Shown: in pieces, positions 1 to 64,000 of the stretch
Numbering within the stretch: the stretch's first letter is position 1
How the letters are laid out: every line of letters begins with the position of its first letter
NCBI RefSeq assembly: GCF_001644575.1
Contig: NZ_CP015596.1
Location: forward strand, 3,224,001 to 3,288,000
DNA: 64,000 bases
DNA from: Mycobacterium adipatum
Lineage (GTDB): Bacteria; Actinomycetota; Actinomycetes; Mycobacteriales; Mycobacteriaceae
Direction of reading: 5' to 3'
Made by a program: the position numbers and the translations under genes
The notes under the pieces: model-generated
Databases searched by the model: none
Told to the model about the DNA's origin: nothing
The model's input: the letters and a program-made list of their open reading frames with translations, nothing else

Positions 1-138
1 CAACTCCAGCAGCCGCAACCGGACCGGGGTGTGGCGGCCGAGCATCGCCCCGGCCGCGATGCGAAAGAGTGCGGCGTAACCGATCTGGCCTGCAGCCCCG
101 GTGACGACGACGGTGATCGGTGGCTGGGTCGAAGACAT
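1..138 (-). CDS. mdh: Malate dehydrogenase, N-terminal part (window edge)
   Basis: Only the first 46 codons are inside the window; the gene runs off the left edge. The ATG is at 138. The translation opens with a short polar leader, then a beta strand and the nucleotide-binding loop GAAGQIG (residues 14-20), followed by [14 protein letters not shown] and RLRLLEL. That pattern is characteristic of the mycobacterial NAD-dependent malate dehydrogenase that interconverts malate and oxaloacetate in the TCA cycle. The catalytic Arg and His residues lie outside the window. The gene on the right is a flavoprotein on the same strand, 24 bases upstream. The family call is firm; integrity of the gene cannot be judged here. 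Confidence 0.9.
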
Positions 139-162
139 GCACCCGACCTTAATCAACGGCTC

Positions 163-1386
163 CTAGACCAGTTCGGACAGTGGCACTTCGGGATCGGCGA
201 GTCGGACGGTGTCGATCTTCGCGCCGGCCCGGATGATCGCCTTGATCTCATCCAGTCCGTCCCAGATGTTCACGTTCATCCCGGCCAACACCCGCCTCTT
301 GGTGTCCAGCCAGAACACGGTGAACTCACGTTTGCCGACGTCACCGCGGAACACCACCGAATCGTAGTTCGGTGCGTGGCCGACGTACTCCATGCCGAGG
401 TCGTACTGGTCGGTGAAGAAGTACGGCAGTTCGTCGTAGCTGCCTGGGTCGCCGAGCATCCCGGCCACCGCGACCGCGGGCTGCTTCAGCGCGTTCGCCC
501 AGTGCTCGGTGCGGACGCGACCCTCGAACAGCGGGTGCTGCGCGGCGGCGATGTCACCGACGGCATACACGTCGTCATCGCTGGTCTTCAGCGACTCGTC
601 GACGGCCACGCCACCGGCGGCCAGCGTGAGACCGGCTTTCTCCGCGAGGGCGATACCGGGCTGTGCACCGACGGCGATCAGAACCAGATCGGCCGGCACG
701 GTGGACCCGTCGCCCAGTCGCAGTCCGGTCGCGGTGCCCCCGGCCGCGGTGGTGATGGCGTCGACGGTCGCGTTCAGCCGCAGATCCACCCCGTGCTCGG
801 TGTGCAGCGCGGCGAAAACCTGCGCGACCTCGGGTCCGAGAGCTCCCAGCAGGGGCAGTTCGGCGCTCTCCACGACGGTGACCTGTGCGCCGCGGGTCCG
901 GGCGGCCGCGGCGACCTCCAGTCCGATCCAGCCGGCGCCGACGATGGCGAGCCTGCTGCGCTCGGTCAGTGCCGACAGCAGCGCGGCGGCATGGTCCACG
1001 GTGCGCAGTACGTGCACGCCGTCGGCGTCGGCACCCGGCACATCCAGGTGACGCGCCCGGGACCCGGTCGCGAGCAGCAGCTTGTCGTAATGCTCATGGT
1101 GGCCGTCATCGAAGCCGACGCTGTGACCGCCGGTGTCGATGATCTGCACGCCGGTGCCCAGGCGCAGGTCGATATCGTGCTCGCGATACCACTCGGCGGG
1201 GTGCACGGTGAAATCTGCCAGTGACTTGTCGCCGGCCATATAGTCCTTGGACAGTGGCGGCCGCTCGTAGGGAAGGTGATCCTCGCTGCCGAACAGGATG
1301 ATCTTTCCGTCGAATCCTTTGTCGCGCAGGATTTCCGCGGCCTTCGCGCCGGCCAGGCCGGCGCCGACGATGACGAATGTGGGCAT
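163..1386 (-). CDS. FAD/NAD(P)-dependent ferredoxin reductase-like oxidoreductase
   Basis: The 407-residue protein has an FAD Rossmann motif GAGLAG at 8-13, the ERPPLSK segment at 41-47 typical of rubredoxin/ferredoxin reductases, an NAD motif GAGWIG at 150-155, and a second FAD motif VYAVGDIA near 275. A reductase C-terminal domain follows. Length and order match single-component reductases that pass electrons from NAD(P)H to ferredoxins serving P450s or ring hydroxylases. GGAGAA lies five bases before the ATG at 1386. No ferredoxin or P450 gene is adjacent, so the partner is unknown; P450 genes do occur further along at 33-55 kb. Confidence 0.88.
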   Translation of the reverse strand: MPTFVIVGAGLAGAKAAEILRDKGFDGKIILFGSEDHLPYERPPLSKDYMAGDKSLADFTVHPAEWYREHDIDLRLGTGVQIIDTGGHSVGFDDGHHEHYDKLLLATGSRARHLDVPGADADGVHVLRTVDHAAALLSALTERSRLAIVGAGWIGLEVAAAARTRGAQVTVVESAELPLLGALGPEVAQVFAALHTEHGVDLRLNATVDAITTAAGGTATGLRLGDGSTVPADLVLIAVGAQPGIALAEKAGLTLAAGGVAVDESLKTSDDDVYAVGDIAAAQHPLFEGRVRTEHWANALKQPAVAVAGMLGDPGSYDELPYFFTDQYDLGMEYVGHAPNYDSVVFRGDVGKREFTVFWLDTKRRVLAGMNVNIWDGLDEIKAIIRAGAKIDTVRLADPEVPLSELV

Positions 1387-1489
1387 GGTTGTTCTCCTTT
1401 TTGTCCGGGCGGCTGCGCCGACACGCGTTCGCGAGGCGCATCGCCCGGATCGGTGCGGGATACCCCGCTGCCCCGGGAGCTAACCGCGC

Positions 1490-1822
1490 TTACTTGGGGG
1501 GCAGGCCGCAGGCACACCCCGCGCCGCGGTCCACCCATGATTGCAGCTGGCGCCTCGTGGTCACGCCCGCCGCGGCCACCCGGACCCAGCCGCGAGTCTC
1601 CTTGCCCGCCATGATCATCGGCTCGACATGGGCCCGCTTCAACAGCGTCGCGGTGTCCTCGGCAGGCACCCGCACCATGATGCCGCCCTGCCCGGACACA
1701 CAGACGGCCATGTGACCGCGCACCAGGAAGGCCAGGCCCCCGAACATGCGCTTCTCATCCACGGCTTCGACGGTGGCCAGCAGTTCACGGACCCGCTCGG
1801 CGAGATCCACGTCGTAGGCCAT
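1490..1822 (-). CDS. TfoX/Sxy N-terminal domain protein
   Basis: A 110-residue protein matching the TfoX N-terminal fold: an amphipathic N-terminal helix, then KRMFGGLAFLVRGHMAVCV (about residues 24-42) and a short beta region. Only the N-terminal domain of the enterobacterial competence regulator Sxy is present. Small stand-alone TfoX_N proteins are common in actinobacteria and have no assigned function. It ends in a Cys-rich tail (CACG). The start at 1822 lies three bases past the stop of the DDN-family gene upstream, so the two are probably co-transcribed. Confidence 0.8.
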   Translation of the reverse strand: MAYDVDLAERVRELLATVEAVDEKRMFGGLAFLVRGHMAVCVSGQGGIMVRVPAEDTATLLKRAHVEPMIMAGKETRGWVRVAAAGVTTRRQLQSWVDRGAGCACGLPPK

Positions 1823-1825
1823 CGG

Positions 1826-2203
1826 TCAGTCCAGATCGATGCGGATGGTGAGCAGGTCGGTGCCCATCACGCGGACCACGGCGCTGTTGAACTGCGGCAG
1901 TTCGGCCAACCTGGCGATCGGGTCGTCCGACGGCAGCAGATGGGCGATACCGTTGCGCCACCGCCCCCGGATGCGCACCCGGACAGCGGGATTCGCCTTG
2001 ATGTTCTGCACGTAGTGGGCATGTTCACCGTGCTCGGAGACCATCCAGAACTGGCCGTCGACGACCCGGCCGCCCACCGCGGTACGCCGCGGTTGCCCGG
2101 ACTTGCGGCCGGTCGTCTCCAGCATGGTTATCGGGAGTTTCCTGCCGATCGGGTTGACCGCGAGTCGCTGCAGCGTGTGCACGACCTTGCGTTTGAGCGC
2201 CAT
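1826..2203 (-). CDS. DDN-family deazaflavin (F420)-dependent oxidoreductase
   Basis: A 125-residue split-beta-barrel protein. TTGRKSGQPRRTAV (about residues 30-43), the FWMVSEHGEHAHYVQNI stretch and NPAVRVRIRGRWR are hallmarks of the family that includes the F420-dependent nitroreductase Ddn, which activates pretomanid. Members use reduced coenzyme F420 to reduce quinones or other acceptors. The length is close to the family norm. It lies between OsmC (upstream) and the TfoX-like gene (downstream, three-base gap), a small same-strand group that may serve redox stress defence. The natural substrate cannot be read from sequence. Confidence 0.85.
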   Translation of the reverse strand: MALKRKVVHTLQRLAVNPIGRKLPITMLETTGRKSGQPRRTAVGGRVVDGQFWMVSEHGEHAHYVQNIKANPAVRVRIRGRWRNGIAHLLPSDDPIARLAELPQFNSAVVRVMGTDLLTIRIDLD

Positions 2204-2212
2204 ACGCCGAGT

Positions 2213-2680
2213 TTAAGCGTCGGCGGGCTCGCAGCGGACCTCGAAGTTCACCGAGTTCGCGATGAAACACAGCTGGTGGGCGCGATGATGGATGTCGGCC
2301 AGCGCGACGGCTTGCGCAGGATCGGCGAGCTGCACGACCGGGCGCAGTGTCACCTCGGTGAAATACCCGCTGCCGTCCGAGGTCTGGGCCATCGTGCCGG
2401 ACGGGTGATCGGCGTAGCCGGTGACCGTGACGCCCGCCTGGGCGCACAGCGACAGCACCCACAGCATGTGGCACTGGGCCAACGAGGCCACCAGCAGCTC
2501 CTCGGGGTTCCACCGCGCTGGATCGCCCCGGAACGACGGGTCCGCGCTCCCGGCGATGGTGGGCTTGCCGTCCGCGCTGATCTCGTGGGCGCGTGCGTAG
2601 TCGCGGTAGCCGCTCGTACCGGTCCCGGTGTTCCCGGTCCAGGTGATGTCCAGTTCGTAATGATGAGTCTTGCCCGTCAT
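2213..2680 (-). CDS. OsmC-family peroxiredoxin-like protein
   Basis: A 155-residue protein with the OsmC/Ohr fold signature: an early FRGDPARWNPEELL segment, the helix ASLAQCHMLWVLSLCAQAG carrying the peroxidatic Cys, and a second conserved Cys near the C terminus (HQLCFIANSVNFEVRC). OsmC proteins reduce organic hydroperoxides with paired cysteines. The extended C-terminal strand ending ADA resembles mycobacterial OsmC paralogues rather than Ohr. The ATG at 2680 has only weak Shine-Dalgarno support. A long perfect palindrome lies just upstream, between this gene and the end of lon. Confidence 0.85.
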   Translation of the reverse strand: MTGKTHHYELDITWTGNTGTGTSGYRDYARAHEISADGKPTIAGSADPSFRGDPARWNPEELLVASLAQCHMLWVLSLCAQAGVTVTGYADHPSGTMAQTSDGSGYFTEVTLRPVVQLADPAQAVALADIHHRAHQLCFIANSVNFEVRCEPADA

Positions 2681-2708
2681 GGCGTCACCTTAACCGTGCG
2701 AGCAGACG

Positions 2709-2747
2709 CAAATGGCCGCCAAATCCGACGGATTTGGCGGCCATTTG
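2709..2747 (-). terminator. Perfect 19-bp palindromic hairpin downstream of lon
   Basis: The arms CAAATGGCCGCCAAATCCG (2709-2727) and its exact reverse complement (2729-2747) are separated by a single A, giving an almost closed palindrome. It lies 43 bases beyond the lon stop and 28 bases before the osmC start, both on the minus strand. No U-tract follows, as is usual for mycobacterial stem-only terminators. A second small hairpin (CCCGC-tt-GCGGG, 2760-2771) lies between it and lon. It is probably a terminator or an mRNA 3'-end stabiliser for lon. Confidence 0.6.
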
Positions 2748-2790
2748 TTGGGGGCACCTCCCGCTTGCGGGGGACTCGCGACGGTTGTGG

Positions 2791-5121
2791 CTAGGCCGCG
2801 ACGGTGGCCGCCTCGGACGCCGGCTCCAACGCCAGCGCGACGATCTCGGCGACATCGGTCATCGGACGGACCTCCAGCGCCGCCAGCACCTCGGCCGGAA
2901 CCTCGTCGAGATCGGGCTCGTTGCGCTGTGGGATGAACACCGTCTTCAGCCCGGCCCGTTGCGCCGCCAGCAGTTTCTGCTTGACACCGCCGATGGGCAG
3001 CACCCGGCCGTTCAGCGTGACCTCACCGGTCATACCGACATCACCGCGGACCTGACGTCCGGTGGCCATCGACACCAGCGCCGTCACCATCGTCACACCC
3101 GCGGACGGACCGTCCTTGGGCACCGCGCCCGCGGGCACGTGCACGTGGATCTGGCGGTCCAGCGCCTTCGGGTCGACACCCAGCTGCTCGGCGTGGGCAC
3201 GCACGTAGGACAGCGCGATCTGCGCGGATTCCTTCATGACATCACCGAGCTGGCCGGTCAGCTTCAGCCCCGGGTCGCCGTCGGTCGACCCCGCCTCGAT
3301 GTAGAGCACATCGCCACCCAGCCCCGTGACGGCCAGGCCGGTCGCCACGCCGGGCACCGCGGTGCGCTCGTCCGAGTCCGGCGTGAACCGCGGACGGCCC
3401 AGGTAGTCAACGAGATCAGGCTCGTCGATCACCAGAGGAGTGTCATCGGAAGCCAGTTTCGTCGTCACCTTGCGCAACGCCTTGGCCAGCAACCGCTCGA
3501 ACTGCCGCACCCCCGGTTCGCGGGTGTAGTCCGCGGCGATCTTGCGCAGCGCCGCCTCGGTCAAGGTGACCTCGTCCGAGGTCAGCGCCGCCCGCTCGGC
3601 CTGCCGGGGCAGCAGGTAATCCCGCGCGATGGCCACCTTGTCGTCCTCGGTGTAGCCGTCGATCTGGATCAGTTCCATGCGGTCCAGCAGCGCCGACGGG
3701 ATGTTCTCGATGACGTTGGCCGTCGCCAGGAACACCACATCGGACAGGTCGAGATCCAGCTCCAGGTAGTGGTCGCGGAAGGTGTGGTTCTGCGCCGGAT
3801 CGAGCACCTCGAGCAGCGCCGAGGATGGGTCGCCGCGGTAATCCGAGCCGACCTTGTCGATCTCGTCGAGCAGCACGACCGGGTTCATCGAGCCGGCCTC
3901 ACCGATGGCCCGCACGATACGGCCGGGCAGCGCGCCGACGTAGGTGCGCCGGTGCCCGCGGATCTCGGCCTCGTCGCGCACACCACCGAGGGCGACGCGA
4001 ACGAACTTGCGGCCCAACGCCCGTGCGACCGACTCACCCAACGAGGTCTTTCCGACACCGGGAGGGCCGGCCAGCACCATGACGGCACCGGAGCCGCGGC
4101 CGCCCACCACCGACATGTTGCGCTGGGCGCGCCGCGCCCGCACCGCCAGGTATTCGACGATGCGGTCCTTGACGTCCTCCAACCCGTGATGATCGGCATC
4201 CAGGATCTCGCGCGCGGACGTCAGATCCGTCGAATCCTGGGTGCTTTCGTTCCACGGCAGCTCCAGCACGGTGTCCAGCCAGGTGCGGATCCACCCGCCC
4301 TCGGGGCTCTGGTCACTGGACCGTTCCAGCTTGCCGACCTCGCGCAGCGCGGCCTCGCGAACCTTCTCGGGAAGGTCGGCGGCCTCGACGCGGGCCCGGT
4401 AGTCGTCTTCTTCCCCGGTCCCGTCGGGACCCAACTCGCCGAGTTCCTTGCGGATCGCGTTGAGCTGCTGGCGCAGCAGGAATTCCTTCTGCTGCTTGTC
4501 CATTCCGGCCCGGACGTCCTCGGCGATCTTGTCGTTGACCTCCGTCTCGGCCAGATGTTCACCGGTCCACGCGATGAGTTGACGCAACCGCTGCGACACA
4601 TCTTCGGTCTCCAGCAGTTCGCGCTTCTGCACATCGGTCAGGTAGGACGCGTAGCCGGCGGTGTCGGCCATCGCGGACGGGTCGGTGATCTTGTTGACCA
4701 CGTCGACGATCTGCCAGGCCTCCCGGCGCTGCAGCATCGCCAGCAGCAGCTTCTTGTACTCGGCGGCAAGTGTCGTGATCTCCTCGGTCGCCTCGGCGTC
4801 GGCCACCTCGGTGACCTCGACCCACAGCGCCGCCCCGGGCCCGGTGGTCCCAGAGCCGATGTGGGCGCGCCGCTCACCCTTGACGACGGCGGCGGCGCCA
4901 CCACCGGGAATGCGGCCGACCTGCACGATCGAGGCGAGCACGCCGTAGGTGGGGTAGCGGTCATCCAGGCGCGGGGCGATCAGCAGCCGGCCCGAGTCGC
5001 TGGATTGGGCGGCATCGACCGCAGCCCGCGCGGCGTCGTCGAGCTCGATGGGCACCACCATTCCGGGTAGCAAGATCGGCTCACGGACGAACAAGACCGG
5101 GACGGAGATGGGTTCAGGCAT
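2791..5121 (-). CDS. lon: ATP-dependent endopeptidase La (Lon)
   Basis: A 776-residue Lon protease: N-terminal substrate-binding domain (1-200), coiled region, AAA+ module with Walker A GPPGVGKT (352-359) and Walker B VVLLDEID (415-422), then the protease domain with catalytic Ser673 in DGPSAG and Lys716 about 43 residues later, matching the E. coli spacing. It degrades misfolded and regulatory proteins in the cytoplasm. I chose the ATG at 5121 over an adjacent TTG because GGAGGA precedes it at a good distance. A HAIR-like inverted repeat lies just upstream, suggesting HspR heat-shock control. Lon is absent from M. tuberculosis but present in many fast growers. Confidence 0.97.
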
Positions 5122-5133
5122 CAATCCTCCAAA

Positions 5134-5154
5134 GTTGATTCTGATGGACTCAAC
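5134..5154 (-). promoter_or_regulatory. HAIR-like element (candidate HspR operator) upstream of lon
   Basis: GTTGATT (5134-5140), a seven-base spacer and ACTCAAC (5148-5154) form an inverted repeat with one mismatch and exactly the spacing of the HAIR consensus CTTGAGT-N7-ACTCAAG bound by HspR. The right half matches that consensus at 6 of 7 positions and the left at 5 of 7. It starts 13 bases upstream of the lon ATG, next to the ribosome binding site. In Streptomyces lon belongs to the HspR regulon, so the position makes sense. Binding is inferred. Confidence 0.6.
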
Positions 5155-5191
5155 TCAGGGGAGCCTTGGATTGTTCCCGGTGCTCGTCGAC

Positions 5192-6118
5192 CTAGGTGAT
5201 GGACCAGAACTCGAGCAGGGTGCGAATGGTCGCCACCAGGGGGAGCGGTTGGTCCAGCATCGGGTGGTGTCCGGCCTCGGCGAGTTCGACAAACGGGCCA
5301 CGCAACTGCAGCAGGGAACGGATCTGCTCGGCCATCGGCGGTGGCACCAAACCGTTCTGGCACCGCAAATACCCTATTCGGCAGGGAATTCGGGCGAAGA
5401 CGTTCTCCAAGATCTCCTCGTCGGCCGGCGTCTCCTCCAGCCGTAGCCCGCCGAAGATCTCGGGGTCGAACTTCCACACCCACCCGCTCTCGGACTTGCG
5501 CACGGACTGCGAGGCGATATGGCGTTCGATGAACGGCAGCGTCACAGGTTGCGTGGGCACGGCTCGAAAGCGCGCCAGGATCTCCGCCTCGGTGCGGTAC
5601 CCGGGAGTGTCCCGGCGCCGGGTCGCCAGCCGCGGCTCCTCGGGAACCCGGTCGTGCAGCGGTGAGTCGATCACCAGAACGCTGTCGATCTGCTTGCCGT
5701 ACCGGGTGGCAGCCGCGGCCCCGACCCAGCCGCCCATGCTGTGACCCACGACGGTCGGGCGGGCGGTCGACCCGGAGGCCTCCGCCGCGGCGAGCACTTC
5801 ACGCGCCCACATCGACATCGAGTATTCCGGGCGCGCACCACTGTCACCGTGCCCGCTCAGGTCGAGCGCGACCACCCGGTGGGTGGCGGTGAACAGGGGA
5901 GCGATGTGATCCCACCATCCGGAATGCGCGCCGCCACCGTGCACGAAGACCAGCGGCGGCTTATCCGTGTCGCCCCACAGCCGCAAATGGATGCGGCACC
6001 CGCGGACGTCGGTCGCGGCATGCTCGGGCGTGACGGCCAGCGCGGTGTGAAACCATTCCGGCTCGTCGACCGGCGGTTCCGGGTCCGACGGCTTCGGGCG
6101 TCGGATCTTGAGACTCAC
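5192..6118 (-). CDS. Alpha/beta hydrolase
   Basis: A 308-residue alpha/beta-fold hydrolase. The oxyanion motif HGGG is at 60-63, the nucleophile elbow GHSMGG puts Ser at 127, and a C-terminal AGHHPMLDQP segment supplies the catalytic His. A 40-residue polar N-terminal extension precedes the core. There is no signal peptide, so the protein is probably cytoplasmic. The sequence does not reveal the ester or lactone substrate. It lies 70 bases upstream of lon on the same strand and is divergent from the BCCT transporter, with about 190 bases between the two starts. Confidence 0.85.
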   Translation of the reverse strand: MSLKIRRPKPSDPEPPVDEPEWFHTALAVTPEHAATDVRGCRIHLRLWGDTDKPPLVFVHGGGAHSGWWDHIAPLFTATHRVVALDLSGHGDSGARPEYSMSMWAREVLAAAEASGSTARPTVVGHSMGGWVGAAAATRYGKQIDSVLVIDSPLHDRVPEEPRLATRRRDTPGYRTEAEILARFRAVPTQPVTLPFIERHIASQSVRKSESGWVWKFDPEIFGGLRLEETPADEEILENVFARIPCRIGYLRCQNGLVPPPMAEQIRSLLQLRGPFVELAEAGHHPMLDQPLPLVATIRTLLEFWSIT

Positions 6119-6231
6119 CTTGAGCAGTCTGTCTCATCGTCTGACCGGCCCGTGATCCGGCCCGTGCGCGTGCGGGGACCTCCTTGCCGTGGCTGGTGTT
6201 GCCGTCAAAGGTGCAGGTATGGTCGACCCTC

Positions 6232-6249
6232 GCTGGTCTGCACACCAGC
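6232..6249. promoter_or_regulatory. Inverted repeat in the hydrolase/BCCT divergent promoter region
   Basis: GCTGGT (6232-6237), six bases, then ACCAGC (6244-6249) form perfect six-base arms. The repeat is centred between the divergent starts at 6118 and 6309. It could bind a dimeric repressor that controls the transporter; no regulator gene is adjacent. Chance occurrence is possible for arms this short. Confidence 0.3.
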
Positions 6250-6308
6250 ACATGGCCAGAACGTGACTGGCGCACGTGACGAGACGAAGACGATGACGAG
6301 GTTGGCTG

Positions 6309-8078
6309 ATGCCCGACGACGAGCGATCTGTGATGCCGAAGGCGTTCCGCGCCCTGAAACCGCAGGTGTTCATACCTTCCTCGGTGCTGATCATCGGTCT
6401 CATCGTGTTCTCGGTGGTCTTCGCGGCCACCGCCGAGGGGGCCTTCTCCGGTCTCAATGAAGCCATCGCCTCCACCGTCGGGTGGTGGTACATCCTGGTC
6501 GCCACCGGGTTCGTGTTGTTTGCGGTGTATTGCGGCGCATCGCGCATCGGCACCATCAGGCTCGGAGCCGATGACGAAGAGCCCGAATTCACCTTCGTGG
6601 CGTGGCTCGCGATGCTGTTCAGTGCCGGAATGGGCATCGGTCTTGTGTTCTACGGGGTCGCCGAACCACTGACCCACTACATCGATCCGCCCACCTCGCT
6701 GGGCGTCGACGGCGCCACCGCGCCCGCCGCGAACCAGGCTCTGTCGCTCACGTTGTTCCACTGGGGTCTGCACGCCTGGGCCATCTATGTCGTCGTCGGG
6801 CTCGGGATGGCCTATATGACGTACCGACGGGGGCGCCCGCTGTCGGTGCGGTGGCTGCTGGAGCCACTCATCGGTAAGAACCGTGTCGAGGGCCCGATCG
6901 GCCACGCCGTCGACGTGGTCGCCGTCGTCGGCACCTTGTTCGGGGTGGCGACCTCACTCGGCTTCGGCATCACTCAGATCGGCGCCGGCCTGGAGTATCT
7001 CGGTTGGATCGAACTGGACGGCACCTGGACCATGGTGCTCATTGCGGTGATCACCACGCTGGCCACGCTGTCGGTGGTCAGCGGTGTCGCCAAGGGCATG
7101 CAGTGGTTGTCCAACATCAACATGGGGCTGGCAGCCGCCCTTGCCCTGTTCGTCATGGCGCTGGGCCCGACGCTGTTCTTGTTGCAGGCGTGGGTGCAGA
7201 ACCTCGGTGGGTATGCCCAGGCGCTGCCCCAGCTGTCCCTGCGCACGGGTCCGTTCAGTGACGGCAGCTGGTTGGGGTCGTGGACCATCTTCTACTGGGG
7301 TTGGTGGATCAGCTGGGCACCGTTCGTCGGGATGTTCATCGCCCGTATCTCCCGCGGCCGCACCATCCGCCAGTTCGTCACCACCGTCCTGCTGGTGCCC
7401 ACGGTGATCGGGTCGTTGTGGTTCACCATCTTCGGTGACTCGGCGATCCTGCGGCAGCGCACCGACGGTGACATGCTGGTCGACGGGGCCGTGGACTCCA
7501 ATACCTCACTGTTCCAGTTGTTGGCGACGCTTCCGTGGCCCACCATCACCAGCGTGCTGGCGGTGCTGGTGATCATGTTCTTCTTCATCACGTCATCGGA
7601 TTCCGGTTCCTTGGTCATCGACATCCTCTGTTCGGGTGGAGATCTGGATCCGCCGAAAGCGACCCGCGTCTACTGGGCCGTGCTCGAGGGTGCGGCCGCT
7701 GCGGTCTTGTTGCTGGTGGGTGGAGCGGGATCACTGACAGCGCTTCAGACGGCGTCGATAGCCACCGCGGCACCGTTTTCACTGGTGATGGTGGCCGCGT
7801 GCGTGGCGATGTTGCGGGCGTTCCGATACGACCTCGCCACCACACCGCGGCTGCTCCACGTGAGCACACCTGACCTGCTACCGGCCCATCGCCGCCACGA
7901 TGTCTCGGCCACCATGGCCGGCCTGGTGTCGGTCCGGACCATCGCCCCCGCGGACTGGGAGATTCACCCGGCCACCGGGGAGCTCTCCATCACCGAGCCG
8001 ACGGATCCGCTGGCCGAAGACGAGCCGCCGAGCGACTCGGCCGCGCCGGCACGGAAAACAACAGACGACTCACGGTGA
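6309..8078 (+). CDS. BCCT-family betaine/carnitine/choline transporter
   Basis: A 589-residue integral membrane protein with about twelve hydrophobic segments. The diagnostic BCCT block, WTIFYWGWWISWAPFVGMF followed by IARISRGRTIR, is in the second half, and GMGIGLVFYGVAEP forms the glycine-rich segment of the third helix. BCCT proteins import betaine, choline, carnitine or ectoine using Na+ or H+ gradients, usually for osmoprotection. A hydrophilic C-terminal tail of about 80 residues, rich in Asp, Glu and Ser, lies after the last helix, as in osmosensing members. The ATG at 6309 was chosen; a second in-frame ATG lies nine codons in. The exact substrate is undetermined. Confidence 0.93.
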   Translation: MPDDERSVMPKAFRALKPQVFIPSSVLIIGLIVFSVVFAATAEGAFSGLNEAIASTVGWWYILVATGFVLFAVYCGASRIGTIRLGADDEEPEFTFVAWLAMLFSAGMGIGLVFYGVAEPLTHYIDPPTSLGVDGATAPAANQALSLTLFHWGLHAWAIYVVVGLGMAYMTYRRGRPLSVRWLLEPLIGKNRVEGPIGHAVDVVAVVGTLFGVATSLGFGITQIGAGLEYLGWIELDGTWTMVLIAVITTLATLSVVSGVAKGMQWLSNINMGLAAALALFVMALGPTLFLLQAWVQNLGGYAQALPQLSLRTGPFSDGSWLGSWTIFYWGWWISWAPFVGMFIARISRGRTIRQFVTTVLLVPTVIGSLWFTIFGDSAILRQRTDGDMLVDGAVDSNTSLFQLLATLPWPTITSVLAVLVIMFFFITSSDSGSLVIDILCSGGDLDPPKATRVYWAVLEGAAAAVLLLVGGAGSLTALQTASIATAAPFSLVMVAACVAMLRAFRYDLATTPRLLHVSTPDLLPAHRRHDVSATMAGLVSVRTIAPADWEIHPATGELSITEPTDPLAEDEPPSDSAAPARKTTDDSR

Positions 8079-8276
8079 ACGACGCGCGGTGTCGTCGGGC
8101 TCTCGGGCAACCTGGCCACCGTTCGCCCCCACATGGATCCGATGGCATTGGCGCGCAGACTATCCCAGCGGTTCCCGTGCTGGGGATGATCGGCCATACC
8201 GCCAACTCAACGCCGCTTCCTGTGGCGATGCAACCGATTTTCCGGTGCGCCAGCTGTCGTGCGTGGTGCCGTCGGG

Positions 8277-8721
8277 TCAACGCACCCGGTCCAGCCAGCG
8301 GGCGATCCGCGGCTCGGATACCGCGAGCAGGATCGCCGCGACGATCCACACCCGACAGCGCAACGGTGGTGTTCCAGGCGTCCATCGACAACCCTTCGTC
8401 GTTCTCGCTGTGGAAGTAGGGGGTGATGATGCCGTATTCAATGGCCGGGGCGACGGCGATGCTGAACGCGAGACCCGTTGTGGCGCCGAAGGCCCCGCGC
8501 AGCAGATAGGAGCGCGGGCTGCCGTTGGTCGGGGCAGGGTGATGGTGGGCGAGCAGGATCAACAGCAGCATCAAACCAATGACGACGGCCAGGATGTCCC
8601 AATCGTCGCCGGCGAAGATGAAGGCGACCGCCCCGCCGACCGTGGCCAACGCCAACGCCCCGGGATCGACGCGGTGCTGGACGTGCGTTGTCGGTGCGGT
8701 GCCCTGGTTGTCGGCTGCCAT
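8277..8721 (-). pseudogene. Small four-helix membrane protein interrupted by a +1 frameshift
   Basis: From the ATG at 8721 the frame reads three membrane helices (ALALATVGGAVAFIFA, ILAVVIGLMLLLILLA, GLAFSIAVAPAIEYGI) and then DAWNTTVALS. After that the same frame turns into Arg-rich antisense-like sequence. One base over, near 8350-8360, the reading continues as VWIVAAILLAVSEPRIARWL and stops at 8277, giving a natural fourth helix and basic tail. The 445-bp span is one base too long for a single frame. Without the extra base the product would be 147 residues. The family is not recognised. It is either a real frameshift mutation or a sequencing/assembly error. Confidence 0.65.
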
Positions 8722-8785
8722 CACTGAACTGTAGGGCGGGCGCGCAGACCAGTCGGCCCGAATCGCGGCCCGGCACACACAAAAG

Positions 8786-8824
8786 CAGGGAGCCTGCCGT
8801 TCGGGGGGTACGGCAGGCTCCCTG
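8786..8824 (-). terminator. Strong intrinsic-type terminator after the antigen 85 gene
   Basis: CAGGGAGCCTGCCGT (8786-8800) pairs perfectly with 8810-8824 (15 bp) around a nine-base loop. It lies 23 bases past the antigen 85 stop. On the minus strand CTTTT follows the stem. On the plus strand GGTTTT follows. The hairpin could therefore work in both directions. Stem-plus-T-run terminators are uncommon in mycobacteria. Confidence 0.8.
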
Positions 8825-8846
8825 GGTTTTGTGGATCGAGCTCGCG

Positions 8847-9872
<1,026 letters not shown>

Positions 9873-10025
9873 TTAAGCAAGCGCCGCTGCTTTCTTCGTG
9901 AGGTAGTTCAACATGCGCCTCACTAGTCACACGCGTAACAGTGCGGCGTGGTGTGGTCGCGGGTTGCTAACGATTGCGACTCGGGCTCGAGACCATCCAC
10001 GGCGCATGCGGTTAGTGTCGAAACG

Positions 10026-11357
10026 ATGAGCGGCGAACGCACGAAAGTGCTCATCATCGGCGGCGGATTCGGTGGGCTGTTCTGCGCCCGCAGGCTCGGC
10101 GGGCACGATGTCGATGTCACCCTGCTCGACCGCGGCGCCGGCCATATCTTCCAGCCATTGCTGTACCAGTGCGCCACCGGCACCCTGAGCATCGGGCACA
10201 TCAGTCGTTCGCTGCGCGAGGAGTTGGCCCGCCACCGCAATGTGACCACCCTGCTGGGTGAGGCGATCCGCCTGGACCCGGGCGCCCGCACCGTCACGGC
10301 GATGCGTCCCGACGAGACGACCTTCACGGTGGACTATGACGTCCTGGTGGTGGCCGCCGGCATGAAGCAGTCCTATTTCGGCAAGGAGCATTTCGCGGAA
10401 TGGGCACCGGGGATGAAGACGCTCGACGACGCGCTGCGCATCCGTCAGCGGCTGTTCACCGCATTCGAGATCGCCGAGACGCTGCCGCCAGGGCCCGAGC
10501 GGGACAGCTGGCTGACATTCGCGGTGGCCGGTGGCGGCCCGACCGGGGTGGAGCTCGCCGGACAGATTCGCGAGGTGGCCAGCCGGACGCTGGCCAATGA
10601 GTTCCACAGCATCGCCCCCGAGGACGCCAAGGTGTTGTTGTTCGACGGCGGAGACCGGGTGCTCAAGAGTTTCGCCCCCGGGCTTGCCGAGAAGGCGGCC
10701 CGCACGCTGCGGTCCCTCGGTGTCGAGTTGCACATGGGCGTGCACGTGACCGATGTCGACCGCGACGGGGTGACCGCCACGCCGAAGGCCGGCGGGCCGG
10801 CCCAACGGCACGCCGCGCGCACCGTGTTGTGGACCGCCGGCGTGGAGGCCGTGCCGTTCGCGCGGCATGTCGCCGACGTTCTGGGCGCCGACACCGACCG
10901 GGCCGGCCGGATCAGCGTCGAACCCGATCTGTCGGTGCCCGGGCATCCCGAGGTCTTCGTCGTCGGGGATCTGGTGGGCCGCGATGACCTCCCGGGTGTC
11001 GCCGAGAACGCCATGCAGGGCGGTCTGCACGTGGCCGCCTGTGTGCGCCGCGACCTCGCCGGCGGCCCGCGCCGGCGCTACCGCTACCGGGATGTGGGGT
11101 CCGCGGCCTACATCAGCCGCGGCAACGCGCTGCTGCAGGTCGGCCCGCTGCGTGTCTCCGGGTTCGCCGGCTGGCTGGGGTGGGGGTTCATCCACATCGC
11201 GTTCCTCACCGGGCTCAGTAACCGGGTCAGCACCGTGTTCACCTGGATGGCGGCCATCGGCCGCGCCGACCGTCACCACCGGGCCTTCATGCTCGGTGGC
11301 GGAACCGCCGCCGAGCAGCGCTACACGTGGTCGGAGTGCGATGAGACGCCCGGCTGA
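10026..11357 (+). CDS. Type II NADH dehydrogenase-like flavoprotein
   Basis: A 443-residue protein with FAD motif GGGFGG at the N terminus, VFQPLLYQ-like FQPLLYQCATGTLS after it, a central NAD(H) motif VAGGGPTGVELAG, and a second FAD motif VFVVGDLVG. This order and length match the single-subunit, non-proton-pumping NDH-2 that feeds electrons from NADH to menaquinone. The C terminus has the amphipathic, partly hydrophobic LGWGFIHIAFLTGL segment expected for membrane association. The ATG at 10026 places the motif directly after the start; earlier in-frame codons give an unlikely leader. It ends 12 bases from a convergent GH13 gene. Confidence 0.88.
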   Translation: MSGERTKVLIIGGGFGGLFCARRLGGHDVDVTLLDRGAGHIFQPLLYQCATGTLSIGHISRSLREELARHRNVTTLLGEAIRLDPGARTVTAMRPDETTFTVDYDVLVVAAGMKQSYFGKEHFAEWAPGMKTLDDALRIRQRLFTAFEIAETLPPGPERDSWLTFAVAGGGPTGVELAGQIREVASRTLANEFHSIAPEDAKVLLFDGGDRVLKSFAPGLAEKAARTLRSLGVELHMGVHVTDVDRDGVTATPKAGGPAQRHAARTVLWTAGVEAVPFARHVADVLGADTDRAGRISVEPDLSVPGHPEVFVVGDLVGRDDLPGVAENAMQGGLHVAACVRRDLAGGPRRRYRYRDVGSAAYISRGNALLQVGPLRVSGFAGWLGWGFIHIAFLTGLSNRVSTVFTWMAAIGRADRHHRAFMLGGGTAAEQRYTWSECDETPG

Positions 11358-11375
11358 TCCCGGCCGGGGTCAGCC
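11352..11375. terminator. Shared hairpin spanning both convergent stop codons
   Basis: GGCTGATCCC (11352-11361), loop GGCC and GGGGTCAGCC (11366-11375) pair over ten positions, one of them G-T. The hairpin contains the TGA of the NDH-2-like gene (11355-11357) and the TGA of the GH13 gene (11370-11372 read on the minus strand). A single near-palindrome can end both transcripts. No T-run follows on either side. Confidence 0.6.
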
Positions 11376-12695
11376 CGGCTCGACGATCACCCATCCGTGC
11401 GGGGGCACCACGAGCTGCTGGACGCGCTCGGTGGGTGGTGCCCCGGATCCGGCGATGATCCGACCCGCGGCGGTTAGCTGCGCCGACAACGGCTTGTCGT
11501 CGATGTTGAGCGCCACCACCAGCGCCCGGTCACCGGCACGGGTTCGGTAGACGTAGCCGGTGTTGGTCAGCTGTAGCGCTTCGGTGGTTGCGGTGTGCAA
11601 CCACGGGTTCCGGCGCCGCAGGCCGATCAGATACTGGTGCAGCGACAGCGTGTCGTGCGGGCCTGGCTGCGGTCGGCCGAATTCGGGGCGCACCGCGTCA
11701 TCACCACCGGCGCGCTCCTCCTTGACACCCCGCCAGGCCCACTCGTCGCCGGCGTAGATGCTCGGTGTCCCACCGGTGGTGAGCAGCAGCACCAACGCGT
11801 GTTCGAGGTGGCGTGCATCGTCGAGTTGGCTGGCGATCCTGCTCACGTCATGGTTGCCGATGAACGTGAGCGGGACAAAGGTGTCCAGAAACTCGTTGTG
11901 CCGCTGCAGCGCCCAGTCGAGTTCATGAAAGTTGGCGTCGTTGAGGCTGCTCCAGATCGCCTTCCACAGCTCGTATTGGGTGAGCGAGTCCAAGGTGCCC
12001 GCCTGCAGCAGCGCCGGGTAGTCACCGTGGATGACCTCGCCGACGAACCATGCCTCGGGATACCTGCGTCGAACCTCCGGCAGCACCGCGGCCCAGAACG
12101 ACGGTGCCACGGCGTAGGCCGCGTCCAGGCGCCAGCCGTCCGCGCCGCGACCCAGCCAGTGGTCCATGACCTCGATCGTGTACGCGACGACCTCGGGGTT
12201 CTCATGGTTGAGGGCAATCAGTTCACCGTGACCCTCGAAGGTGGCAAATCCGTTGCGGTGTCTGCGAAACCAGTCATCGGGGCCATTTGCCAGGGCCGCA
12301 CGGTAGCGCGGGAAATCGATTCCCACATGGTTGAACACACCGTCGAGCAGCACCCGCAGACCGCGCTGCCGGCATTCGCTGACCAACTCGTCGAAGTCGC
12401 CGTCGTCGCCGAGGCGCGGGTCGATCCGCAGATGGTCGGTGGTGTCGTAGCCGTGGGTGCGGGAGGCAAACACCGGACCCAGCGCGACACCGGAGACCCC
12501 CAGTCCGACTGCGTGGTCCAGCCATTCGACGATGCGCAGCAGCCGGTGCTCATCCGCAGCCGGCGGTGGTTCGGCGGGGAACGCCCCGACGAACCCCAGC
12601 GGATAGATCTGCCACCAGATGGCGTGCTGCACCCAGCCGGGATCGGTCACGGGCGACACGCCGCTTCGCGCGGCGCGGGCGTCGCTGATCGGCAC
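11370..12695 (-). CDS. Glycoside hydrolase family 13 (alpha-amylase-type) enzyme
   Basis: A 441-residue (beta/alpha)8 barrel enzyme. All four GH13 regions are visible: DGVFNHVG (118-125), GWRLDAAY with nucleophile Asp191, FVGEVIHGD with acid/base Glu220, and FIGNHDVSR with Asp283. There is no signal peptide, so it acts in the cytoplasm on alpha-glucans or maltodextrins. A beta-sandwich C domain follows (from about 360, ending PPHGWVIVEPG). It lacks the CBM48 module of GlgB/GlgX and is too short for a trehalose synthase. Hydrolase or transglycosylase activity cannot be decided here. Confidence 0.9.
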   Translation of the reverse strand: MPISDARAARSGVSPVTDPGWVQHAIWWQIYPLGFVGAFPAEPPPAADEHRLLRIVEWLDHAVGLGVSGVALGPVFASRTHGYDTTDHLRIDPRLGDDGDFDELVSECRQRGLRVLLDGVFNHVGIDFPRYRAALANGPDDWFRRHRNGFATFEGHGELIALNHENPEVVAYTIEVMDHWLGRGADGWRLDAAYAVAPSFWAAVLPEVRRRYPEAWFVGEVIHGDYPALLQAGTLDSLTQYELWKAIWSSLNDANFHELDWALQRHNEFLDTFVPLTFIGNHDVSRIASQLDDARHLEHALVLLLTTGGTPSIYAGDEWAWRGVKEERAGGDDAVRPEFGRPQPGPHDTLSLHQYLIGLRRRNPWLHTATTEALQLTNTGYVYRTRAGDRALVVALNIDDKPLSAQLTAAGRIIAGSGAPPTERVQQLVVPPHGWVIVEPG

Positions 12696-12704
12696 ACCGG
12701 CAGT

Positions 12705-12911
12705 TTACGCGGGCATGCGCGCCAGGCCGGGCGGCTCGGCGTCGGCGGTGGGGGCGGAGCCCCAGCACCAAGCGGCATAGGCCGCCGCGACCGCGATCGC
12801 CTCGAGGTCGTGGTCGTTGCCACCCGCCGAGCGCACCGGCTCCTCGACGGCACCCCGGATCATCCGGACCAGGGCGAACAACGGATCTTCAGCATGGCGT
12901 TCGCACGTCAT
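12705..12911 (-). CDS. Small hypothetical protein (68 aa)
   Basis: A short frame from the ATG at 12911 with AGAGGA seven bases upstream. The N terminus MTCERHAEDPLFALVRMIRGAV is followed by an Ala-rich helix (AIAVAAAYAAWCWGS). It is acidic, with three Cys residues if the last helix is included, and lacks a signal peptide. I do not recognise a family. It lies nine bases upstream of the GH13 gene on the same strand, so the two may share a transcript. The good ribosome binding site and plausible amino acid composition support it as real. Confidence 0.5.
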   Translation of the reverse strand: MTCERHAEDPLFALVRMIRGAVEEPVRSAGGNDHDLEAIAVAAAYAAWCWGSAPTADAEPPGLARMPA

Positions 12912-13044
12912 CGGGCGTCCTCTCCACAGCGGAAGGCAGCACCTCTCGCAGATGTGTGCACGCCCCCGTATCGCTTCTACCGTCAACACTAGCCCTAACC
13001 ACGGCAAATGGTGGCATGACACGTTGAGAGGCAAGCAAATTCAT

Positions 13045-14721
13045 TTAATCGCAACATCCGCTCGGCTGGTCCGTGACATCGAGGCGGCATGCGCACGACG
13101 CCAACACCGGAACATCGGCGCGCGTCAACGCAGATTCGAGCTCCCGGGCGACGATGTCGGCCTCGTCATCGCGGCCCAGTCTGCGCAGGCATTCGTGGTA
13201 TCCATGCAGGCTCCAGACGTTTCCGGGGTGCTGGCACGACCGGCGCAAGGTGTCATCGAGCCCGAGGTCGGCGGCATACACCGCGGCCGCCTCCGCGACG
13301 TGCCCCTGTTCGAGCAACAGCGCCCCGTAGGCATGCCGAGTCGGCTGCATCCAGCCCCACGGCTCGTCATAGGGCAGCGCGTCGTCGAGTGCGATGGCGC
13401 GCCGCAGGTGTGCGAACGCCCCCTCGAATCGTCCTTCGCGGTAGGCGATTTCGCCGTCCAGCATGGCGACCGCAATCGCAAGAATGTCCCGGCTGGTGTT
13501 GTTGAACAGGTAGCGGGAATCGGGGATACGTGCGTACGTCGCAGCAAGCGCCTCTCGTTCGGTGTGAGCCTGAGGTAACTGGCCCGTTGCGGCGTACGCG
13601 ACGCCGCGGCCATAGTGGATGGTCGCGGTGGTGGTGCAGTAGAGCTGCTGGTCCGCGGGCAGCGCCATGGCGATGAGGTCGTCCCATCGCCCGAACCGCA
13701 CCAGCACGTGCACCCGCAGCGGAGTGAACGCTTCCAGCCAGTCCGCCATCGGCGGCGACGCGATGCCCAGCAGCTCGGGTGTCAGCTGGCCGGCCAGCTC
13801 GGCGGCCGCGTCGTCGGCGATCTGGAACCGGCCCTCGAACATGGCGGAGTACACGACGAAATGCAGATCGTGCGCGCGATAGAGCGAGTAGAAGTTCAGC
13901 GGGCCCGCGTGGTCGACGAACTTGCGGTCGGCGCGCACGGCGGCCTGATTGGCGATCACCGAGGAGCGGTAGTCGCCGCACAGCACATCGATATGGCTCG
14001 GCATGTGCTGGAGATGGCCGGCGTCGGGGACCAGACCGCGCAACAGGTTCGCCGCCGGCAACGCCGCCTCCGGGTGCGTCGACATCTCCATCGCGTGGAT
14101 GTAGAGGTGCAGCACGCCCGGGTGTGCGCGTCCGGCCGGTGTGCCCAGGGCGGCATCGAGAATGCGCGTCGCCTCGACCACCCGGGATCCGGCGGCGGGC
14201 TCCCCGGTTGTGCTGTCCCACAAAGCCCATGCGGTGACGTTGAGCAGGGCATCGGCGGTCAACGCCTGCACGTCGACATCGTCGGGGTGGCTCGCCAGCA
14301 CCGTGGACATGGCATCGGCGTACGCCAGGTGGCCTGCGGCGAGAGCCGCCTCGTCGGTCGGGTCGTCGGTGGGGAAGCGCTGCGTCAGTGCCGCGATGAG
14401 GGCGCGCTCGGTGGCCGAGGCGCGCCCAGCGGCGGCGGTGGCCAGCTCGGCCCGGGCCCGTTCCAGTGCGCCCGCGAGGTCGATCGGATCGAACGCCTCC
14501 CACGCCTTGTTGTAGTTCGGCCCGACGGCGTACGCGATGCCCCACCGCGCGATCGCCAGGTCGCCGTCGTGCTCCAGCGCTCGTTCGAAACAGCGCACCG
14601 CTTCTTCGTGATTGAACGCATACGCCCACACCAGTCCGCGGTCGAACCACACCTGGGCCTGCGGAGCCGCGGTGTCGACCGGCCGGTGAAATGACCCCAG
14701 GTCGTAATACGGCTCGCTCAT
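13045..14721 (-). CDS. Tetratricopeptide repeat protein
   Basis: A 558-residue soluble protein. Near the N terminus WFDRGLVWAYAFNHEEAVRCFERALEHD (written here as two parts: WFDRGLVWAYAFNHEEA and VRCFERALEHD) is a canonical TPR unit. Later repeats include the region with EGAFAHLRRAIALDD and EQGHVAEAAAVYAADLGLD near the C terminus. HIHAMEMSTHPEAALPAA and GHLQHMPSHIDVLCGDY in the centre are conserved in bacterial TPR proteins of this length and contain several His residues. No enzyme motif is evident; the role is presumably protein-protein binding. The start at 14721 removes a long Arg-rich upstream frame. The permease gene upstream ends 20 bases away. Confidence 0.75.
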   Translation of the reverse strand: MSEPYYDLGSFHRPVDTAAPQAQVWFDRGLVWAYAFNHEEAVRCFERALEHDGDLAIARWGIAYAVGPNYNKAWEAFDPIDLAGALERARAELATAAAGRASATERALIAALTQRFPTDDPTDEAALAAGHLAYADAMSTVLASHPDDVDVQALTADALLNVTAWALWDSTTGEPAAGSRVVEATRILDAALGTPAGRAHPGVLHLYIHAMEMSTHPEAALPAANLLRGLVPDAGHLQHMPSHIDVLCGDYRSSVIANQAAVRADRKFVDHAGPLNFYSLYRAHDLHFVVYSAMFEGRFQIADDAAAELAGQLTPELLGIASPPMADWLEAFTPLRVHVLVRFGRWDDLIAMALPADQQLYCTTTATIHYGRGVAYAATGQLPQAHTEREALAATYARIPDSRYLFNNTSRDILAIAVAMLDGEIAYREGRFEGAFAHLRRAIALDDALPYDEPWGWMQPTRHAYGALLLEQGHVAEAAAVYAADLGLDDTLRRSCQHPGNVWSLHGYHECLRRLGRDDEADIVARELESALTRADVPVLASCACRLDVTDQPSGCCD

Positions 14722-14741
14722 GGCGAGAACGATAGTTCGGT

Positions 14742-15785
14742 TCAGGTGCGCCCGGCGAGGCGTTGCCGCAACTGCTGCGCGGCGGGCAACCGCACGGTGG
14801 TCGCGACGACCGCGAACACACATCCCACTGCAGCCCAAACCATCAGCGTCGCAAGCGGTGTCAGCGCACCACGGCCATCGAAGTACTCGATGCTGCGCAG
14901 CAGGGACACCCCGGATCCCTGCGGAACGACATGATTGAAAGTCGTATAGAAGCCGGACAGCAGCGGGCGTCCGATCGGTCCGGCCGCGGCCGCGTTGCCG
15001 ACGATCACCAGGAACGCGGTCACCGCCATCGCCGCGGCCGTTCCGAAGGCGGCCGCCACACCGGTCACAGCGCCGCCGACGGCCATCGCATAGAGCCACA
15101 GCGCGCCGAACACCTGCCAGGGATGGCCGGTGAGTGCGCCGAGCGCGGCATCCACATAGACGGTGACCACTCCGGCCAGCAGCGCCGAATAGGCGGACAG
15201 GGTGAGGGTGCGCAGTCCCAGCGTCCAGGGTTGCCGCACCGCGCCGACCAGTCGGCCGAACGCCGCGGCACCCACCGAGGCGCCGATGGACACGAAGATG
15301 ACGGCATAGAACTCGACCGTGCCGGACGGGTCGCCGGCCGATGTCGGCGCGATATCGGTCACCACGGGTGCCAGGCCGGCCTCCGTCGCCGTCGCGCGTC
15401 CGACGGTCTCGGCGGCGGTCGCCACGCTGCGACCACCACCGCCGGCGACATAGATGTCGAGACGACCGTTCGGCTCGACGGCGAAAGCCGCATCGGCCTT
15501 GCGTTCCAGGACCAGTGCGCGGGCCGCGGCATCGTCACCGACGGCGGTGACTTCGAGCTCGGTGCGCGAATCCAGCGCATCGACGATCTGCTGAGGTGCC
15601 GCCACGGCGACCTGGAGATGGTGCAGGGTCGGTTTGGCGAAGGCCCCGGCGTAGCTGGCGATCATCGCGAGGACGAGCAGTGTGAAGGTGAGCATCGCCA
15701 GCACGACATGGCGCACCTGGGTGCCGGTGACCCCGTGTCCCCGCGGCCTGTCGTGCGTGGTGGTGGGGCTGTTGTGCTTACCCAT
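14742..15785 (-). CDS. ABC-2/YhgE-type integral membrane permease
   Basis: A 347-residue membrane protein: an N-terminal helix (about 27-50), an extracytoplasmic domain of roughly 130 residues (ending near 165), then about six helices in the C-terminal half. A large periplasmic loop between helix 1 and the rest is the layout of YhgE/Pip and ABC-2 exporter permeases. No ATPase gene is adjacent. The ATG at 15785 is one base from the stop of the TetR gene upstream, so the pair is translated together. Export of a toxic or lipid compound is a reasonable inference. Confidence 0.7.
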   Translation of the reverse strand: MGKHNSPTTTHDRPRGHGVTGTQVRHVVLAMLTFTLLVLAMIASYAGAFAKPTLHHLQVAVAAPQQIVDALDSRTELEVTAVGDDAAARALVLERKADAAFAVEPNGRLDIYVAGGGGRSVATAAETVGRATATEAGLAPVVTDIAPTSAGDPSGTVEFYAVIFVSIGASVGAAAFGRLVGAVRQPWTLGLRTLTLSAYSALLAGVVTVYVDAALGALTGHPWQVFGALWLYAMAVGGAVTGVAAAFGTAAAMAVTAFLVIVGNAAAAGPIGRPLLSGFYTTFNHVVPQGSGVSLLRSIEYFDGRGALTPLATLMVWAAVGCVFAVVATTVRLPAAQQLRQRLAGRT

Positions 15786-15786
15786 G

Positions 15787-16398
15787 TCAGCGCCTTCCCG
15801 TGGAGTCGGGCACGGTGAGCAGTGCGTTGACGGTGTCGAACGCGGCGGCGACCCGGTCGCGTAGCCGGGCGGTGTCGCGGGTCGACGGTTCCTCGGCGGG
15901 CTCCTCCATCCAGGACCGCAGTACCTCCATGAAGCCGCCCACCAGGAAGCGGGTCACCGCCTCGACGGTCAGCCCGGCGATCGGTGGCACGGTGCCGCCC
16001 GGGCCGGTCCCGGCCCGCGCGATCTCGGCGCAGGCGGGCGTGAGTTCGGCGCGGAAGGCACTGACCACGCGCTGGGTGACCGAACTGGGTACCACGTTGC
16101 GGTACATGGCCCGGTGTTCCCCGGCGAAGTCGAACAGGCGCATGATGCGGGCCCGCGGATCCCCGCCGATGTCGGCCGTCGCCTGTCCGAAGGCCACCGA
16201 GAAGGCCGCGGCGACGGCGTCGTCGCGGTCACGGAAATGCTGGTAGAAGACCTGCCTGCTGACACCCGCGCGGCCCACGACGGTGGCCACGGTGAGCTCG
16301 TCGACCGGGTGTTCGTGGGCCAGTGCGAATGCGGCGTCGTGCAGGAGGGTGCGAACCCGCTCGGCGCGCGGGTCTGCGCTGTGTGTGCGTGCAGCCAT
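15787..16398 (-). CDS. TetR-family transcriptional regulator
   Basis: From the ATG at 16398 the protein has 203 residues: an N-terminal helix-turn-helix with VDELTVATVVGRAGVSRQVFYQHF, the TetR recognition helix signature, and a helical ligand-binding domain. A longer frame would start at 16428, inside a palindrome, which I think is the operator; the internal ATG therefore fits better. It is co-transcribed with the downstream permease gene and very likely represses it together with itself. The ligand is unknown. Confidence 0.88.
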   Translation of the reverse strand: MAARTHSADPRAERVRTLLHDAAFALAHEHPVDELTVATVVGRAGVSRQVFYQHFRDRDDAVAAAFSVAFGQATADIGGDPRARIMRLFDFAGEHRAMYRNVVPSSVTQRVVSAFRAELTPACAEIARAGTGPGGTVPPIAGLTVEAVTRFLVGGFMEVLRSWMEEPAEEPSTRDTARLRDRVAAAFDTVNALLTVPDSTGRR

Positions 16399-16417
16399 GA
16401 GGCACAGCGTAGGCGAC

Positions 16418-16439
16418 TTCGTAGACACATGACTACGAA
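16418..16439. promoter_or_regulatory. Candidate TetR operator TTCGTAG-N8-CTACGAA
   Basis: Perfect seven-base inverted arms (16418-16424 and 16433-16439) with an eight-base spacer lie 20 bases upstream of the TetR start chosen above. The size and symmetry suit a TetR dimer. The position predicts autoregulation and control of the linked permease. Confidence 0.7.
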
Positions 16440-16500
16440 AACTTAGGTTATCTATGACACCTGCCGTCGCACGTGTGATTCCCGCCGCAGCCCGGCCGGT

Positions 16501-18096
16501 TCAGTGGCCGGCGACGATATCCGACTCGTCGACCACCACCGGGTCCTTGGCACCGGGTAACAGCGAGTAGGCCAGGCAGATCGCGGCGAAGAACAGATAG
16601 CCCAGCGCGACCGCGGGATTGGCCGCCCACGAGACCTCTGGAGCGTGGATCAATCCGATGAAGGTCAGCACGGCGCCGACCGTCGCGGCGATCGCGGCGA
16701 AGCGGAACTTCTTCTCCAGGATGAAGGTCACCATGGTCCCGAGGATCAGGCCGACGAGCACCGCGCCCTCACCGAGGGTCTTCAGCCCCTCGTAGACCAC
16801 ACCCGCTCCGTTGAGGGCCTCCATGCCGACCTCCGACGCAGATGTGCCGGCCGCACTGAGGGCATTGTCGATCTGGGTCTTGGCCCACTCGGCGAGGTTG
16901 GGCAACAGGGCGGCCACCACGGCGATGGCATGCAGTCGCGGGACCGCCTGGAAGGCCTGGGCGCCGATGAGCAGACCGATATACAGCAGGATCGGCACGA
17001 TCGCCGGCACCGGCAGCAGCGCGTCCAAGATGCCGAACAGGCCGACGAAACAGAAGATTCCGATCATCAGTCCGCTGGCCAGCGAGTAGCTCGCCCGGCC
17101 GCCGGCGTCCTTCCAGCCGGGGTGACCGATGTACACCGCGGGCGGGAACGGTGACCCGAACGCCGATCCGATGACCGCACCCGCGCCGTCGGCCAACAGC
17201 ACGCTGCGCAGGTTGTAGTTGTCACCGGCGGCCGCCGCGCTCTCGACATTGCTCATCGCCTCGGTGAAGTTGTACACACCCAATGGAATTGCGGTGCCCA
17301 ACAAGGGCGCCAGATTCGCCAGCCCGGAGAACAGCAGGTCCAGTCGAAGGTCGGGGATGCCGACGGCGATATCGGAGAACGCCTGCCCGACATCGGGTGC
17401 CGACATGTACCCGCCGACCCAGCCAATGGCGGTGCCGACCAGCAGTGCCGCCAATCCGACCGGGATGCCGAACGGCAGCTTCATATCGGTGAAGAACCCG
17501 ATCAGGATGATCGCGAGCACCGGCAGCCCGATCCAGGCCGCCTCCCACATCTGTGCCGCGGGGCGCATCGAGATGAAGGTGATCGAGATGCCGGCCAGGG
17601 TGCCGAGCATCGCCGCCCGCGGGGTCAGCTTGCGGATGAACGGACCGACGAAGGCGCCGATCATCACGATGACACCGATCATGAACGCCCAGGCCAGTCC
17701 TGCCGACCAGGCCCGGGTCGGGTCATCGGTGCTCAGATACACCGGCAACATGACAACGAAGACCACGATGAACATGTGCGGGACCGACGGGCCGTACGGC
17801 AGCGCCGTGACATCGGACCTGTTCTCCCGCTTGGCAAGTCGTCGTGCCAGGAAGGTGTAGTACAGGTTGCCCAGGATCAGTGCGACACCGAGCGCGGGAA
17901 GGACCGTGCCCAGCACGTCACCGGCCGGGACGGCGATGACGCCGATCATCAGCCCGGTCAGGGTGAGGACGTTGACCAGGATGTTGAAGCCCAGGCCGAA
18001 GAAGGCATTGGTGTCGCCGCGGGTCCACCACGCCACCGTGGGCGCCGGTGCGGCGGGGGAGGGTTCGACGGGGGGATCGGTGATCTCGGTGCTCAT
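16501..18096 (-). CDS. NCS2-family (nucleobase/ureide) permease
   Basis: A 531-residue transporter with about 12-14 membrane segments. FGLGFNILVNVLTLTGL opens the first helix, RSDVTALPYGPSVPH matches the conserved first half of the NCS2/AzgA fold, and GSAFGSPFPPAVYIGHPGWK lies where substrate helix 8 is expected. The family moves xanthine, uracil, adenine or related compounds with H+. It is the last gene of a gntR-atzF-biuH operon, with 12 bases to the upstream stop. The context suggests import of biuret or another ureide. The substrate is inferred from neighbours only. Confidence 0.82.
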   Translation of the reverse strand: MSTEITDPPVEPSPAAPAPTVAWWTRGDTNAFFGLGFNILVNVLTLTGLMIGVIAVPAGDVLGTVLPALGVALILGNLYYTFLARRLAKRENRSDVTALPYGPSVPHMFIVVFVVMLPVYLSTDDPTRAWSAGLAWAFMIGVIVMIGAFVGPFIRKLTPRAAMLGTLAGISITFISMRPAAQMWEAAWIGLPVLAIILIGFFTDMKLPFGIPVGLAALLVGTAIGWVGGYMSAPDVGQAFSDIAVGIPDLRLDLLFSGLANLAPLLGTAIPLGVYNFTEAMSNVESAAAAGDNYNLRSVLLADGAGAVIGSAFGSPFPPAVYIGHPGWKDAGGRASYSLASGLMIGIFCFVGLFGILDALLPVPAIVPILLYIGLLIGAQAFQAVPRLHAIAVVAALLPNLAEWAKTQIDNALSAAGTSASEVGMEALNGAGVVYEGLKTLGEGAVLVGLILGTMVTFILEKKFRFAAIAATVGAVLTFIGLIHAPEVSWAANPAVALGYLFFAAICLAYSLLPGAKDPVVVDESDIVAGH

Positions 18097-18108
18097 CGGG
18101 AGGTCCTT

Positions 18109-18798
18109 TCAGGCGGCGGACAGCGCGAGGGTGTGGAGCGCGGGAATGACGGCGGTGCTGTCGGCGACCCAGCCGAAGATGCCCCCCTGGGCCTTGATCA
18201 TGTCCAGCCCCACCCGCTGGAATTCCGGGAAATACGAACCCACGCAGTCGGATACCACCAGGCACTCGTAACCGCGATCGTTGGCCTCACGGGTGGTGGT
18301 GTGTACGCACACCTCGGTGGTGACACCGGTGACGAGCAATTGGGTGACGCCGGCGGCGGTGAGAACGTCCTGTAGCTCGGTGGCGTAGAAGGCGCCCTTG
18401 CCCGGCTTGTCGATCACCACTTCACCTTCGACAGGGCTGAGTTCGTCGACGATGTCATGGCCGTACTCGCCGCGAATGAGGATGCGACCGTACTTTCCGG
18501 GATCGCCGATGCGTCGCGACGGGGCGCCGCGGTTCAGCTTGGCCGGCGGACAGTCCGACAGATCCGGAAGATGGCCCTCCCTGGTGTGGATCACCAGGAT
18601 TCCCGCGTCACGGGCCGCCGCGATCAATGCTGCCAACGGCGGCACGACCTTGAGCAGTTGCCCGACATCATTGCCCAGGCTCTCGCCGAACCCGCCGGGC
18701 AGCAGGAAGTCCCGTTGCATGTCGATGACGATCAGCGCGGTCTGACCGGGGATCAGTGGGAATGCCGAGGGCTCGGCGGACACCGTGATGGGACTCAT
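18109..18798 (-). CDS. biuH: Cysteine hydrolase, probable biuret amidohydrolase (BiuH-like)
   Basis: A 229-residue isochorismatase-fold cysteine hydrolase. The catalytic triad is visible as Asp26 (IDMQ), Lys131 (DKPGKG) and Cys164 (TTEVCVHTT). The Lys-to-Cys spacing of 33 equals that of Rhizobium biuret hydrolase. [26 protein letters not shown] and [13 protein letters not shown] also match that enzyme closely. BiuH removes ammonia from biuret to give allophanate, and the next gene upstream in the operon is an allophanate hydrolase. Its ATG overlaps that gene's stop by four bases, implying translational coupling. Ureidoacrylate or other ureide hydrolysis is the main alternative. Confidence 0.75.
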
Positions 18799-20195
18799 AC
18801 CTGCTCCTTGTGACGTGTGGTGGACGGTGGCTGCGCGACGGTGCGGGGTTCGTCGAGGAGGTGCGCGGCCAGCGCCAGCGCGGTGTCATCGGAGCCGGCG
18901 TTGCCCAGCAGCATGGCGCTGTGCGGGCGGCCGTCGGTGGTGGTGCCCACCGGCACCGCGATGCCGAGCAGGTCGAGCAGGTTTCCGAAGTGGGTGTAGT
19001 GCCCGAGCACGGTGTTGGCCTCGATCGGGCGGGCCAGCACCTGCTCCACCGTGAAGGTGGTGCCGATGGTGGGCAGCACAAGCACATCCATCGTCTGCCA
19101 CACCCTGGCGACGTGCGCCTTCAGTTCGGCCAAGCGCTGCAGCGCGGCGAACGCATCGACGGCGGTGTAGTCCAGCCCGCCGCGGAAGATGTCACGCACC
19201 ACCGGGTGGATCGAATCGGGATGGCTGGCAAGGAAATCCCCGAACTCGACCAGACGCTCGGCCACCCACGGCCCCTGGTAGAGCAGTTCCCCCGCGGCCA
19301 GGAACGGCTCCAGTGACACCTCGACCACGCTCACCTGCCGGCTGAGCTGCTCGCGGAAGCTCAGGTGCGCCGCCCGCATCGCGTCATCGCCGAAGAACTC
19401 CAGATCGTCCACCGGTGGCAGGCCGACCCGGATCGGGTGACCGTCGTGGCGCGCGCCGCGGGCCCGCGACCACGGATCGTCGTCGTCGCGACCGGCCATC
19501 ACGTCGAAGACGGTGTCGATATCGGCGATGCAGCCGGCCATCAGGCTGATGCAGTCCAGGGATTTACAGGCCGGAACCAGGCCGACGGTGCTGATCACCC
19601 CACGCGATGGTTTGAACCCGACCACACCGTTGAGGGCGGCGGGCACCCGCCCGGAGCCCGCGGTATCGGTCGCGACGGCGAACGGAACCTGTCCGAGTGC
19701 CACCGCCAATGCCGAACCCGAACTGGAACCCCCGGAGATCATTTCGCCGCCGTACACGCTGCGCGGCACCGTGTACGGGGTCCGTGTGCCGTTGAGCCCG
19801 GTGGCGAACTGGTCCAGATTCGTCTTGCCGACATAGAGTGCGCCAGCGTCGAGTAGCCGCTGCACCGCCGGCGCGGTGCGCTCGGCGACATAGGAGTAGT
19901 CCGGGCACGACAGCGTGGTGGGCACCCCGGCGACATCGATGCTGTCCTTCACCCCGAACGGCACGCCGTACAACGGCAGCATGCGGGCCCCGGGGCGGCT
20001 CTCGATGTCCGCCGCGGCGGCGAGCAGGTCCTCCCGCGCGACGGTGGACAGCCAGGTCCCGTCATCGCCTCGGGCGGCGATGGCATCGGCCACCCGTGCG
20101 GCGGTCTTACTCGGTGAACCGGTCCCGCCGGCGTGTGAGGCGAGGATCTCCGCCACCGATGGTCCGATGGACGGGCCGTGCACTTCGAAACCCAT
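18795..20195 (-). CDS. atzF: Allophanate hydrolase (AtzF-type amidase)
   Basis: A 466-residue amidase-signature enzyme with the Ser-cisSer-Lys triad Lys83 (GVKDS), Ser157 (GGSSSGS) and Ser181 (DTAGSGRVP). The triad spacing matches Atz[23 protein letters not shown] is the allophanate hydrolase version of the family (shown across 194-215). It should split allophanate into ammonia and CO2. AtzF and urea amidolyase carry an extra C-terminal domain of about 130 residues that is missing here. The ATG at 20195 has no clear Shine-Dalgarno, so an upstream TTG or GTG is possible. The stop overlaps the start of biuH. Confidence 0.8.
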
Positions 20196-20203
20196 GAAGG
20201 AAA

Positions 20204-20213
20204 TTGTCGACAA
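20204..20213. promoter_or_regulatory. Palindrome TTGTCGACAA before the allophanate hydrolase
   Basis: A perfect ten-base palindrome lies nine bases upstream of the chosen atzF ATG and 38 bases after the gntR stop. FCD-subgroup GntR proteins bind short sites of the TTGTnnACAA kind. It may be an operator for the adjacent regulator. If so, atzF-biuH-permease has its own promoter. Confidence 0.45.
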
Positions 20214-20251
20214 AATGATGGCGTTCACGGAACGCCCATGTGTCGATCGTG

Positions 20252-20923
20252 TTAGCGATTGGGCGGCAGATTCAGGTACTGCAGATGTCCGTGATCGGCC
20301 AGCGCGGCGATCACGGTGCCCGAGTCGTTGCTCTCCAATGCGGTGAGGATTGCCAAGTGCCGGTCGATGCCGTCGCTGGACCGGTGGTGCCGGGCCTCCT
20401 CGCGCAGGTTCATCGCCATCGGGAGCTGCAGCTTGAGCAGGATCGGTTCCAGCGCGATGTCGAGTTGGCGTTGGCCCGCCAGTCCGACCACAGCGGCATG
20501 GAACCGGCGATGCGCATCGTCGCGCTCCAGGTCGTCGGTGGCACTGCTCATTTCCTCCAGCACCCGACGCACCGGTTGCAGGGCCGTCCGGGGGTCGGCC
20601 AACGGCAGTGCGGTTTCGATGGCATGGCGTTCCAGCACGTGTCGCAGCGCGAACAACTGCAGGATCTCGTCCGGCGACCACTCGGCCACCCGTGATCCGC
20701 GCCGTGGGAGCCGCTCGACGAGCCCTTGCTGGGTCAGCAGTCGTAATGCCTCCCGCAGCGGCGCCCGGCCGATGCCCAAATCGGCGCACAGCTGTTCTTC
20801 GACGAGTTTCTCGCCGGGCCCCAGTGCGCCGCTGAGAATGGCGGCGCGCAGTCGGCTGCCGGCCACGTCGACGAGCGTCGCGGGCGACCCGTGCCGGGAT
20901 CCGTCCATTCTGGGTGCCGCCAT
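20252..20923 (-). CDS. GntR-family (FCD) transcriptional regulator
   Basis: A 223-residue regulator with an N-terminal winged helix (LRAAILSGALGPGEKLVEEQ, LGIGRAPLREALRLL) and an all-helical FCD effector domain. His97-type DDAHRRFHAAVVGL and the later HHRSSDGIDRHLAIL and ADHGHLQYL segments give the metal-binding His pattern of FCD proteins. It lies directly upstream of the allophanate/biuret hydrolase genes on the same strand and is the obvious candidate local regulator. The inducer might be biuret or allophanate; this is inferred from context. Confidence 0.9.
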   Translation of the reverse strand: MAAPRMDGSRHGSPATLVDVAGSRLRAAILSGALGPGEKLVEEQLCADLGIGRAPLREALRLLTQQGLVERLPRRGSRVAEWSPDEILQLFALRHVLERHAIETALPLADPRTALQPVRRVLEEMSSATDDLERDDAHRRFHAAVVGLAGQRQLDIALEPILLKLQLPMAMNLREEARHHRSSDGIDRHLAILTALESNDSGTVIAALADHGHLQYLNLPPNR

Positions 20924-21033
20924 GGCCGGTTCGGTGCCCCCTCATACCGGCGTGTACCGGCTCAGTGGCCATCGTAGGAAGTTCGGTGGTGTGCTGTCGT
21001 GTCGGCCCACCGGCGGCGACTCGACAGCACGGG

Positions 21034-21047
21034 TAGAACGTGTTCTA
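21034..21047 (+). promoter_or_regulatory. KstR-type box TAGAACGTGTTCTA
   Basis: A perfect six-base inverted repeat TAGAAC-GT-GTTCTA, nine bases before the ATG of the thioesterase gene. It fits TnnAACnnGTTnnA, the operator of KstR, the TetR repressor of mycobacterial sterol degradation. It is the most symmetric of the four sites in this window. Confidence 0.8.
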
Positions 21048-21055
21048 GTTCTTGG

Positions 21056-21679
21056 ATGTTGGACTTCACTCTCGAGGACCTCAGTGCCGAGGATGTCGAG
21101 CGCCTGCGCCTCATCTATCGACCACTCACCGAGTCGGTTCGAGAACTCATCGACGCGACCATCCGTACCGCGGCCGACGCCGAGACGGTCGCGGCTGCCA
21201 AGGCGCAGATCGATGCGGCGACGGCGGCACTGCGCAGCGAACAGCTCGACGGCCCGTTCGGCGTGCGGTTCACCGCACACGGTGACCGGATGCCCTGGGG
21301 CAACGCCGTGATCGGACTGCGCAACCCGATAGCCCCGCCACTGCAGGTCCGGCACGAGGACGACGGTCGGGTGTCCGCCGAGTTCACCCTCGGTGCCGCC
21401 TACGAAGGCCCGCCGGGTCACGTGCACGGGGGAGTGGCGGCGATGATCCTCGACCATGTGCTCGGCGAGTCGGCCAGCCCGGCGCACAGCCCGCGGCTGA
21501 CCGGCACCATCAGCATGCGTTACCTGCGTCCGACTCCGCTCGGAGCGTTGCATGTCGAGGCAGCCATCGTTCGTACCGAGGGTGTGAAAACCTATGCTGC
21601 CGGCTTCATCTCGGACGCCGAGGGTCCCACGGTGCAGGCCGAAGGCGTGTTCATCCGGCCGAAGTGGGCCCGGGACTAG
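21056..21679 (+). CDS. PaaI-type hotdog acyl-CoA thioesterase
   Basis: A 207-residue protein with a helical N-terminal region (about 1-80) and a hotdog domain. GPPGHVHGGVAAMILDHVLG is the active-site helix of PaaI-like thioesterases, followed by TISMRYLRPTPLGALHVEA and EGVFIRPKW. It probably hydrolyses medium-chain or aromatic acyl-CoAs in the cytoplasm. The ATG at 21056 is used because the KstR-type palindrome ends nine bases before it. An upstream in-frame start would lie within or before that site. Its 3' end overlaps the convergent FUSC gene by 29 bases. Sterol-regulated expression is inferred. Confidence 0.85.
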   Translation: MLDFTLEDLSAEDVERLRLIYRPLTESVRELIDATIRTAADAETVAAAKAQIDAATAALRSEQLDGPFGVRFTAHGDRMPWGNAVIGLRNPIAPPLQVRHEDDGRVSAEFTLGAAYEGPPGHVHGGVAAMILDHVLGESASPAHSPRLTGTISMRYLRPTPLGALHVEAAIVRTEGVKTYAAGFISDAEGPTVQAEGVFIRPKWARD

Positions 21680-23669
21680 ACAATCCGATATCGCGCGTCG
21701 CGATCTCGGTGACCACCCCGGTGATGGTGGCGATCTCGCCGACCAGCAGCCGCTCGGCGGCGTGTGCATCGGTCAGTGACGCGGCGGCGGCGCGGACGCC
21801 GGCGCTGGCCGCGAGCAGCGCGTCGGTGTCGACACTCCATGGCGCGGCCGGGGTGGCGGGTTCCCCGCACAGTGCCTTGACGTAATCATCGACGGCGGCC
21901 ACGAATTCGCGGTTCAGCTGCGGTGGCGGGTGTGGCGGCAGATGTGCCTCCAGGGCGGCGCACGATGTGGTCACCGAGTTCAGCGCGGCACGGTAGGAGC
22001 GCATCCAACGCCGCAGCGGTCCGGATTCGGTGCCGGTGGCGCCCGCGGTGGCTTCGAACGCGGCGCGTGCGCTGACCGCGCGCCCCCACGCCGATTCCAG
22101 CTGTTCCTTCGGGTGATCGAGGTCGTGCACGAATGCCCTGACCACCGTTGCCGCGTAGTCGATCTCGGTCTTGAGCAGTTCGCCGGCGCGTTGCCGCAAG
22201 CGGACCAGCGCGTTGTCGGGCACCAGTACGTGAACGGCCACGGCCAACCCGCCGCCGGTCACCACCGCCAGCAGCTGATCACCGATGGCATCGGCCCCGC
22301 CGGGGGCGGCGGTGCCGATCAGGAAGACCAGTGCTCCGGCGATGGCGGTGTTGACGCCGAGAAAGCTGTATTCGGCGGTGAGATAGCCCAGCGCCAGGAA
22401 ACCGACCGCCAATAGCGCGGCGGCCGGCGCACTCGGTTCGGCCAGCGAGGCCAGCAGCGCGGCACCGGCCACTCCGGCCGCGGTGCCGCCGATGCGCGCC
22501 ACGCATCGGGTGTAGGTGTGCGCGGTCTCGGGTCGCAGCACCATCAGCACGGTGAGCGGCACCCAGACACCGTGCGGCATTGCGCCGAATCGCCACAGCG
22601 TCACACCGACCGCGGTGGCGGCGGTGAGCCGGACCGTGTGCCGCAGGATGGGCGAGCTCCTGTTCAGCTGGCTGCGCACCAGCTCGGCGCCCGCGGTGAG
22701 GGCATCGGGTACCCCGGTGCGGCCGAGCTGCGCCACCTGCTCGGGTTCGAATTGCCCGAAGCGCAGCTCGACGGCCTCGCGCAGCTGGGTGGACAACCGC
22801 AGCGCGGCCTCGCGGGCAGTGCCCTGGACGGCGCCCGCGGCGCCATCCAATTGACCGGTCGCATAGCCGAGTTCGGTTCGGGAGTGGCGCCGGGCGTGGG
22901 CCACGGTGACCAGCAGTTCGGAAGCGCTGTGCAGCACCCGCACCACGGTGTCGTCACCGGTGTGTGGGGCCAGCGATGCCAGCGACTCGGCGATCCGCTC
23001 GGGCAGGCTGTACCAACCGCGATAGATCGGTGGCCGCCGTTTGGCCAGTACCTCGCTCACGGTGAAGGCGTCGCGGAGCCGGATCAACGGCTCCGGGTCG
23101 ATGCGGGTATCCGGGTCGACGGCGATCCGGTCGGCATCGGCGGCCAGCGCGAGATACGCGCGGGTGAGCGCTTGTCGCTGGGTGCGCCACCGGCGTTGCG
23201 GCCAGACCCCGATCAGGACGGCCTGCGACAGTCCACCGATCAGCGCCAGCGCGGCGGTCGCCGAGACCGAACCCAGCGTGTGGGCGGTGGGCACCGTGAT
23301 CAGGATGAGCGCCGCCCCCGCCGCGGCCACCAGGCCCGCGTTGGCGCTGATGGCCCAGTGCATTCCGGCCGCCACACACCACAGCGCCGTGACGACGACG
23401 AACGCGATGTTGCTGCCCTCGGTCAGCGAGCCCAGCAGCACGGCCAGCGCCATCTCCAGGGAGACCACCACGACGGTCGGGAACCGATTGCGTGGGCTGT
23501 CCTGCAAGGCGCTCGCGCCCGCGACGATGGCGGCGGCGCCGGCACTGACCGCGGCGGCCGGCGAGATCATCCAGCCCGAGACCACGATGACGACCACGAC
23601 GCCGGCGAGGCTGCGCGCGACGGCCCCCGCGTCATACAACGTCAGTCGCAGGTGACGGCCGATGCTCAC
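21651..23669 (-). CDS. FUSC-family inner membrane exporter-like protein
   Basis: A 672-residue protein with two sets of hydrophobic segments: about six helices in residues 15-170 and another cluster in 335-470, each followed by a cytoplasmic helical region. This duplicated layout is that of FUSC/YccS/AaeB proteins, linked to export of aromatic acids or fusaric acid. The block RHTVRLTAATAVGVTLWRFG and MPHGVWVPLTVLMVLRPE opens the second transmembrane set as in the family. No membrane-fusion partner is nearby. The stop lies within the end of the convergent thioesterase gene. Confidence 0.85.
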   Translation of the reverse strand: MSIGRHLRLTLYDAGAVARSLAGVVVVIVVSGWMISPAAAVSAGAAAIVAGASALQDSPRNRFPTVVVVSLEMALAVLLGSLTEGSNIAFVVVTALWCVAAGMHWAISANAGLVAAAGAALILITVPTAHTLGSVSATAALALIGGLSQAVLIGVWPQRRWRTQRQALTRAYLALAADADRIAVDPDTRIDPEPLIRLRDAFTVSEVLAKRRPPIYRGWYSLPERIAESLASLAPHTGDDTVVRVLHSASELLVTVAHARRHSRTELGYATGQLDGAAGAVQGTAREAALRLSTQLREAVELRFGQFEPEQVAQLGRTGVPDALTAGAELVRSQLNRSSPILRHTVRLTAATAVGVTLWRFGAMPHGVWVPLTVLMVLRPETAHTYTRCVARIGGTAAGVAGAALLASLAEPSAPAAALLAVGFLALGYLTAEYSFLGVNTAIAGALVFLIGTAAPGGADAIGDQLLAVVTGGGLAVAVHVLVPDNALVRLRQRAGELLKTEIDYAATVVRAFVHDLDHPKEQLESAWGRAVSARAAFEATAGATGTESGPLRRWMRSYRAALNSVTTSCAALEAHLPPHPPPQLNREFVAAVDDYVKALCGEPATPAAPWSVDTDALLAASAGVRAAAASLTDAHAAERLLVGEIATITGVVTEIATRDIGLSSPGPTSAG

Positions 23670-23730
23670 CCCGCCATTGTTACCCGGCGGGCGGGTGTGG
23701 CAGGTGCGATCGTCTTGTTAGGTTCAGCGG

Positions 23731-24441
23731 GTGGAAAAGGTGATGGTCACGCTGCGCGTGGAGAACCCCGACGAACAGTGGTGCACACGCTTGCGGACCG
23801 GGGTCGCCACCGAGCTGTCCGAACTCGACCTGGCCGGACTGACGGTCAACGTGCGTGACGCGGCGGTCAGCGCCTCGATGATGACCCTGACGACACTGGA
23901 TCCGCCGGTGTCGGCGGTGGTGAGCATCTGGACGCAGCAGTACTACGGCGCGGCACTGGCCAAGGCTCTGGAGTTGCTCGCGGCCGAGTGTCAGCAGCTG
24001 GCGGCCTATCTGGTGACCGAGTCGGTCCCGTTGCCCGGCCCGGATGTCGCGCCGAGCGCGCGTACCCCGGGACTGGCGAATGTCGCGCTGCTGCGCCGCC
24101 CGCCGGAGTTGGATGTGGCGACATGGTTGCGGCGCTGGCACATCGACCACACGCCGGTGGCGATCGCGACCCAGGCCACCTTCGGATACACCCAGAACAC
24201 GGTGGTGCGGGCGCTCACCGCCGATGCACCGCCCATCGATGCCATCGTCGAAGAGTTGTTCCCCATCGAGGCTGTTTCGGATCTGCACGCGTTCTTCGGC
24301 GCCGCCGATGATGTCGACCTCGGCGATCGGATGTCCAAGATGGCTGCCAGCGTGGCGCGCTTCGGTGCCGACCACAACATCGACACCGTGCCCACCAGCC
24401 GTTACGTGCTGTGGGCTCCGACCCTTACGCTGCACTCGTGA
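23731..24441 (+). CDS. EthD domain-containing protein
   Basis: A 236-residue protein with two related halves of dimeric alpha/beta-barrel type. The C-terminal half (WLRRWHIDHTPVAIATQATFGYTQNTVV) resembles EthD domains, found in proteins needed by ether-degrading P450 systems and in many lipid clusters. The GTG at 23731 is used; an ATG four codons in (23743) is equally possible. The stop TGA overlaps the GTG of the enoyl-CoA hydratase gene by four bases, so both are co-translated. A role next to acyl-CoA metabolism is inferred. Confidence 0.72.
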   Translation: MEKVMVTLRVENPDEQWCTRLRTGVATELSELDLAGLTVNVRDAAVSASMMTLTTLDPPVSAVVSIWTQQYYGAALAKALELLAAECQQLAAYLVTESVPLPGPDVAPSARTPGLANVALLRRPPELDVATWLRRWHIDHTPVAIATQATFGYTQNTVVRALTADAPPIDAIVEELFPIEAVSDLHAFFGAADDVDLGDRMSKMAASVARFGADHNIDTVPTSRYVLWAPTLTLHS

Positions 24442-25193
24442 CACTTCTGATCACCGATGAGAATCGGGTACGCACCCTGACGTTGAACCGCCCGGAGGCG
24501 CTCAACGCCTTCAGCGAGGCGCTCTACGACGCGATGACCGAGGCACTGTTGGCGGCGGCCGAGGACCCCGAGGTGTCGGTGGTGCTGCTGACCGGTGCCG
24601 GGCGCGCGTTCAGCGCGGGCAACGATCTGGTGGAAATGCAGCGACTGGTCACCGACCCCGATTACCAACCCGGCAAGCACGGGTTCCGCGGAATGCTGGA
24701 AGCGTTGGCAGCGTTCCCCAAGCCATTCATCTGCGCGGTCAACGGTGTCGGGTTGGGCATCGGTACCACCATCCTGGGATATGCGGATCTGGCGTTCATG
24801 TCGACCACCGCCCGGTTGAAATGCCCGTTCACCAGCCTCGGCGTGCCGCCCGAGGCCGCCTCCTCCTATCTGTTGCCGCGGTTGATCGGCCGGCAGAACG
24901 CAGCGTGGCTGCTGCTGTCCTCGGAGTGGGTCGACGCCGCCGAGGCGCTCCGCATGGGTTTGGTGTGGAAGGTCTGCGAGCCCGACGAGTTGATGACCGA
25001 GGCGCGCCGGCATGCCGAGGTGCTGTCCTCGCGGCCGCTCAACAGTCTGCTCGCGGTGAAACAGACGATGATGGAGCCGATCCGTCCGGGGATCGCCGCG
25101 GCCAGTGAGCGGGAGAACGCCTTGTTCGCCGAGCTGCTGGGCCAGGCGGCCAATGTCGACGCGTTGGCGTCCTTCGTCGACGGTCGCGGGTAA
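24438..25193 (+). CDS. Enoyl-CoA hydratase/isomerase family protein
   Basis: A 251-residue crotonase-fold enzyme. RPEALNAFSEAL, the oxyanion segments AFSAGNDL and CAVNGVGLGIGTTIL, and FTSLGVPPEAASSYLLPRLIG give the expected order. The Glu in PPEAASS sits where the second catalytic acid of hydratases or isomerases lies, so isomerase activity is also possible. The GTG start at 24438 overlaps the EthD stop. There is no signal; it acts in the cytoplasm in fatty or branched acyl-CoA oxidation. The convergent bfd gene begins its stop three bases later. Confidence 0.9.
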   Translation: MTLLITDENRVRTLTLNRPEALNAFSEALYDAMTEALLAAAEDPEVSVVLLTGAGRAFSAGNDLVEMQRLVTDPDYQPGKHGFRGMLEALAAFPKPFICAVNGVGLGIGTTILGYADLAFMSTTARLKCPFTSLGVPPEAASSYLLPRLIGRQNAAWLLLSSEWVDAAEALRMGLVWKVCEPDELMTEARRHAEVLSSRPLNSLLAVKQTMMEPIRPGIAAASERENALFAELLGQAANVDALASFVDGRG

Positions 25194-25196
25194 CCG

Positions 25197-25391
25197 CTAC
25201 CGGACGGCGTGCACCGGGCAGTCGGCGGCGGTGCGGGAGGCCGCGAGGATCGCGCGGACCGTACGGCGGCACCGCCCGCAGTCGGAGCCCGCACCGCAGG
25301 CATCGGCGACCTGTCGCGATGTGGTGGCCCCCGCGGCGACGGCGTCATGGACGGCTTGGGTGGTGGCACCGGTGCACAGGCACACGAACAT
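25197..25391 (-). CDS. bfd: Bacterioferritin-associated ferredoxin
   Basis: A 64-residue [2Fe-2S] protein with ligands Cys4, Cys6, Cys38 and Cys41 in MFVCLC and CGAGSDCGRC, exactly the Bfd pattern. Bfd reduces the haem of bacterioferritin so that stored iron can be released. The ATG at 25391 starts directly at the motif. A divergent bacterioferritin gene begins 493 bases away, with two iron boxes between. The pairing supports an iron storage/release unit. A second Bfd gene is present at 60785. Confidence 0.92.
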   Translation of the reverse strand: MFVCLCTGATTQAVHDAVAAGATTSRQVADACGAGSDCGRCRRTVRAILAASRTAADCPVHAVR

Positions 25392-25476
25392 GCGGTCAGC
25401 CCACCGAATCCGCGGGCGCAAGTCGGACAGGTAGCGAAGCGCGATTCGGTGCCGGCGCGGCAGTGAGATCGGCGGG

Positions 25477-25536
25477 GATATTTGCCCCGATATTCGCCGC
25501 GATATTCAGCGTGGCATTCGCCGAAGAATTGCTCCG
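25477..25536. repeat. Imperfect 12-bp tandem repeat
   Basis: Five consecutive 12-base units read GATATTTGCCCC, GATATTCGCCGC, GATATTCAGCGT, GGCATTCGCCGA and AGAATTGCTCCG. The first three are clear; the last two are degenerate. The AT step every 12 bases is close to one helical turn, so it may phase a protein or bend DNA upstream of bfd. It has no obvious coding role. Confidence 0.6.
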
Positions 25537-25679
25537 ATCAATTCCTGGCGGCCACGGTGACAGATTCTTCCGCGGATGCTTAGCGACGGCCGGAACGGCC
25601 GCATGCGTACCGAATTCCGCCACCGTTCCTCCCTGTGCATCCGCAGTGATCCGGGGGGCCGACGTCGACCGCCCACGAG

Positions 25680-25698
25680 TTAGGCCAGTATAGCCTAA
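25680..25698. promoter_or_regulatory. IdeR-type iron box 1
   Basis: TTAGGCCAGTATAGCCTAA is 19 bases with perfect six-base inverted ends and matches the iron-box consensus TTAGGTTAGGCTAACCTAA at 14 positions. It lies 186 bases upstream of the bfr start. IdeR with Fe2+ binds such boxes. Confidence 0.8.
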
Positions 25699-25731
25699 CT
25701 TGGGTAGCCAGTCCATAACTAGGCCTCTGAC

Positions 25732-25750
25732 TAGGGGTAGGCTCACCTAC
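25732..25750. promoter_or_regulatory. IdeR-type iron box 2
   Basis: TAGGGGTAGGCTCACCTAC matches the 19-base iron box at 14 positions, with the right half strongest. It lies 33 bases from box 1 and 134 bases before bfr. Tandem boxes well upstream of the promoter are the arrangement by which IdeR activates mycobacterial bacterioferritin genes. Confidence 0.7.
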
Positions 25751-25883
25751 GGCACGCCGTGCCCGGCCAAATATTGTCATCGAACCGCCGCGGCCGCTCT
25801 CGCCGTCGTCGGTCGACTCGACTAGATTCGGAACCGCACGGCATTAGCGAACTTGACCAGCCCTCAAGGTGCCTAGGAGCGAT

Positions 25884-26375
25884 ATGCAAGGCGATCCGGA
25901 CGTTCTCAAATTGCTCAACGAGCAGTTGACGAGTGAGCTCACGGCGATCAACCAGTATTTCCTGCATTCGAAGATGCAGGACAATTGGGGATTCACCGAA
26001 TTGGCTCGCCATACGCGGGAAGAATCGTTCGAGGAAATGCGGCACGCGGAAACGATCACCGATCGCATCCTGCTGCTCGACGGTCTGCCCAATTACCAGC
26101 GGCTGTTCTCGTTGCGGGTGGGTCAGACCCTGCGTGAACAGTTCGAGGCCGACCTCGCGATCGAGTACGAGGTGGTGGAGCGGCTGCGACCCGGAGTCAT
26201 CATGTGCCGCGAAAAGGGCGACGCCACCTCAGCCGGGATCCTGGAGGGCATCCTCGCCGACGAGGAAGGCCACATCGACTACCTGGAAACCCAGCTGGAA
26301 TTGATGAACAAGCTCGGCGAGCAGCTGTACTCGGCGCAGTGCGTGTCGCGTCCGCCCGGTGGAGGTGCCGGCTAA
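25884..26375 (+). CDS. bfr: Bacterioferritin (haem-containing iron storage)
   Basis: A 163-residue ferritin. All ferroxidase ligands are present: Glu18, Glu51, His54, Glu94, Glu127 and His130, and the haem ligand is Met52. Twenty-four subunits form a cage that oxidises and stores iron. The ATG at 25884 follows AGGAGC at optimal distance. Two upstream iron boxes suggest IdeR activation under iron-replete conditions. The divergent bfd product would reduce the stored iron. Confidence 0.97.
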   Translation: MQGDPDVLKLLNEQLTSELTAINQYFLHSKMQDNWGFTELARHTREESFEEMRHAETITDRILLLDGLPNYQRLFSLRVGQTLREQFEADLAIEYEVVERLRPGVIMCREKGDATSAGILEGILADEEGHIDYLETQLELMNKLGEQLYSAQCVSRPPGGGAG

Positions 26376-26404
26376 GCACGCGATGGCGCCGACCCGGCCG
26401 GCGT

Positions 26405-26427
26405 ATATTAGATAGCAAGGCTAATAT
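26405..26427. promoter_or_regulatory. Inverted repeat ATATTAG-N9-CTAATAT before the DHA2 pump
   Basis: Perfect seven-base arms (26405-26411 and 26421-26427) lie 29 bases upstream of the MFS start in an AT-rich promoter. The size and position suit a MarR or TetR repressor that senses the pump's substrate. No regulator gene is adjacent, so it would be encoded elsewhere. Confidence 0.6.
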
Positions 26428-26456
26428 TCTGCTGGGTCGGGGAGGACCGGGGAATT

Positions 26457-28490
26457 GTGACCGCCGCCGATAGCGCGGTGAGCGCGCCGATCAGTCTGCA
26501 GCGACGCAACGTCATCTTCGTCGCCGTGCTGCTCGGCATGTTGCTCGCTGCCCTCGACCAGACCATCGTCGCCACCGCGCTGCCCACCGTGGTGGCTGAC
26601 CTGGGTGGCGCCGGCCACCAGTCCTGGGTGGTCACCAGTTATCTGCTCGCGTCGACGATCGCCACCGCCGTGGTCGGGAAACTCGGCGACCTGTTCAGCC
26701 GCAAAGCGGTGTTCCAGGTCGCCGTCGTCTTCTTCCTCGCCGGTTCGGTGTTGTGCGGCCTGGCCGGCTCGATGTCGATGCTGGTCGGCGCTCGCGCGCT
26801 GCAAGGCATCGGCGGCGGTGCGCTGATGGTGACGGCCACCGCCGTCATCGGTGAGGTGATCCCGCTGCGTGACCGCGGCCGCTATCAGGGGGCCCTCGGT
26901 GCGGTCTTCGGGGTCACCACCGTGATCGGCCCACTGCTCGGCGGCTTCTTCACCGACCACCTGTCGTGGCGATGGGCGTTCTGGATCAATGTGCCCGTCG
27001 CGGTGGTGGTGTTCCTGGTCGCCACGGTCGCCATTCCGGCCCTGGCCAGGAAATCCCGGCCGGTGATCGACTACGCCGGGATCGCTCTCGTCGGACTGGG
27101 CGCCTCCGGTCTCACCCTGGCCACCAGCTGGGGTGGCGCCGAATACGCCTGGGGATCCCCGATGATCGTCGGCCTGTTCATCGGATCGGTCATCGCGCTG
27201 GCGGGGTTCGTGTGGGTGGAACTGCATGCGGCCGAACCGATCCTGCCGATCCGGCTGTTCGCCGGCCAGGTCTTCACGGTGTGCTGCATCCTGGCGTTCA
27301 TCGTGGGTTTCGCGATGCTGGGCGCCATGACGTTCCTCCCGACGTTCATGCAGTTCGTCGACGGAGTGTCGGCGACGGTGTCGGGCCTGCGCACCCTGCC
27401 GATGGTGGCCGGCATGCTGATCACCTCGATCGGCAGCGGTTCCATCGTCGGCCGCACTGGGCGCTACAAGATCTTCCCGGTCGCGGGGACCGCCGTCATG
27501 TTCGTCGGGTTCCTGCTGCTGTCCACCATGGACGCGCAGACGCCGCTGGTGGTGCAGTCCCTGTTTCTGTTCCTGCTCGGCTCCGGGATCGGGCTGTGCA
27601 TGCAGGTGCTGGTGCTCGTCGTGCAGAACACCTCCAACTTCTCCGATCTGGGCGTGGCCACCTCCGGTGTCACCTTCTTTCGCACCATCGGAAGCTCCTT
27701 CGGTGCAGCCATATTCGGATCACTGTTCGCCAACTTCCTGCACAGCCGCGTCGCCGAGGCGTTGGCCACCAGCGGAGCGCCCGCGGTGGCCGCCGAATCA
27801 CCGCAGGCGTTGCGCGCATTGCCACCCGATATCGCGGCACCGATCATCGATGCCTACGCCGACGCGTTGGGCCTGGTCTTCCTGTGCGCCGCGCCGGTAG
27901 CTCTGGTCGGGTTCGCGGTCTCGTTGCTGCTCAAGGAGATCCCGCTGCGTGAGATGGAGACGGTCTCGGCGACCGATCTGGGCGAGGGGTTCGGGATGCC
28001 CGCGCCGGAAACCTCCGACGAGATCTTGGAGATGGCGGTGGCCCGGATCTTCCGGGACTCACCCGATATCCGGCTGCGCCGGCTGACCAGCCATCCCGGC
28101 TGCGAACTCGACGTCGCCCGATTGTGGGCGCTGATCCAGATCTACCGGCACAACCAGGTCTACGGTTCGGCGACGCTGAGCCAGATCGCCGAACTGCGCC
28201 GGCTTCCCGCGGAGGTACTGGAACCGACCTTCGACCGGTTGGTGGCGACCGGATATGCCTTGCGCACCGGCGATCAGCTCTGGCTCACGCAGGCCGGTGT
28301 GCGGCAGGTCGGCGTGGCGATCGACGCATTGGTCGGCAAGCTCACCGACCGGCTGGCCTCGTCGCCGGGCTATCAGGGCCGCCCGGACCGAATCCAGGTC
28401 GAGGCCGCGCTGGAGCGCATCGCGCACCGGATGATGCTGCAGCCCCAGTGGGTTGAGGACCGCGCCGAGCTCGGTGCGGCAAGAAACTAG
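26457..28490 (+). CDS. DHA2-family MFS multidrug efflux transporter with C-terminal extension
   Basis: A 677-residue protein. The first 500 residues carry 14 membrane helices, with LDQTIVATALPTVVADLGG in helix 1 (motif D1) and GKLGDLFSRK as motif A. The last 170 residues are soluble and helical, with LTQAGVRQVG and a winged-helix-like pattern (TLSQIAELRRLPAEVLEPTF). Long pumps of this type occur in mycobacteria (Rv1877 type, from memory). It exports drugs using the proton gradient. GTG start at 26457 with GGGAGGA upstream. The stop codon is part of the KstR-type box of the next gene. Confidence 0.9.
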   Translation: MTAADSAVSAPISLQRRNVIFVAVLLGMLLAALDQTIVATALPTVVADLGGAGHQSWVVTSYLLASTIATAVVGKLGDLFSRKAVFQVAVVFFLAGSVLCGLAGSMSMLVGARALQGIGGGALMVTATAVIGEVIPLRDRGRYQGALGAVFGVTTVIGPLLGGFFTDHLSWRWAFWINVPVAVVVFLVATVAIPALARKSRPVIDYAGIALVGLGASGLTLATSWGGAEYAWGSPMIVGLFIGSVIALAGFVWVELHAAEPILPIRLFAGQVFTVCCILAFIVGFAMLGAMTFLPTFMQFVDGVSATVSGLRTLPMVAGMLITSIGSGSIVGRTGRYKIFPVAGTAVMFVGFLLLSTMDAQTPLVVQSLFLFLLGSGIGLCMQVLVLVVQNTSNFSDLGVATSGVTFFRTIGSSFGAAIFGSLFANFLHSRVAEALATSGAPAVAAESPQALRALPPDIAAPIIDAYADALGLVFLCAAPVALVGFAVSLLLKEIPLREMETVSATDLGEGFGMPAPETSDEILEMAVARIFRDSPDIRLRRLTSHPGCELDVARLWALIQIYRHNQVYGSATLSQIAELRRLPAEVLEPTFDRLVATGYALRTGDQLWLTQAGVRQVGVAIDALVGKLTDRLASSPGYQGRPDRIQVEAALERIAHRMMLQPQWVEDRAELGAARN

Positions 28491-28501
28491 AACACGTTCC
28501 A
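28488..28501 (+). promoter_or_regulatory. KstR-type box TAGAACACGTTCCA
   Basis: A 14-base match to TnnAACnnGTTnnA, with one mismatch to perfect symmetry, 30 bases before the AhpD-like gene. It includes the stop codon TAG (28488-28490) of the efflux gene. Confidence 0.7.
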
Positions 28502-28531
28502 CTTCGGCTGCTTCCGGCGTATGTTCGACCC

Positions 28532-29014
28532 ATGAGCCGTATCGGAGACTTCGCTGACGATGACGCCGCCGCGTGGATCACCAAATCACCCGACATCGGT
28601 GTCGCGATGGCGGGCTTCACCCACGCCGTCTACAACAAGAGCCGGCTGCCCATGCGGGTGCGCGAACTCGCCCGGATGGTCATCGCGCTGGACAACGAGT
28701 GCGTGGTCTGCCAGAACACCCGCGACTCGGACGGGCCGGTGGCAGGGGTGGACGAAGACCTCTACGACCACGCCGCGCAGTGGCGGACCTGGCCCGGTTA
28801 CAGCGCGCAGGAGCGTATCGCCGCGGAGTTCGCCGAACGCTTCGCCGGCGACCACACCCGGCTGCGCGATGACGAAGACTTCTGGGACCGGTGCCGCGCG
28901 GAATTCAGTGACGAACTGCTCACCGATCTCGCCCTCTCGTGTGCGATGTGGCTGGGTATGGGCCGCATGCTGCGCACTCTCGACATCGGCCAGTCCTGCA
29001 AGATCACGCTGTAG
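28532..29014 (+). CDS. Carboxymuconolactone decarboxylase/AhpD-like protein
   Basis: A 160-residue all-helical protein. MRVRELARMVIALDNECVVC has the CMD/AhpD core with Cys57 and Cys60 spaced CxxC; the following QNTRDSD lacks the His seen in true AhpD, which puts it in the broader family. Members reduce peroxides or act on lactones, and many in mycobacteria lie in lipid clusters. A KstR-type box overlaps the upstream gene's end. That predicts sterol-induced expression. The C terminus ends CKITL. The biochemical role is not known. Confidence 0.8.
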   Translation: MSRIGDFADDDAAAWITKSPDIGVAMAGFTHAVYNKSRLPMRVRELARMVIALDNECVVCQNTRDSDGPVAGVDEDLYDHAAQWRTWPGYSAQERIAAEFAERFAGDHTRLRDDEDFWDRCRAEFSDELLTDLALSCAMWLGMGRMLRTLDIGQSCKITL

Positions 29015-29035
29015 GCGGCGTCGGCCCGTAGCACA

Positions 29036-30406
29036 ATGGCTGCTGTGACCACCGTGGGGCCCAAACCGCTTGCCGCCTCGACGATCGCCGAATGGGAAGC
29101 CGCCGGCGCCAGCACCGTCATCGGCACCGTGGTTAACCCGGCCGGTCTGACGCTGGCCAAGACGGTGCCGCTGCGCAGGATCGCGGCCTTCGCCGGACCC
29201 GGGTTGGGGGCCAGCCCGGTGTGGCACGTATTCGCCATCGACCAGACCGGCATCGTGTTCGGTGAGGGGACCGGCGTCATCGGCGATCAGCGGATCCGGA
29301 TCGATCCGGCGGCCCTGCGCGACATCGGTGACGGACTGGTCTGGGCGCCAGGGGATTTCTTCGGCCAAGACGGCTCACCGGATCCCTATTGCAGCCGTGG
29401 CGCGCTGCAGCGGGTCCGGCGCCGGCTCGCCGATGCCGGTCTCGAGAGCCTGGTCGGCCACGAACTCGAGTTCGTCCTGGTCGGACCGGACGGTGCCGCG
29501 CTCCCGTCGGCATCCTGGGCCCAGTACGGACTGGCCGGCGTGCTGGAGTACGAGGGTTTCGTGCGCGAGGTGATCGAGACGGCGGCCCGCTGCGGACTGC
29601 CGATCGAGCAGCTGCACCCTGAGTACGGGGTCAATCAGTTCGAGATCTCCCTGGCGCCGGCCGAACCGGTGACGGCCGCCGACCAGGTGATCCTGGCCCG
29701 GATGCTGGTGTCCCGGGTGGCGCGCAGGCATGGGTTGCGGGTCAGCTTGTCCCCGGTTCCGTTCGCCGGCAGTGTCGGCTCGGGAGCCCATCAACACGTG
29801 TCCCTGACGCGGCACGGCACCGCCGTGTTCTCCGGGGGAACCGGTGCACGCGGTATGACCAGCGACGGAGAATCCGCGATCGCCGGTCTCCTGTCCGGGC
29901 TCGCCCAAGCCCAGGGCGTGCTGTGCGGTTCGATCCTTTCGGGCCTGCGGACCCAACCCGGGCACTGGTCGGGCGCTCATGTCTGCTGGGGCACCGAGAA
30001 CCGGGAGGCGGCCGTGCGCTTCCTGCTCGGTGGGCCGAGCAACCCCTACGGGGCCCACGTCGAGATCAAGATCGTCGACCCGTCGGCCAACCCCTATCTG
30101 GCATCCGCGGCGATCCTCGGGCTGGCGCTGGACGGGATCGCCCGCGGGCTGCCCCTGCCGCCGGAGGTCGGGGTCGACCCGGCCGCCCTCAGCGATGCCC
30201 AGCGGGCCGATGCCGGCGTGACCACCCTGCCCGCCGGGCAGCCCGACGTGCTCGACGTCCTCCAGGGCTCGGAGCTGATCCGAGACATCCTCGGCGAGGC
30301 CGTGGTGGACGCCACCGTCGCAGTCCGACAGTACGAACAACAGACCTACGCCGACCTCACCGATGACCAGCTCGCCGAGAGGTTTCGGCTGGCCTGGAGT
30401 CTGTGA
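29036..30406 (+). CDS. Glutamine synthetase-like ligase
   Basis: A 456-residue protein of the glutamine synthetase superfamily: beta-grasp N domain (1-105), then GHELEFVLVG (metal Glu), GSGAHQHVSL (ATP/metal loop), ENREAAVR (Arg for glutamate) and EIKIVDPSANPYLASAAIL, the classical C-terminal signature. The ATP-loop His in HQH replaces the usual HxH with wider spacing. It is not a canonical GlnA; such paralogues (GlnA3/GlnA4, PuuA) gamma-glutamylate polyamines or amines. It overlaps the next gene by one base. Together they match the two halves of FluG. Confidence 0.88.
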   Translation: MAAVTTVGPKPLAASTIAEWEAAGASTVIGTVVNPAGLTLAKTVPLRRIAAFAGPGLGASPVWHVFAIDQTGIVFGEGTGVIGDQRIRIDPAALRDIGDGLVWAPGDFFGQDGSPDPYCSRGALQRVRRRLADAGLESLVGHELEFVLVGPDGAALPSASWAQYGLAGVLEYEGFVREVIETAARCGLPIEQLHPEYGVNQFEISLAPAEPVTAADQVILARMLVSRVARRHGLRVSLSPVPFAGSVGSGAHQHVSLTRHGTAVFSGGTGARGMTSDGESAIAGLLSGLAQAQGVLCGSILSGLRTQPGHWSGAHVCWGTENREAAVRFLLGGPSNPYGAHVEIKIVDPSANPYLASAAILGLALDGIARGLPLPPEVGVDPAALSDAQRADAGVTTLPAGQPDVLDVLQGSELIRDILGEAVVDATVAVRQYEQQTYADLTDDQLAERFRLAWSL

Positions 30407-31515
30407 TGGGCGACCCGCTGGCCGAACACCTCGGCGCGGTCGGGCTGATCGACCACCACGTGCACGGCTATTGGTTGCACACCGGCTCGCGGCGGGCGTT
30501 CGAGAACGGGCTCAACGAGGCCAACACCGACCCCTTGGCCGCCTTCGATTCCGCATTCGACACCCAGCTCGGCTTCGCGGTGCGCGCGCACTGCGCACCG
30601 CTGCTCGGTCTGCCCGCGCATGCCGATGCCGAGACCTACTGGGCGGCGCGCAGTGCGGTATCGGACAGCGAACTGGGGCAACGCTTTCTGCGTGCGGCCG
30701 GGGTGACCGACTGGCTTGTGGACACGGGTTTCGGCGACGGAGTCAGCGATCTGCCCACCATGGCCGCCGGCACCGGCGGCCGGATCCACGAGGTCGTGCG
30801 ACTGGAAGCCGTCGCCGAGCATGCCGCCGCGCAACCCGGAGACTACGCGGGGGCCTTCGACGCGGAACTCGCGCAGCGGTGCCGTGGCGCGGTGGCCACG
30901 AAGTCGATCCTGGCCTATCGGGGTGGCCTGCGCGGCGATCTCTCCGAGCCCACCGCCGGCGAGGTGCGGGCGGCGGCGCAGCGGTGGCGCGCCGAAGGCG
31001 GGCGGCGGCTCACCGACCGGGTGCTGCTGCGCTTCGGTCTGCACCGAGCGCTCCGGCTGGGGAAACCACTGCAGTTCCACATCGGTTTCGGCGATCGTGA
31101 TTGTGACCTGGATGCTGCGAATCCGCTGCACCTGTTGAGCTTTCTGCGACAGGCCGGCGAGACCCCGGTCATGCTGCTGCACTGCTACCCGTTCGAGCGC
31201 GAAGCCGGCTACCTGGCGCAGGCGTTCAATAACGTCTATCTGGACGGTGGCCTGGCCATCAACTATCTGGGCGCCCGATCGGCGGGATTCATCGCCCGGC
31301 TGCTCGAGATGGCCCCCTTCCGCAAGATTCTGTACTCCTCGGACGGCTTCGGGCCGCCCGAATTGCACTACCTGGGAGCTGCGCTGTGGCGCAGAGGAAT
31401 TCACTCTGTGCTCGCCGGATTTGTCCGCGACCACGAATGGAGCCCCGCCGACGCGGTGCGGGTCGTCGATCTGATCGCGCACGAGAACGCGCGGCGCGTC
31501 TACCGATTGGAGTAG
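30406..31515 (+). CDS. Amidohydrolase of FluG N-terminal type
   Basis: A 369-residue metal-dependent hydrolase (TIM barrel). DHHVHGYWLHTGS gives the HxH site, then FHIGFGD, LLHCYPF and ILYSSDGFGPPELHYLGA supply further His and Asp ligands. The last motif is characteristic of the nodulin/FluG amidohydrolases that precede glutamine synthetase-like domains. The start ATG shares a base with the upstream stop (TGATG), a coupled arrangement; a GTG three bases earlier is possible. It may hydrolyse the gamma-glutamyl product of its partner. Confidence 0.85.
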   Translation: MGDPLAEHLGAVGLIDHHVHGYWLHTGSRRAFENGLNEANTDPLAAFDSAFDTQLGFAVRAHCAPLLGLPAHADAETYWAARSAVSDSELGQRFLRAAGVTDWLVDTGFGDGVSDLPTMAAGTGGRIHEVVRLEAVAEHAAAQPGDYAGAFDAELAQRCRGAVATKSILAYRGGLRGDLSEPTAGEVRAAAQRWRAEGGRRLTDRVLLRFGLHRALRLGKPLQFHIGFGDRDCDLDAANPLHLLSFLRQAGETPVMLLHCYPFEREAGYLAQAFNNVYLDGGLAINYLGARSAGFIARLLEMAPFRKILYSSDGFGPPELHYLGAALWRRGIHSVLAGFVRDHEWSPADAVRVVDLIAHENARRVYRLE

Positions 31516-31519
31516 TCGA

Positions 31520-31957
31520 ATGTCAGCGATGGCCGGATTCGCGACAGCCCTCACGTTCGTGTGGTTGGGCATGGTGCTGGCGATCTCATTCCTCGAGGCG
31601 CCGCTGAAGTTCCGGGCGCCCGGTGTGACGTTGCCGATCGGGCTGGGCATCGGCCGGCTGGTCTTCCGCGCACTCAACGGTGTCGAAGTCGTGCTGGCAA
31701 TCGCGATCGTGGTCGCGCTGTTGCTCGGCGATTCGCCGGGCTGGGCGATCACCGCGATCTGCATCGCGGACCTGGCTCTGCTCACCCAATTGGTCGCCGT
31801 ACGGCCCCAGTTGACCAAACGCTCCGACGCGGTGCTGGCCGCCGGTCCGAACGCTGTACCCGCATCACGGTCCCGCGCGCACTACGGCTACGTCGCGCTT
31901 GAGCTGGTCAAGGTTCTGTCGCTGATTGTCGCCGGGATCGTGCTGCTCGCCGGCTGA
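31520..31957 (+). CDS. Four-helix membrane protein
   Basis: A 145-residue protein with four predicted membrane helices: residues about 8-28, 50-68, 74-92 and 120-143. VWLGMVLAISFLEAPLKFRAPG near the first helix recalls DUF4149-like small membrane proteins, but I do not assign a function. It starts four bases after the FluG-like hydrolase and is probably in the same operon. Its last 50 bases overlap the convergent ccdA-like gene. Confidence 0.72.
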   Translation: MSAMAGFATALTFVWLGMVLAISFLEAPLKFRAPGVTLPIGLGIGRLVFRALNGVEVVLAIAIVVALLLGDSPGWAITAICIADLALLTQLVAVRPQLTKRSDAVLAAGPNAVPASRSRAHYGYVALELVKVLSLIVAGIVLLAG

Positions 31958-32774
31958 GCTCGATCGCGGCCGCAATCGACAGCACCGCCAGCAGAAGGGC
32001 AAGCCACGGCCATCCACCACCTGCGTGCACCCAGCCGGCCATCGCACCCTGCAGGCGTCCGGCCGCGCCGATCACCGGGTCGGCGGGGTCGCCGGAGGCG
32101 TGGAAGAGCCGAATCTCGTACCCGCCGTAGTACGCCACATACGCACCGACCAGGACCAGCAGTACTCCGCTGATCCTGTTGACATACGGCAGGATTCGGC
32201 GGACCCGATCCAGCAGGGCGGAGCTGGCGAATGCGGTGGAGACCGCCAGCGCCCCCACGATCACCGCGAAGCCGCCCGCATACGCCAGATAAACCAGCAC
32301 GCCCTCGCGCCACGACGGCGCGCGGGCCGCGCCGGCAGCCACTGCAAGGAACGGTCCGACGGTGCAGGACAGCGAAGCCAACGCGAAGCCCACTCCGTAG
32401 CCGAGCATGGATCCGACCCGGGCGGTCGGTGCCCACCGCGAACTGGGCCGCACCGGCAGCCCCAATGACTTGCCGGCCAGCAGCCACCCACCGAGCACCA
32501 TCAGCGCCACACCGATCAGCACGGTGGCGAACGGAACATACTGTTGCACCGTCGACGCGACCGACACTGTCAGCGCCCCGAACGCGACGAACACCCCCAA
32601 CACCCCGGTGGTCATGGCCGCGGTGGCGATCACGGCGCGCCCCACCGCCCGGGTGGTGCCGGTATCGGTCCGGATGACCAAGCTGAGGTAGCCGGGCAGC
32701 ATGGCGAACCCGCACGGATTGACCGCCGCAATCAACCCGGCGGCGAATGCCACGCCGAGCAGGTCGTCGTCCAT
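31908..32774 (-). CDS. CcdA/DsbD-type thiol-disulfide transporter
   Basis: A 288-residue protein with six or more helices. The pair of conserved Cys residues lie in NPCGFAMLPGYLSL (helix 1) and SLSCTVGPFLAV (helix 4), the CcdA pattern. CcdA passes electrons from cytoplasmic thioredoxin across the membrane to extracytoplasmic thiol proteins. The start directly abuts the stop of the DsbE-like gene, which would be its redox partner. The loop between helices is shortened relative to DsbD, and the thioredoxin domains are absent. Confidence 0.9.
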   Translation of the reverse strand: MDDDLLGVAFAAGLIAAVNPCGFAMLPGYLSLVIRTDTGTTRAVGRAVIATAAMTTGVLGVFVAFGALTVSVASTVQQYVPFATVLIGVALMVLGGWLLAGKSLGLPVRPSSRWAPTARVGSMLGYGVGFALASLSCTVGPFLAVAAGAARAPSWREGVLVYLAYAGGFAVIVGALAVSTAFASSALLDRVRRILPYVNRISGVLLVLVGAYVAYYGGYEIRLFHASGDPADPVIGAAGRLQGAMAGWVHAGGGWPWLALLLAVLSIAAAIELSRRAARSRRQSATEP

Positions 32775-33281
32775 CTAGCTGGTGAGCGCGCTGACCCGGT
32801 CCGCCAGGTCCTGTTCCGACATCGCCGAGGTCGGGTTGTTCACGAAAGTCGACGTCCCGTCGGCCTTGACGAACAGATAGGCCGGCTGCCAGGGCACCCC
32901 GAACCTGGCCCACAGCGATCCGTCGGCATCGTTGAGGTTGGTGAAGCCCAGGTTGTAACGCGATGCAAATGCTTGCATCGCAGCAACATCGGAGCGCGCC
33001 GCGACCCCCACGAAGGTCACGTCCGGGTTGGCCGCAGCCACTCTGCTCACGGTGGGCGCCTCCTGGTTGCAGAACGGACACCAGGGCGTCCAGAACCACA
33101 GCACGGCAGGCTTGCCCTGCAGGCCGGCGCCGTCGAACGGGGCTCCGGACAGTGTCGTGGCGGTGAACTGCAGGCGGTCGTCGGCCACCGCGGACGGGGC
33201 GCCCGCGATACCGAGCATCAGCCCGGCGGTGAGCAGAGCGACGATCAGTGCACGCAATCGTCGCGGGTAGGGGAATGTCAC
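32775..33281 (-). CDS. Secreted thioredoxin-like protein (TlpA/DsbE/MPT53 type)
   Basis: A 168-residue protein with a signal peptide to about residue 34 (SAVADD) and a thioredoxin fold with active site WCPFC (Cys68, Cys71). TLSGAPFDGAGLQGKPAVLWFW and the later VPWQPAYLFVKADG (with cis-Pro) are typical of mycobacterial extracytoplasmic DsbE/DsbF. It oxidises or reduces exported proteins in partnership with the CcdA-like protein encoded immediately downstream. GTG start with GGAGGT five bases upstream. Confidence 0.92.
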   Translation of the reverse strand: MTFPYPRRLRALIVALLTAGLMLGIAGAPSAVADDRLQFTATTLSGAPFDGAGLQGKPAVLWFWTPWCPFCNQEAPTVSRVAAANPDVTFVGVAARSDVAAMQAFASRYNLGFTNLNDADGSLWARFGVPWQPAYLFVKADGTSTFVNNPTSAMSEQDLADRVSALTS

Positions 33282-33338
33282 GGGGACCTCCGTCGGATTC
33301 TGCTGGTCGCCGGCGAGGTGCCGGGGACTCAGCTGGTA

Positions 33339-34697
33339 TCACGTACCCGGTGACGGTCCGGTTCGAACATCGGCCGGATCCGCCTGCCCCGGGCAGGACA
33401 TCCTCGGTGCGGCGTGCACGGCGCGGGCGCGGATCCGCGCTCCGCGGTGCGGAATCAGGATGACACCCTTGACCCGTGGCCGTTCCGCGGCCGCGCGGGT
33501 GGGAGCCAGATCGACCCGGCGCAGCACCTCACGCAGCACCACGGCCATCTCCACCAGCGCGAAGTTGGCCCCGAGACACCGCCGATTGCCGCCTCCGAAC
33601 GGTAACCAGGTGGTCGGTCCGGGCGTGCCGCCGAGCATCCGGGCCGGGTCGAATCGGTCCGGATCGGGGTACTGCCGGGCATCGCGATGCACCAGTCCGA
33701 TTCCCGGGGCGACCATCACCCCGGCGGGCAGCCGGTACCCGGCGACCTCGGTCGGCTCGGTGAGAATCCGCCCGACGTCGAACACCACCGGACGGATCCG
33801 CAGCACCTCCTTGCACACGGCGTCGAGGTACTCGTCGTCCCCGGTGCGTGCGGCGCGCACCGCCTGCTGCAGGACGGCCGGGTGCCGGGTCAACCGTTCC
33901 AGCGCCCAGGACAGCGCGGTCGCGGTCGTATCGTGACCCGCGACCAGCAGCGTCATCAGCTGATCGCGGAGCACGGTATCGGTCATGTCGCCGGTGCGGA
34001 TCATCATCGCCAGCGCATCGGTCCGCTCGGCGAGGTGCGGGTCGGCCCGGCGTTCGGCGATCTCCGCGTAGAGCAGGCGATCGGCCGCGCGGAGCCGTTC
34101 GCGAAACGGGCGCCACGGCGCCAGCCGCTGCAGGCCCGGGGTGTTGATCGCCAGCGACTCCCAGACACCGACACTGAGCAACTTGGGCATGACGGCGCGC
34201 AGCTCGGCGAGCCGACCGGCGTCCGTGGCGCCGATGACGGTCCGCAGGATCACCTCCAGGGTGATCTCCGACATCCGCGGGGCGACCGCGAAGGTCCGGT
34301 CGACCGGCCATCCGCCGATGTTGTCGGCGGCGATCCCGGCGATCAGCGCGGTCTGGTCGGCGACGGCCTCGCGGCGAAAGGGCGCCAGCATGAGCCGCCG
34401 GCGGTTGCGGTGCTCATCTCCGTCGATCACCAGCACCGAGCTGGATCCGAGCAGACCGGCCAGCATCGAATTGGCCTCGCCGGCATGAAAGACCGCCGGG
34501 TCGCCACCGAACACCGCCTTGATGTCGGCCGGATGGGCCAGGTAAACCACCGTGCCCAGCGACGCCACCCGCAGCGTGAAGACATCGCCGTAACGGTGCC
34601 GGCACGTCGAGAGGAACCGGGGCCAGAACTTCATCAGCAAGCCGGCCTGGATTCCCGGCGGCAACGGTGGCCCGGGCGGTAACGCGGTCTCGGTCAC
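33339..34697 (-). CDS. Cytochrome P450 (CYP135/CYP138-like)
   Basis: A 452-residue P450. The I helix AGHDTTATALSWALERL, the ExxR motif KEVLRIRP, and the haem loop FGGGNRRCLGANFA are all intact. The proline-rich start PPGPPLPPGIQ and sequence character place it with the CYP135/138 group of mycobacterial P450s, whose substrates are unclear. A C-terminal tail of about 30 residues after the last strand is not conserved in my view. GTG start at 34697. It has no adjacent redox partner gene. Confidence 0.92.
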   Translation of the reverse strand: MTETALPPGPPLPPGIQAGLLMKFWPRFLSTCRHRYGDVFTLRVASLGTVVYLAHPADIKAVFGGDPAVFHAGEANSMLAGLLGSSSVLVIDGDEHRNRRRLMLAPFRREAVADQTALIAGIAADNIGGWPVDRTFAVAPRMSEITLEVILRTVIGATDAGRLAELRAVMPKLLSVGVWESLAINTPGLQRLAPWRPFRERLRAADRLLYAEIAERRADPHLAERTDALAMMIRTGDMTDTVLRDQLMTLLVAGHDTTATALSWALERLTRHPAVLQQAVRAARTGDDEYLDAVCKEVLRIRPVVFDVGRILTEPTEVAGYRLPAGVMVAPGIGLVHRDARQYPDPDRFDPARMLGGTPGPTTWLPFGGGNRRCLGANFALVEMAVVLREVLRRVDLAPTRAAAERPRVKGVILIPHRGARIRARAVHAAPRMSCPGQADPADVRTGPSPGT

Positions 34698-34728
34698 CTG
34701 TGCGAGTCTATGGCGCGGACCGCGGTCC

Positions 34729-35172
34729 TCAGATCAGATCGGTCGCGTCGTAGACCCACGACATATCGGCGGTCGCGAAGTCGGCCAGCCAGTTCGGCGG
34801 TGCGAAATTGGCCAGCGCACTCATATCCCAGTAGTCCTTCCAGATGGTGATGCGGTCGTCCACCACCTCGTGCACGGTGACAAAGCGCAATACCGCGACC
34901 TCGCCGGTCGCCCACGTCCAGGTCTCGGAATGCTCGTACATGACATTGGGCCCGTCCGCGACCAGTAACCCGTCGTGATTCTGGTATCCGGCCAGGACTT
35001 CGAGGCCGATCTTCAGACGCTTGACGATGTCCTCGGGTCCGCGGGCCGCCGCGGCCGGGCCCACCGGCATATCGGCGTAGATGCAGTCCGGCGCAAGGTG
35101 GGTCTTCACCTGGTCCCAGTCGCGCGCCGACAGCGCCCGCCACATCCCCAGCACCGTGTCCTCAGCTGACAC
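34729..35172 (-). CDS. SnoaL/NTF2-like protein
   Basis: A 147-residue alpha+beta cone-fold protein. The N-terminal MWRALSARDWDQVKTHLAPDCIYADM and a later HEVVDDRITIWKDYWD are typical SnoaL-like/limonene-epoxide-hydrolase-like segments. Such proteins are small hydrolases, isomerases or carriers. The GTG start at 35172 overlaps the end of the amidohydrolase gene by 11 bases, so the pair is an operon and probably acts on the same substrate class. The substrate is unknown. Confidence 0.78.
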   Translation of the reverse strand: MSAEDTVLGMWRALSARDWDQVKTHLAPDCIYADMPVGPAAAARGPEDIVKRLKIGLEVLAGYQNHDGLLVADGPNVMYEHSETWTWATGEVAVLRFVTVHEVVDDRITIWKDYWDMSALANFAPPNWLADFATADMSWVYDATDLI

Positions 35173-36967
35173 GGGTCAGCTCGCTCGTGTCGGTGGGCTC
35201 GTCTGTGTCGGTGGGTAATGCGGGGGAGCGGTGTGCTGCGCGCAGGAAACGGCCGGTGCGTTGCGTGCCGAGGATGTCGGTGGGCCGACCGTTCAGGAAG
35301 ACGGCACGCCCGCCCACCAGGACGGCATCGACGGTGTCGTCATTGCGGTTGACCATCCTGGACAGTCCGCCGTAACAGTCGACCTCCGCCTCGGCGTAGG
35401 CCGCAACGGAAGCGTCCAGACGCTCGGGATCGATGATGACGATATCGGCACGGTCGCCGACGCGTAGATGCCCGGCGTCCAAGCGGTACCAGTCGGCGAG
35501 TTCACCGGTGAGTCGGTGCACGGCGTGCTCGAGCGTCATGAAGGGCTTCCCGGCGTTCTCGGCGTCGCGCACATGCTTGAGCAGCCGCAGGCCCATGTTG
35601 TAGAACGCCATGTTGCGTAGATGAGCTCCCGCATCGGAGAAGCCGAGCTGTATCCCGGGCTCGCGGGCGAGCTTTTTCAGCACCTCGGGCCGGTGGTTGG
35701 AGATGGTCGTGCGCCACCGCAGCGCACGGCCGTGCTCGCACACCAGATCCAGGAAGGCGTCCACCGGGTGCACTCCGCGGTCCAGGCCGACCTGTCCGAA
35801 GGACCTGCCGACGACGGTGGCATCGGGGCAGTCCACGATCTCGGCATCGTGGAAGTCGCGCTGCCACACCCGCACGCCGAAGCGACTCTCGTAGTCCTTG
35901 CGGAACTGCCTGCGGTACAACTCATCCCGCAGGAGATCGTTGCGTTCGACTTCATCGCGCAGGTGTAGTGCGGCAGCACCGGCGCCGAACTCCTCGAACA
36001 CCACCAGGTCGATGCCGTCGGCATAGACCTCGAAGGGGACGGGCAGATGTTGCCAGCGGAAGTTGCCGCCCAGCGCGTTGATGACCCGTGCCAGCGGGCC
36101 GAGCAGCTTGATGGCGTGCGGATTGGCCTTGATGTCCGCCGCGGACAGCAGGCTGGTTTTGAGCGGATTGCGGAACAGGCCCAACGACTGGGCCAACTGC
36201 GACGCCAGGTTCAGGGGATTCTGAATGTCCGGGCCGGACTGCAGGACCCGACCGGTGCGACGCAGGATGGACTTCAACCGGCGTAACTCGCGCGGTCCGG
36301 CGTAGGTGGACGGCAGTGTCCGCGATCGGCAGGCCTCTCCGTCGATCTTGTCGAAAAGTAGCTGCTGCGAGGACATCCCCACGAATCCCGCCTCGAGCGC
36401 CTCGGTGAGCATGGCTTCCATCCGAGCCTGCTCGTGCCGAGTGGGCCGTCGCTCTTTGCGGGTGGCGCGGTCCAAACCCATGACCGCGGTGCGCATATCG
36501 GAGTGACCGATGAAGGCGGCCAGGTTGGGGCCCAGCGGTAATGCCTCCAGTGCCTCGACGTACTGGTCGGCGCCGGCCCAGGTCTTGTGGCGATCCACGG
36601 TGTCGATCACGAACTCGCGGGGGATGGCCTCGACCCGGCCGAAGAGGTCGCCGGCATCGGTGCCGCCGACGTGCACGGTCGACAGTGAGCACGAGCCGAG
36701 CATCACGGTGGTGACACCGTGACGCAGGGACTCCGGCAACGACGGCTGGCCGAGCACCTCGATGTCGTAATGGGTGTGGATGTCGAGCATGCCGGGCAGT
36801 ACCCACTTCCCGGTGGCATCGAGGATCTGTGGGCAGTCGGTGTCGTCCAGTGGGTCGGCGCTGACCGCGGTGACCCGCCCGTCCCGGACGCCGATATTGC
36901 ACAGTGCCGACGGTGCGCCGGTGCCATCGAACCAGCGGCCACCGCGGATGATTGTGTCGTAGGTCAC
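35162..36967 (-). CDS. D-aminoacylase-like amidohydrolase
   Basis: A 601-residue member of the N-acyl-D-amino-acid deacylase group. The metal site HTHYDIE follows the strand WVLPGMLDI. GHSDMR, later SDAGAHLRNMAFYNMG and the final small beta sandwich RLDAGHLRVGDRADIVIIDPE are in the usual order. In mycobacteria such enzymes often lie beside lipid or xenobiotic genes and their natural substrates are not known. I use the GTG at 36967, which begins directly with the TYDTIIRGG beta strand; an upstream TTG (37003) is possible. Confidence 0.85.
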   Translation of the reverse strand: MTYDTIIRGGRWFDGTGAPSALCNIGVRDGRVTAVSADPLDDTDCPQILDATGKWVLPGMLDIHTHYDIEVLGQPSLPESLRHGVTTVMLGSCSLSTVHVGGTDAGDLFGRVEAIPREFVIDTVDRHKTWAGADQYVEALEALPLGPNLAAFIGHSDMRTAVMGLDRATRKERRPTRHEQARMEAMLTEALEAGFVGMSSQQLLFDKIDGEACRSRTLPSTYAGPRELRRLKSILRRTGRVLQSGPDIQNPLNLASQLAQSLGLFRNPLKTSLLSAADIKANPHAIKLLGPLARVINALGGNFRWQHLPVPFEVYADGIDLVVFEEFGAGAAALHLRDEVERNDLLRDELYRRQFRKDYESRFGVRVWQRDFHDAEIVDCPDATVVGRSFGQVGLDRGVHPVDAFLDLVCEHGRALRWRTTISNHRPEVLKKLAREPGIQLGFSDAGAHLRNMAFYNMGLRLLKHVRDAENAGKPFMTLEHAVHRLTGELADWYRLDAGHLRVGDRADIVIIDPERLDASVAAYAEAEVDCYGGLSRMVNRNDDTVDAVLVGGRAVFLNGRPTDILGTQRTGRFLRAAHRSPALPTDTDEPTDTSELTRVS

Positions 36968-37048
36968 CCAGACATCAGAACAGCGCGGTCGAGCGAGTGT
37001 CAACGAAAATCGTGAACAGATTCCAAAAGGTGTCTACTGGCGGAGGCG

Positions 37049-37054
37049 CATAAT
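37049..37054 (+). promoter_or_regulatory. -10 element CATAAT for a probable leaderless transcript
   Basis: CATAAT ends eight bases before the GTG of the dienelactone hydrolase gene. The spacing fits transcription starting at or next to the start codon, the leaderless arrangement frequent in mycobacteria. No Shine-Dalgarno is seen near that GTG. Confidence 0.5.
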
Positions 37055-37062
37055 CGTCAAGT

Positions 37063-37968
37063 GTGACCCCGTTGCAGCGGTACATCGCCGAAGAGATCGC
37101 AACCGACCACGTCGACGGGCTGCTGTCCCGGCGTGAAGCGATGCGCCGTCTCGCGCTGCTGGGAGTTGGCGCGTCCGCGGCGACCGCGTTGATCGCGGCC
37201 TGCGGATCGAAGCCCGCCCAGCCGGCTCCGGCGTCGACCGAGACGGCCACCCCGGCGGCGTCGGCTCCGCCGGGCATGGACACCGCGCTGGAGACCACGC
37301 CGATTACCTGGGCCGGCCCGCAGGGTGAATTGCAGGGCGCCTGGGCGCAGGCGCCCGAACCCAAGGGCGCCATCCTGGTGATTCACGAGAACAAGGGCCT
37401 CAACGACTGGGTGCGTTCGGTCGCGGGCCGGCTCGCCGGAGTCGGCTACTCCAGCCTCGCGATCGACCTGCTCTCCGAGAACGGCGGCACCACCACCTTC
37501 GCCGACCCCGCCGAGGCGACCGCCGCGCTGGGCAACCGCGCTCCCGAGGACATGATCGCCGACCTGAAATCGGGGATCGGTGAGGTCTCGGCGCGCACCC
37601 CGGGCGTCAAGGTCGCGGCCATCGGCTTCTGCATGGGCGGCGGACTGGTGTGGCGGCTGCTGGCTGCGGGAACTCCCGAACTGGCCGCGGCCTTTCCGTT
37701 CTATGGGCCCACCCCGGATGATCCCGACTTCGCCGGGTCGAAAGACGTCGCCGTGCTCGGTTTCTACGGTGAACTCGACCAACGGGTGAACGCCACCGAG
37801 CCTGTGGCGCGGGCTGCGCTGGAGCGGGCCGGTCTGGTCCACCAGTTGGTCACCGAGCCTGGGGCGAACCACGCGTTCTTCAATGACACCGGTGAGCGTT
37901 ACGACGCCGGTGCGGCCGCCGACGCGTGGCGACGGACGCTGGAGTGGCTGGCGGTCCACGTCGGCTGA
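37063..37968 (+). CDS. Exported dienelactone hydrolase-family protein (Tat lipoprotein)
   Basis: A 301-residue hydrolase. SRREAMRRLALLG (22-34) is a twin-arginine signal and LIAAC places a lipidated Cys at 47; a Pro/Ala/Thr-rich linker follows. The catalytic domain has HENKGLNDW, nucleophile Cys190 in GFCMGG, ELDQRV and NHAFFND, the Cys-Asp-His triad of dienelactone hydrolases. It is therefore probably folded in the cytoplasm and anchored outside. The substrate is unknown. It has a GTG start and likely no 5' leader. Confidence 0.88.
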   Translation: MTPLQRYIAEEIATDHVDGLLSRREAMRRLALLGVGASAATALIAACGSKPAQPAPASTETATPAASAPPGMDTALETTPITWAGPQGELQGAWAQAPEPKGAILVIHENKGLNDWVRSVAGRLAGVGYSSLAIDLLSENGGTTTFADPAEATAALGNRAPEDMIADLKSGIGEVSARTPGVKVAAIGFCMGGGLVWRLLAAGTPELAAAFPFYGPTPDDPDFAGSKDVAVLGFYGELDQRVNATEPVARAALERAGLVHQLVTEPGANHAFFNDTGERYDAGAAADAWRRTLEWLAVHVG

Positions 37969-37974
37969 CGTGAC

Positions 37975-38901
37975 TCAGCCGGCACCCCAGCCGTCCGGGC
38001 AGTAGCCGTCGACGTCGGTGAAGCCGTACTCCCGCGCCAGTGCGATCGATGTCACCGACCGCTGGTTCCAGCGAGCCCGCGTCTCATCGGCGGCGATGGC
38101 GACCACCCCGCGACCGACGAACCTCGGCGACTCGGACTCGGCGAATCCCGGCGGGGCGCTTGGATAGCCGTCGTCACGACGGGCGTGCAGCGCGGTGCGC
38201 CAGTTGGCCTCCGTCACTCCGTAATTGTCCAGCATCATCTCCGAGCGCAACCATCCCGGACTGACTGCGACCGCAGTGGCACCGAATTGGCGCAATTCGT
38301 GTCCGTGGCTGAACGCGAGCCGGTTGACCGACATCTTGGCGAGATCGTAGAACACCGACAGTCGGAACGTTTTGTCATTGTATTCGGTTGTGCCGTCGGT
38401 GATCTCGACCAGCAACCCGCCGGGCCGGGTGACCATCAGTGGCAGCAGGCAATGCGAGGTGATCAGGTGCGTGCGCACACCGAGCTCGACGATGCGTAGA
38501 CCGTCATCGAGACTGTGCTCCCACATCGGGCGTCCCCAGGTCGCCGGCGGACCCTTGAGCACCTCCGCACCCCAGATATCGTTGACCAGGATGTCGATGG
38601 TGCCGTGCTCGTCCCGGATGCGGTCGGCCAACGCGCGGACCTGATCGGCTACCAGATGGTCGACCTGGATCGCCACCCCGGTTCCGCCGAGCGAATTCAC
38701 CAGTGCCGCAGTCTCTTCGATGGTCTCCGGCCGGTCGTAGTCCGAGCCGCCGCGTCCGGTGACGCTGCTGCGTCCGGTGCAGATCACGGTGGCTCCGGCC
38801 TCACCCAGGGCGGCGGCGATGCCCCGACCGGCGCCTCGGGTGGCGCCGGCCACGACGGCAACCCGGCCGCGCAGCGCCCCGGGGCCCGGTAATCCGGCCA
38901 T
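37975..38901 (-). CDS. Short-chain dehydrogenase/reductase
   Basis: A 308-residue SDR. The cofactor loop GATRGAGRG (19-27) is followed by CTGRSSVTGR with Arg44, which suggests NADP. NDIWGAE replaces the usual NNAG, and the catalytic Tyr-x3-Lys is YDLAK. The start at 38901 opens the Rossmann fold directly; upstream sequence in the same frame is not convincing. A longer C-terminal part (about 40 extra residues) than a classical SDR is present. Its substrate is unknown. It is divergent from the mannosyltransferase gene. Confidence 0.85.
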   Translation of the reverse strand: MAGLPGPGALRGRVAVVAGATRGAGRGIAAALGEAGATVICTGRSSVTGRGGSDYDRPETIEETAALVNSLGGTGVAIQVDHLVADQVRALADRIRDEHGTIDILVNDIWGAEVLKGPPATWGRPMWEHSLDDGLRIVELGVRTHLITSHCLLPLMVTRPGGLLVEITDGTTEYNDKTFRLSVFYDLAKMSVNRLAFSHGHELRQFGATAVAVSPGWLRSEMMLDNYGVTEANWRTALHARRDDGYPSAPPGFAESESPRFVGRGVVAIAADETRARWNQRSVTSIALAREYGFTDVDGYCPDGWGAG

Positions 38902-39030
38902 GGACGCAAAGTATGCGCGCGGATGCTCGACCTCGTGGCCGAACTCGCGTAGCGCACATTCACCTTCAGTTAATGCACTGGTAGACCGGGCGTGTACGAC
39001 CGCACACGGTCGGCGACTGTGATGGCATGC

Positions 39031-40137
39031 ATGCGGGTTGTCCAGGTCGCGAATTTCTACGGTCCGCGGTCTGGTGGGCTGCGGACCGCCGTCGACCGAC
39101 TGGGTGCGGAGTACACCGCGGCAGGCCACGAGGTCACCCTGGTGGTACCCGGTGACCGCGCCGCGCGGCACACCCTGGATTCCGGCGTGACAAGGCTGTC
39201 CCTGCCCGCGAGGCTGATTCCGTTCACCGGTGGCTACCGCGCGGTGCTACCGGGCCCGGTCATCGAGCTGCTGGCCCAACTGCGACCCGATGCGTTGGAG
39301 GTGTCCGACCGGCTGACGCTGCGCTCGCTGGGCCCGTGGGGCAGGCGACACGGGGTGGCGACTGTGATGATCTCCCACGAACGGCTGGACCGCCTGGTGG
39401 GTCAGCTCCTGCCGGCTCCCGCCGCCCGCGCGGTCGCCGATATCGCGAACCGGCGCACCGCGAACAATTACGACGCGGTGGTCTGCACCACGTCGTTTGC
39501 CCGCGCGGAGTTCGACCGGATCGGCGCGAACAATGTGGTCACGGTCCCGCTCGGGGTGGACCTCGACCAGTTCCATCCCCGTCATCGCAGCGCGCTGCTG
39601 CGCAGCCGCTGGGCACAGCCCGAGCAGACCCTGTTGGTGCACTGCGGCAGGCTCTCGGTGGAAAAGCACGCCCACCGCAGTATCGACACCGTTGGCGCGC
39701 TGCGTGATTCGGGAATCGACGCGCGGTTGGTGGTGGTCGGTGAGGGGCCGCTGCGGACCCGGCTGGAACGGCAGGCGGCCGGTCTTCCGGTGGAGTTCAC
39801 CGGCTACATCGGCTGTCGCGACACCGTGGCCGGGATCCTGGCCACCGCCGACGTGGCGCTGGCGCCGGGTCCACACGAGACCTTCGGCCTGGCCGCATTG
39901 GAGGCTCTGGCCTGCGGGACGCCCGCGGTGGTGTCGCGCACCTCGGCGCTCGCCGAGATATTGACCGCCGACAGCGGGGCAACGGCCGACAACGATCCGG
40001 CGGCGCTGGCGCGCGCGGTCACCGCGGTGATCGCCCGGCCCGAGCGGCACCGCCGGACCTGCGCGCGTCGCCGCGCCGAGCAGTTCACCTGGCCGCGGGC
40101 GGCCGCGGGCATGCTCGACGTCCTGGGCCGGCGCTGA
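39031..40137 (+). CDS. mgtA: GDP-mannose-dependent alpha-mannosyltransferase (MgtA/PimB type)
   Basis: A 368-residue GT4 glycosyltransferase. VANFYGPRSGGLRTAVDRL, VSDRLTLRSLG, ISHERLDRLVGQLLP, VPLGVDLDQFHP and GPHETFGLAALEALACGTPAVV all closely match mycobacterial Rv0557 (MgtA). That enzyme mannosylates glucuronosyl diacylglycerol and was once called PimB. The EX7E-type HETFGLAALE is the nucleotide-sugar site. It acts on the cytoplasmic face of the membrane. ATG at 39031, with another in-frame ATG three codons earlier. Confidence 0.9.
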   Translation: MRVVQVANFYGPRSGGLRTAVDRLGAEYTAAGHEVTLVVPGDRAARHTLDSGVTRLSLPARLIPFTGGYRAVLPGPVIELLAQLRPDALEVSDRLTLRSLGPWGRRHGVATVMISHERLDRLVGQLLPAPAARAVADIANRRTANNYDAVVCTTSFARAEFDRIGANNVVTVPLGVDLDQFHPRHRSALLRSRWAQPEQTLLVHCGRLSVEKHAHRSIDTVGALRDSGIDARLVVVGEGPLRTRLERQAAGLPVEFTGYIGCRDTVAGILATADVALAPGPHETFGLAALEALACGTPAVVSRTSALAEILTADSGATADNDPAALARAVTAVIARPERHRRTCARRRAEQFTWPRAAAGMLDVLGRR

Positions 40138-40194
40138 CCCCCAAAATTCGGCGGCCGGGCACGGCCGGTGCTCCGGTGCCCTACCATTCCGGGC

Positions 40195-40605
40195 ATGACG
40201 GTCTCCGGCGTGACGTGGCCTGGGTGGGTGATATCCGCCGTGGTGGTGGCGGCAGCATGCGGGACCGGTTCTGCCGCGGCCGCGCCGGATGACCAGGGCT
40301 GCGCGACGACGCTGACGTCGCCGCAGGTGGTCGACGTGTCCGGAACCGCCATGGTGTCGGCCGCTGTCTCGCCGGGTGCGTGCAACCGCGCCGCACCACA
40401 ACTGCAGGTGGCCTGTCTGCAAGTCGTCGGCAGTTCCGTGGCGCCGGTGTGTGTGCAGGCTGAAGGGCCGAATACCGCGCGGGTGAACTTCGCCCCCTAC
40501 ACGCCGGGTGCCAGTTATGTGGCCACCGGCCGCAGCTGTGCCAACGCGGGCAGCCCGCCCGTCACCTACTGCCGGTCGGCCGGCCCGGTCACCGTCACGC
40601 TGTAG
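40195..40605 (+). CDS. Secreted Cys-rich hypothetical protein
   Basis: A 136-residue protein with a signal peptide (hydrophobic 10-25, cleaved near AAAAPDD). The mature part contains six Cys residues, spaced as three likely disulfides, in a beta-rich domain (TLTSPQVVDVSGTAMVSAAV, then VACLQVVGSSVAPVCVQA). I recognise no family. The ATG at 40195 has weak ribosome binding site support. It follows the mannosyltransferase on the same strand by 57 bases and is convergent with a TetR gene. Confidence 0.68.
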   Translation: MTVSGVTWPGWVISAVVVAAACGTGSAAAAPDDQGCATTLTSPQVVDVSGTAMVSAAVSPGACNRAAPQLQVACLQVVGSSVAPVCVQAEGPNTARVNFAPYTPGASYVATGRSCANAGSPPVTYCRSAGPVTVTL

Positions 40606-40609
40606 GCCG

Positions 40610-41254
40610 TCACCGCGGGCGGAGCAGTTGGTCGGCGGTCAGCTGCACCAACCAGGCCCGGAACCGCCGGTGTGACCATCCGCGGGTCGTGACCATACGG
40701 CTGAACAAGACGGGATCGCTTGCCAGCCAAGCAATATCGACCGCGTCGGCGCGACGGACTCGGTCAGTGAGGGCGTCCAGCTCGTCAAGGCGTGCGATTA
40801 CCGCGCGCGCTCCGTCCAGACGCTGGTGCTGATACTGCCCGAGCAGCTCCGCCGCCGCGTCGTCGGAGTCGGCGGCAATCTCCAAAGCGTGGAACAGCTG
40901 GGCGACCCGGGTGTCGACGCCCACCAGGACGTCCACCCATCCCTGCAGCACACGGGCGGGATCATCGGCGGTGAGCGCCGTGGACAGGTCCGCGCGCTCG
41001 ACCAGGGCGGCGTCATCGTCATCGCCGGTGATCGCCCAGTCCAGCGCGGTCTTGAGGAGTTCGACCTTGCCGCCAACCGCGGTGAATACGGTTCTGCGGC
41101 TCACGGAGGCAGCCGCCGCCACCGCGTCGATGGTGGCGCCGGCAAACCCGTGTTCGACGAACACCGCGGTCGCGGCGGCAATAACGGTGCGCCGGGTCTG
41201 CCGGGCTTGCGCGGCTCGCAGGGTCGACCGGTAATCACGCTTGACGGAATCCAC
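40610..41254 (-). CDS. TetR-family transcriptional regulator
   Basis: A 214-residue regulator with helix-turn-helix GATIDAVAAAASVSRRTVFTAVGGK near residues 40-65 (two segments: GATIDAVAAAASVSRR, TVFTAVGGK) and a helical effector domain. It is divergent from a flavin monooxygenase gene, with a perfect 14-bp palindrome between them, and very likely controls that gene and itself. GTG start at 41254, immediately after an AT-rich region (TAAATA). Confidence 0.9.
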   Translation of the reverse strand: MDSVKRDYRSTLRAAQARQTRRTVIAAATAVFVEHGFAGATIDAVAAAASVSRRTVFTAVGGKVELLKTALDWAITGDDDDAALVERADLSTALTADDPARVLQGWVDVLVGVDTRVAQLFHALEIAADSDDAAAELLGQYQHQRLDGARAVIARLDELDALTDRVRRADAVDIAWLASDPVLFSRMVTTRGWSHRRFRAWLVQLTADQLLRPR

Positions 41255-41269
41255 TATTTACCTCACTCT

Positions 41270-41283
41270 TAGTGAATTCACTA
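41270..41283. promoter_or_regulatory. TetR operator TAGTGAATTCACTA
   Basis: A perfect 14-base palindrome lies between the divergent TetR (start 41254) and monooxygenase (start 41313) genes. Further CACT half sites flank it (TCACT-ctt-AGTGA at 41263-41275 and CACTATC at 41284). The region may bind two overlapping dimers. Confidence 0.75.
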
Positions 41284-41312
41284 CACTATCAGTAATGTCA
41301 ATTGGGGGAGCG

Positions 41313-42620
41313 ATGCGGATCGCCATCATCGGGGCAGGCCCGTCGGGGTTGTACTGCGCCATCGCACTGGCCCGGCGCGGGCACGACATGCTGGTAGATC
41401 GGGAGCCGGGGCCGCCGCCGCACGGCCTCTGGCGCCGCGGCGGTGTCATGCAGTTACACCACGCGCATACCTTCCGGGGCCCCGTGGTGGGCGCGCTGCG
41501 TGCCGAGATGCCGGATGTGCTCGACGATCTCGCGATGCGGCGGGCGGGAATCGTGTACGACGGTGACGGCAGGGCGATCGCGCTGCTGTGCCGTCGAGCC
41601 ACCTTCGACGCCGTGCTCAGGCAGCGCGCGGAGCGCACCGCGGGTGTCTCGATCCGCACCGGATATGCTGCGCACACCCAGGCGGGCCTGCGAATCGACG
41701 GCTCTTCGGTCGCTGCCGATCTGGTCATCGATGCGACCGGACGCAGCGGCAGGCTCACCGGAAGGACCTCGCGGCCCGGGGCCGTCGTGGACTGTGGTGC
41801 CGTCTACGTCACCCGCCAGTACCGGCTGCGCGGGCCGGGACTGCCGCCGACCAACAGCCCGATCGGCCTGTCGCTCAGCTTGGACGGCTACGTGGCGATC
41901 GCCTTCATTCACGATGATCGGACATTCTCGGTCACGCTCATCCACGACGGCTCCGACCCGCTGCTGCGCCAACTCCGCCATGAGGCGGTCTTCGAGCCGG
42001 TGATCGCAGCCATTGCGCAACTCGGTGAGTGGACAGCGCCCGGCCGATCGGATCCCATCACCCCGGTGCTCGCCGGTGGACGCCTCTACAACGGGTACCG
42101 CGGACAACTCGACGACGCCGGGCGGCCCGTCGTCCCCGGGGTGATCTCCGTCGGCGATGCGGTCTGCACCACCACGCCACTTGCCGGGCGCGGCGTCACG
42201 CTCGCCCTGTGGCAGGCCCGCGAGCTTGTTCGCGGCATCGACGGAAAGGATCTGTCGCGCATCGACATCGAGGATCTCGCCGGGAACTTCGACGCCTGGT
42301 GCCGGGCGGCCATCAAGCCGTGGTTCGTTGACCAGGTTCACGCGGACAGGCATCGGTTGCGTCGGTGGGCGGGGCACGACGTCGACCTGTCCGAGCCGCT
42401 GCCCAGCGATCTGATCGCCGCTTCCGCCGAGGTCGACCGGCGAGTCGGCGCACTGATCGGTCCCTATCTGAGGATGGACGCTGGGCCGCACGTTCTGGCG
42501 GCGGCCGAGCCACTGGCCCGGGCGGTGTTCGCCACGGGGTGGCGTCCGGCACTGCCGGACGGGCCGTCACGCGATGAACTGGCTGCGCTGTGCCAATCGG
42601 TTTCCGCGCGCACCGCCTAA
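41313..42620 (+). CDS. FAD-dependent monooxygenase/oxidoreductase
   Basis: A 435-residue flavoprotein. The N-terminal motif MRIAIIGAGPSGLYCAIAL and the later VISVGDAVCTTTPLAGRGV with the GD FAD motif fit group A flavin hydroxylases, though the DG motif is not obvious. GGGGGAG directly before the ATG at 41313 decides this start over the ATG at 41295. It is controlled by the divergent TetR gene. The substrate is unknown; the last four bases overlap the convergent CYP124 gene. Confidence 0.8.
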   Translation: MRIAIIGAGPSGLYCAIALARRGHDMLVDREPGPPPHGLWRRGGVMQLHHAHTFRGPVVGALRAEMPDVLDDLAMRRAGIVYDGDGRAIALLCRRATFDAVLRQRAERTAGVSIRTGYAAHTQAGLRIDGSSVAADLVIDATGRSGRLTGRTSRPGAVVDCGAVYVTRQYRLRGPGLPPTNSPIGLSLSLDGYVAIAFIHDDRTFSVTLIHDGSDPLLRQLRHEAVFEPVIAAIAQLGEWTAPGRSDPITPVLAGGRLYNGYRGQLDDAGRPVVPGVISVGDAVCTTTPLAGRGVTLALWQARELVRGIDGKDLSRIDIEDLAGNFDAWCRAAIKPWFVDQVHADRHRLRRWAGHDVDLSEPLPSDLIAASAEVDRRVGALIGPYLRMDAGPHVLAAAEPLARAVFATGWRPALPDGPSRDELAALCQSVSARTA

Positions 42621-43900
42621 CTCGCGGGCGTCCAGCGCACCGGGAGGCGCTTGATGCCGTGGATGAAGGCCGACAGCAGACGGTCGGGCTCGTCGTCCGC
42701 GGTCAGATCGGGAATCTGGCGGTGCAACTCCTCGAAGGCCAGGGTGATCTCCCGGCGGGCCAGATTGGCGCCGAGGCAGAAATGTGCGCCGCCGCCGCCG
42801 AAGCCGAGATGCGGGTTGGGGCTACGCCGGACGTCGAACAACCAGGGGTCGGCGAACCGGGTTTCGTCCCGGTTCGCCGACCCGTACCACAGGGTGACCT
42901 TGTCGCCGGCGGCCATGGCGACGCCGCCCAGCTCGGTGTCGCGGGTCAGGGTCCGCCGCATGTAGACCACGGGGGAGGCCCAGCGAATGATCTCCTCGAC
43001 CGCGGTCGGCGCGAGCGCGTCGTAGTCCGCCCACCAGATATCGCGTTGTTCGGGGAAGCGACTCAAGGCGGCGACCCCATGGCTGATCGCGTTGCGCGTA
43101 GTTTCGTTGCCGGCCACCACGAGCAGGATGAAGAACGACGCCACCTCCGCGGAGGTCAACTGCTCGCCGTCCACCTCCGCGGCCACCAGCGCCGTGGTCA
43201 GGTCCTCGCCGGGTCGTGCCCGCCGGTCCTCGGCGAGTTCGGTGGCATACGCCCCGATCTCCATCGCCACCGTGGCGAACTCCTCGAAATCGGTCGTGAG
43301 ATCGGGGTCGCCGAATCCCAGAATGACATTCGTCCAGTGGAAGATCTTGTCGTGATCGTGCTCGGCGATGCCCATCATGTCGCAGATCACCTGCAACGGC
43401 AGTGGGCCGGCCAGCGCCGTCACCAGGTCCGCGCGACCGTCGGGGTGCTCGGAGACCATGGTGGCCACCAGGTGGCGCGCGCGTTCACGCACGGATTCTT
43501 CGATCCGGGCGACCACCTTCGGTGTGAACGCGCTGCGCACGATGTTGCGTAGCCTGCTGTGCCGCGGATCGTCCATCGCGATCATCGATCCGAAGTACTC
43601 GGCGAGCTCGGGGGTCTGATCACCGATGGTGATGTTCGGGCTGGAGCTGAACAGGTCTGGGTGCCTGCTCGCGAAGTGCACGTCGTCGTAGCGCACCAAC
43701 GCCCAATGCCCGGCGCCGGCGTCCACGCCTTCGCCGCTGATCGGCTCGTGGAACGAGACGGGGGCCTGGCGGCGCAGCGTGGCAAAGGCGCCGTCCCGGA
43801 AGTCGTCGTCCCGCGACCAGAACCGCCAGGATCCCAGATCGACGTCGCTCACATCGACGTGCGGAGGCGGCGAACCATTGACACGTGTCACGATCGGCAT
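42617..43900 (-). CDS. cyp124: Cytochrome P450 CYP124 (methyl-branched lipid omega-hydroxylase)
   Basis: A 427-residue P450 that matches mycobacterial CYP124 along its length: TRVNGSPPPHVDVSD at the start, RDGAFATLRRQAPVSF, PNITIGDQTPELAEYFGSM, I helix VAGNETTRNAISHG, EEIIRWASPVVYMRRTLT, and the haem loop FGGGGAHFCLGANLAR. CYP124 hydroxylates the terminal carbon of methyl-branched lipids and also cholestenone. No KstR-type box is visible upstream. The 3' end overlaps the monooxygenase gene by four bases. Confidence 0.93.
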   Translation of the reverse strand: MPIVTRVNGSPPPHVDVSDVDLGSWRFWSRDDDFRDGAFATLRRQAPVSFHEPISGEGVDAGAGHWALVRYDDVHFASRHPDLFSSSPNITIGDQTPELAEYFGSMIAMDDPRHSRLRNIVRSAFTPKVVARIEESVRERARHLVATMVSEHPDGRADLVTALAGPLPLQVICDMMGIAEHDHDKIFHWTNVILGFGDPDLTTDFEEFATVAMEIGAYATELAEDRRARPGEDLTTALVAAEVDGEQLTSAEVASFFILLVVAGNETTRNAISHGVAALSRFPEQRDIWWADYDALAPTAVEEIIRWASPVVYMRRTLTRDTELGGVAMAAGDKVTLWYGSANRDETRFADPWLFDVRRSPNPHLGFGGGGAHFCLGANLARREITLAFEELHRQIPDLTADDEPDRLLSAFIHGIKRLPVRWTPAS

Positions 43901-43949
43901 GGCCGTAGCTTAGGTTCGCGGCGGGTGGGCCACCGCGGCTTTCCGGTCC

Positions 43950-44357
43950 TCAGTCCGGCAGATCGTGGCGCACCACGCGCACCCTGCCGTGCGGCAGGCA
44001 GGCCGCGTAGCCGTGGTACTTGCCGTAGAGCTCCCACGAGGTGTGCGCATCGTCGCTGGGGACGTCGATGTGCTGCCCGCCGGAGAACTGCAGGTGCAGG
44101 CTGCCGTCCTCATCCCACTCGGCGTGCGTACAGGTCGACCCGGCGAAGTCGAACAGCGGTTTCTGTTCGTTGCGGACGGCTGTCGGATTGATCGTCACGA
44201 CCTCGGCCGACCCGCGGGCCCCGCCGGCGAGTTCGGGCAAGGTCAGCTCCATCGGAACCGAGATGACGAGTTCGTTGTATTCGTCGAGGTTGAGCACCAG
44301 ACCGTCGCGGAACATGATCCGCTGCAGTGTGCGCCCCTGGATCCATTGTTCGGTCAT
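43950..44357 (-). CDS. DUF6188-family protein
   Basis: A 135-residue soluble beta-rich protein from the ATG at 44357, preceded by GTGGGAAAA. MTEQWIQGRTLQRIMFRDGL opens a set of strands and WELYGKYHGYAACLPHGRVR closes it. I place it tentatively in DUF6188, a family of small actinobacterial proteins with no established role. An upstream in-frame start would add eleven residues with no ribosome binding site. A 250-base divergent promoter region separates it from the mycolate methyltransferase gene. Confidence 0.65.
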   Translation of the reverse strand: MTEQWIQGRTLQRIMFRDGLVLNLDEYNELVISVPMELTLPELAGGARGSAEVVTINPTAVRNEQKPLFDFAGSTCTHAEWDEDGSLHLQFSGGQHIDVPSDDAHTSWELYGKYHGYAACLPHGRVRVVRHDLPD

Positions 44358-44417
44358 TTTCCCACTGTGGGCCGTTGCTGGGCGCGGCACAAGAGGCCAT
44401 CGATCGTTCGCTCCGGT

Positions 44418-44441
44418 TCAGGGCCCCAGCCGCGGCCCTGA
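44418..44441. promoter_or_regulatory. Hairpin in the DUF6188/methyltransferase divergent region
   Basis: TCAGGGCC (44418-44425) and GGCCCTGA (44434-44441) form perfect eight-base arms around an eight-base loop. It is 60 bases upstream of the DUF6188 start and 170 bases upstream of the methyltransferase start. The role could be an operator or a terminator insulating the divergent promoters. Confidence 0.4.
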
Positions 44442-44539
44442 CTGTAGAGCGCAGGTGAAAGCCGCTGGTCGAATCCCCTCCGGACGGCCCTCGATCGGCC
44501 ACAATGTTCGCTGATGTAAACGTATCCGACCCGCGGGCG

Positions 44540-44545
44540 TAAACT
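44540..44545 (+). promoter_or_regulatory. -10 element TAAACT of the methyltransferase promoter
   Basis: TAAACT fits the mycobacterial TAnnnT -10 consensus. GTAAAC occurs twice, at 44516-44521 and 44539-44544, 23 bases apart. A transcript from here would carry a leader of about 60 bases before the TTG start at 44613. Confidence 0.4.
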
Positions 44546-44612
44546 CCACGCATCGGGGGAAGGGTTCACGCCGCGAGCCGGTCCATGTACGTGCACTAAT
44601 GAAAGGGCTGAG

Positions 44613-45503
44613 TTGCCCGCATCAGACAACCGCATTCCCGAAACCGGCCTCAAACCGCACTTCGTGGATGTTCAGGCGCATTACGACCTGTCGGACGACT
44701 TTTTCCGGCTGTTTCTGGATCCCACCCAGACATACAGCTGCGCCTACTTCGAACGCGACGACATGACGTTGGAGGAGGCTCAGTACGCGAAGATCGACCT
44801 CTCGCTGGGCAAGCTGGGACTGCAGCCGGGGATGAAACTGCTCGATATCGGCTGCGGGTGGGGGGCGACCCTGAAACGGGCGATCGAGCGCTACGACGTC
44901 GACGTGGTCGGGCTGACGTTGAGCCGCAACCAGCAGGCCCACGTGCAGAAATTGTTCGATGGCCTGAACACCGACCGGTCCCGCGAGGTGCTCCTGCAGG
45001 GTTGGGAACAGTTCTCCGGTTCGGTCGACCGCATCGTGTCCATCGGTGCGTTCGAGCACTTCGGAGCCAGCCGGTACGACGACTTCTTCAAGATGGCCTA
45101 CGCCGCTCTGCCGGCCGACGGCACCATGCTGCTGCACACCATCGTCAAGCCCAGCGATGCCGACTTCGCCGAGCGCGGGCTGCCGCTGACCATGACGAAG
45201 CTCAAGTTCTTCAAGTTCATCATGGACGAGATCTTCCCCGGCGGCATGCTGCCGTTCGTGTCCGTGGTGGAAGAGCACGCCGCCCAGGCCGGTTACGAGG
45301 TGCAGCGAGTGCAGTCGCTCCGCCTGCACTATGCGCGCACGCTGTCCATCTGGGCGGACACCCTGCGGGCGCGGCGGGACGAGGCGCTTGCCATCCAGTC
45401 AGAAGAGGTCTACGACAGGTACATGAGGTACCTGACCGGCTGCTCGGACCTGTTCCGCGACGGGTACACCGACGTCTGCCAGTTCACCCTGCACAAGCCC
45501 TGA
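44613..45503 (+). CDS. Cyclopropane/mycolic acid synthase-type SAM methyltransferase
   Basis: A 296-residue class I methyltransferase of the CmaA/PcaA/MmaA group. FVDVQAHYDLSDDFFRLFLDPTQTYSCAY (17-45) is the typical N terminus; LLDIGCGWG (76-84) binds SAM; VGLTLSRNQQAH, GWEQFSGSVDRIVSIGAFEHFG and the YARTLSIWADTL segment complete the family pattern. It modifies double bonds in mycolates or related fatty acids by cyclopropanation or methylation. TTG start with AAAGGG upstream. I cannot say which mycolate position it modifies. It meets a convergent thioesterase gene across a four-base gap with a small hairpin. Confidence 0.93.
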   Translation: MPASDNRIPETGLKPHFVDVQAHYDLSDDFFRLFLDPTQTYSCAYFERDDMTLEEAQYAKIDLSLGKLGLQPGMKLLDIGCGWGATLKRAIERYDVDVVGLTLSRNQQAHVQKLFDGLNTDRSREVLLQGWEQFSGSVDRIVSIGAFEHFGASRYDDFFKMAYAALPADGTMLLHTIVKPSDADFAERGLPLTMTKLKFFKFIMDEIFPGGMLPFVSVVEEHAAQAGYEVQRVQSLRLHYARTLSIWADTLRARRDEALAIQSEEVYDRYMRYLTGCSDLFRDGYTDVCQFTLHKP

Positions 45504-45507
45504 CGGG

Positions 45508-45939
45508 CTAGCGCGCAGCGTACAGGGAGCGGCGCAGATCCTCGGTCAGTTCCCGCTTGGCCCAGGTGTCGGTGGACACGACGACATAGACGTTGCGCCC
45601 GCGCACGGCGACCCGTTCGACGCTGTCCGGGTCGTCGCGCGCGGTGCGCAGCACGGTGAAGGCCACCGCGAAGCTGGTGGTGCCGATGTGGTCACAGACG
45701 GCGTCGATCCGCACGCCGTCCCGCCAGCGCACCGACGCCAGATAGTCGATTTCGCTGTGCACGACCTGGAAATCGATACCGGCGTCCGTCATCTCGGCGT
45801 AGTCGAGGCCATGCTCGGCGAGCAGTGCGGTGCATGCCTCGTCGAACCAGGTGAGGTAATGGCCGTTGAACACCACGCCCTGCTGATCGATCTCCGCGTA
45901 TCGGGGCACGATTCTCAGTGAGCTCACGGCAGTCACCAT
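45508..45939 (-). CDS. Acyl-CoA thioesterase (4HBT/YbgC hotdog type)
   Basis: A 143-residue single hotdog protein. RIVPRYAEIDQQGVVFNGHYLTWFDEAC has the YbgC-type motif with Asp in the active site (xDxxGVVFxxxY), followed by VVHSEIDYLASVRWRDGVRI. It hydrolyses short acyl-CoA or aromatic thioesters. The ATG at 45939 was chosen to start directly at the first strand. It is divergent from a threonine dehydratase gene. Cytoplasmic. Confidence 0.88.
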   Translation of the reverse strand: MVTAVSSLRIVPRYAEIDQQGVVFNGHYLTWFDEACTALLAEHGLDYAEMTDAGIDFQVVHSEIDYLASVRWRDGVRIDAVCDHIGTTSFAVAFTVLRTARDDPDSVERVAVRGRNVYVVVSTDTWAKRELTEDLRRSLYAAR

Positions 45940-46000
45940 GCACCACCGCGGCACCGCACGGCTAGCATCGTGCGGTGATCGCTGCCGCCACGGAACTGCC

Positions 46001-46987
46001 ATGAGTGCACCCACCCTCGTCACGGTGGACGATGTCAGGGCGGCTGCGGATCGCTTGCGCGGCAGCATCATGCGCACACCGCTGATCCCGGCGCCGTGGG
46101 CCGATCCGCAACGACCGCTGTGGATCAAACCGGAAAGCCTGCAGGTGATCGGCGCGTTCAAGGTGCGCGGTGCCCTCAACGCCATCGGTCGCATCGATCC
46201 CGACGTCCGCACCCGTGGTGTGGTCGCCTACTCCAGCGGAAACCATGCTCAGGCGGTCGCTTATGCGGCCGCGCGCTTCGGCATCGACGCGCATATCGTC
46301 ATGCCCGAGGAGACCCCGGCGGTGAAGGTGGCGCGGACCCGCGAACACGGGGCGCGCGTGGTGCTGTGCGGCGCTGGCCGGCGCGAAGCGGTCGCGGCGC
46401 AGCTCGTCGAGGAGACCGGCGCCACGCTGGTGCCGCCGTTCGACCATCCCGATGTCATCGCCGGCCAGGGCACCATCGGACTGGAGATCGCCGAGGATCT
46501 GCCCGATGTCGGCACGGTGCTCATCCCGGTCAGCGGTGGCGGGTTGGCCTCCGGGATCGGCACCGCCATCCGGGCGCTGTGTCCGGACGCACGCATCTAC
46601 GGGGTGGAACCGGAACTGGCGGCCGACACCGCGGCGGGCCTGCGCCGCGGCAGCCGGGTCAGCATGTCGATCGAGGACCGTAACCGGACCATCGCCGACG
46701 GTCTGCGATCGCAGCCATCGGAGCTCACGTTCGCGCATCTGCAGCACGTGCTGACCGACGTGCTGACCGTATCGGAAGGTCAAATCCGTTCGGCCGTAGC
46801 GGAACTGGCCATACGCGCGCGTCTGGTCAGCGAACCCAGTGGGGCTGTCGCGCTGGCGGCCTATCGGCACCACCGTTTGCCGCCGGGCAAGACGGTGATC
46901 ATCCTTTCCGGCGGCAATATCGAAGCCGATCTCTTGGCCCAGATCGTGGCCCAGTCACCAGAGGTCGGGGTTCACCAGGGGAACTGA
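46001..46987 (+). CDS. PLP-dependent threonine/serine dehydratase-like enzyme
   Basis: A 328-residue fold type II PLP enzyme. Lys54 in GAFKVRGA holds the cofactor, SSGNHAQAVAYAA and the phosphate loop SGGGLASG bind it, and the C-terminal SGGNIE closes the active site. Length fits catabolic threonine dehydratase or serine racemase (no regulatory ACT domain). It deaminates threonine or serine, or acts on related hydroxy amino acids. The 3' end overlaps the convergent Cys-rich small gene by 33 bases. Confidence 0.9.
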   Translation: MSAPTLVTVDDVRAAADRLRGSIMRTPLIPAPWADPQRPLWIKPESLQVIGAFKVRGALNAIGRIDPDVRTRGVVAYSSGNHAQAVAYAAARFGIDAHIVMPEETPAVKVARTREHGARVVLCGAGRREAVAAQLVEETGATLVPPFDHPDVIAGQGTIGLEIAEDLPDVGTVLIPVSGGGLASGIGTAIRALCPDARIYGVEPELAADTAAGLRRGSRVSMSIEDRNRTIADGLRSQPSELTFAHLQHVLTDVLTVSEGQIRSAVAELAIRARLVSEPSGAVALAAYRHHRLPPGKTVIILSGGNIEADLLAQIVAQSPEVGVHQGN

Positions 46988-47176
46988 CACCGCACAACCC
47001 TGTTGTGCGCAGTGTGACCAGGCATCTTGTTCGGCGGCGGCCTTGAGCCGGCGACGCTGACCGGCCCATCCGCAGGAGCAGGTCGCAGTGGAATGGCCGA
47101 AACCACGGTTGTAGACGTAGACCGTTCCGTGTCGGGTCGACCCGGCGAACAGGTCTTCGAGCAGCATGGACTTCAT
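46955..47176 (-). CDS. Small Cys-rich conserved hypothetical protein
   Basis: A 73-residue protein from the ATG at 47176, with AAGGAGA eight bases upstream; the TTG just before is a less likely start. After MKSMLLEDLFAG a GFGHSTATCSCGWAGQRR segment contains CxC, and HCAQQGC lies towards the C terminus. The four Cys and nearby His residues could bind zinc. It has no signal peptide. I know no function. Its 3' end lies inside the convergent threonine dehydratase gene. Confidence 0.72.
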   Translation of the reverse strand: MKSMLLEDLFAGSTRHGTVYVYNRGFGHSTATCSCGWAGQRRRLKAAAEQDAWSHCAQQGCAVSVPLVNPDLW

Positions 47177-47394
47177 CAACTATTCTCCTTCGTCGACCTG
47201 ACCTCGGTGTCATGGTGACGTGCTGGCGCTGTTCGATTCTCCGCCCAGCCACGCCGGTGCGGCGGGATCTGCGGGTCACGAGTCGGTGCAGATCCTGTCA
47301 AGCCGACGTAACTGGCGTTGTCGATCTACCCGGGGTTCGGCGTTGCTAAACCCGCTGCCCGCGCACGTAATTGACGCTTGTGTAGCTTGCTGTG

Positions 47395-48866
47395 TCAGTG
47401 CACGCCCGGCATCAACCGACTGATGCGTCCGGTGTAGGCCAGCACCAGCAGGCCCGCGCCGATCGCGACCAGGCCGAGGATGCCGAAATAGGCGAACTCG
47501 TGGGCCGGGTCGTAATAGCGCGCCAGCACCCCGGACATCGACGTCCCGAGTCCGACCGAGAAGAAGTACAGCGCCATCATCTGCGCACGGAACGCATCCG
47601 GCGCGAGTTGGGTCGTCACGGCCAGGCCGATCGGGGAGATCATCAACTCGGAGACGGCGAAGCCGGCCATCACCGCGACGATGAACAATGCCGGCACGGC
47701 CCGCCCTGTGGTGCCGGCGAACGGCAGGAACAGCAGGAACGCCGCACCCATTCCGATGACGCCGTAGGCGAACTTGCGCGGTGTGGTGGGTGCTCGCCGG
47801 CCCAGGCGGGTCCACATCACGGCGAACAGCGGTGACAGCGCAATGATCCAGATGGGCTCGATGGAGCCGATCCAGCTCGACGGCGCCGTCCAACCGAAGA
47901 TCGACCAGTTCATCCGCTCGTCGGAGTACACCGCCAGAACGGTGAAGATCTGCTGGAACAGGGACCAGAACACGGCATTGGCGATGAACAACGGGATGAA
48001 GGCGCGAACCCGGGTGCGTTCGCCCGCGTCGACCTTGGGGCTCGTCAGCAACAACGCGAAATAGCCGATCGCGGCGATGATGATGACACCGGTGGTCACC
48101 TGCGACAGGTTCGCCAGGGTCACCAGCCCGCTGGCGAAGGCGGCCACCGCAACGGCGACGACGCCCACCCCGACCGCGGCCGCCGGCAGAATACCGCTGC
48201 GCGGCAGCGGGTTCGGTACCTCTCGGCCATGGCTGCCCAGGTTGCGGCGGAACACCACGTACTGGGTGAGGCCGAGCGCCATGCCGATCGCGGCGGCGCC
48301 GAAGCCGTAGTGGAATCCCATCCGGGTCTGCAGCAGGCCGGTGATCAGCGGCCCGACGAACGCGCCCAGGTTGATTCCGAGATAGAACAGCGTGAAACCA
48401 CCGTCGGCGCGCGCGTCCCCCTTGTCGTACAGGGTGCCCAGCAGTGAGGAGGCGTTGGCCTTGAGCGCACCGGAGCCGAGCGCGACGAGCACCAGACCGG
48501 CTGCCACACCGGTGATTCCGGGCAGCACGGCCAGTGCGATGTGTCCGAGCATGACGACCACGCCGCCGTAGAACACGGTGCGTTCCATGCCGAGCACCCG
48601 GTCGGCGAGCCAACCGCCGAGCACCGTCGACAAGTACACCAACCCGCCGTAGGCGCCGACGATCCCGGTCGCTGTCGTCTTGGACAGCTCCAGCCCTCCG
48701 TCGGTGGCCGAGTAGTACAGTACCCCAGGATGGTGAGCATCCCGTAGAAGGAGAAACGTTCCCACAGTTCGACGCCGAAAAGGTTGGCCAGCCCGATCGG
48801 GTGACCGAACAGTGTGCGTGCCCGCGGTGTTTCGGTCTGGCCCCCGGCCCGATTCGCCCCAGTCAT
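47395..48866 (-). pseudogene. POT-family peptide transporter with an apparent one-base deletion
   Basis: The N-terminal frame (ATG at 48866) reads the POT signature [19 protein letters not shown] and then runs into Arg/Ser/Cys-rich nonsense. From about 48720 the next frame continues the transporter as [17 protein letters not shown] through to the stop at 47395, with 12-14 helices. The 1472-bp span is one base short of a full frame; one extra C near 48720 restores [12 protein letters not shown] complete product would be about 490 residues, the normal length of a proton-coupled di/tripeptide importer (DtpT type). It is either a recently inactivated gene or a sequence error. Confidence 0.8.
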
Positions 48867-49126
48867 GACCGCCACCTTTCCACGACGTCCGGTCGGGCAA
48901 CCGCATCCGCCGGAGATGGCGCGCTGCGGTATCCACCCCGGCTAATCCGTACTATTGCTTTCACCTGCCATGAGGTGTGATTTGGCTAATCGTCAACCGA
49001 AGATCTTGGCGCTCGGGTGGGTTACCGGGCGCCGCGCAGGTAGTCTCAGCCGGATAACGGGACGGTGGCTGCATCGTCACGACGCGGTTGCCTGCGTGCG
49101 GCCGACGAGGGTCCGAAGGGGTACAT

Positions 49127-50389
49127 GTGGACGCGGTGCTCGGATTGTCGATGACACCACGGTCGCTGTCCGTGGTGGTCGTGGGCGGCGGCGATGAGCC
49201 GGTCGGCAGCGCACACAACGCCTTCGAGTTGTCGGTGGAGGGATCCGACGGCCGGTCGGCGACCGAACGGGCCACCGCCGCGGTGGAGGCGATCGCGGCT
49301 GCCCGCGGCGAACGGCTGACGTCCATCGGCCTCACCTGGAGTGACGATGCGGACGCCGAGGCGTCGCTGTTGATGGAGTCGCTGACCGAATCGGGGTTCG
49401 ACAATGTGGTCCCGATCCGGTTGCCGGAGGCCACCGAGGCGCTGGCCCGCGGCATGGCCGACGTCATCGGCTGCCGCACCACCGCGGTCTGTGTCATCGA
49501 ACCGGACGCCGCGATCGCCTTGATCGTGCACACCGGCGACGGTGCGGTGCAGACCGCGGTCAACCACGGGATCGATTCCGACGAGAGCCTCGTCGGTTGG
49601 CTGAGCACCGTGTTCGCCCGGGCCGACTGGCAGCCCGAAGCCCTGGTGGTGGTCGGCTCGGCCGGGGGGTTCGACACCGTGCTGCCGCGGTTGGAAGAGG
49701 CACTGTCGGTTCCGGTCTTCGCGCCCGCGGAGGCGCCGCTGGCGTTGGCTCGGGGTGCCGCGCTTGCCTCGACCCACAGTGCCGGGCTCCCACTGGACTC
49801 CAGCCCGCTGTTTTCCTCGGAGGGTAGCGGACGCCACGCGGCGGTCGAAGCCCGGATTTCGCCGGCCAGCATCCTGACCGGACTCCTGGTCGCCGGCGTC
49901 GTGAGCTTCGTGGTGTCGGCGTCGGTGGCGCTCGCCGTCGAGCTCTCGCCACAGCAGCCTCAGGCACGCCCGGCCGTCACCGCCGAGCGCGTCGTCGACG
50001 AGGTCCCGGCGGTGCGGCCGAGCCCGAGCGTCGCGCTCCCGTCGCCACCGCCGCCGGCGGCTCCGGTCGTCGCGGAGCCGGTCGAAGCCGTCGCGCCGGT
50101 GGTCGAACCCGTCGTGGAATCGGTGCCGCCGCCCGAGGTCAACCCCGTGGTGGACGATGCCCTGGCCGACGGGAATACCCCGGCCGACGGGCCCTATGTC
50201 TTGCAGGCCCCGGCCGCCGCGCCACCGCCGCCGGTGGTGGCGCCGCCGACAATGGCGGGCCCACCGCCCGTGGTGGGGCCGGTCTATGACCAGCCCAAGA
50301 AACCGCTGCTGCAGCGCATCAGGGATAAGCTGCGGATCGGTGGCGACGATCAACCGCCGCCGATCATCATGAATCCGCCGATGGGCTGA
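49127..50389 (+). CDS. DUF7159-type mycobacterial protein with Pro-rich tail
   Basis: A 420-residue protein. The GTG at 49127 (AAGGGG upstream) gives MDAVLGLSMTPRSLSVVVVG, the opening of a family abundant in mycobacteria. An actin-like or nucleotide-binding N-terminal part (1-245) is followed by one membrane helix (about 248-272, ILTGLLVAGVVSFVVSASVAL). A Pro/Val-rich region of about 100 residues and a basic tail (KKPLLQRIRDKLRI) lie after it. It is probably a membrane-anchored cell-envelope protein. Function unknown. Confidence 0.78.
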   Translation: MDAVLGLSMTPRSLSVVVVGGGDEPVGSAHNAFELSVEGSDGRSATERATAAVEAIAAARGERLTSIGLTWSDDADAEASLLMESLTESGFDNVVPIRLPEATEALARGMADVIGCRTTAVCVIEPDAAIALIVHTGDGAVQTAVNHGIDSDESLVGWLSTVFARADWQPEALVVVGSAGGFDTVLPRLEEALSVPVFAPAEAPLALARGAALASTHSAGLPLDSSPLFSSEGSGRHAAVEARISPASILTGLLVAGVVSFVVSASVALAVELSPQQPQARPAVTAERVVDEVPAVRPSPSVALPSPPPPAAPVVAEPVEAVAPVVEPVVESVPPPEVNPVVDDALADGNTPADGPYVLQAPAAAPPPPVVAPPTMAGPPPVVGPVYDQPKKPLLQRIRDKLRIGGDDQPPPIIMNPPMG

Positions 50390-50498
50390 GCGCCGACCCC
50401 CGTCTCTGGCTAACATTTCCCGCACTGGGCACGATCTAGGATGTAGTCCAGTACGCCAGGTCCGGATGTCCGGAAACAGGGAGGTCGGGAACTTGCGC

Positions 50499-51239
50499 AT
50501 GAACTTTCGGAATGTGCTCGCGACGGCGGGTGTCGCCGCGGTTGCGCTGCTGGGTTCGACGGCCACCGGCGTGGCGGCCGTGTCTACGCCGCCGCAGGCG
50601 GTTTCGGTTTCGCCCGCTCCCGGTGATGTCGTGGGGGTCGCCTATCCGGTGACCGTGACATTCGCCGATCCGGTCCGCAACCGCGTTCAGGTCGAACGCG
50701 GCATCACGTTCTCGGCCGGCACTGTCCCGGCCGGCACCTTTGACTGGCTGGACGACTCGACGGTGCGTTTCACACCGACCGACTTCTGGCCCGCGCACTC
50801 GAGCATCTCGGTCCAGGCGATCGGATTCAAGTCGTCGTTCGATACCGGCGCTCAGGTGGTCGGCGTCGCCGATATCAGCGCCCACACCTACACGGTGAGC
50901 ATCGACGGAGTGGTCGCCAGAGAGATGCCCGCCTCGATGGGCAAGCCCGGGTTCGCCACCCCGATCGGCCGGTTCACCGCGCTGGGCAAGGAGAGCGTGG
51001 TGGTGATGGATTCGCGCACCATCGGCATCCCGCTGGATGATCCGGAGGGCTACAAGCTCACCGTCTACGACGCGGTCCGGGTGACCTGGGGTGGCGTGTA
51101 CGTGCACGGGGCGCCATGGTCGGTCAGTTCACAGGGGTACGCGAACGTCAGCCACGGCTGCATCAATCTCAGCCCCGACAACGCCGACTGGTACTACAAC
51201 AACGTCAGCATCGGTGACCCGATCATCGTGCAGGCCTAA
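50499..51239 (+). CDS. L,D-transpeptidase (Ldt)
   Basis: A 246-residue exported enzyme. A signal peptide (1-27), an Ig-like domain (about 35-125) and a YkuD catalytic domain follow. His203 (VHGAPWSV) and Cys221 in SHGCINLSPDNADWYY are the active site. It makes 3-3 crosslinks in peptidoglycan, important in mycobacteria. The layout is that of LdtMt1-type proteins with a single Ig domain. An upstream TTG (50493) has a better-spaced GGGAGG and could be the true start, adding two residues. Confidence 0.94.
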   Translation: MNFRNVLATAGVAAVALLGSTATGVAAVSTPPQAVSVSPAPGDVVGVAYPVTVTFADPVRNRVQVERGITFSAGTVPAGTFDWLDDSTVRFTPTDFWPAHSSISVQAIGFKSSFDTGAQVVGVADISAHTYTVSIDGVVAREMPASMGKPGFATPIGRFTALGKESVVVMDSRTIGIPLDDPEGYKLTVYDAVRVTWGGVYVHGAPWSVSSQGYANVSHGCINLSPDNADWYYNNVSIGDPIIVQA

Positions 51240-51258
51240 GGCTTTCGCGACCGGGCTT

Positions 51259-51906
51259 TCACGACCGGGTGTGCAGGTGTCGGGCCGTCGGTGAGGTCTC
51301 GACGGTGCCCGGGTCCGGGTAGGTGCCCAGCACCCGGTCGGCCGTGCCACTGCTGGTGACGGTGAACCAGTAGTGCTCGTTCTTGAAATGGTGCTGGCGG
51401 TGGTTTCGCCAGATCGACCGGTATACCGCGGATTTCGGCTTGTAGTCGGTGTGGATCAGGTAGTGGCACCATTCGTATGCGATGCCGAGCAACGCAAGGG
51501 ATGTCAAGAAGGTGAGACCGCGTCCGAGGCTGGGGAAGACGACCAGCGCGATCGCCACGGCCAGCGGCAGCACCCACAGCAGCGACTGCCAGGGAATGAA
51601 CACCAGCGCCACCTCGCGCGGCTCGACGTGATGGTCGCGATGCTTGCGCGACAGCAGCGGATCCACCGTGAGGCCGGCGATCCGGCGCGGACGCCAATGC
51701 AGGATCGCCACGTGGATCACCCACTCGACGAACGGGAACACCGCCAGCATCACCAGCGGTACCGCGGCGTCGGTGACCTGCCAGTCGCCGGCGGCCAGCC
51801 GGGCGGCGGCCGCGGCGAGCAATGTCGCGGTGAGCATCCACGGCGACGGGTGGCGCAGAAACTCCCGCCCCACGTCGGCCAGCGTCACCCCTCGTCGGGT
51901 ACTCAT
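51259..51906 (-). CDS. Fatty acid hydroxylase/sterol desaturase-family protein
   Basis: A 215-residue membrane protein with about four helices and the His clusters HRDHH (87-91), HYLIH and HRQHH of di-iron lipid hydroxylases. [12 protein letters not shown] gives a further His pair. It hydroxylates or desaturates acyl chains or sterol-like compounds in the membrane. The ATG overlaps the stop of the FadR-like gene by four bases (ATGA), so both are translated together. The regulator and this enzyme form a two-gene unit. Confidence 0.88.
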
Positions 51907-52625
51907 CGGTGGTTCTCCAATTCGGTGAGAGCGCCCAGCAGCGCGGTGGTGGCGGGTTCCAGCAGGGCGCGTGCGGCGGCCGCGGCCGCCTCGGCGTCAC
52001 CGCGCTGCACGGCCTCGGCGATCGCCCGATAGGCCTCCGGGCGGTCGACCTCGGCGGCCATCATGACGGCCAGCGCCGGCAGCGCGGGTTCGTAGGTCGC
52101 GCGCAGCGTGTTGTACATCAGCCGGAACGCGATCGAGTCCGCGCCGTCGACCAGGTGGTCCCAGAAGGTGAGCGCGTGGCGCTGGCGCTGCAGCGGATCG
52201 GTGTCCTCGCTGAGGGCCTCGATCGCCGCATCCAGCAGCGCGGCCAGCCCCGGCCCGCGCCGCGCCGCCGCGAGTTCGGCCACCTTGGGGCCGTTGTGCA
52301 GCCGGGTTTCCAGGATGGAGCGCACAACGGTGGTGTCCAGCTCACCGGCCTGCAACAGCAGCCGGGGGAGTAGGTCCAGGCCGGCGTGCCTGCGGAAGTC
52401 GCGCACCGTGGTGGTGTCGCCCTGGCGGATCTCGACGAGGCCGATCGAGGTCAGCCGTTTGAGGGCCTCCCGTATGGCCGGCCGGGAGACTCCGAGCACC
52501 TCGGCGAGACGACGCTCGCTGGGCAGCGAATCGCCCGGTTTCATCTCGCCGCTGAGCACCTCGGCGAGGATCTGTTCGAAGACATCCTCGGGAACCGAGC
52601 GCCGGTCGACCGGTTGGAGCGCCAT
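51903..52625 (-). CDS. FadR-type GntR regulator
   Basis: A 240-residue regulator. The winged helix has [25 protein letters not shown] (split as [16 protein letters not shown] and AIREALKRL) and an FCD effector domain follows. It is co-transcribed with the downstream lipid hydroxylase gene, with a four-base overlap. TGGTCATACCA lies 37 bases upstream, a good FadR-type operator. Autoregulation and control by an acyl-CoA or fatty acid is inferred. Confidence 0.9.
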
Positions 52626-52661
52626 GAAACGAGCATGCCACCCCCTTGGTAAGAGGTCAAG

Positions 52662-52672
52662 TGGTCATACCA
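52662..52672. promoter_or_regulatory. FadR-type operator TGGTCATACCA
   Basis: TGGT-CAT-ACCA fits the TGGTnnnACCA consensus of FCD-type GntR regulators and is placed 37 bases upstream of the FadR-like start. The upstream CTTGGTAAG is a weaker half site. It probably mediates autoregulation of the operon. Confidence 0.72.
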
Positions 52673-52691
52673 GTGATAGGGGTGGGGTCAT

Positions 52692-53504
52692 TCAGCGCAG
52701 CGCCTCGGCGGTCGAGCCGTCGGCGGGCAGAAACGCCTCGATGCTGAGCTCGGCGGCGGTGAGGTCGAGCGCGGTCCCGAAGGTGGTGACGGTGCTCAGG
52801 AACCGCAGCAGCTGCCCACCGGTGGTGACGAGTTCCAGCGGCACCACCACCCCGCCCAGATCGGCGGTCTCGTCCTCGCCGCCCGGGTACGACTCGATCT
52901 CGGCGAGGAGCGCGGCGGTCTGTGCCGACCCGCTGACCGCGGCCTCACGCCGCAGACGTCCGATCACATGGTGACGCCACTGCGCCAGATTCCGGATCCG
53001 CGGGGCCAGACCGTCGGGATGCAGCGAGATCCGCAGCGCATTCGGCTGGGCCAGCAGGTGCGCGGCCACCCCGTCCAGCATGACCGCGGCTCCGGCGTTG
53101 ACCTGCAGCACGTTCCAGCTGCGATCCACGGCCAGGCACGGAAACGGGTTGTACGCGTTGAGGACTCGATCGACACCGGCCCGCACCGCGGACATTCCGG
53201 GATCATCCATGGCGCGCTCCGAGTAGGCGGGTGCCAGCCCTGCAGCGATCAGCAGTTGGTTCTGCTCGCGCGCGGGCACGGCGAGTGCTTCGGCGAGCCG
53301 CAGCACCATCGCCCGGCTGGGTGTGGCCCGGCCGGTTTCGATGAAGCTGAGGTGTCGGGCCGACACGTCGGCCTCCAACGCGAGATCGAGCTGGCTCAGG
53401 CGGCGACGTTGCCGCCATGAGCGCAGCAACGAACCGAACGGGGGAGTCTGCAGGTCGATACCGGCCACTGCGCCAGTCTCGACCAGATCCGGGCGCCGCA
53501 CCAT
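52692..53504 (-). CDS. XRE-family regulator with MmyB-like ligand domain
   Basis: A 270-residue protein. An N-terminal XRE helix-turn-helix (LLRSWRQRRRLSQLDLALEA, VSARHLSFIETGRATPSRA) precedes an MmyB/PAS-like ligand domain (NPFPCLAVDRSWNVLQVN). This group regulates secondary metabolism and binds fatty acids in related proteins. It is divergent from a small membrane gene, with the repeat ATTACC-N5-GGTAAT overlapping its start codon. Autorepression is likely. Confidence 0.88.
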   Translation of the reverse strand: MVRRPDLVETGAVAGIDLQTPPFGSLLRSWRQRRRLSQLDLALEADVSARHLSFIETGRATPSRAMVLRLAEALAVPAREQNQLLIAAGLAPAYSERAMDDPGMSAVRAGVDRVLNAYNPFPCLAVDRSWNVLQVNAGAAVMLDGVAAHLLAQPNALRISLHPDGLAPRIRNLAQWRHHVIGRLRREAAVSGSAQTAALLAEIESYPGGEDETADLGGVVVPLELVTTGGQLLRFLSTVTTFGTALDLTAAELSIEAFLPADGSTAEALR

Positions 53505-53519
53505 TACCTGGGTGGTAAT
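53503..53519. promoter_or_regulatory. Inverted repeat ATTACC-N5-GGTAAT at the XRE gene start
   Basis: Perfect six-base arms overlap the ATG of the XRE regulator and lie 36 bases before the divergent membrane gene at 53555. It is a likely operator for that regulator on both promoters. Confidence 0.6.
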
Positions 53520-53554
53520 TGCCGCGCTGACCCGTGCCGAGCACTGTGGGGGGC

Positions 53555-53908
53555 ATGAACGACATCCACAAGCACGACGTCCCCCGGTGGCTGCGCGTGG
53601 TGCTGAGGTGTGACCGCGCCGGGTCGTCCTGGTACATCGGCACCGGATTCTTCTTCGCGCCGGTCCTCGCCGTGCTCTCGCCGTGGCCGACGTTGACCAC
53701 GGCGTTGTGGGTGGCGATCGCGCTCGCCGGTCTGTGGCTGGGGCTGCTGGGCATCGCGATGGCCACCGGTCTGGCCATCGTGCTCCGACGTAACGGCGAA
53801 CTCGACGAGGACTACTGGCGGTCCATCCTGGATTACCCGGATGTGTCCGGAGGTACTGCGCGACAGGCTATCTCGACGAACCGGCATAGTCGACCTGCCA
53901 ATGTTTGA
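53555..53908 (+). CDS. Two-helix small membrane protein
   Basis: A 117-residue protein from the ATG at 53555 (preceded by GGGGGG). The helices are about 33-50 and 55-80. The second continues as ALAGLWLGLLGIAMATGLAIV. Polar ends. A bidirectional promoter is shared with the XRE regulator. The last 41 bases overlap the convergent CYP125 gene. The function is unknown. Confidence 0.72.
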   Translation: MNDIHKHDVPRWLRVVLRCDRAGSSWYIGTGFFFAPVLAVLSPWPTLTTALWVAIALAGLWLGLLGIAMATGLAIVLRRNGELDEDYWRSILDYPDVSGGTARQAISTNRHSRPANV

Positions 53909-55109
53909 TGCCGTTGAGCCAGCCCGACCGCAGCCGCTCGGGCTTTTCCAGCGGGGTCAGATCGGGCATCGCGTCGGCGATCGCGTTGAACATCAGGTCA
54001 ATCGTCATCCGGGCCAGGTTCGCACCGATGCAGTAGTGCGCGCCGGTGCCGCCGAAACCGACATGCGGATTCGGATCGCGCAGGATGTCGAAGCTGAACG
54101 GGTCCTCGAAGACCTCTTCGTCGAAGTTCGCCGAACGATAGAACATCACCACCCGCTGGCCCTTCTTGATCGGCACGCCGCCCAGTTCGGTGTCCTGCAG
54201 GGCGGTGCGCTGGAAGGACGTGACGGGTGTGGCCCACCGGACGATCTCGTCGGCGGTGGTGGCGGGGCGTTCCCTTTTGAACAGCTCCCACTGGTCGGGG
54301 AACTCGGTGAAGGCCATCATGCCCTGGGTGATCGAATTACGGGTCGTCTCGTTACCGGCCACCGCCAGCAGGATGACGAAGAAGCCGAACTCGTCGTCGG
54401 AGAGCTTGTGGCCCTCGACATCGGCCTGGACCAATTTGGTGACCAGGTCATCGCCCGGCCGGGCCGACCGTTCGGCCGCCATCTGCATGCCGTAGGTGAT
54501 GAGCTCCACCGAGGCGCTGATCGCGTCGTTGTTCGCGAACTCCGGATCCTGGTCGCCGACCATCTGATTGGACCAGTGGAACAGCTTCATCCGGTCTTCC
54601 TGCGGCACACCCATCAACCCCGCGATCGCCTGTAGGGGCAGCTCACAGGACACCTGTTCGACGAAGTCGCCGCGGCCCTCGGACAGGGCGGCCTGGGCGA
54701 TCTGGCGGGCGCGCTCGGCCAGATCGGCGCGCAACTGCTCCACGGCCCGCGGCGTGAACGCCCGCGACACGATCTTGCGCAGATGGGTGTGGTGCGGGGC
54801 GTCCATGTTGAGCAGCACGAACTTGCCGGAGTCGATCTGCTCGCGGACAGTGCCGTCCTTGTACCGCGGCAGTGCGGTCTTCTCCAGACTGGAGAAGACA
54901 TCGCTGCGCCGCGACACCTCCTTGACGTCCTTGTGCTTGGTGACCACCCAGAAGCCACCGTCGTTGAACCCGCCGGCGCCGTCGGGTTGTTCGTTCCACC
55001 AAATCGGGGCCACCTTGCGCATCTGGGCGAGTTCGTCGACGGGCAGTCGCTCGGCATAGATGTCCGGATCGGTGAAGTCGAATCCAGCGGGCAGGTCGGG
55101 TGTCGGCAT
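53868..55109 (-). CDS. cyp125: Cytochrome P450 CYP125 (steroid C26/27 monooxygenase)
   Basis: A 413-residue P450 very similar to mycobacterial CYP125: LPAGFDFTDPDIYAERLPV near the start, CELPLQAIAGLMGVPQEDR, AVAGNETTRNSITQGMMAF (I helix), ADEIVRWATPVTSFQRTAL and haem loop FGGTGAHYCIGANLARM. The C terminus GWLNGIKHWQVDY is a CYP125 hallmark. CYP125 oxidises the cholesterol side chain. GGAGGT lies seven bases before the ATG at 55109. No KstR-type box is seen upstream and no cholesterol cluster is adjacent, so it may be a paralogue. Confidence 0.93.
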   Translation of the reverse strand: MPTPDLPAGFDFTDPDIYAERLPVDELAQMRKVAPIWWNEQPDGAGGFNDGGFWVVTKHKDVKEVSRRSDVFSSLEKTALPRYKDGTVREQIDSGKFVLLNMDAPHHTHLRKIVSRAFTPRAVEQLRADLAERARQIAQAALSEGRGDFVEQVSCELPLQAIAGLMGVPQEDRMKLFHWSNQMVGDQDPEFANNDAISASVELITYGMQMAAERSARPGDDLVTKLVQADVEGHKLSDDEFGFFVILLAVAGNETTRNSITQGMMAFTEFPDQWELFKRERPATTADEIVRWATPVTSFQRTALQDTELGGVPIKKGQRVVMFYRSANFDEEVFEDPFSFDILRDPNPHVGFGGTGAHYCIGANLARMTIDLMFNAIADAMPDLTPLEKPERLRSGWLNGIKHWQVDYAGSSR

Positions 55110-55316
55110 CGCGCAAACCTCCGCGGTAGTAACTGGTGTCGCTATCGCATTGCTACACCAGAGTGATGCTCCGCGTCCTCGAGTCGGCCAAGGTGACGGT
55201 GGCTGACAGAACAGCCGAGGAAACTCCTATGAAAGTCACAGCAGTCGCAGCTGTAACGAAACAGCCGCCGGGACGGAAAATCAGAGGGCAGGGTTCACGA
55301 GAGAGGAGCGTCGGCG

Positions 55317-55784
55317 ATGATCGATATCGGAGCCAAAGTACTCAGCGCAGCCATCGGCGGCGGTTTCGTCGCGTTGTTCTTTGCCTCCCCGGCGGCTGCC
55401 GAACCCGCCCCGCCGCCGCCGGCGCCCGCCGTGGACGGCGCCGCCATACAGGCCGCCCCGGTGCCCGCGGTCCCCGTGCCGGCCGCCCCGGAGGGCGTGC
55501 CGCATCTGCCGAGTCCGGATGCCCTGCCCCCGGGGTCGACCATGGACCCCAGTGTGATGGCCGGCAGCGAGTCCCCGAACGTGAGCTATCTGCGGGATCT
55601 GTGGCACGCGGTGCAGAACCAGGAGCTCAGCGGTAAGGAGGCGCTGCTACTGGGCATTTCGCAGCGCAATCTGAACACACCGATCCCGGCCCAGGCGCCC
55701 GGTCCGAACGTGCCGATCACCCCGGGTGATCCCGCGCCGGCGCCCACCCCACCGCCGGCTCCGGCCGCCCCCGTCGCGCCCTGA
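55317..55784 (+). CDS. Secreted Pro/Ala-rich hypothetical protein
   Basis: A 155-residue protein. A signal-like helix (1-27, ending SPAAAEPA) precedes a Pro/Ala-rich region to about 75, a folded helical core (SPNVSYLRDLWHAVQNQELSGKEALLLG, written as SPNVSYLRDLWHAV and QNQELSGKEALLLG) and a Pro-rich tail. GAGAGGAG precedes the ATG at 55317. It is probably a small cell-wall-associated protein. No family is recognised. It is convergent with the molybdopterin oxidoreductase gene and ends next to it. Confidence 0.7.
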   Translation: MIDIGAKVLSAAIGGGFVALFFASPAAAEPAPPPPAPAVDGAAIQAAPVPAVPVPAAPEGVPHLPSPDALPPGSTMDPSVMAGSESPNVSYLRDLWHAVQNQELSGKEALLLGISQRNLNTPIPAQAPGPNVPITPGDPAPAPTPPPAPAAPVAP

Positions 55785-58022
55785 TCAGACGCCGACGGGC
55801 TCGATGCGCGCCGGCACGTGCTTGTGCCAGGGGGTGCCGGCGTAGGCGTCGCGCCAATCCGACGCGGTCAACGCATTCGGCGCGACTCCGGGAGCCGACA
55901 CCGTGCCGTCGGTCGCGACGAAATCCAGCCCGAAGCCGTTGGGCAACGCGGCATGCCCGGGCAGCATCGCGTCGCTGATCTCGACGCCGGCCTCCGCCGC
56001 CCCGGATGCCGTCGTGATGCGGGCCCGCCCGCCGTCGACCAGGCCCAGTGCGCGGGCATCCTCGACGCTGACCCGCAGGGCCCCGCCGGCGTCGCGGGTG
56101 CGCCAGGCCGGGTCGCGGATGATGTCGTTGGCCGTGAACGCGCGCCGCTCACCGGCCGAGAGCACGATCGGATACGCACTGCTGGTCAGCGGGGGCCGAT
56201 CGGCGGCCAACGCGGTCAGCTCGGCGACCAGTTCCGGGATGTCGAGGGCGATGCGCGCATCCGGATGGCTGATGAGCGTCCAGTCGTCGGCGTACTCGTG
56301 CTCGGTGAAGGTCACCCCGGAGCGGCTCTCCAGGATGGCGGTGAACAGCGCATTGCCGTCGGCGTGCCCGGCACGGCGCACCGCGTCGGGGTAGGTCGCC
56401 GCCGCCTTCTGCGCCAGCCCCCACAGGGCCGCCGCGCCGGCCAGCCCGTCGGGCAGGCTGGGGCCCAACGTCTCGTACAGCACGTAGGGCAAGACCTTGC
56501 CCAGCATCGGATTCGCGCCGATGGCGGTGAAGAAGGCGCGGGTGTACGCGTCCAGCCCGTCGGCGGCGGCACGGCGCAGCGGCTGCAGGTCGGCGTCGTC
56601 GACGACACCGAGTTCGCGCACCAGCCGCGCCCAGATCTCCGGCTCGGGCAGGGTGCCCGGCAGCGGTGCCAGCAGCCGGTGGCGCAGATGGAAGGTGTTG
56701 TGCGGGAATTCGAGGTTGAAGAAGGTCGCCTCGGCCTTCTCGAACTGGCTGGCCGCGGGCAGTACGTAATGCGCCAGCCGGGCGGTCTCGGTCATCGCGA
56801 CGTCGACGACCACCAGCAGTTCCAGTGCGCGCAGCGCCTCGCCCACCGCGGCCGAGTCGGCGATCGAATGGGCCGGGTTGCTGCTCTCGACGATCATGGC
56901 CCGGAAGCGGTCCGGATGGTCGCCGAGAATCTCCTGCGGCACCACGTTGGACGGCACCAGGCCGGCGATGATCGGCGCCCCGGTGACCGGTGTGCGGCCC
57001 ACCCCGCCGGCACCGAACAGCGGCGCGAAGGCCGAATGCAGGTGCTGGCTACCGCGTTTGGCGAAGTTCCCGGTGAGGATCCACAGCAACTTGTTCAGGT
57101 AGGAGCACAGCGTGCTGTTGGGCGCCTGCTGGATGCCGAGATCCTCGAAAACCGAAACGCTTGCGGCGGAGGCGATCCGGCGCGCCGACCGACGCAACAG
57201 CTCGACGTCCACCCCGCACCGCTGCGCGTAATCGTCGATGTCCACCCCGGCGAGCGCCTGGCGCACCGGCGCCACGCCGGTGACATGCTCGGCCAAGAAC
57301 GCTTCGTCACACAGGTCCTCCTGCACCAGGACGGCGGCGAGTGCACTCAGGCACCAGGCGTCGGTGCCCGGCCGCACCCGCAGATGGAAGTCGGCGAGCT
57401 TGGCGGTGTCGGTGATCACCGGGTCGATGACGATCATGGAACGCGCCGGGTCCTTGGCGATCTCGTTGAGCACGGTGCGGGCCCGCGGAAAGCTCTGTGA
57501 CATCCACGGGTTCTTGCCCACGAACACCGCGACCTCGGCATGCTCGAACTCACCGCGGGTGTGTCCGCCGTAGAGCTGGCTGTCCACCCAGAACTCGCCG
57601 GTCTTCTCCTGGGCCAGCGCATTCGAGCGGTAGCGGGCGCCGAGCGCCTTGAGGAACGCGCCGCTGTAGGCGCCACCGAGGTGGTTCCCTTGACCGCCGC
57701 CGCCGTAGTAGAAGATCTTGTCTCCGCCGTGTTCGTCGCGGATGCGGGCGAAGCCCTCGGCGATCTCGGTGATCGCGGTGTCCCAGTCGATTTCCTCGTA
57801 ATCGCCGGCGGGGGTGCGCCGCATCGGTGAGGTCAGCCGGGCCCGGTTGTTCTGGTAGTGGTCCAGGCGCAGCGCCTTGTTGCAGGTGTAACCCTGTGAC
57901 GCCGGATGCGCCTTGTCACCACGGATCTTGGCCAGGGTGCGGTCCTCGACCTGCACCACGATGCCGCAGTTGCATTCACAGAGAATGCACGCGCTGGGGT
58001 GCCACTCGGCTGTGTCGGTCAT
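55785..58022 (-). CDS. Molybdopterin oxidoreductase (DMSO reductase family)
   Basis: A 745-residue enzyme. The N-terminal [4Fe-4S] site is Cys12, Cys15, Cys19 and Cys47 (CILCECNC and GYTCNK). A bis-MGD domain follows, with the C-terminal MopB-type barrel (about 620-740). It has no Tat signal, so it is cytoplasmic. Such FdhF/NarB-like actinobacterial enzymes oxidise formate or reduce nitrate or other compounds. The residue that would coordinate molybdenum is not obvious to me. It is translated after the TetR gene with a one-base gap, and the TetR protein probably controls it. Confidence 0.88.
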   Translation of the reverse strand: MTDTAEWHPSACILCECNCGIVVQVEDRTLAKIRGDKAHPASQGYTCNKALRLDHYQNNRARLTSPMRRTPAGDYEEIDWDTAITEIAEGFARIRDEHGGDKIFYYGGGGQGNHLGGAYSGAFLKALGARYRSNALAQEKTGEFWVDSQLYGGHTRGEFEHAEVAVFVGKNPWMSQSFPRARTVLNEIAKDPARSMIVIDPVITDTAKLADFHLRVRPGTDAWCLSALAAVLVQEDLCDEAFLAEHVTGVAPVRQALAGVDIDDYAQRCGVDVELLRRSARRIASAASVSVFEDLGIQQAPNSTLCSYLNKLLWILTGNFAKRGSQHLHSAFAPLFGAGGVGRTPVTGAPIIAGLVPSNVVPQEILGDHPDRFRAMIVESSNPAHSIADSAAVGEALRALELLVVVDVAMTETARLAHYVLPAASQFEKAEATFFNLEFPHNTFHLRHRLLAPLPGTLPEPEIWARLVRELGVVDDADLQPLRRAAADGLDAYTRAFFTAIGANPMLGKVLPYVLYETLGPSLPDGLAGAAALWGLAQKAAATYPDAVRRAGHADGNALFTAILESRSGVTFTEHEYADDWTLISHPDARIALDIPELVAELTALAADRPPLTSSAYPIVLSAGERRAFTANDIIRDPAWRTRDAGGALRVSVEDARALGLVDGGRARITTASGAAEAGVEISDAMLPGHAALPNGFGLDFVATDGTVSAPGVAPNALTASDWRDAYAGTPWHKHVPARIEPVGV

Positions 58023-58023
58023 G

Positions 58024-58587
58024 TCAGGCCTTTCCGTCGCCGGATGCGGCGGTCACGAGGGCGCGTAGCTGCCGGTGGACGAGGTCGAGCGCGGTGCTGT
58101 TTCCGGTGGTGCGGGTCACCAGCACCGCGCCCTCGATCGAGGTGGTGATCAGCATGGCGAGTTCGGCGGCGTGGTCCGGCGAGGCGCCGTCGGCTTGCAG
58201 ACGCTCATCGATGAGGTCGATCCACCTGGTGAACGCGGCGCCGGCACGGGTGAGGACATCGGTGCCGTCGGCTTCCACGGCCACGGCCACGACAGGGCAG
58301 CCGGCTCGGAACCCGCTGTCTGTCAGCTGGTTCCGGAAGTTCTCGACGATGAGGTCGAGTGCCTTGACAGCAGTGGCGGCCGACGATATCCGGCGTGCGA
58401 TGTGTTCTGCCGCGTAGTCGACGGCCTCGCAGAGCAGTTGGGTACGTCCGCCGGGGAAGTGGTGATACGCCGAGCCGCGGGGCGCGCCGCTGTGTTCGAG
58501 CACATCGGAGATGGCGGTGGCATGCGCGCCACGTTCGCGGATCAGCAGTGCTGCCGAGACGATCATGCGGTCACGTGGGCTGCCCAT
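58024..58587 (-). CDS. TetR-family transcriptional regulator
   Basis: A 187-residue regulator from the ATG at 58587. The N-terminal helix-turn-helix HATAISDVLEHSGAPRGSAYHHF and the longer effector domain with CPVVAVAVEADG match the TetR_C YcdC/LfrR-like type (with Cys). It is the first gene of an operon with the molybdopterin oxidoreductase. A palindrome TATGTA-N8-TACATA lies 28 bases upstream. Its signal is unknown. Confidence 0.88.
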   Translation of the reverse strand: MGSPRDRMIVSAALLIRERGAHATAISDVLEHSGAPRGSAYHHFPGGRTQLLCEAVDYAAEHIARRISSAATAVKALDLIVENFRNQLTDSGFRAGCPVVAVAVEADGTDVLTRAGAAFTRWIDLIDERLQADGASPDHAAELAMLITTSIEGAVLVTRTTGNSTALDLVHRQLRALVTAASGDGKA

Positions 58588-58614
58588 GGCGCGGGATCCT
58601 TTCGGACAGGCGAT

Positions 58615-58634
58615 TATGTAGAGCATCATACATA
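58615..58634. promoter_or_regulatory. Candidate TetR operator TATGTA-N8-TACATA
   Basis: Perfect six-base arms with eight-base spacing, 28 bases upstream of the TetR start and on its promoter. The spacing equals that of the operator at 16418. Predicted autoregulation of the TetR/oxidoreductase operon. Confidence 0.65.
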
Positions 58635-58750
58635 GAACGGCGGCAGGCAAGAGTCGGTGTTCGCCGATTTCTGCACGAGGGTCGCGGTGTCACGGAAATC
58701 GCGACCGTGGTGTGGAAAACGGTGCGCGACCCTTCCCCGAAATGCACGAA

Positions 58751-58784
58751 TCCCGCCGGTCCGGGAGAACGGAGGCCGGCGGGA
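58751..58784 (-). terminator. Hairpin downstream of the nitronate monooxygenase gene
   Basis: TCCCGCCGG (58751-58759) pairs with CCGGCGGGA (58776-58784) around 16 bases. On the minus strand it follows the gene at 58839 by 55 bases. The intervening part includes GGGTCGCTACGCTCCC, a short imperfect stem. A terminator of this kind fits the gene's end. Confidence 0.5.
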
Positions 58785-58838
58785 GTCGCGGGTTTCGGCG
58801 GGCGGGAGCGTAGCGACCCGGGGAGTTGACTCGGCGGG

Positions 58839-59969
58839 CTACACCGAGGCCGCCTCGTTGAGCTCGTTGAGGGTGTTGGTCGACTCCAGGTACTCCTGGA
58901 CCCAGCGCTCGATCACCGCGGCGGTCTTCTCCACCTTGGTGAACTGACCGACGACCTGACCGATGGGATTGAACGCCACGTCGATGGTCTGGTCGGGGAA
59001 CTTGTGCGTGGCGGCCACGGCCATCCCGGAGACCATGTACTGCAGCGGCATCCCGAGGGGCTCGGGATTGCCCGGGGTCTGCCAGGCGTCGGTCCAGTCG
59101 TTGCGCAGCATGCGGCACGGCTTGCCGGTGAAGGAGCGGCTGCGCACGGTGTCGCGGCTGGAGGCCTTGGCGTAGGTGGCCTGCTGGACGGGGGTGTTCT
59201 CGGCTTCCTCGACCATCAGCCACTGCGACCCGGTCCAGGCGCCCTGGGCTCCCATGGCCAGCGCGGCCGCGATCTGGTGGCCGCTGCCGATACCGCCGGC
59301 GGCCAGCACCGGCCGCGGCGCGACCTCTTTGACCACCTGCGGCCACAGCACGATCGAGCCGACCTCACCGCAGTGCCCGCCACCCTCGCCGCCCTGGGCG
59401 ATGATGATGTCGACATCGGCCTCGGCATGCTTGCGGGCCTGGGCGGGAGAGCCGCACAGCGCGGCAACCTTGCGGCCGCTGTCGTGAATGTGCTTGATCA
59501 TGTCCGCGGGCGGGGTGCCCAGGGCGTTGGCGATGAGCGTGACCTTCGGGTGCTGGAGCGCGATCTCGACCTGCGGCGTCGCGGTGGCCTCGGTCCAGCC
59601 CAGCAGTTGCAGCGCGTTGTCGTCCAGGTCACCGGTGGGCACACCGTGGTCGGCCAGCAACTTCTTGGCGAACTCCAGATGTTCCTGGGGTACCAGCGCG
59701 TTCAGGGTCGACTTCAACTCGTCGGCCGACATGTCGGCATCCATGCCTTCGTACTTGTTCGGGATCACGATGTCCACGCCGTACGGGTGGTCGCCGATGT
59801 GCTCGTCGATCCAGTTCAGCTCGACCTCGAGCTGTTCGGGAGTGAAGCCGACCGCCCCGAGCACGCCGAACCCGCCGGCCTTGCTGACCGCGACCACCAC
59901 GTCACGGCAGTGGGTGAAGGCAAAGATCGGGAACTCGATACCCAATTGGTCGCAGAGGGGAGTGTGCAC
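58839..59969 (-). CDS. Nitronate monooxygenase-like FMN enzyme
   Basis: A 376-residue TIM-barrel flavoenzyme of the NPD/nitronate monooxygenase family. QGGEGGGHCGEVGSIVLWP and LAAGGIGSGHQIAAALAMGAQGAWTGSQWL bind FMN (written as two motifs: LAAGGIGSGHQIAAALAMG and AQGAWTGSQWL), with the conserved His in GGHCG. It may oxidise nitronates or act on quinones/CoA compounds as in sterol clusters. The GTG at 59969 follows AGGAG at good spacing; an earlier start adds nine residues. A KstR-type box lies upstream. Confidence 0.88.
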   Translation of the reverse strand: MHTPLCDQLGIEFPIFAFTHCRDVVVAVSKAGGFGVLGAVGFTPEQLEVELNWIDEHIGDHPYGVDIVIPNKYEGMDADMSADELKSTLNALVPQEHLEFAKKLLADHGVPTGDLDDNALQLLGWTEATATPQVEIALQHPKVTLIANALGTPPADMIKHIHDSGRKVAALCGSPAQARKHAEADVDIIIAQGGEGGGHCGEVGSIVLWPQVVKEVAPRPVLAAGGIGSGHQIAAALAMGAQGAWTGSQWLMVEEAENTPVQQATYAKASSRDTVRSRSFTGKPCRMLRNDWTDAWQTPGNPEPLGMPLQYMVSGMAVAATHKFPDQTIDVAFNPIGQVVGQFTKVEKTAAVIERWVQEYLESTNTLNELNEAASV

Positions 59970-60005
59970 GCAGGCTCCTAGGTTGGGCGATCGCAAATCG
60001 CAGAC

Positions 60006-60019
60006 TGAAACGTGTTCTA
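60006..60019 (-). promoter_or_regulatory. KstR-type box TGAAACGTGTTCTA
   Basis: A 14-base match to TnnAACnnGTTnnA, 36 bases upstream of the nitronate monooxygenase GTG. The half GTTCTA is perfect and the other half carries two substitutions relative to full symmetry. Confidence 0.72.
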
Positions 60020-60164
60020 GTTTAGTATCCCGCCCCTCGATTTCCGCAATGCCCGACGGTGCGTTTGTCGGCGTCGACGTCGACAGCGTGCGAGAATGTC
60101 GTTACCGTTTTTCGAGAGGGCGATTAACAATCGTCGTATTCGCCGCCGGTGGGAGGGCCACGAT

Positions 60165-60785
60165 ATGAAGGACTGGCTGGCCAACTCGTTGGTCCTGGTG
60201 TCGGACTACCGGGTGCCCGACCCGAGCACCGTCTGGCCGCTGCTGCAGCGCCGCACCGAATCCCTTGCCGATATGGGCGTGCACCATGTACTGGTCTACA
60301 CCTCGACCACCGATCCCGAGCGCGTTCTGGTGATTCTGGGCATCCACGCCCGCGAGCCGGTGCTGGATCTGCTGCGGTCCCGGGTGTTCTTCGACTGGTT
60401 CGACGCCGTGGGCGTCCAGGACCTGCCCGCGGTGTTCGCCGGCGAACTGTTCGACCGCATCGATTTCGACCACGATGAGCATCCGGCACCGCCGGTGATG
60501 GTCTCGATGGTGACCTCGGTCGCCGATATCGCCGAACTGAACCTCCGGGTGCGCGGCGCAGCATCAGCCTTCCACGCCGCTGGAGTGCAGCGCTTCTGGA
60601 GCTTCCGCGCACTCGATGATCCGCACGAGGTGCTGATCCTGCAGCAGATCGACGACGAACTCAGCGCGCGGCGATGGCTGCACGACTCCGACGATGCCGC
60701 CGAATGGCTCGCCGAGGCCGGTGTGGGCGCCTATCCTCCGGTGTTCATCGGTCAGTTCCAGCAGATGATGCGCATCGAGCGCTGA
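60165..60785 (+). CDS. Protein with internally duplicated dimeric alpha/beta-barrel-like domain
   Basis: A 206-residue protein from the ATG at 60165 (GGGAGG upstream). Its halves look like copies of one domain: MGVHHVLVYTSTTDPERVLV and GVQDLPAVFAGELF in the first, AGVQRFWSFRALDDPHEVLI and GVGAYPPVFIGQF in the second. Each has the beta-alpha-beta layout of dimeric alpha+beta barrels such as ABM domains. The stop overlaps the start of a Bfd ferredoxin gene (TGATG), so both are translated together. The function is unknown. A flavin or haem monooxygenase-like role cannot be excluded. Confidence 0.68.
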   Translation: MKDWLANSLVLVSDYRVPDPSTVWPLLQRRTESLADMGVHHVLVYTSTTDPERVLVILGIHAREPVLDLLRSRVFFDWFDAVGVQDLPAVFAGELFDRIDFDHDEHPAPPVMVSMVTSVADIAELNLRVRGAASAFHAAGVQRFWSFRALDDPHEVLILQQIDDELSARRWLHDSDDAAEWLAEAGVGAYPPVFIGQFQQMMRIER

Positions 60786-60985
60786 TGTTCGTCTGCCTCT
60801 GCAACGGCATCACCAGCCATGAGGTGGCTGCGGTGGTGGACCGCGGCGCGGCCACGACCAAAGAGGTGGCCTCCGCCTGCGGGGCCGGCGCCGACTGCGG
60901 CCGCTGCCGGCGCACGGTCCGCGCGATCATCGAATCCCGGGGCGCTGGACGCGAGACCACCAGCGCCGGTCCTCACCGGAACTGA
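60785..60985 (+). CDS. Second Bfd-type [2Fe-2S] ferredoxin
   Basis: A 66-residue protein with Cys4, Cys6, Cys38 and Cys41, the same pattern as the bfd gene at 25197, with a longer tail. It is coupled to the duplicated-domain protein and far from a bacterioferritin gene. It may serve a different partner. The last 59 bases overlap the convergent HAD gene. Confidence 0.85.
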   Translation: MFVCLCNGITSHEVAAVVDRGAATTKEVASACGAGADCGRCRRTVRAIIESRGAGRETTSAGPHRN

Positions 60986-61676
60986 CCCGCAGCACCGGCC
61001 AGCCGTTCCTGGCCGCGGCGGCCGCCAGGCCGGGTCGCGGATTGACCGCGGTGGGATGCCCGACCGCATCGAGCACGGGCAGATCCTCGGTGCCGTCGGC
61101 GTAGCAGAAGCTCTCGGCCAGATCGATGCTCCGGCTGGAGCTGAACTCCATGACGGCCCTTGCTTTCTGGCGACCCCAGATGATGGGTCTGACGATCTGG
61201 CCGGTGAGCTTGTCCGCGGCGTCCACCTCGAAGTGGTTGCACAACACGTGCTCGATGCCCAGATGCCGGGCGACAGGACCGGCATGCATGGTCAGCGCCG
61301 ACGAACTCATCGCCACGGTGTGGCCGCGCTCCTGGTGCGCGGCGACCACCCGAGTCATCGCCGGGAAGAGTCGGGTCGCGATCCTGGTGGTGAACAACTC
61401 GTCGCCGAGCGCCTCAAGATCCGCCAGTGGTTCGCCGGCGAGATAGCCCGCGGCGCGTTGTAACAGCCGGGCGAACTGCATCCGCCCGAATTTGTAGCGG
61501 AGGCTCGCCTCGAAGATTCCGGACAGTTCTCCGAACCCGGACTGCCCGTTGCGGATGCGGTGCCCGGCATGGACGGTTGCGGTGAACCCGCGCACGAGCG
61601 TGCCGTCCAGATCGAAGAACGCGCCGATGTGCGGGCCCGGCGGGCTCGCGAGGATGGCTGGCAGCGGGTCGGTCAC
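60927..61676 (-). CDS. HAD-IB family phosphatase
   Basis: A 249-residue HAD hydrolase. The nucleophile motif FDLDGTLV has Asp22 and Asp24; SSSALTMHAGPVARHLG supplies motif II, and CYADGTEDLPVLDAVG motif IV. IB members act on phosphoserine, lysophosphatidate or related phosphates. In mycobacteria relatives lie beside lipid acyltransferase genes; none is adjacent here. The GTG at 61676 is used, though an internal start is possible. The 3' end overlaps the Bfd gene by 59 bases. Confidence 0.85.
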   Translation of the reverse strand: MTDPLPAILASPPGPHIGAFFDLDGTLVRGFTATVHAGHRIRNGQSGFGELSGIFEASLRYKFGRMQFARLLQRAAGYLAGEPLADLEALGDELFTTRIATRLFPAMTRVVAAHQERGHTVAMSSSALTMHAGPVARHLGIEHVLCNHFEVDAADKLTGQIVRPIIWGRQKARAVMEFSSSRSIDLAESFCYADGTEDLPVLDAVGHPTAVNPRPGLAAAAARNGWPVLRVSSGEDRRWWSRVQRPGIR

Positions 61677-61701
61677 AGATCCATTGTGCGTGCCGCCGGG
61701 A

Positions 61702-62778
61702 CTAGGCCGGGTACACCAGGCCCTTGCCGGTGCCCAGCGGCAGATCGAGGGTGGTGCGGATACCGGGTGCGGCGGCCACCACATCGGGGATCGCGTTGAC
61801 GATCCGTCCGGCGGCGGCCAGGATCGCGGCGTAGTTGTGGTCGCCGCGGCTGCTGGTCGGGCAGATGTCCACGACGTAGGACGGCTCACCGGTGATCTCC
61901 ACCCGGTACGAGCCACCGGGCTGGGCCGGCTGAGCCCAGTCCGGGCGGAGATCCGCACGGACCCGGGTGATGTGTTCGACCACGATGACCGGCTTGCCCG
62001 CGACCATGCCGCTGATCTCGAATCGCATGGCGGCCACCGTGCCCTTGGCGATGACACCGGTGGCGACCGGGATATCTTCGGGCGCCGGTTCCAGTTCGTA
62101 GTGCTCGGTGATCTCGTCGACCTCGACCCCGAGACCGGCGGCCAGCATCCGGATCGCTGTGCCCCACGCCGCGCCGAGGACTCCGGGCAGGAAGAGCATG
62201 CCCGGCTGATCGAGGGGGTTGCCGAACCCCATCACGATGGACATCACCTCGGTGCCGTCGTAGGTGGCGTAGTCGGCGATCTCCATGGTCTTGATCTGAT
62301 CGATGCGCTGGCAGGTACTGGCGATCGCAAACGGGATCAGGTCGGTGGCGAAACCCGGATCCACACCGGTGATGTACACGCTCGAATTGCCCTGTCGTGC
62401 CGCCTCTTCGACTCGCGCGATGGCCTTGTCGGGCATCGCACCCCAGGGGAACTGCAGCCCGCCGGGCGCCGACCCGACCACGTTGATGCCGGCCGAGAGC
62501 GCCGCGATCACGTCGCGGGTCGCCTCCACGGGGCGGGTGTCGCCCATCGCGCAGTACACCAGGCAGTCCGGCGCCGCGTCGATCGCCCCGTCGATACCCA
62601 GCGTCGCGGTCACCCCGGTGACGGTGTCGAGTCCGGCGAGTTCCCCGGCATCGACACCGACCTTGGCCTCGGTGGACGTACCCACCGCGACGAGGTCGAA
62701 GCGAGGGTCCCCGATGAGCTGGATCAGGGACAGCCGGCCACAGTTTCCGGTGCCGACGAGTGCCACGCGAATGGCCAT
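61702..62778 (-). CDS. NAD(P)H-dependent amine dehydrogenase family (DapB/DAPDH-like)
   Basis: A 358-residue oxidoreductase. The N-terminal Rossmann motif GTGNCGRLS (9-17) and a C-terminal catalytic domain follow. Similar proteins are annotated as dihydrodipicolinate reductase or 2,4-diaminopentanoate dehydrogenase-like, yet the true substrate is open. AAGGAG lies seven bases before the ATG at 62778. It is divergent from an SDR gene across a KstR-type box, which may control both. A link to sterol metabolism is inferred. Confidence 0.82.
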   Translation of the reverse strand: MAIRVALVGTGNCGRLSLIQLIGDPRFDLVAVGTSTEAKVGVDAGELAGLDTVTGVTATLGIDGAIDAAPDCLVYCAMGDTRPVEATRDVIAALSAGINVVGSAPGGLQFPWGAMPDKAIARVEEAARQGNSSVYITGVDPGFATDLIPFAIASTCQRIDQIKTMEIADYATYDGTEVMSIVMGFGNPLDQPGMLFLPGVLGAAWGTAIRMLAAGLGVEVDEITEHYELEPAPEDIPVATGVIAKGTVAAMRFEISGMVAGKPVIVVEHITRVRADLRPDWAQPAQPGGSYRVEITGEPSYVVDICPTSSRGDHNYAAILAAAGRIVNAIPDVVAAAPGIRTTLDLPLGTGKGLVYPA

Positions 62779-62834
62779 ACAGGACTCCTTGGGGTGTTTG
62801 GTCTGATCGCAGTATGCGGGGGTCGCGGGCAAAT

Positions 62835-62848
62835 TGGAACAGGTTCTA
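62835..62848. promoter_or_regulatory. KstR-type box TGGAACAGGTTCTA between divergent genes
   Basis: A 14-base match to TnnAACnnGTTnnA, 57 bases upstream of the DapB-like start and 34 bases upstream of the SDR start. The site can regulate both divergent promoters. Position 2 of the left half and the spacer depart from perfect symmetry. Confidence 0.7.
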
Positions 62849-62881
62849 GTTGATTTCGACGTTGAGGTAGCCTGTCGCCTC

Positions 62882-63625
62882 ATGGGACGTGTGGACGGAA
62901 AAGTTGTACTGATCAGCGGTGGCGCACAGGGGATGGGTGCCGCGCACGCCAAGATGCTCATCGACGAGGGCGCCAAGGTGGTCGTCGGCGACATCCTCGA
63001 CGAGAAGGGCGAGGCGCTGGCCGCCGAACTCGGCGACGCGGTGCGCTACATCCACCTCGATGTCACCGACGCCGACCAATGGGCCGCCGCGGTGAACCTC
63101 GCCGTCGAGACCTACGGCAGCCTCACCACGCTGGTCAACAACGCCGGCATCGTCGCGCTCGGCAAGATCGGCCAGTTCGATATGGCCAAATGGCAGAAGG
63201 TCATCGACGTCAACCTCACCGGAACCTTCCTGGGCATGCAGGCGGTCGTGGAACAGATGAAGGCCGCCGGCGGTGGCTCGATCATCAACGTGTCCTCGAT
63301 CGAGGGCCTGCGCGGCGCGCCCATGGTGCACCCGTACGTGGCGTCCAAGTGGGCGGTGCGCGGGTTGGCCAAGTCCGCGGCGATCGAACTCGGAAAGTTC
63401 AACATCCGGATCAACTCGCTGCACCCGGGCTTCATCCGGACCCCGATGACCAAACACTTCCCCGACGATATGGTGACCTCGCCGCTGGGCCGGCCGGGCC
63501 GCTCCGAGGAGGTCTCGACCTTCGTGGTGTTCCTGGCCAGCGACGAGTCGTCCTTCTCTACCGGCGCTGAGTTCGTGGTCGACGGTGGCCTGATCACCGA
63601 TGTGCCCCACAAGGATCTGTTCTAG
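62882..63625 (+). CDS. SDR of the 3-alpha/20-beta-hydroxysteroid dehydrogenase type
   Basis: A 247-residue classical SDR. GGAQGMG (13-19) binds the cofactor; Asp37 after the second strand favours NAD(H). The catalytic set is Ser139, Tyr152 and Lys156 (SSIEGL, YVASK). SGGAQGMGAAHAKMLIDEG, HLDVTDADQW and SDESSFSTGAEFVVDGG closely resemble the mycobacterial FabG3/20-beta-hydroxysteroid dehydrogenase (Rv2002) group. A KstR-type box lies 34 bases upstream. Steroid substrate is inferred. Confidence 0.88.
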   Translation: MGRVDGKVVLISGGAQGMGAAHAKMLIDEGAKVVVGDILDEKGEALAAELGDAVRYIHLDVTDADQWAAAVNLAVETYGSLTTLVNNAGIVALGKIGQFDMAKWQKVIDVNLTGTFLGMQAVVEQMKAAGGGSIINVSSIEGLRGAPMVHPYVASKWAVRGLAKSAAIELGKFNIRINSLHPGFIRTPMTKHFPDDMVTSPLGRPGRSEEVSTFVVFLASDESSFSTGAEFVVDGGLITDVPHKDLF

Positions 63626-63646
63626 GGGGCTGAAGGGAGCGACGCC

Positions 63647-64000
63647 ATAGCGATACGGAGACGCTGGACCGCGCCGGTCTCTGTGTTCCTGGCGCTGGCG
63701 TTGCTACTGGTGTGCGCGGGCGATCACCCGCTGTTCATTCCCACGGATCCGCCACCGGTGACCGTCGAGCTGGACAGCGGCTGGACACTGGCGGCCTCGG
63801 GGCGCGTCGCCGACGCCGGTCCGCAGATCTCCGCTGCCGGCTATCTCGCGGCGGCACCCGTCTGGCACCGGGTGTCCCGGATGCCGGCCACCGTGCTGGA
63901 CGCGCTCCAGCAAGACGGCACCTACCAGAACGTCTATGCGGGAACGAATCTGCGCGACGCCGTTCCGCAGGACCTCTACCTGCAGGACTGGTGGTACCGC
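63647..64000 (+). CDS. Glycoside hydrolase family 2-like protein, N-terminal part (window edge)
   Basis: The open frame runs off the right edge. It begins with a basic stretch and one hydrophobic helix (IRRRWTAPVSVFLALALLLV), then a beta-sandwich with WTLAASGRV, VWHRVSRMPATVLDALQQDG, NVYAGTNLRD and DLYLQDWWYR, typical of GH2 exo-beta-glucosaminidase/mannosidase N domains. It would be membrane-anchored or secreted. There is no ATG, GTG or TTG at the expected place: the codon after AGGGAG and seven bases is ATA (63647). The nearest standard start is GTG at 63683 inside the hydrophobic segment. Confidence 0.72.
   Translation, partial: MAIRRRWTAPVSVFLALALLLVCAGDHPLFIPTDPPPVTVELDSGWTLAASGRVADAGPQISAAGYLAAAPVWHRVSRMPATVLDALQQDGTYQNVYAGTNLRDAVPQDLYLQDWWYR

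Follow-up and report, generated by a model that had tools for sequence, protein, structure and literature searches.

A putative triuret operon with a TrtA-type hydrolase and a candidate importer in Mycobacterium adipatum

Organization of the operon and its regulator

The window, i.e., the whole 64,000-nucleotide stretch analyzed here, comes from a genome of 6.05 Mb and has a GC content of 0.678. On its minus strand, positions 16501–20923 hold four tightly packed open reading frames in the order GntR regulator, amidase, isochorismatase-like hydrolase, and permease. A gap of 56 bases separates the GntR and amidase genes and one of 12 bases the hydrolase and permease genes, while amidase and hydrolase overlap by 4 bases. 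The features at the locus are:

20971..20976, minus strand: possible -10 hexamer TACGAT upstream of GntR
20252..20923, minus strand: GntR/FCD regulator P0001 (PF00392, 62.5 bits; PF07729, 49.6 bits; both over cut-off)
18795..20195, minus strand: single-domain allophanate-hydrolase-like amidase P0002 of the 'type A' clade (NF006043, PF01425, tree)
18109..18798, minus strand: TrtA-type triuret hydrolase P0003 (6xix match, TrtA residues at specificity positions)
16501..18096, minus strand: permease P0004 with the SLC4/23/26 fold, candidate triuret importer

The start of P0002 was set at 20195 because close relatives are likewise 466 aa long. GntR and FCD, Amidase, and Isochorismatase domains of the operon proteins all scored over their Pfam cut-offs; Rfam and tRNA scans of the whole window gave no matches. 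The same gene order was also found in relatives, so the four-gene grouping is not a product of chance. The compact operon proposed by a first-pass annotation is thus borne out, its frames lying where they had been placed, and protein families and gene order likewise back the proposal of a ureide-nitrogen operon with a dedicated regulator and permease.

The predicted GntR regulator carries both the GntR HTH and the FCD domain, and the protein may sense triuret or one of its products. An operator search across 16 aligned GntR upstream regions (the window and 15 loci, three of the latter from one genome) found no shared palindrome. The clearest conserved columns are those of the TACGAT hexamer, a putative promoter element. 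Directly upstream of a divergent thioesterase-like gene, a palindrome, TAGAAC-N2-GTTCTA, lies at 21034–21047; we take it to resemble the mycobacterial KstR operator.

The operon hydrolase is of the TrtA type

Among PDB sequences, P0003 matched 6xix with 280 bits and 6xj4 with 275 bits, both TrtA entries according to the accessible part of the triuret hydrolase paper (PMC7948467), and the biuret hydrolases 6xjm and 6azo with 235 and 213 bits, respectively. Its identity to TrtA 6xix is 61% over 208 positions, compared with 50–53% to two BiuH chains. The catalytic triad is complete (D26, K131, and C164, equivalent to TrtA D24, K129, and C162), and the TrtA substrate residues F29, E72, K132, and Q202 (TrtA numbering) are all retained.

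The same paper, in its accessible part, picks six positions distinguishing TrtA from BiuH, and P0003 carries the TrtA residue at all six. Five of these are F37, N43, E162, Y189, and I207, corresponding to TrtA positions 35, 41, 160, 187, and 205. Across 181 aligned sequences, F, N, E, Y, and I occupied these positions in 123/123 TrtA-like rows; the BiuH pattern Y, Y, D, T, and V, which P0003 does not show, occurred in 50 of the 54 non-TrtA-like rows, the other four deviating. The sixth position, A134, is matched by P0003 but did not separate the groups in our alignment.

These residues bear on the possibility of a biuret operon, in which the permease would import biuret and P0003, as a biuret hydrolase, would pass its product to the amidase. 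P0003 does reach 258 bits with the BiuH equivalog model NF050097, and a generalist biuret/triuret enzyme is described for the TrtA-less Rhodococcus sp. Mel in the accessible part of PMC7948467. The cut-off of that model is 370 bits, however, and the Rhodococcus generalist has BiuH residues at the five positions where P0003 resembles TrtA. We consider a biuret operon highly improbable. Judged by its sequence, P0003 is a TrtA-type hydrolase and not BiuH: PDB relatives, the missed BiuH cut-off, and the specificity residues all contradict the earlier 'BiuH-like' label. The catalytic residues reported for this hydrolase are indeed present, in an enzyme of TrtA type and not a biuret hydrolase. By homology to the characterized TrtA, P0003 would convert triuret to carboxybiuret and ammonia.

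The amidase resembles allophanate hydrolases

P0002 passed the allophanate hydrolase subfamily model NF006043 (526 bits, cut-off 487) and missed the equivalog TIGR02713 (493 bits, cut-off 511). A Pfam search of P0002 detected the Amidase domain (PF01425) only, with no AH_C domain; a C-terminal tail of more than 100 residues was seen in 8 of the 48 type A amidase rows. The Ser-cisSer-Lys residues K83, S157, and S181 show spacings of 74 and 24. S157, S181, Y306, and R314 are present in 104/104 aligned amidase rows, and K83 in 103, the remaining row having a gap. Y306 and R314 presumably have a carboxylate-binding role. The allophanate hydrolase assignment of the first-pass annotation therefore stands as to the subfamily model and the conserved residues, and falls short as to the equivalog and AH_C.

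All 48 type A amidases combine S or T at position 85 with A or S at position 175, as do L069 and L073. This combination was considered as a mark of BiuH loss and dropped, eight BiuH-less amidases of another order having N85/G175. In that order, TrtA, permease, and amidase are found as a set in nine BiuH-less genomes, and the amidase looks ordinary at both positions in eight of them; thus, no sequence feature binds the amidase to the step that BiuH would perform.

Conversion of (carboxy)biuret to allophanate

In Herbaspirillum sp. BH-1 and Rhizobium leguminosarum 3841, the triuret pathway comprises TrtA, BiuH, and AtzF, with TrtB co-occurring (PMC7948467, accessible part). The system described here resembles it in combining a TrtA with matching specificity residues and an allophanate-hydrolase-like amidase in one operon. 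It differs in three respects: no BiuH was found (the whole genome gave no further relative of P0003 at E ≤ 1e-30), a whole-genome search found no AtzH-like gene, and the operon holds a P0004-family permease, which the accessible part of PMC7948467 does not mention. The best AtzE-like amidase elsewhere in the genome reached 282 bits, below the cut-off of 426. One further locus of the genome holds an ordinary allophanate hydrolase, which may share the last step of the pathway:

L168 (G000:C1:4725000-4742000): ordinary allophanate hydrolase, 635 bits, with AH_C, beside a biotin-dependent carboxylase and two DUF1989 genes

This set of carboxylase, two DUF1989 genes, and full-length allophanate hydrolase resembles published guanidine degradation.

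BiuH was found in the same stretch for 0/48 type A amidases versus 34/53 other amidases, some of these stretches extending only about 1.5 kb on each side of the match. Anywhere in the genome, it was present in 2 of 12 type A genomes versus 16 of 20 other TrtA genomes of the order sample. Wider counts of the type A lineage, with TrtA taken as the mark of a lineage member (in G019, identical to L016 by coordinates, the contig stops before the amidase), gave BiuH elsewhere in 6/22 and 5/29 genomes, one of the latter with an internal stop; the two sets have at least three genomes in common. The 29 genomes derive from 48 of the best 80 loci (of at least 577), chosen as BiuH-less in the stretch, with L023 and others excluded.

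The overlap of an amidase gene with trtA points to formation of allophanate, either by P0002 or by an unlinked enzyme. With modest confidence, we favor P0002 as the probable catalyst of the (carboxy)biuret to allophanate step; confidence is only modest because other BiuH-less operons have ordinary-looking amidases. TrzF, an allophanate hydrolase, reportedly hydrolyses biuret, to go by the title of Shapir 2006, and on this title alone is set beside P0002 as a precedent for a single amidase that takes both biuret and allophanate. Carboxybiuret is deaminated by the related amidase AtzE (PMC6219798, accessible part). P0002 is akin to AtzE and AtzF of the cyanuric acid pathway of Pseudomonas sp. 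ADP treated there, but unlike AtzE it scores as AtzF-like and lies far under the AtzE cut-off. We offer only tentatively a BiuH- and TrtB-free pathway of two hydrolases, in which a Pfam-less permease would supply TrtA with triuret, TrtA would yield carboxybiuret, and P0002 would carry (carboxy)biuret through allophanate to ammonia.

Alternatively, within a triuret operon, P0002 could act on allophanate only, and (carboxy)biuret could be left to an enzyme encoded elsewhere or to a secondary activity of TrtA, or could be lost as biuret, in which case few of the four nitrogens of triuret would be gained. The ordinary-looking amidases of the eight BiuH-less genomes fit this, as do the other AtzE-like amidases in the genome, even though the best is below cut-off, and several GntR–TrtA–permease loci with no amidase within the stretch examined. 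Such an amidase would nevertheless be of little use in the operon unless triuret yields allophanate, and the TrtA proteins of type A loci have no change at a specificity position that would hint at a new biuret activity. An allophanate-only P0002 seems to us somewhat unlikely. We also considered whether type A TrtA has moved towards biuret and rejected the idea: the three positions at which it departs from other TrtA include no published specificity position.

The permease follows TrtA

P0004 matches the UraA/UapA fold; UapA and UraA, carriers of purines and uracil, are among the proteins related to it by fold. None of the 28 members of its family had a meaningful Pfam match, and P0004 had no sequence match in the PDB. 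The family profile matched the E. coli adenine carrier AdeP weakly (E 0.0011, probability 21) and gave nothing useful against E. coli UraA, DauA, or the unrelated TnaB. The 'NCS2' label given earlier is supported by fold class, alongside the weak AdeP match; P0004 is like the NCS2 carriers UapA, UraA, and AdeP in fold and differs in having no Pfam or PDB sequence match and in its genomic association with TrtA. Named homologues at 95–96% identity belong to Mycobacterium and Mycolicibacterium, including M. frederiksbergense.

The permease distribution closely mirrors that of TrtA. In an order sample of 248 genomes, TrtA (called at 59% identity or more) occurred in 32, and the permease family in the same 32, plus pieces in G179. 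In a class sample of 296 genomes, 30 have TrtA; 29 of these, and no other genome, have the permease. Combining the two overlapping samples, the permease is present in 54/55 TrtA genomes, and in 52 of them no more than 279 bases lie between the two genes; these counts carry no correction for kinship, so the Fisher values computed from them are descriptive. The permease is missing from all 13 actinobacterial genomes whose sole relative is a more distant one, mostly BiuH-like (G377, at 58% and 249 bits, and G263 and G281, both at 42%, are doubtful as BiuH), which also argues against the biuret operon.

Similar pairing was found more widely. The permease adjoins TrtA in 75 of the best 80 named TrtA loci (of at least 577), including Verrucomicrobiota, Chloroflexi, and Bradyrhizobium records. 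A contig edge cuts short one of the five permease-less loci. In the order of Actinomadura rayongensis, it is present at 21/24 TrtA loci and 0/6 BiuH stretches, a comparison of loci only that covers all 24 TrtA loci and 4 of 10 BiuH-only genomes.

Among 60 genomes of the same genus, TrtA occurred in 20, all with the permease (two frames in G009). The 40 genomes lacking TrtA yielded one permease remnant, in G014, and a BiuH-like gene in five. In 7 of the 20 TrtA genomes the two genes are separate, on different draft contigs in five and about 0.9–1.0 Mb apart on one contig in G004 and G009, with TrtA in another kind of cluster. In six of these seven genomes the permease is by itself near counterparts of the window's TPR, thioesterase, and EthD-like genes, with GntR, amidase, and TrtA missing there; pairwise dN/dS among these six copies is 0.03–0.08. 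Both cluster kinds have TrtA and different downstream enzymes, which makes the substrate of TrtA the simplest common factor. The permease may thus be tied to that substrate, as its distribution indicates, and the seven separated cases may share one ancestry.

A different possibility is that the permease takes up a purine or urate-like compound and that triuret is formed inside the cell from urate oxidation. The fold relatives UapA and UraA and the weak AdeP match are compatible with it, and urate oxidation has been proposed as a triuret source (PMC7948467, accessible part). Against this, the permease tracks the triuret hydrolase gene even when separated from it, and we regard purine import as quite unlikely. 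P0004 may instead be a triuret importer; as for the biuret importer suggested before, both the hydrolase specificity residues and the permease distribution favor triuret.

TrtA in other genetic settings

Plasmids show that the pairing is not universal. Of 269 plasmid records matching P0003, 121 are from Rhizobium, a name absent from the ten commonest among the 150 records matching the permease; Rhizobium plasmids thus seem to carry a TrtA-type hydrolase without it. In nitrifiers, TrtA is paired with an ABC nucleoside transporter (PMC12625717, accessible part). Together, these cases indicate that a P0004-type permease is not the sole solution. Permease homologues at 36–40% identity on marine bacterial plasmids may have other substrates.

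Enterobacterial plasmids (78 Escherichia among the 269 records) carry a TrtA-like gene of 62% identity that is annotated as cysteine hydrolase. Roughly 1 kb downstream of it lies fdrA, and a relative of the permease, at 37% identity, is located some 18 kb away:

NZ_CP019909.1, 21300-24449 and 42368-43879: enterobacterial plasmid example

A second kind of TrtA cluster was observed at L172 (8140–13123), where TrtA is accompanied by FdrA/AllF, AllG, and a carbamate-kinase-like domain and AH_C in one frame, and also at L077, L080, L170, L210, L211, L220, L232, L234, L235, and L236, with AllH present in L210 and L211. Stretches of this kind contained neither BiuH nor amidase. This gene content suggests triuret breakdown via a transcarbamylase and carbamate kinase. 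Comammox clusters have allFGHK beside triuret genes (PMC12625717, accessible part).

Conclusions

Together, our results favor, with a probability of roughly 55%, a triuret nitrogen-scavenging operon, in which P0004 would import triuret for hydrolysis by P0003. This assignment derives from sequence comparison and gene distribution. BiuH distribution is reportedly the subject of Robinson 2018 and Aukema 2020, where such permease neighbours may be discussed. The literature searched, with subscription journals largely outside its scope, described no triuret or biuret importer, and the accessible parts of PMC12625717, PMC9800807, PMC13390362, and PMC5806882 name no importer of the P0004 family. What is added here is a triuret pathway variant that includes a candidate transporter. 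For the BiuH-less genomes, the question becomes which enzyme leads from the product of TrtA on to allophanate. With a permease that accompanies TrtA even at a distance, triuret uptake becomes directly testable, and the permease may serve as a marker for triuret users.
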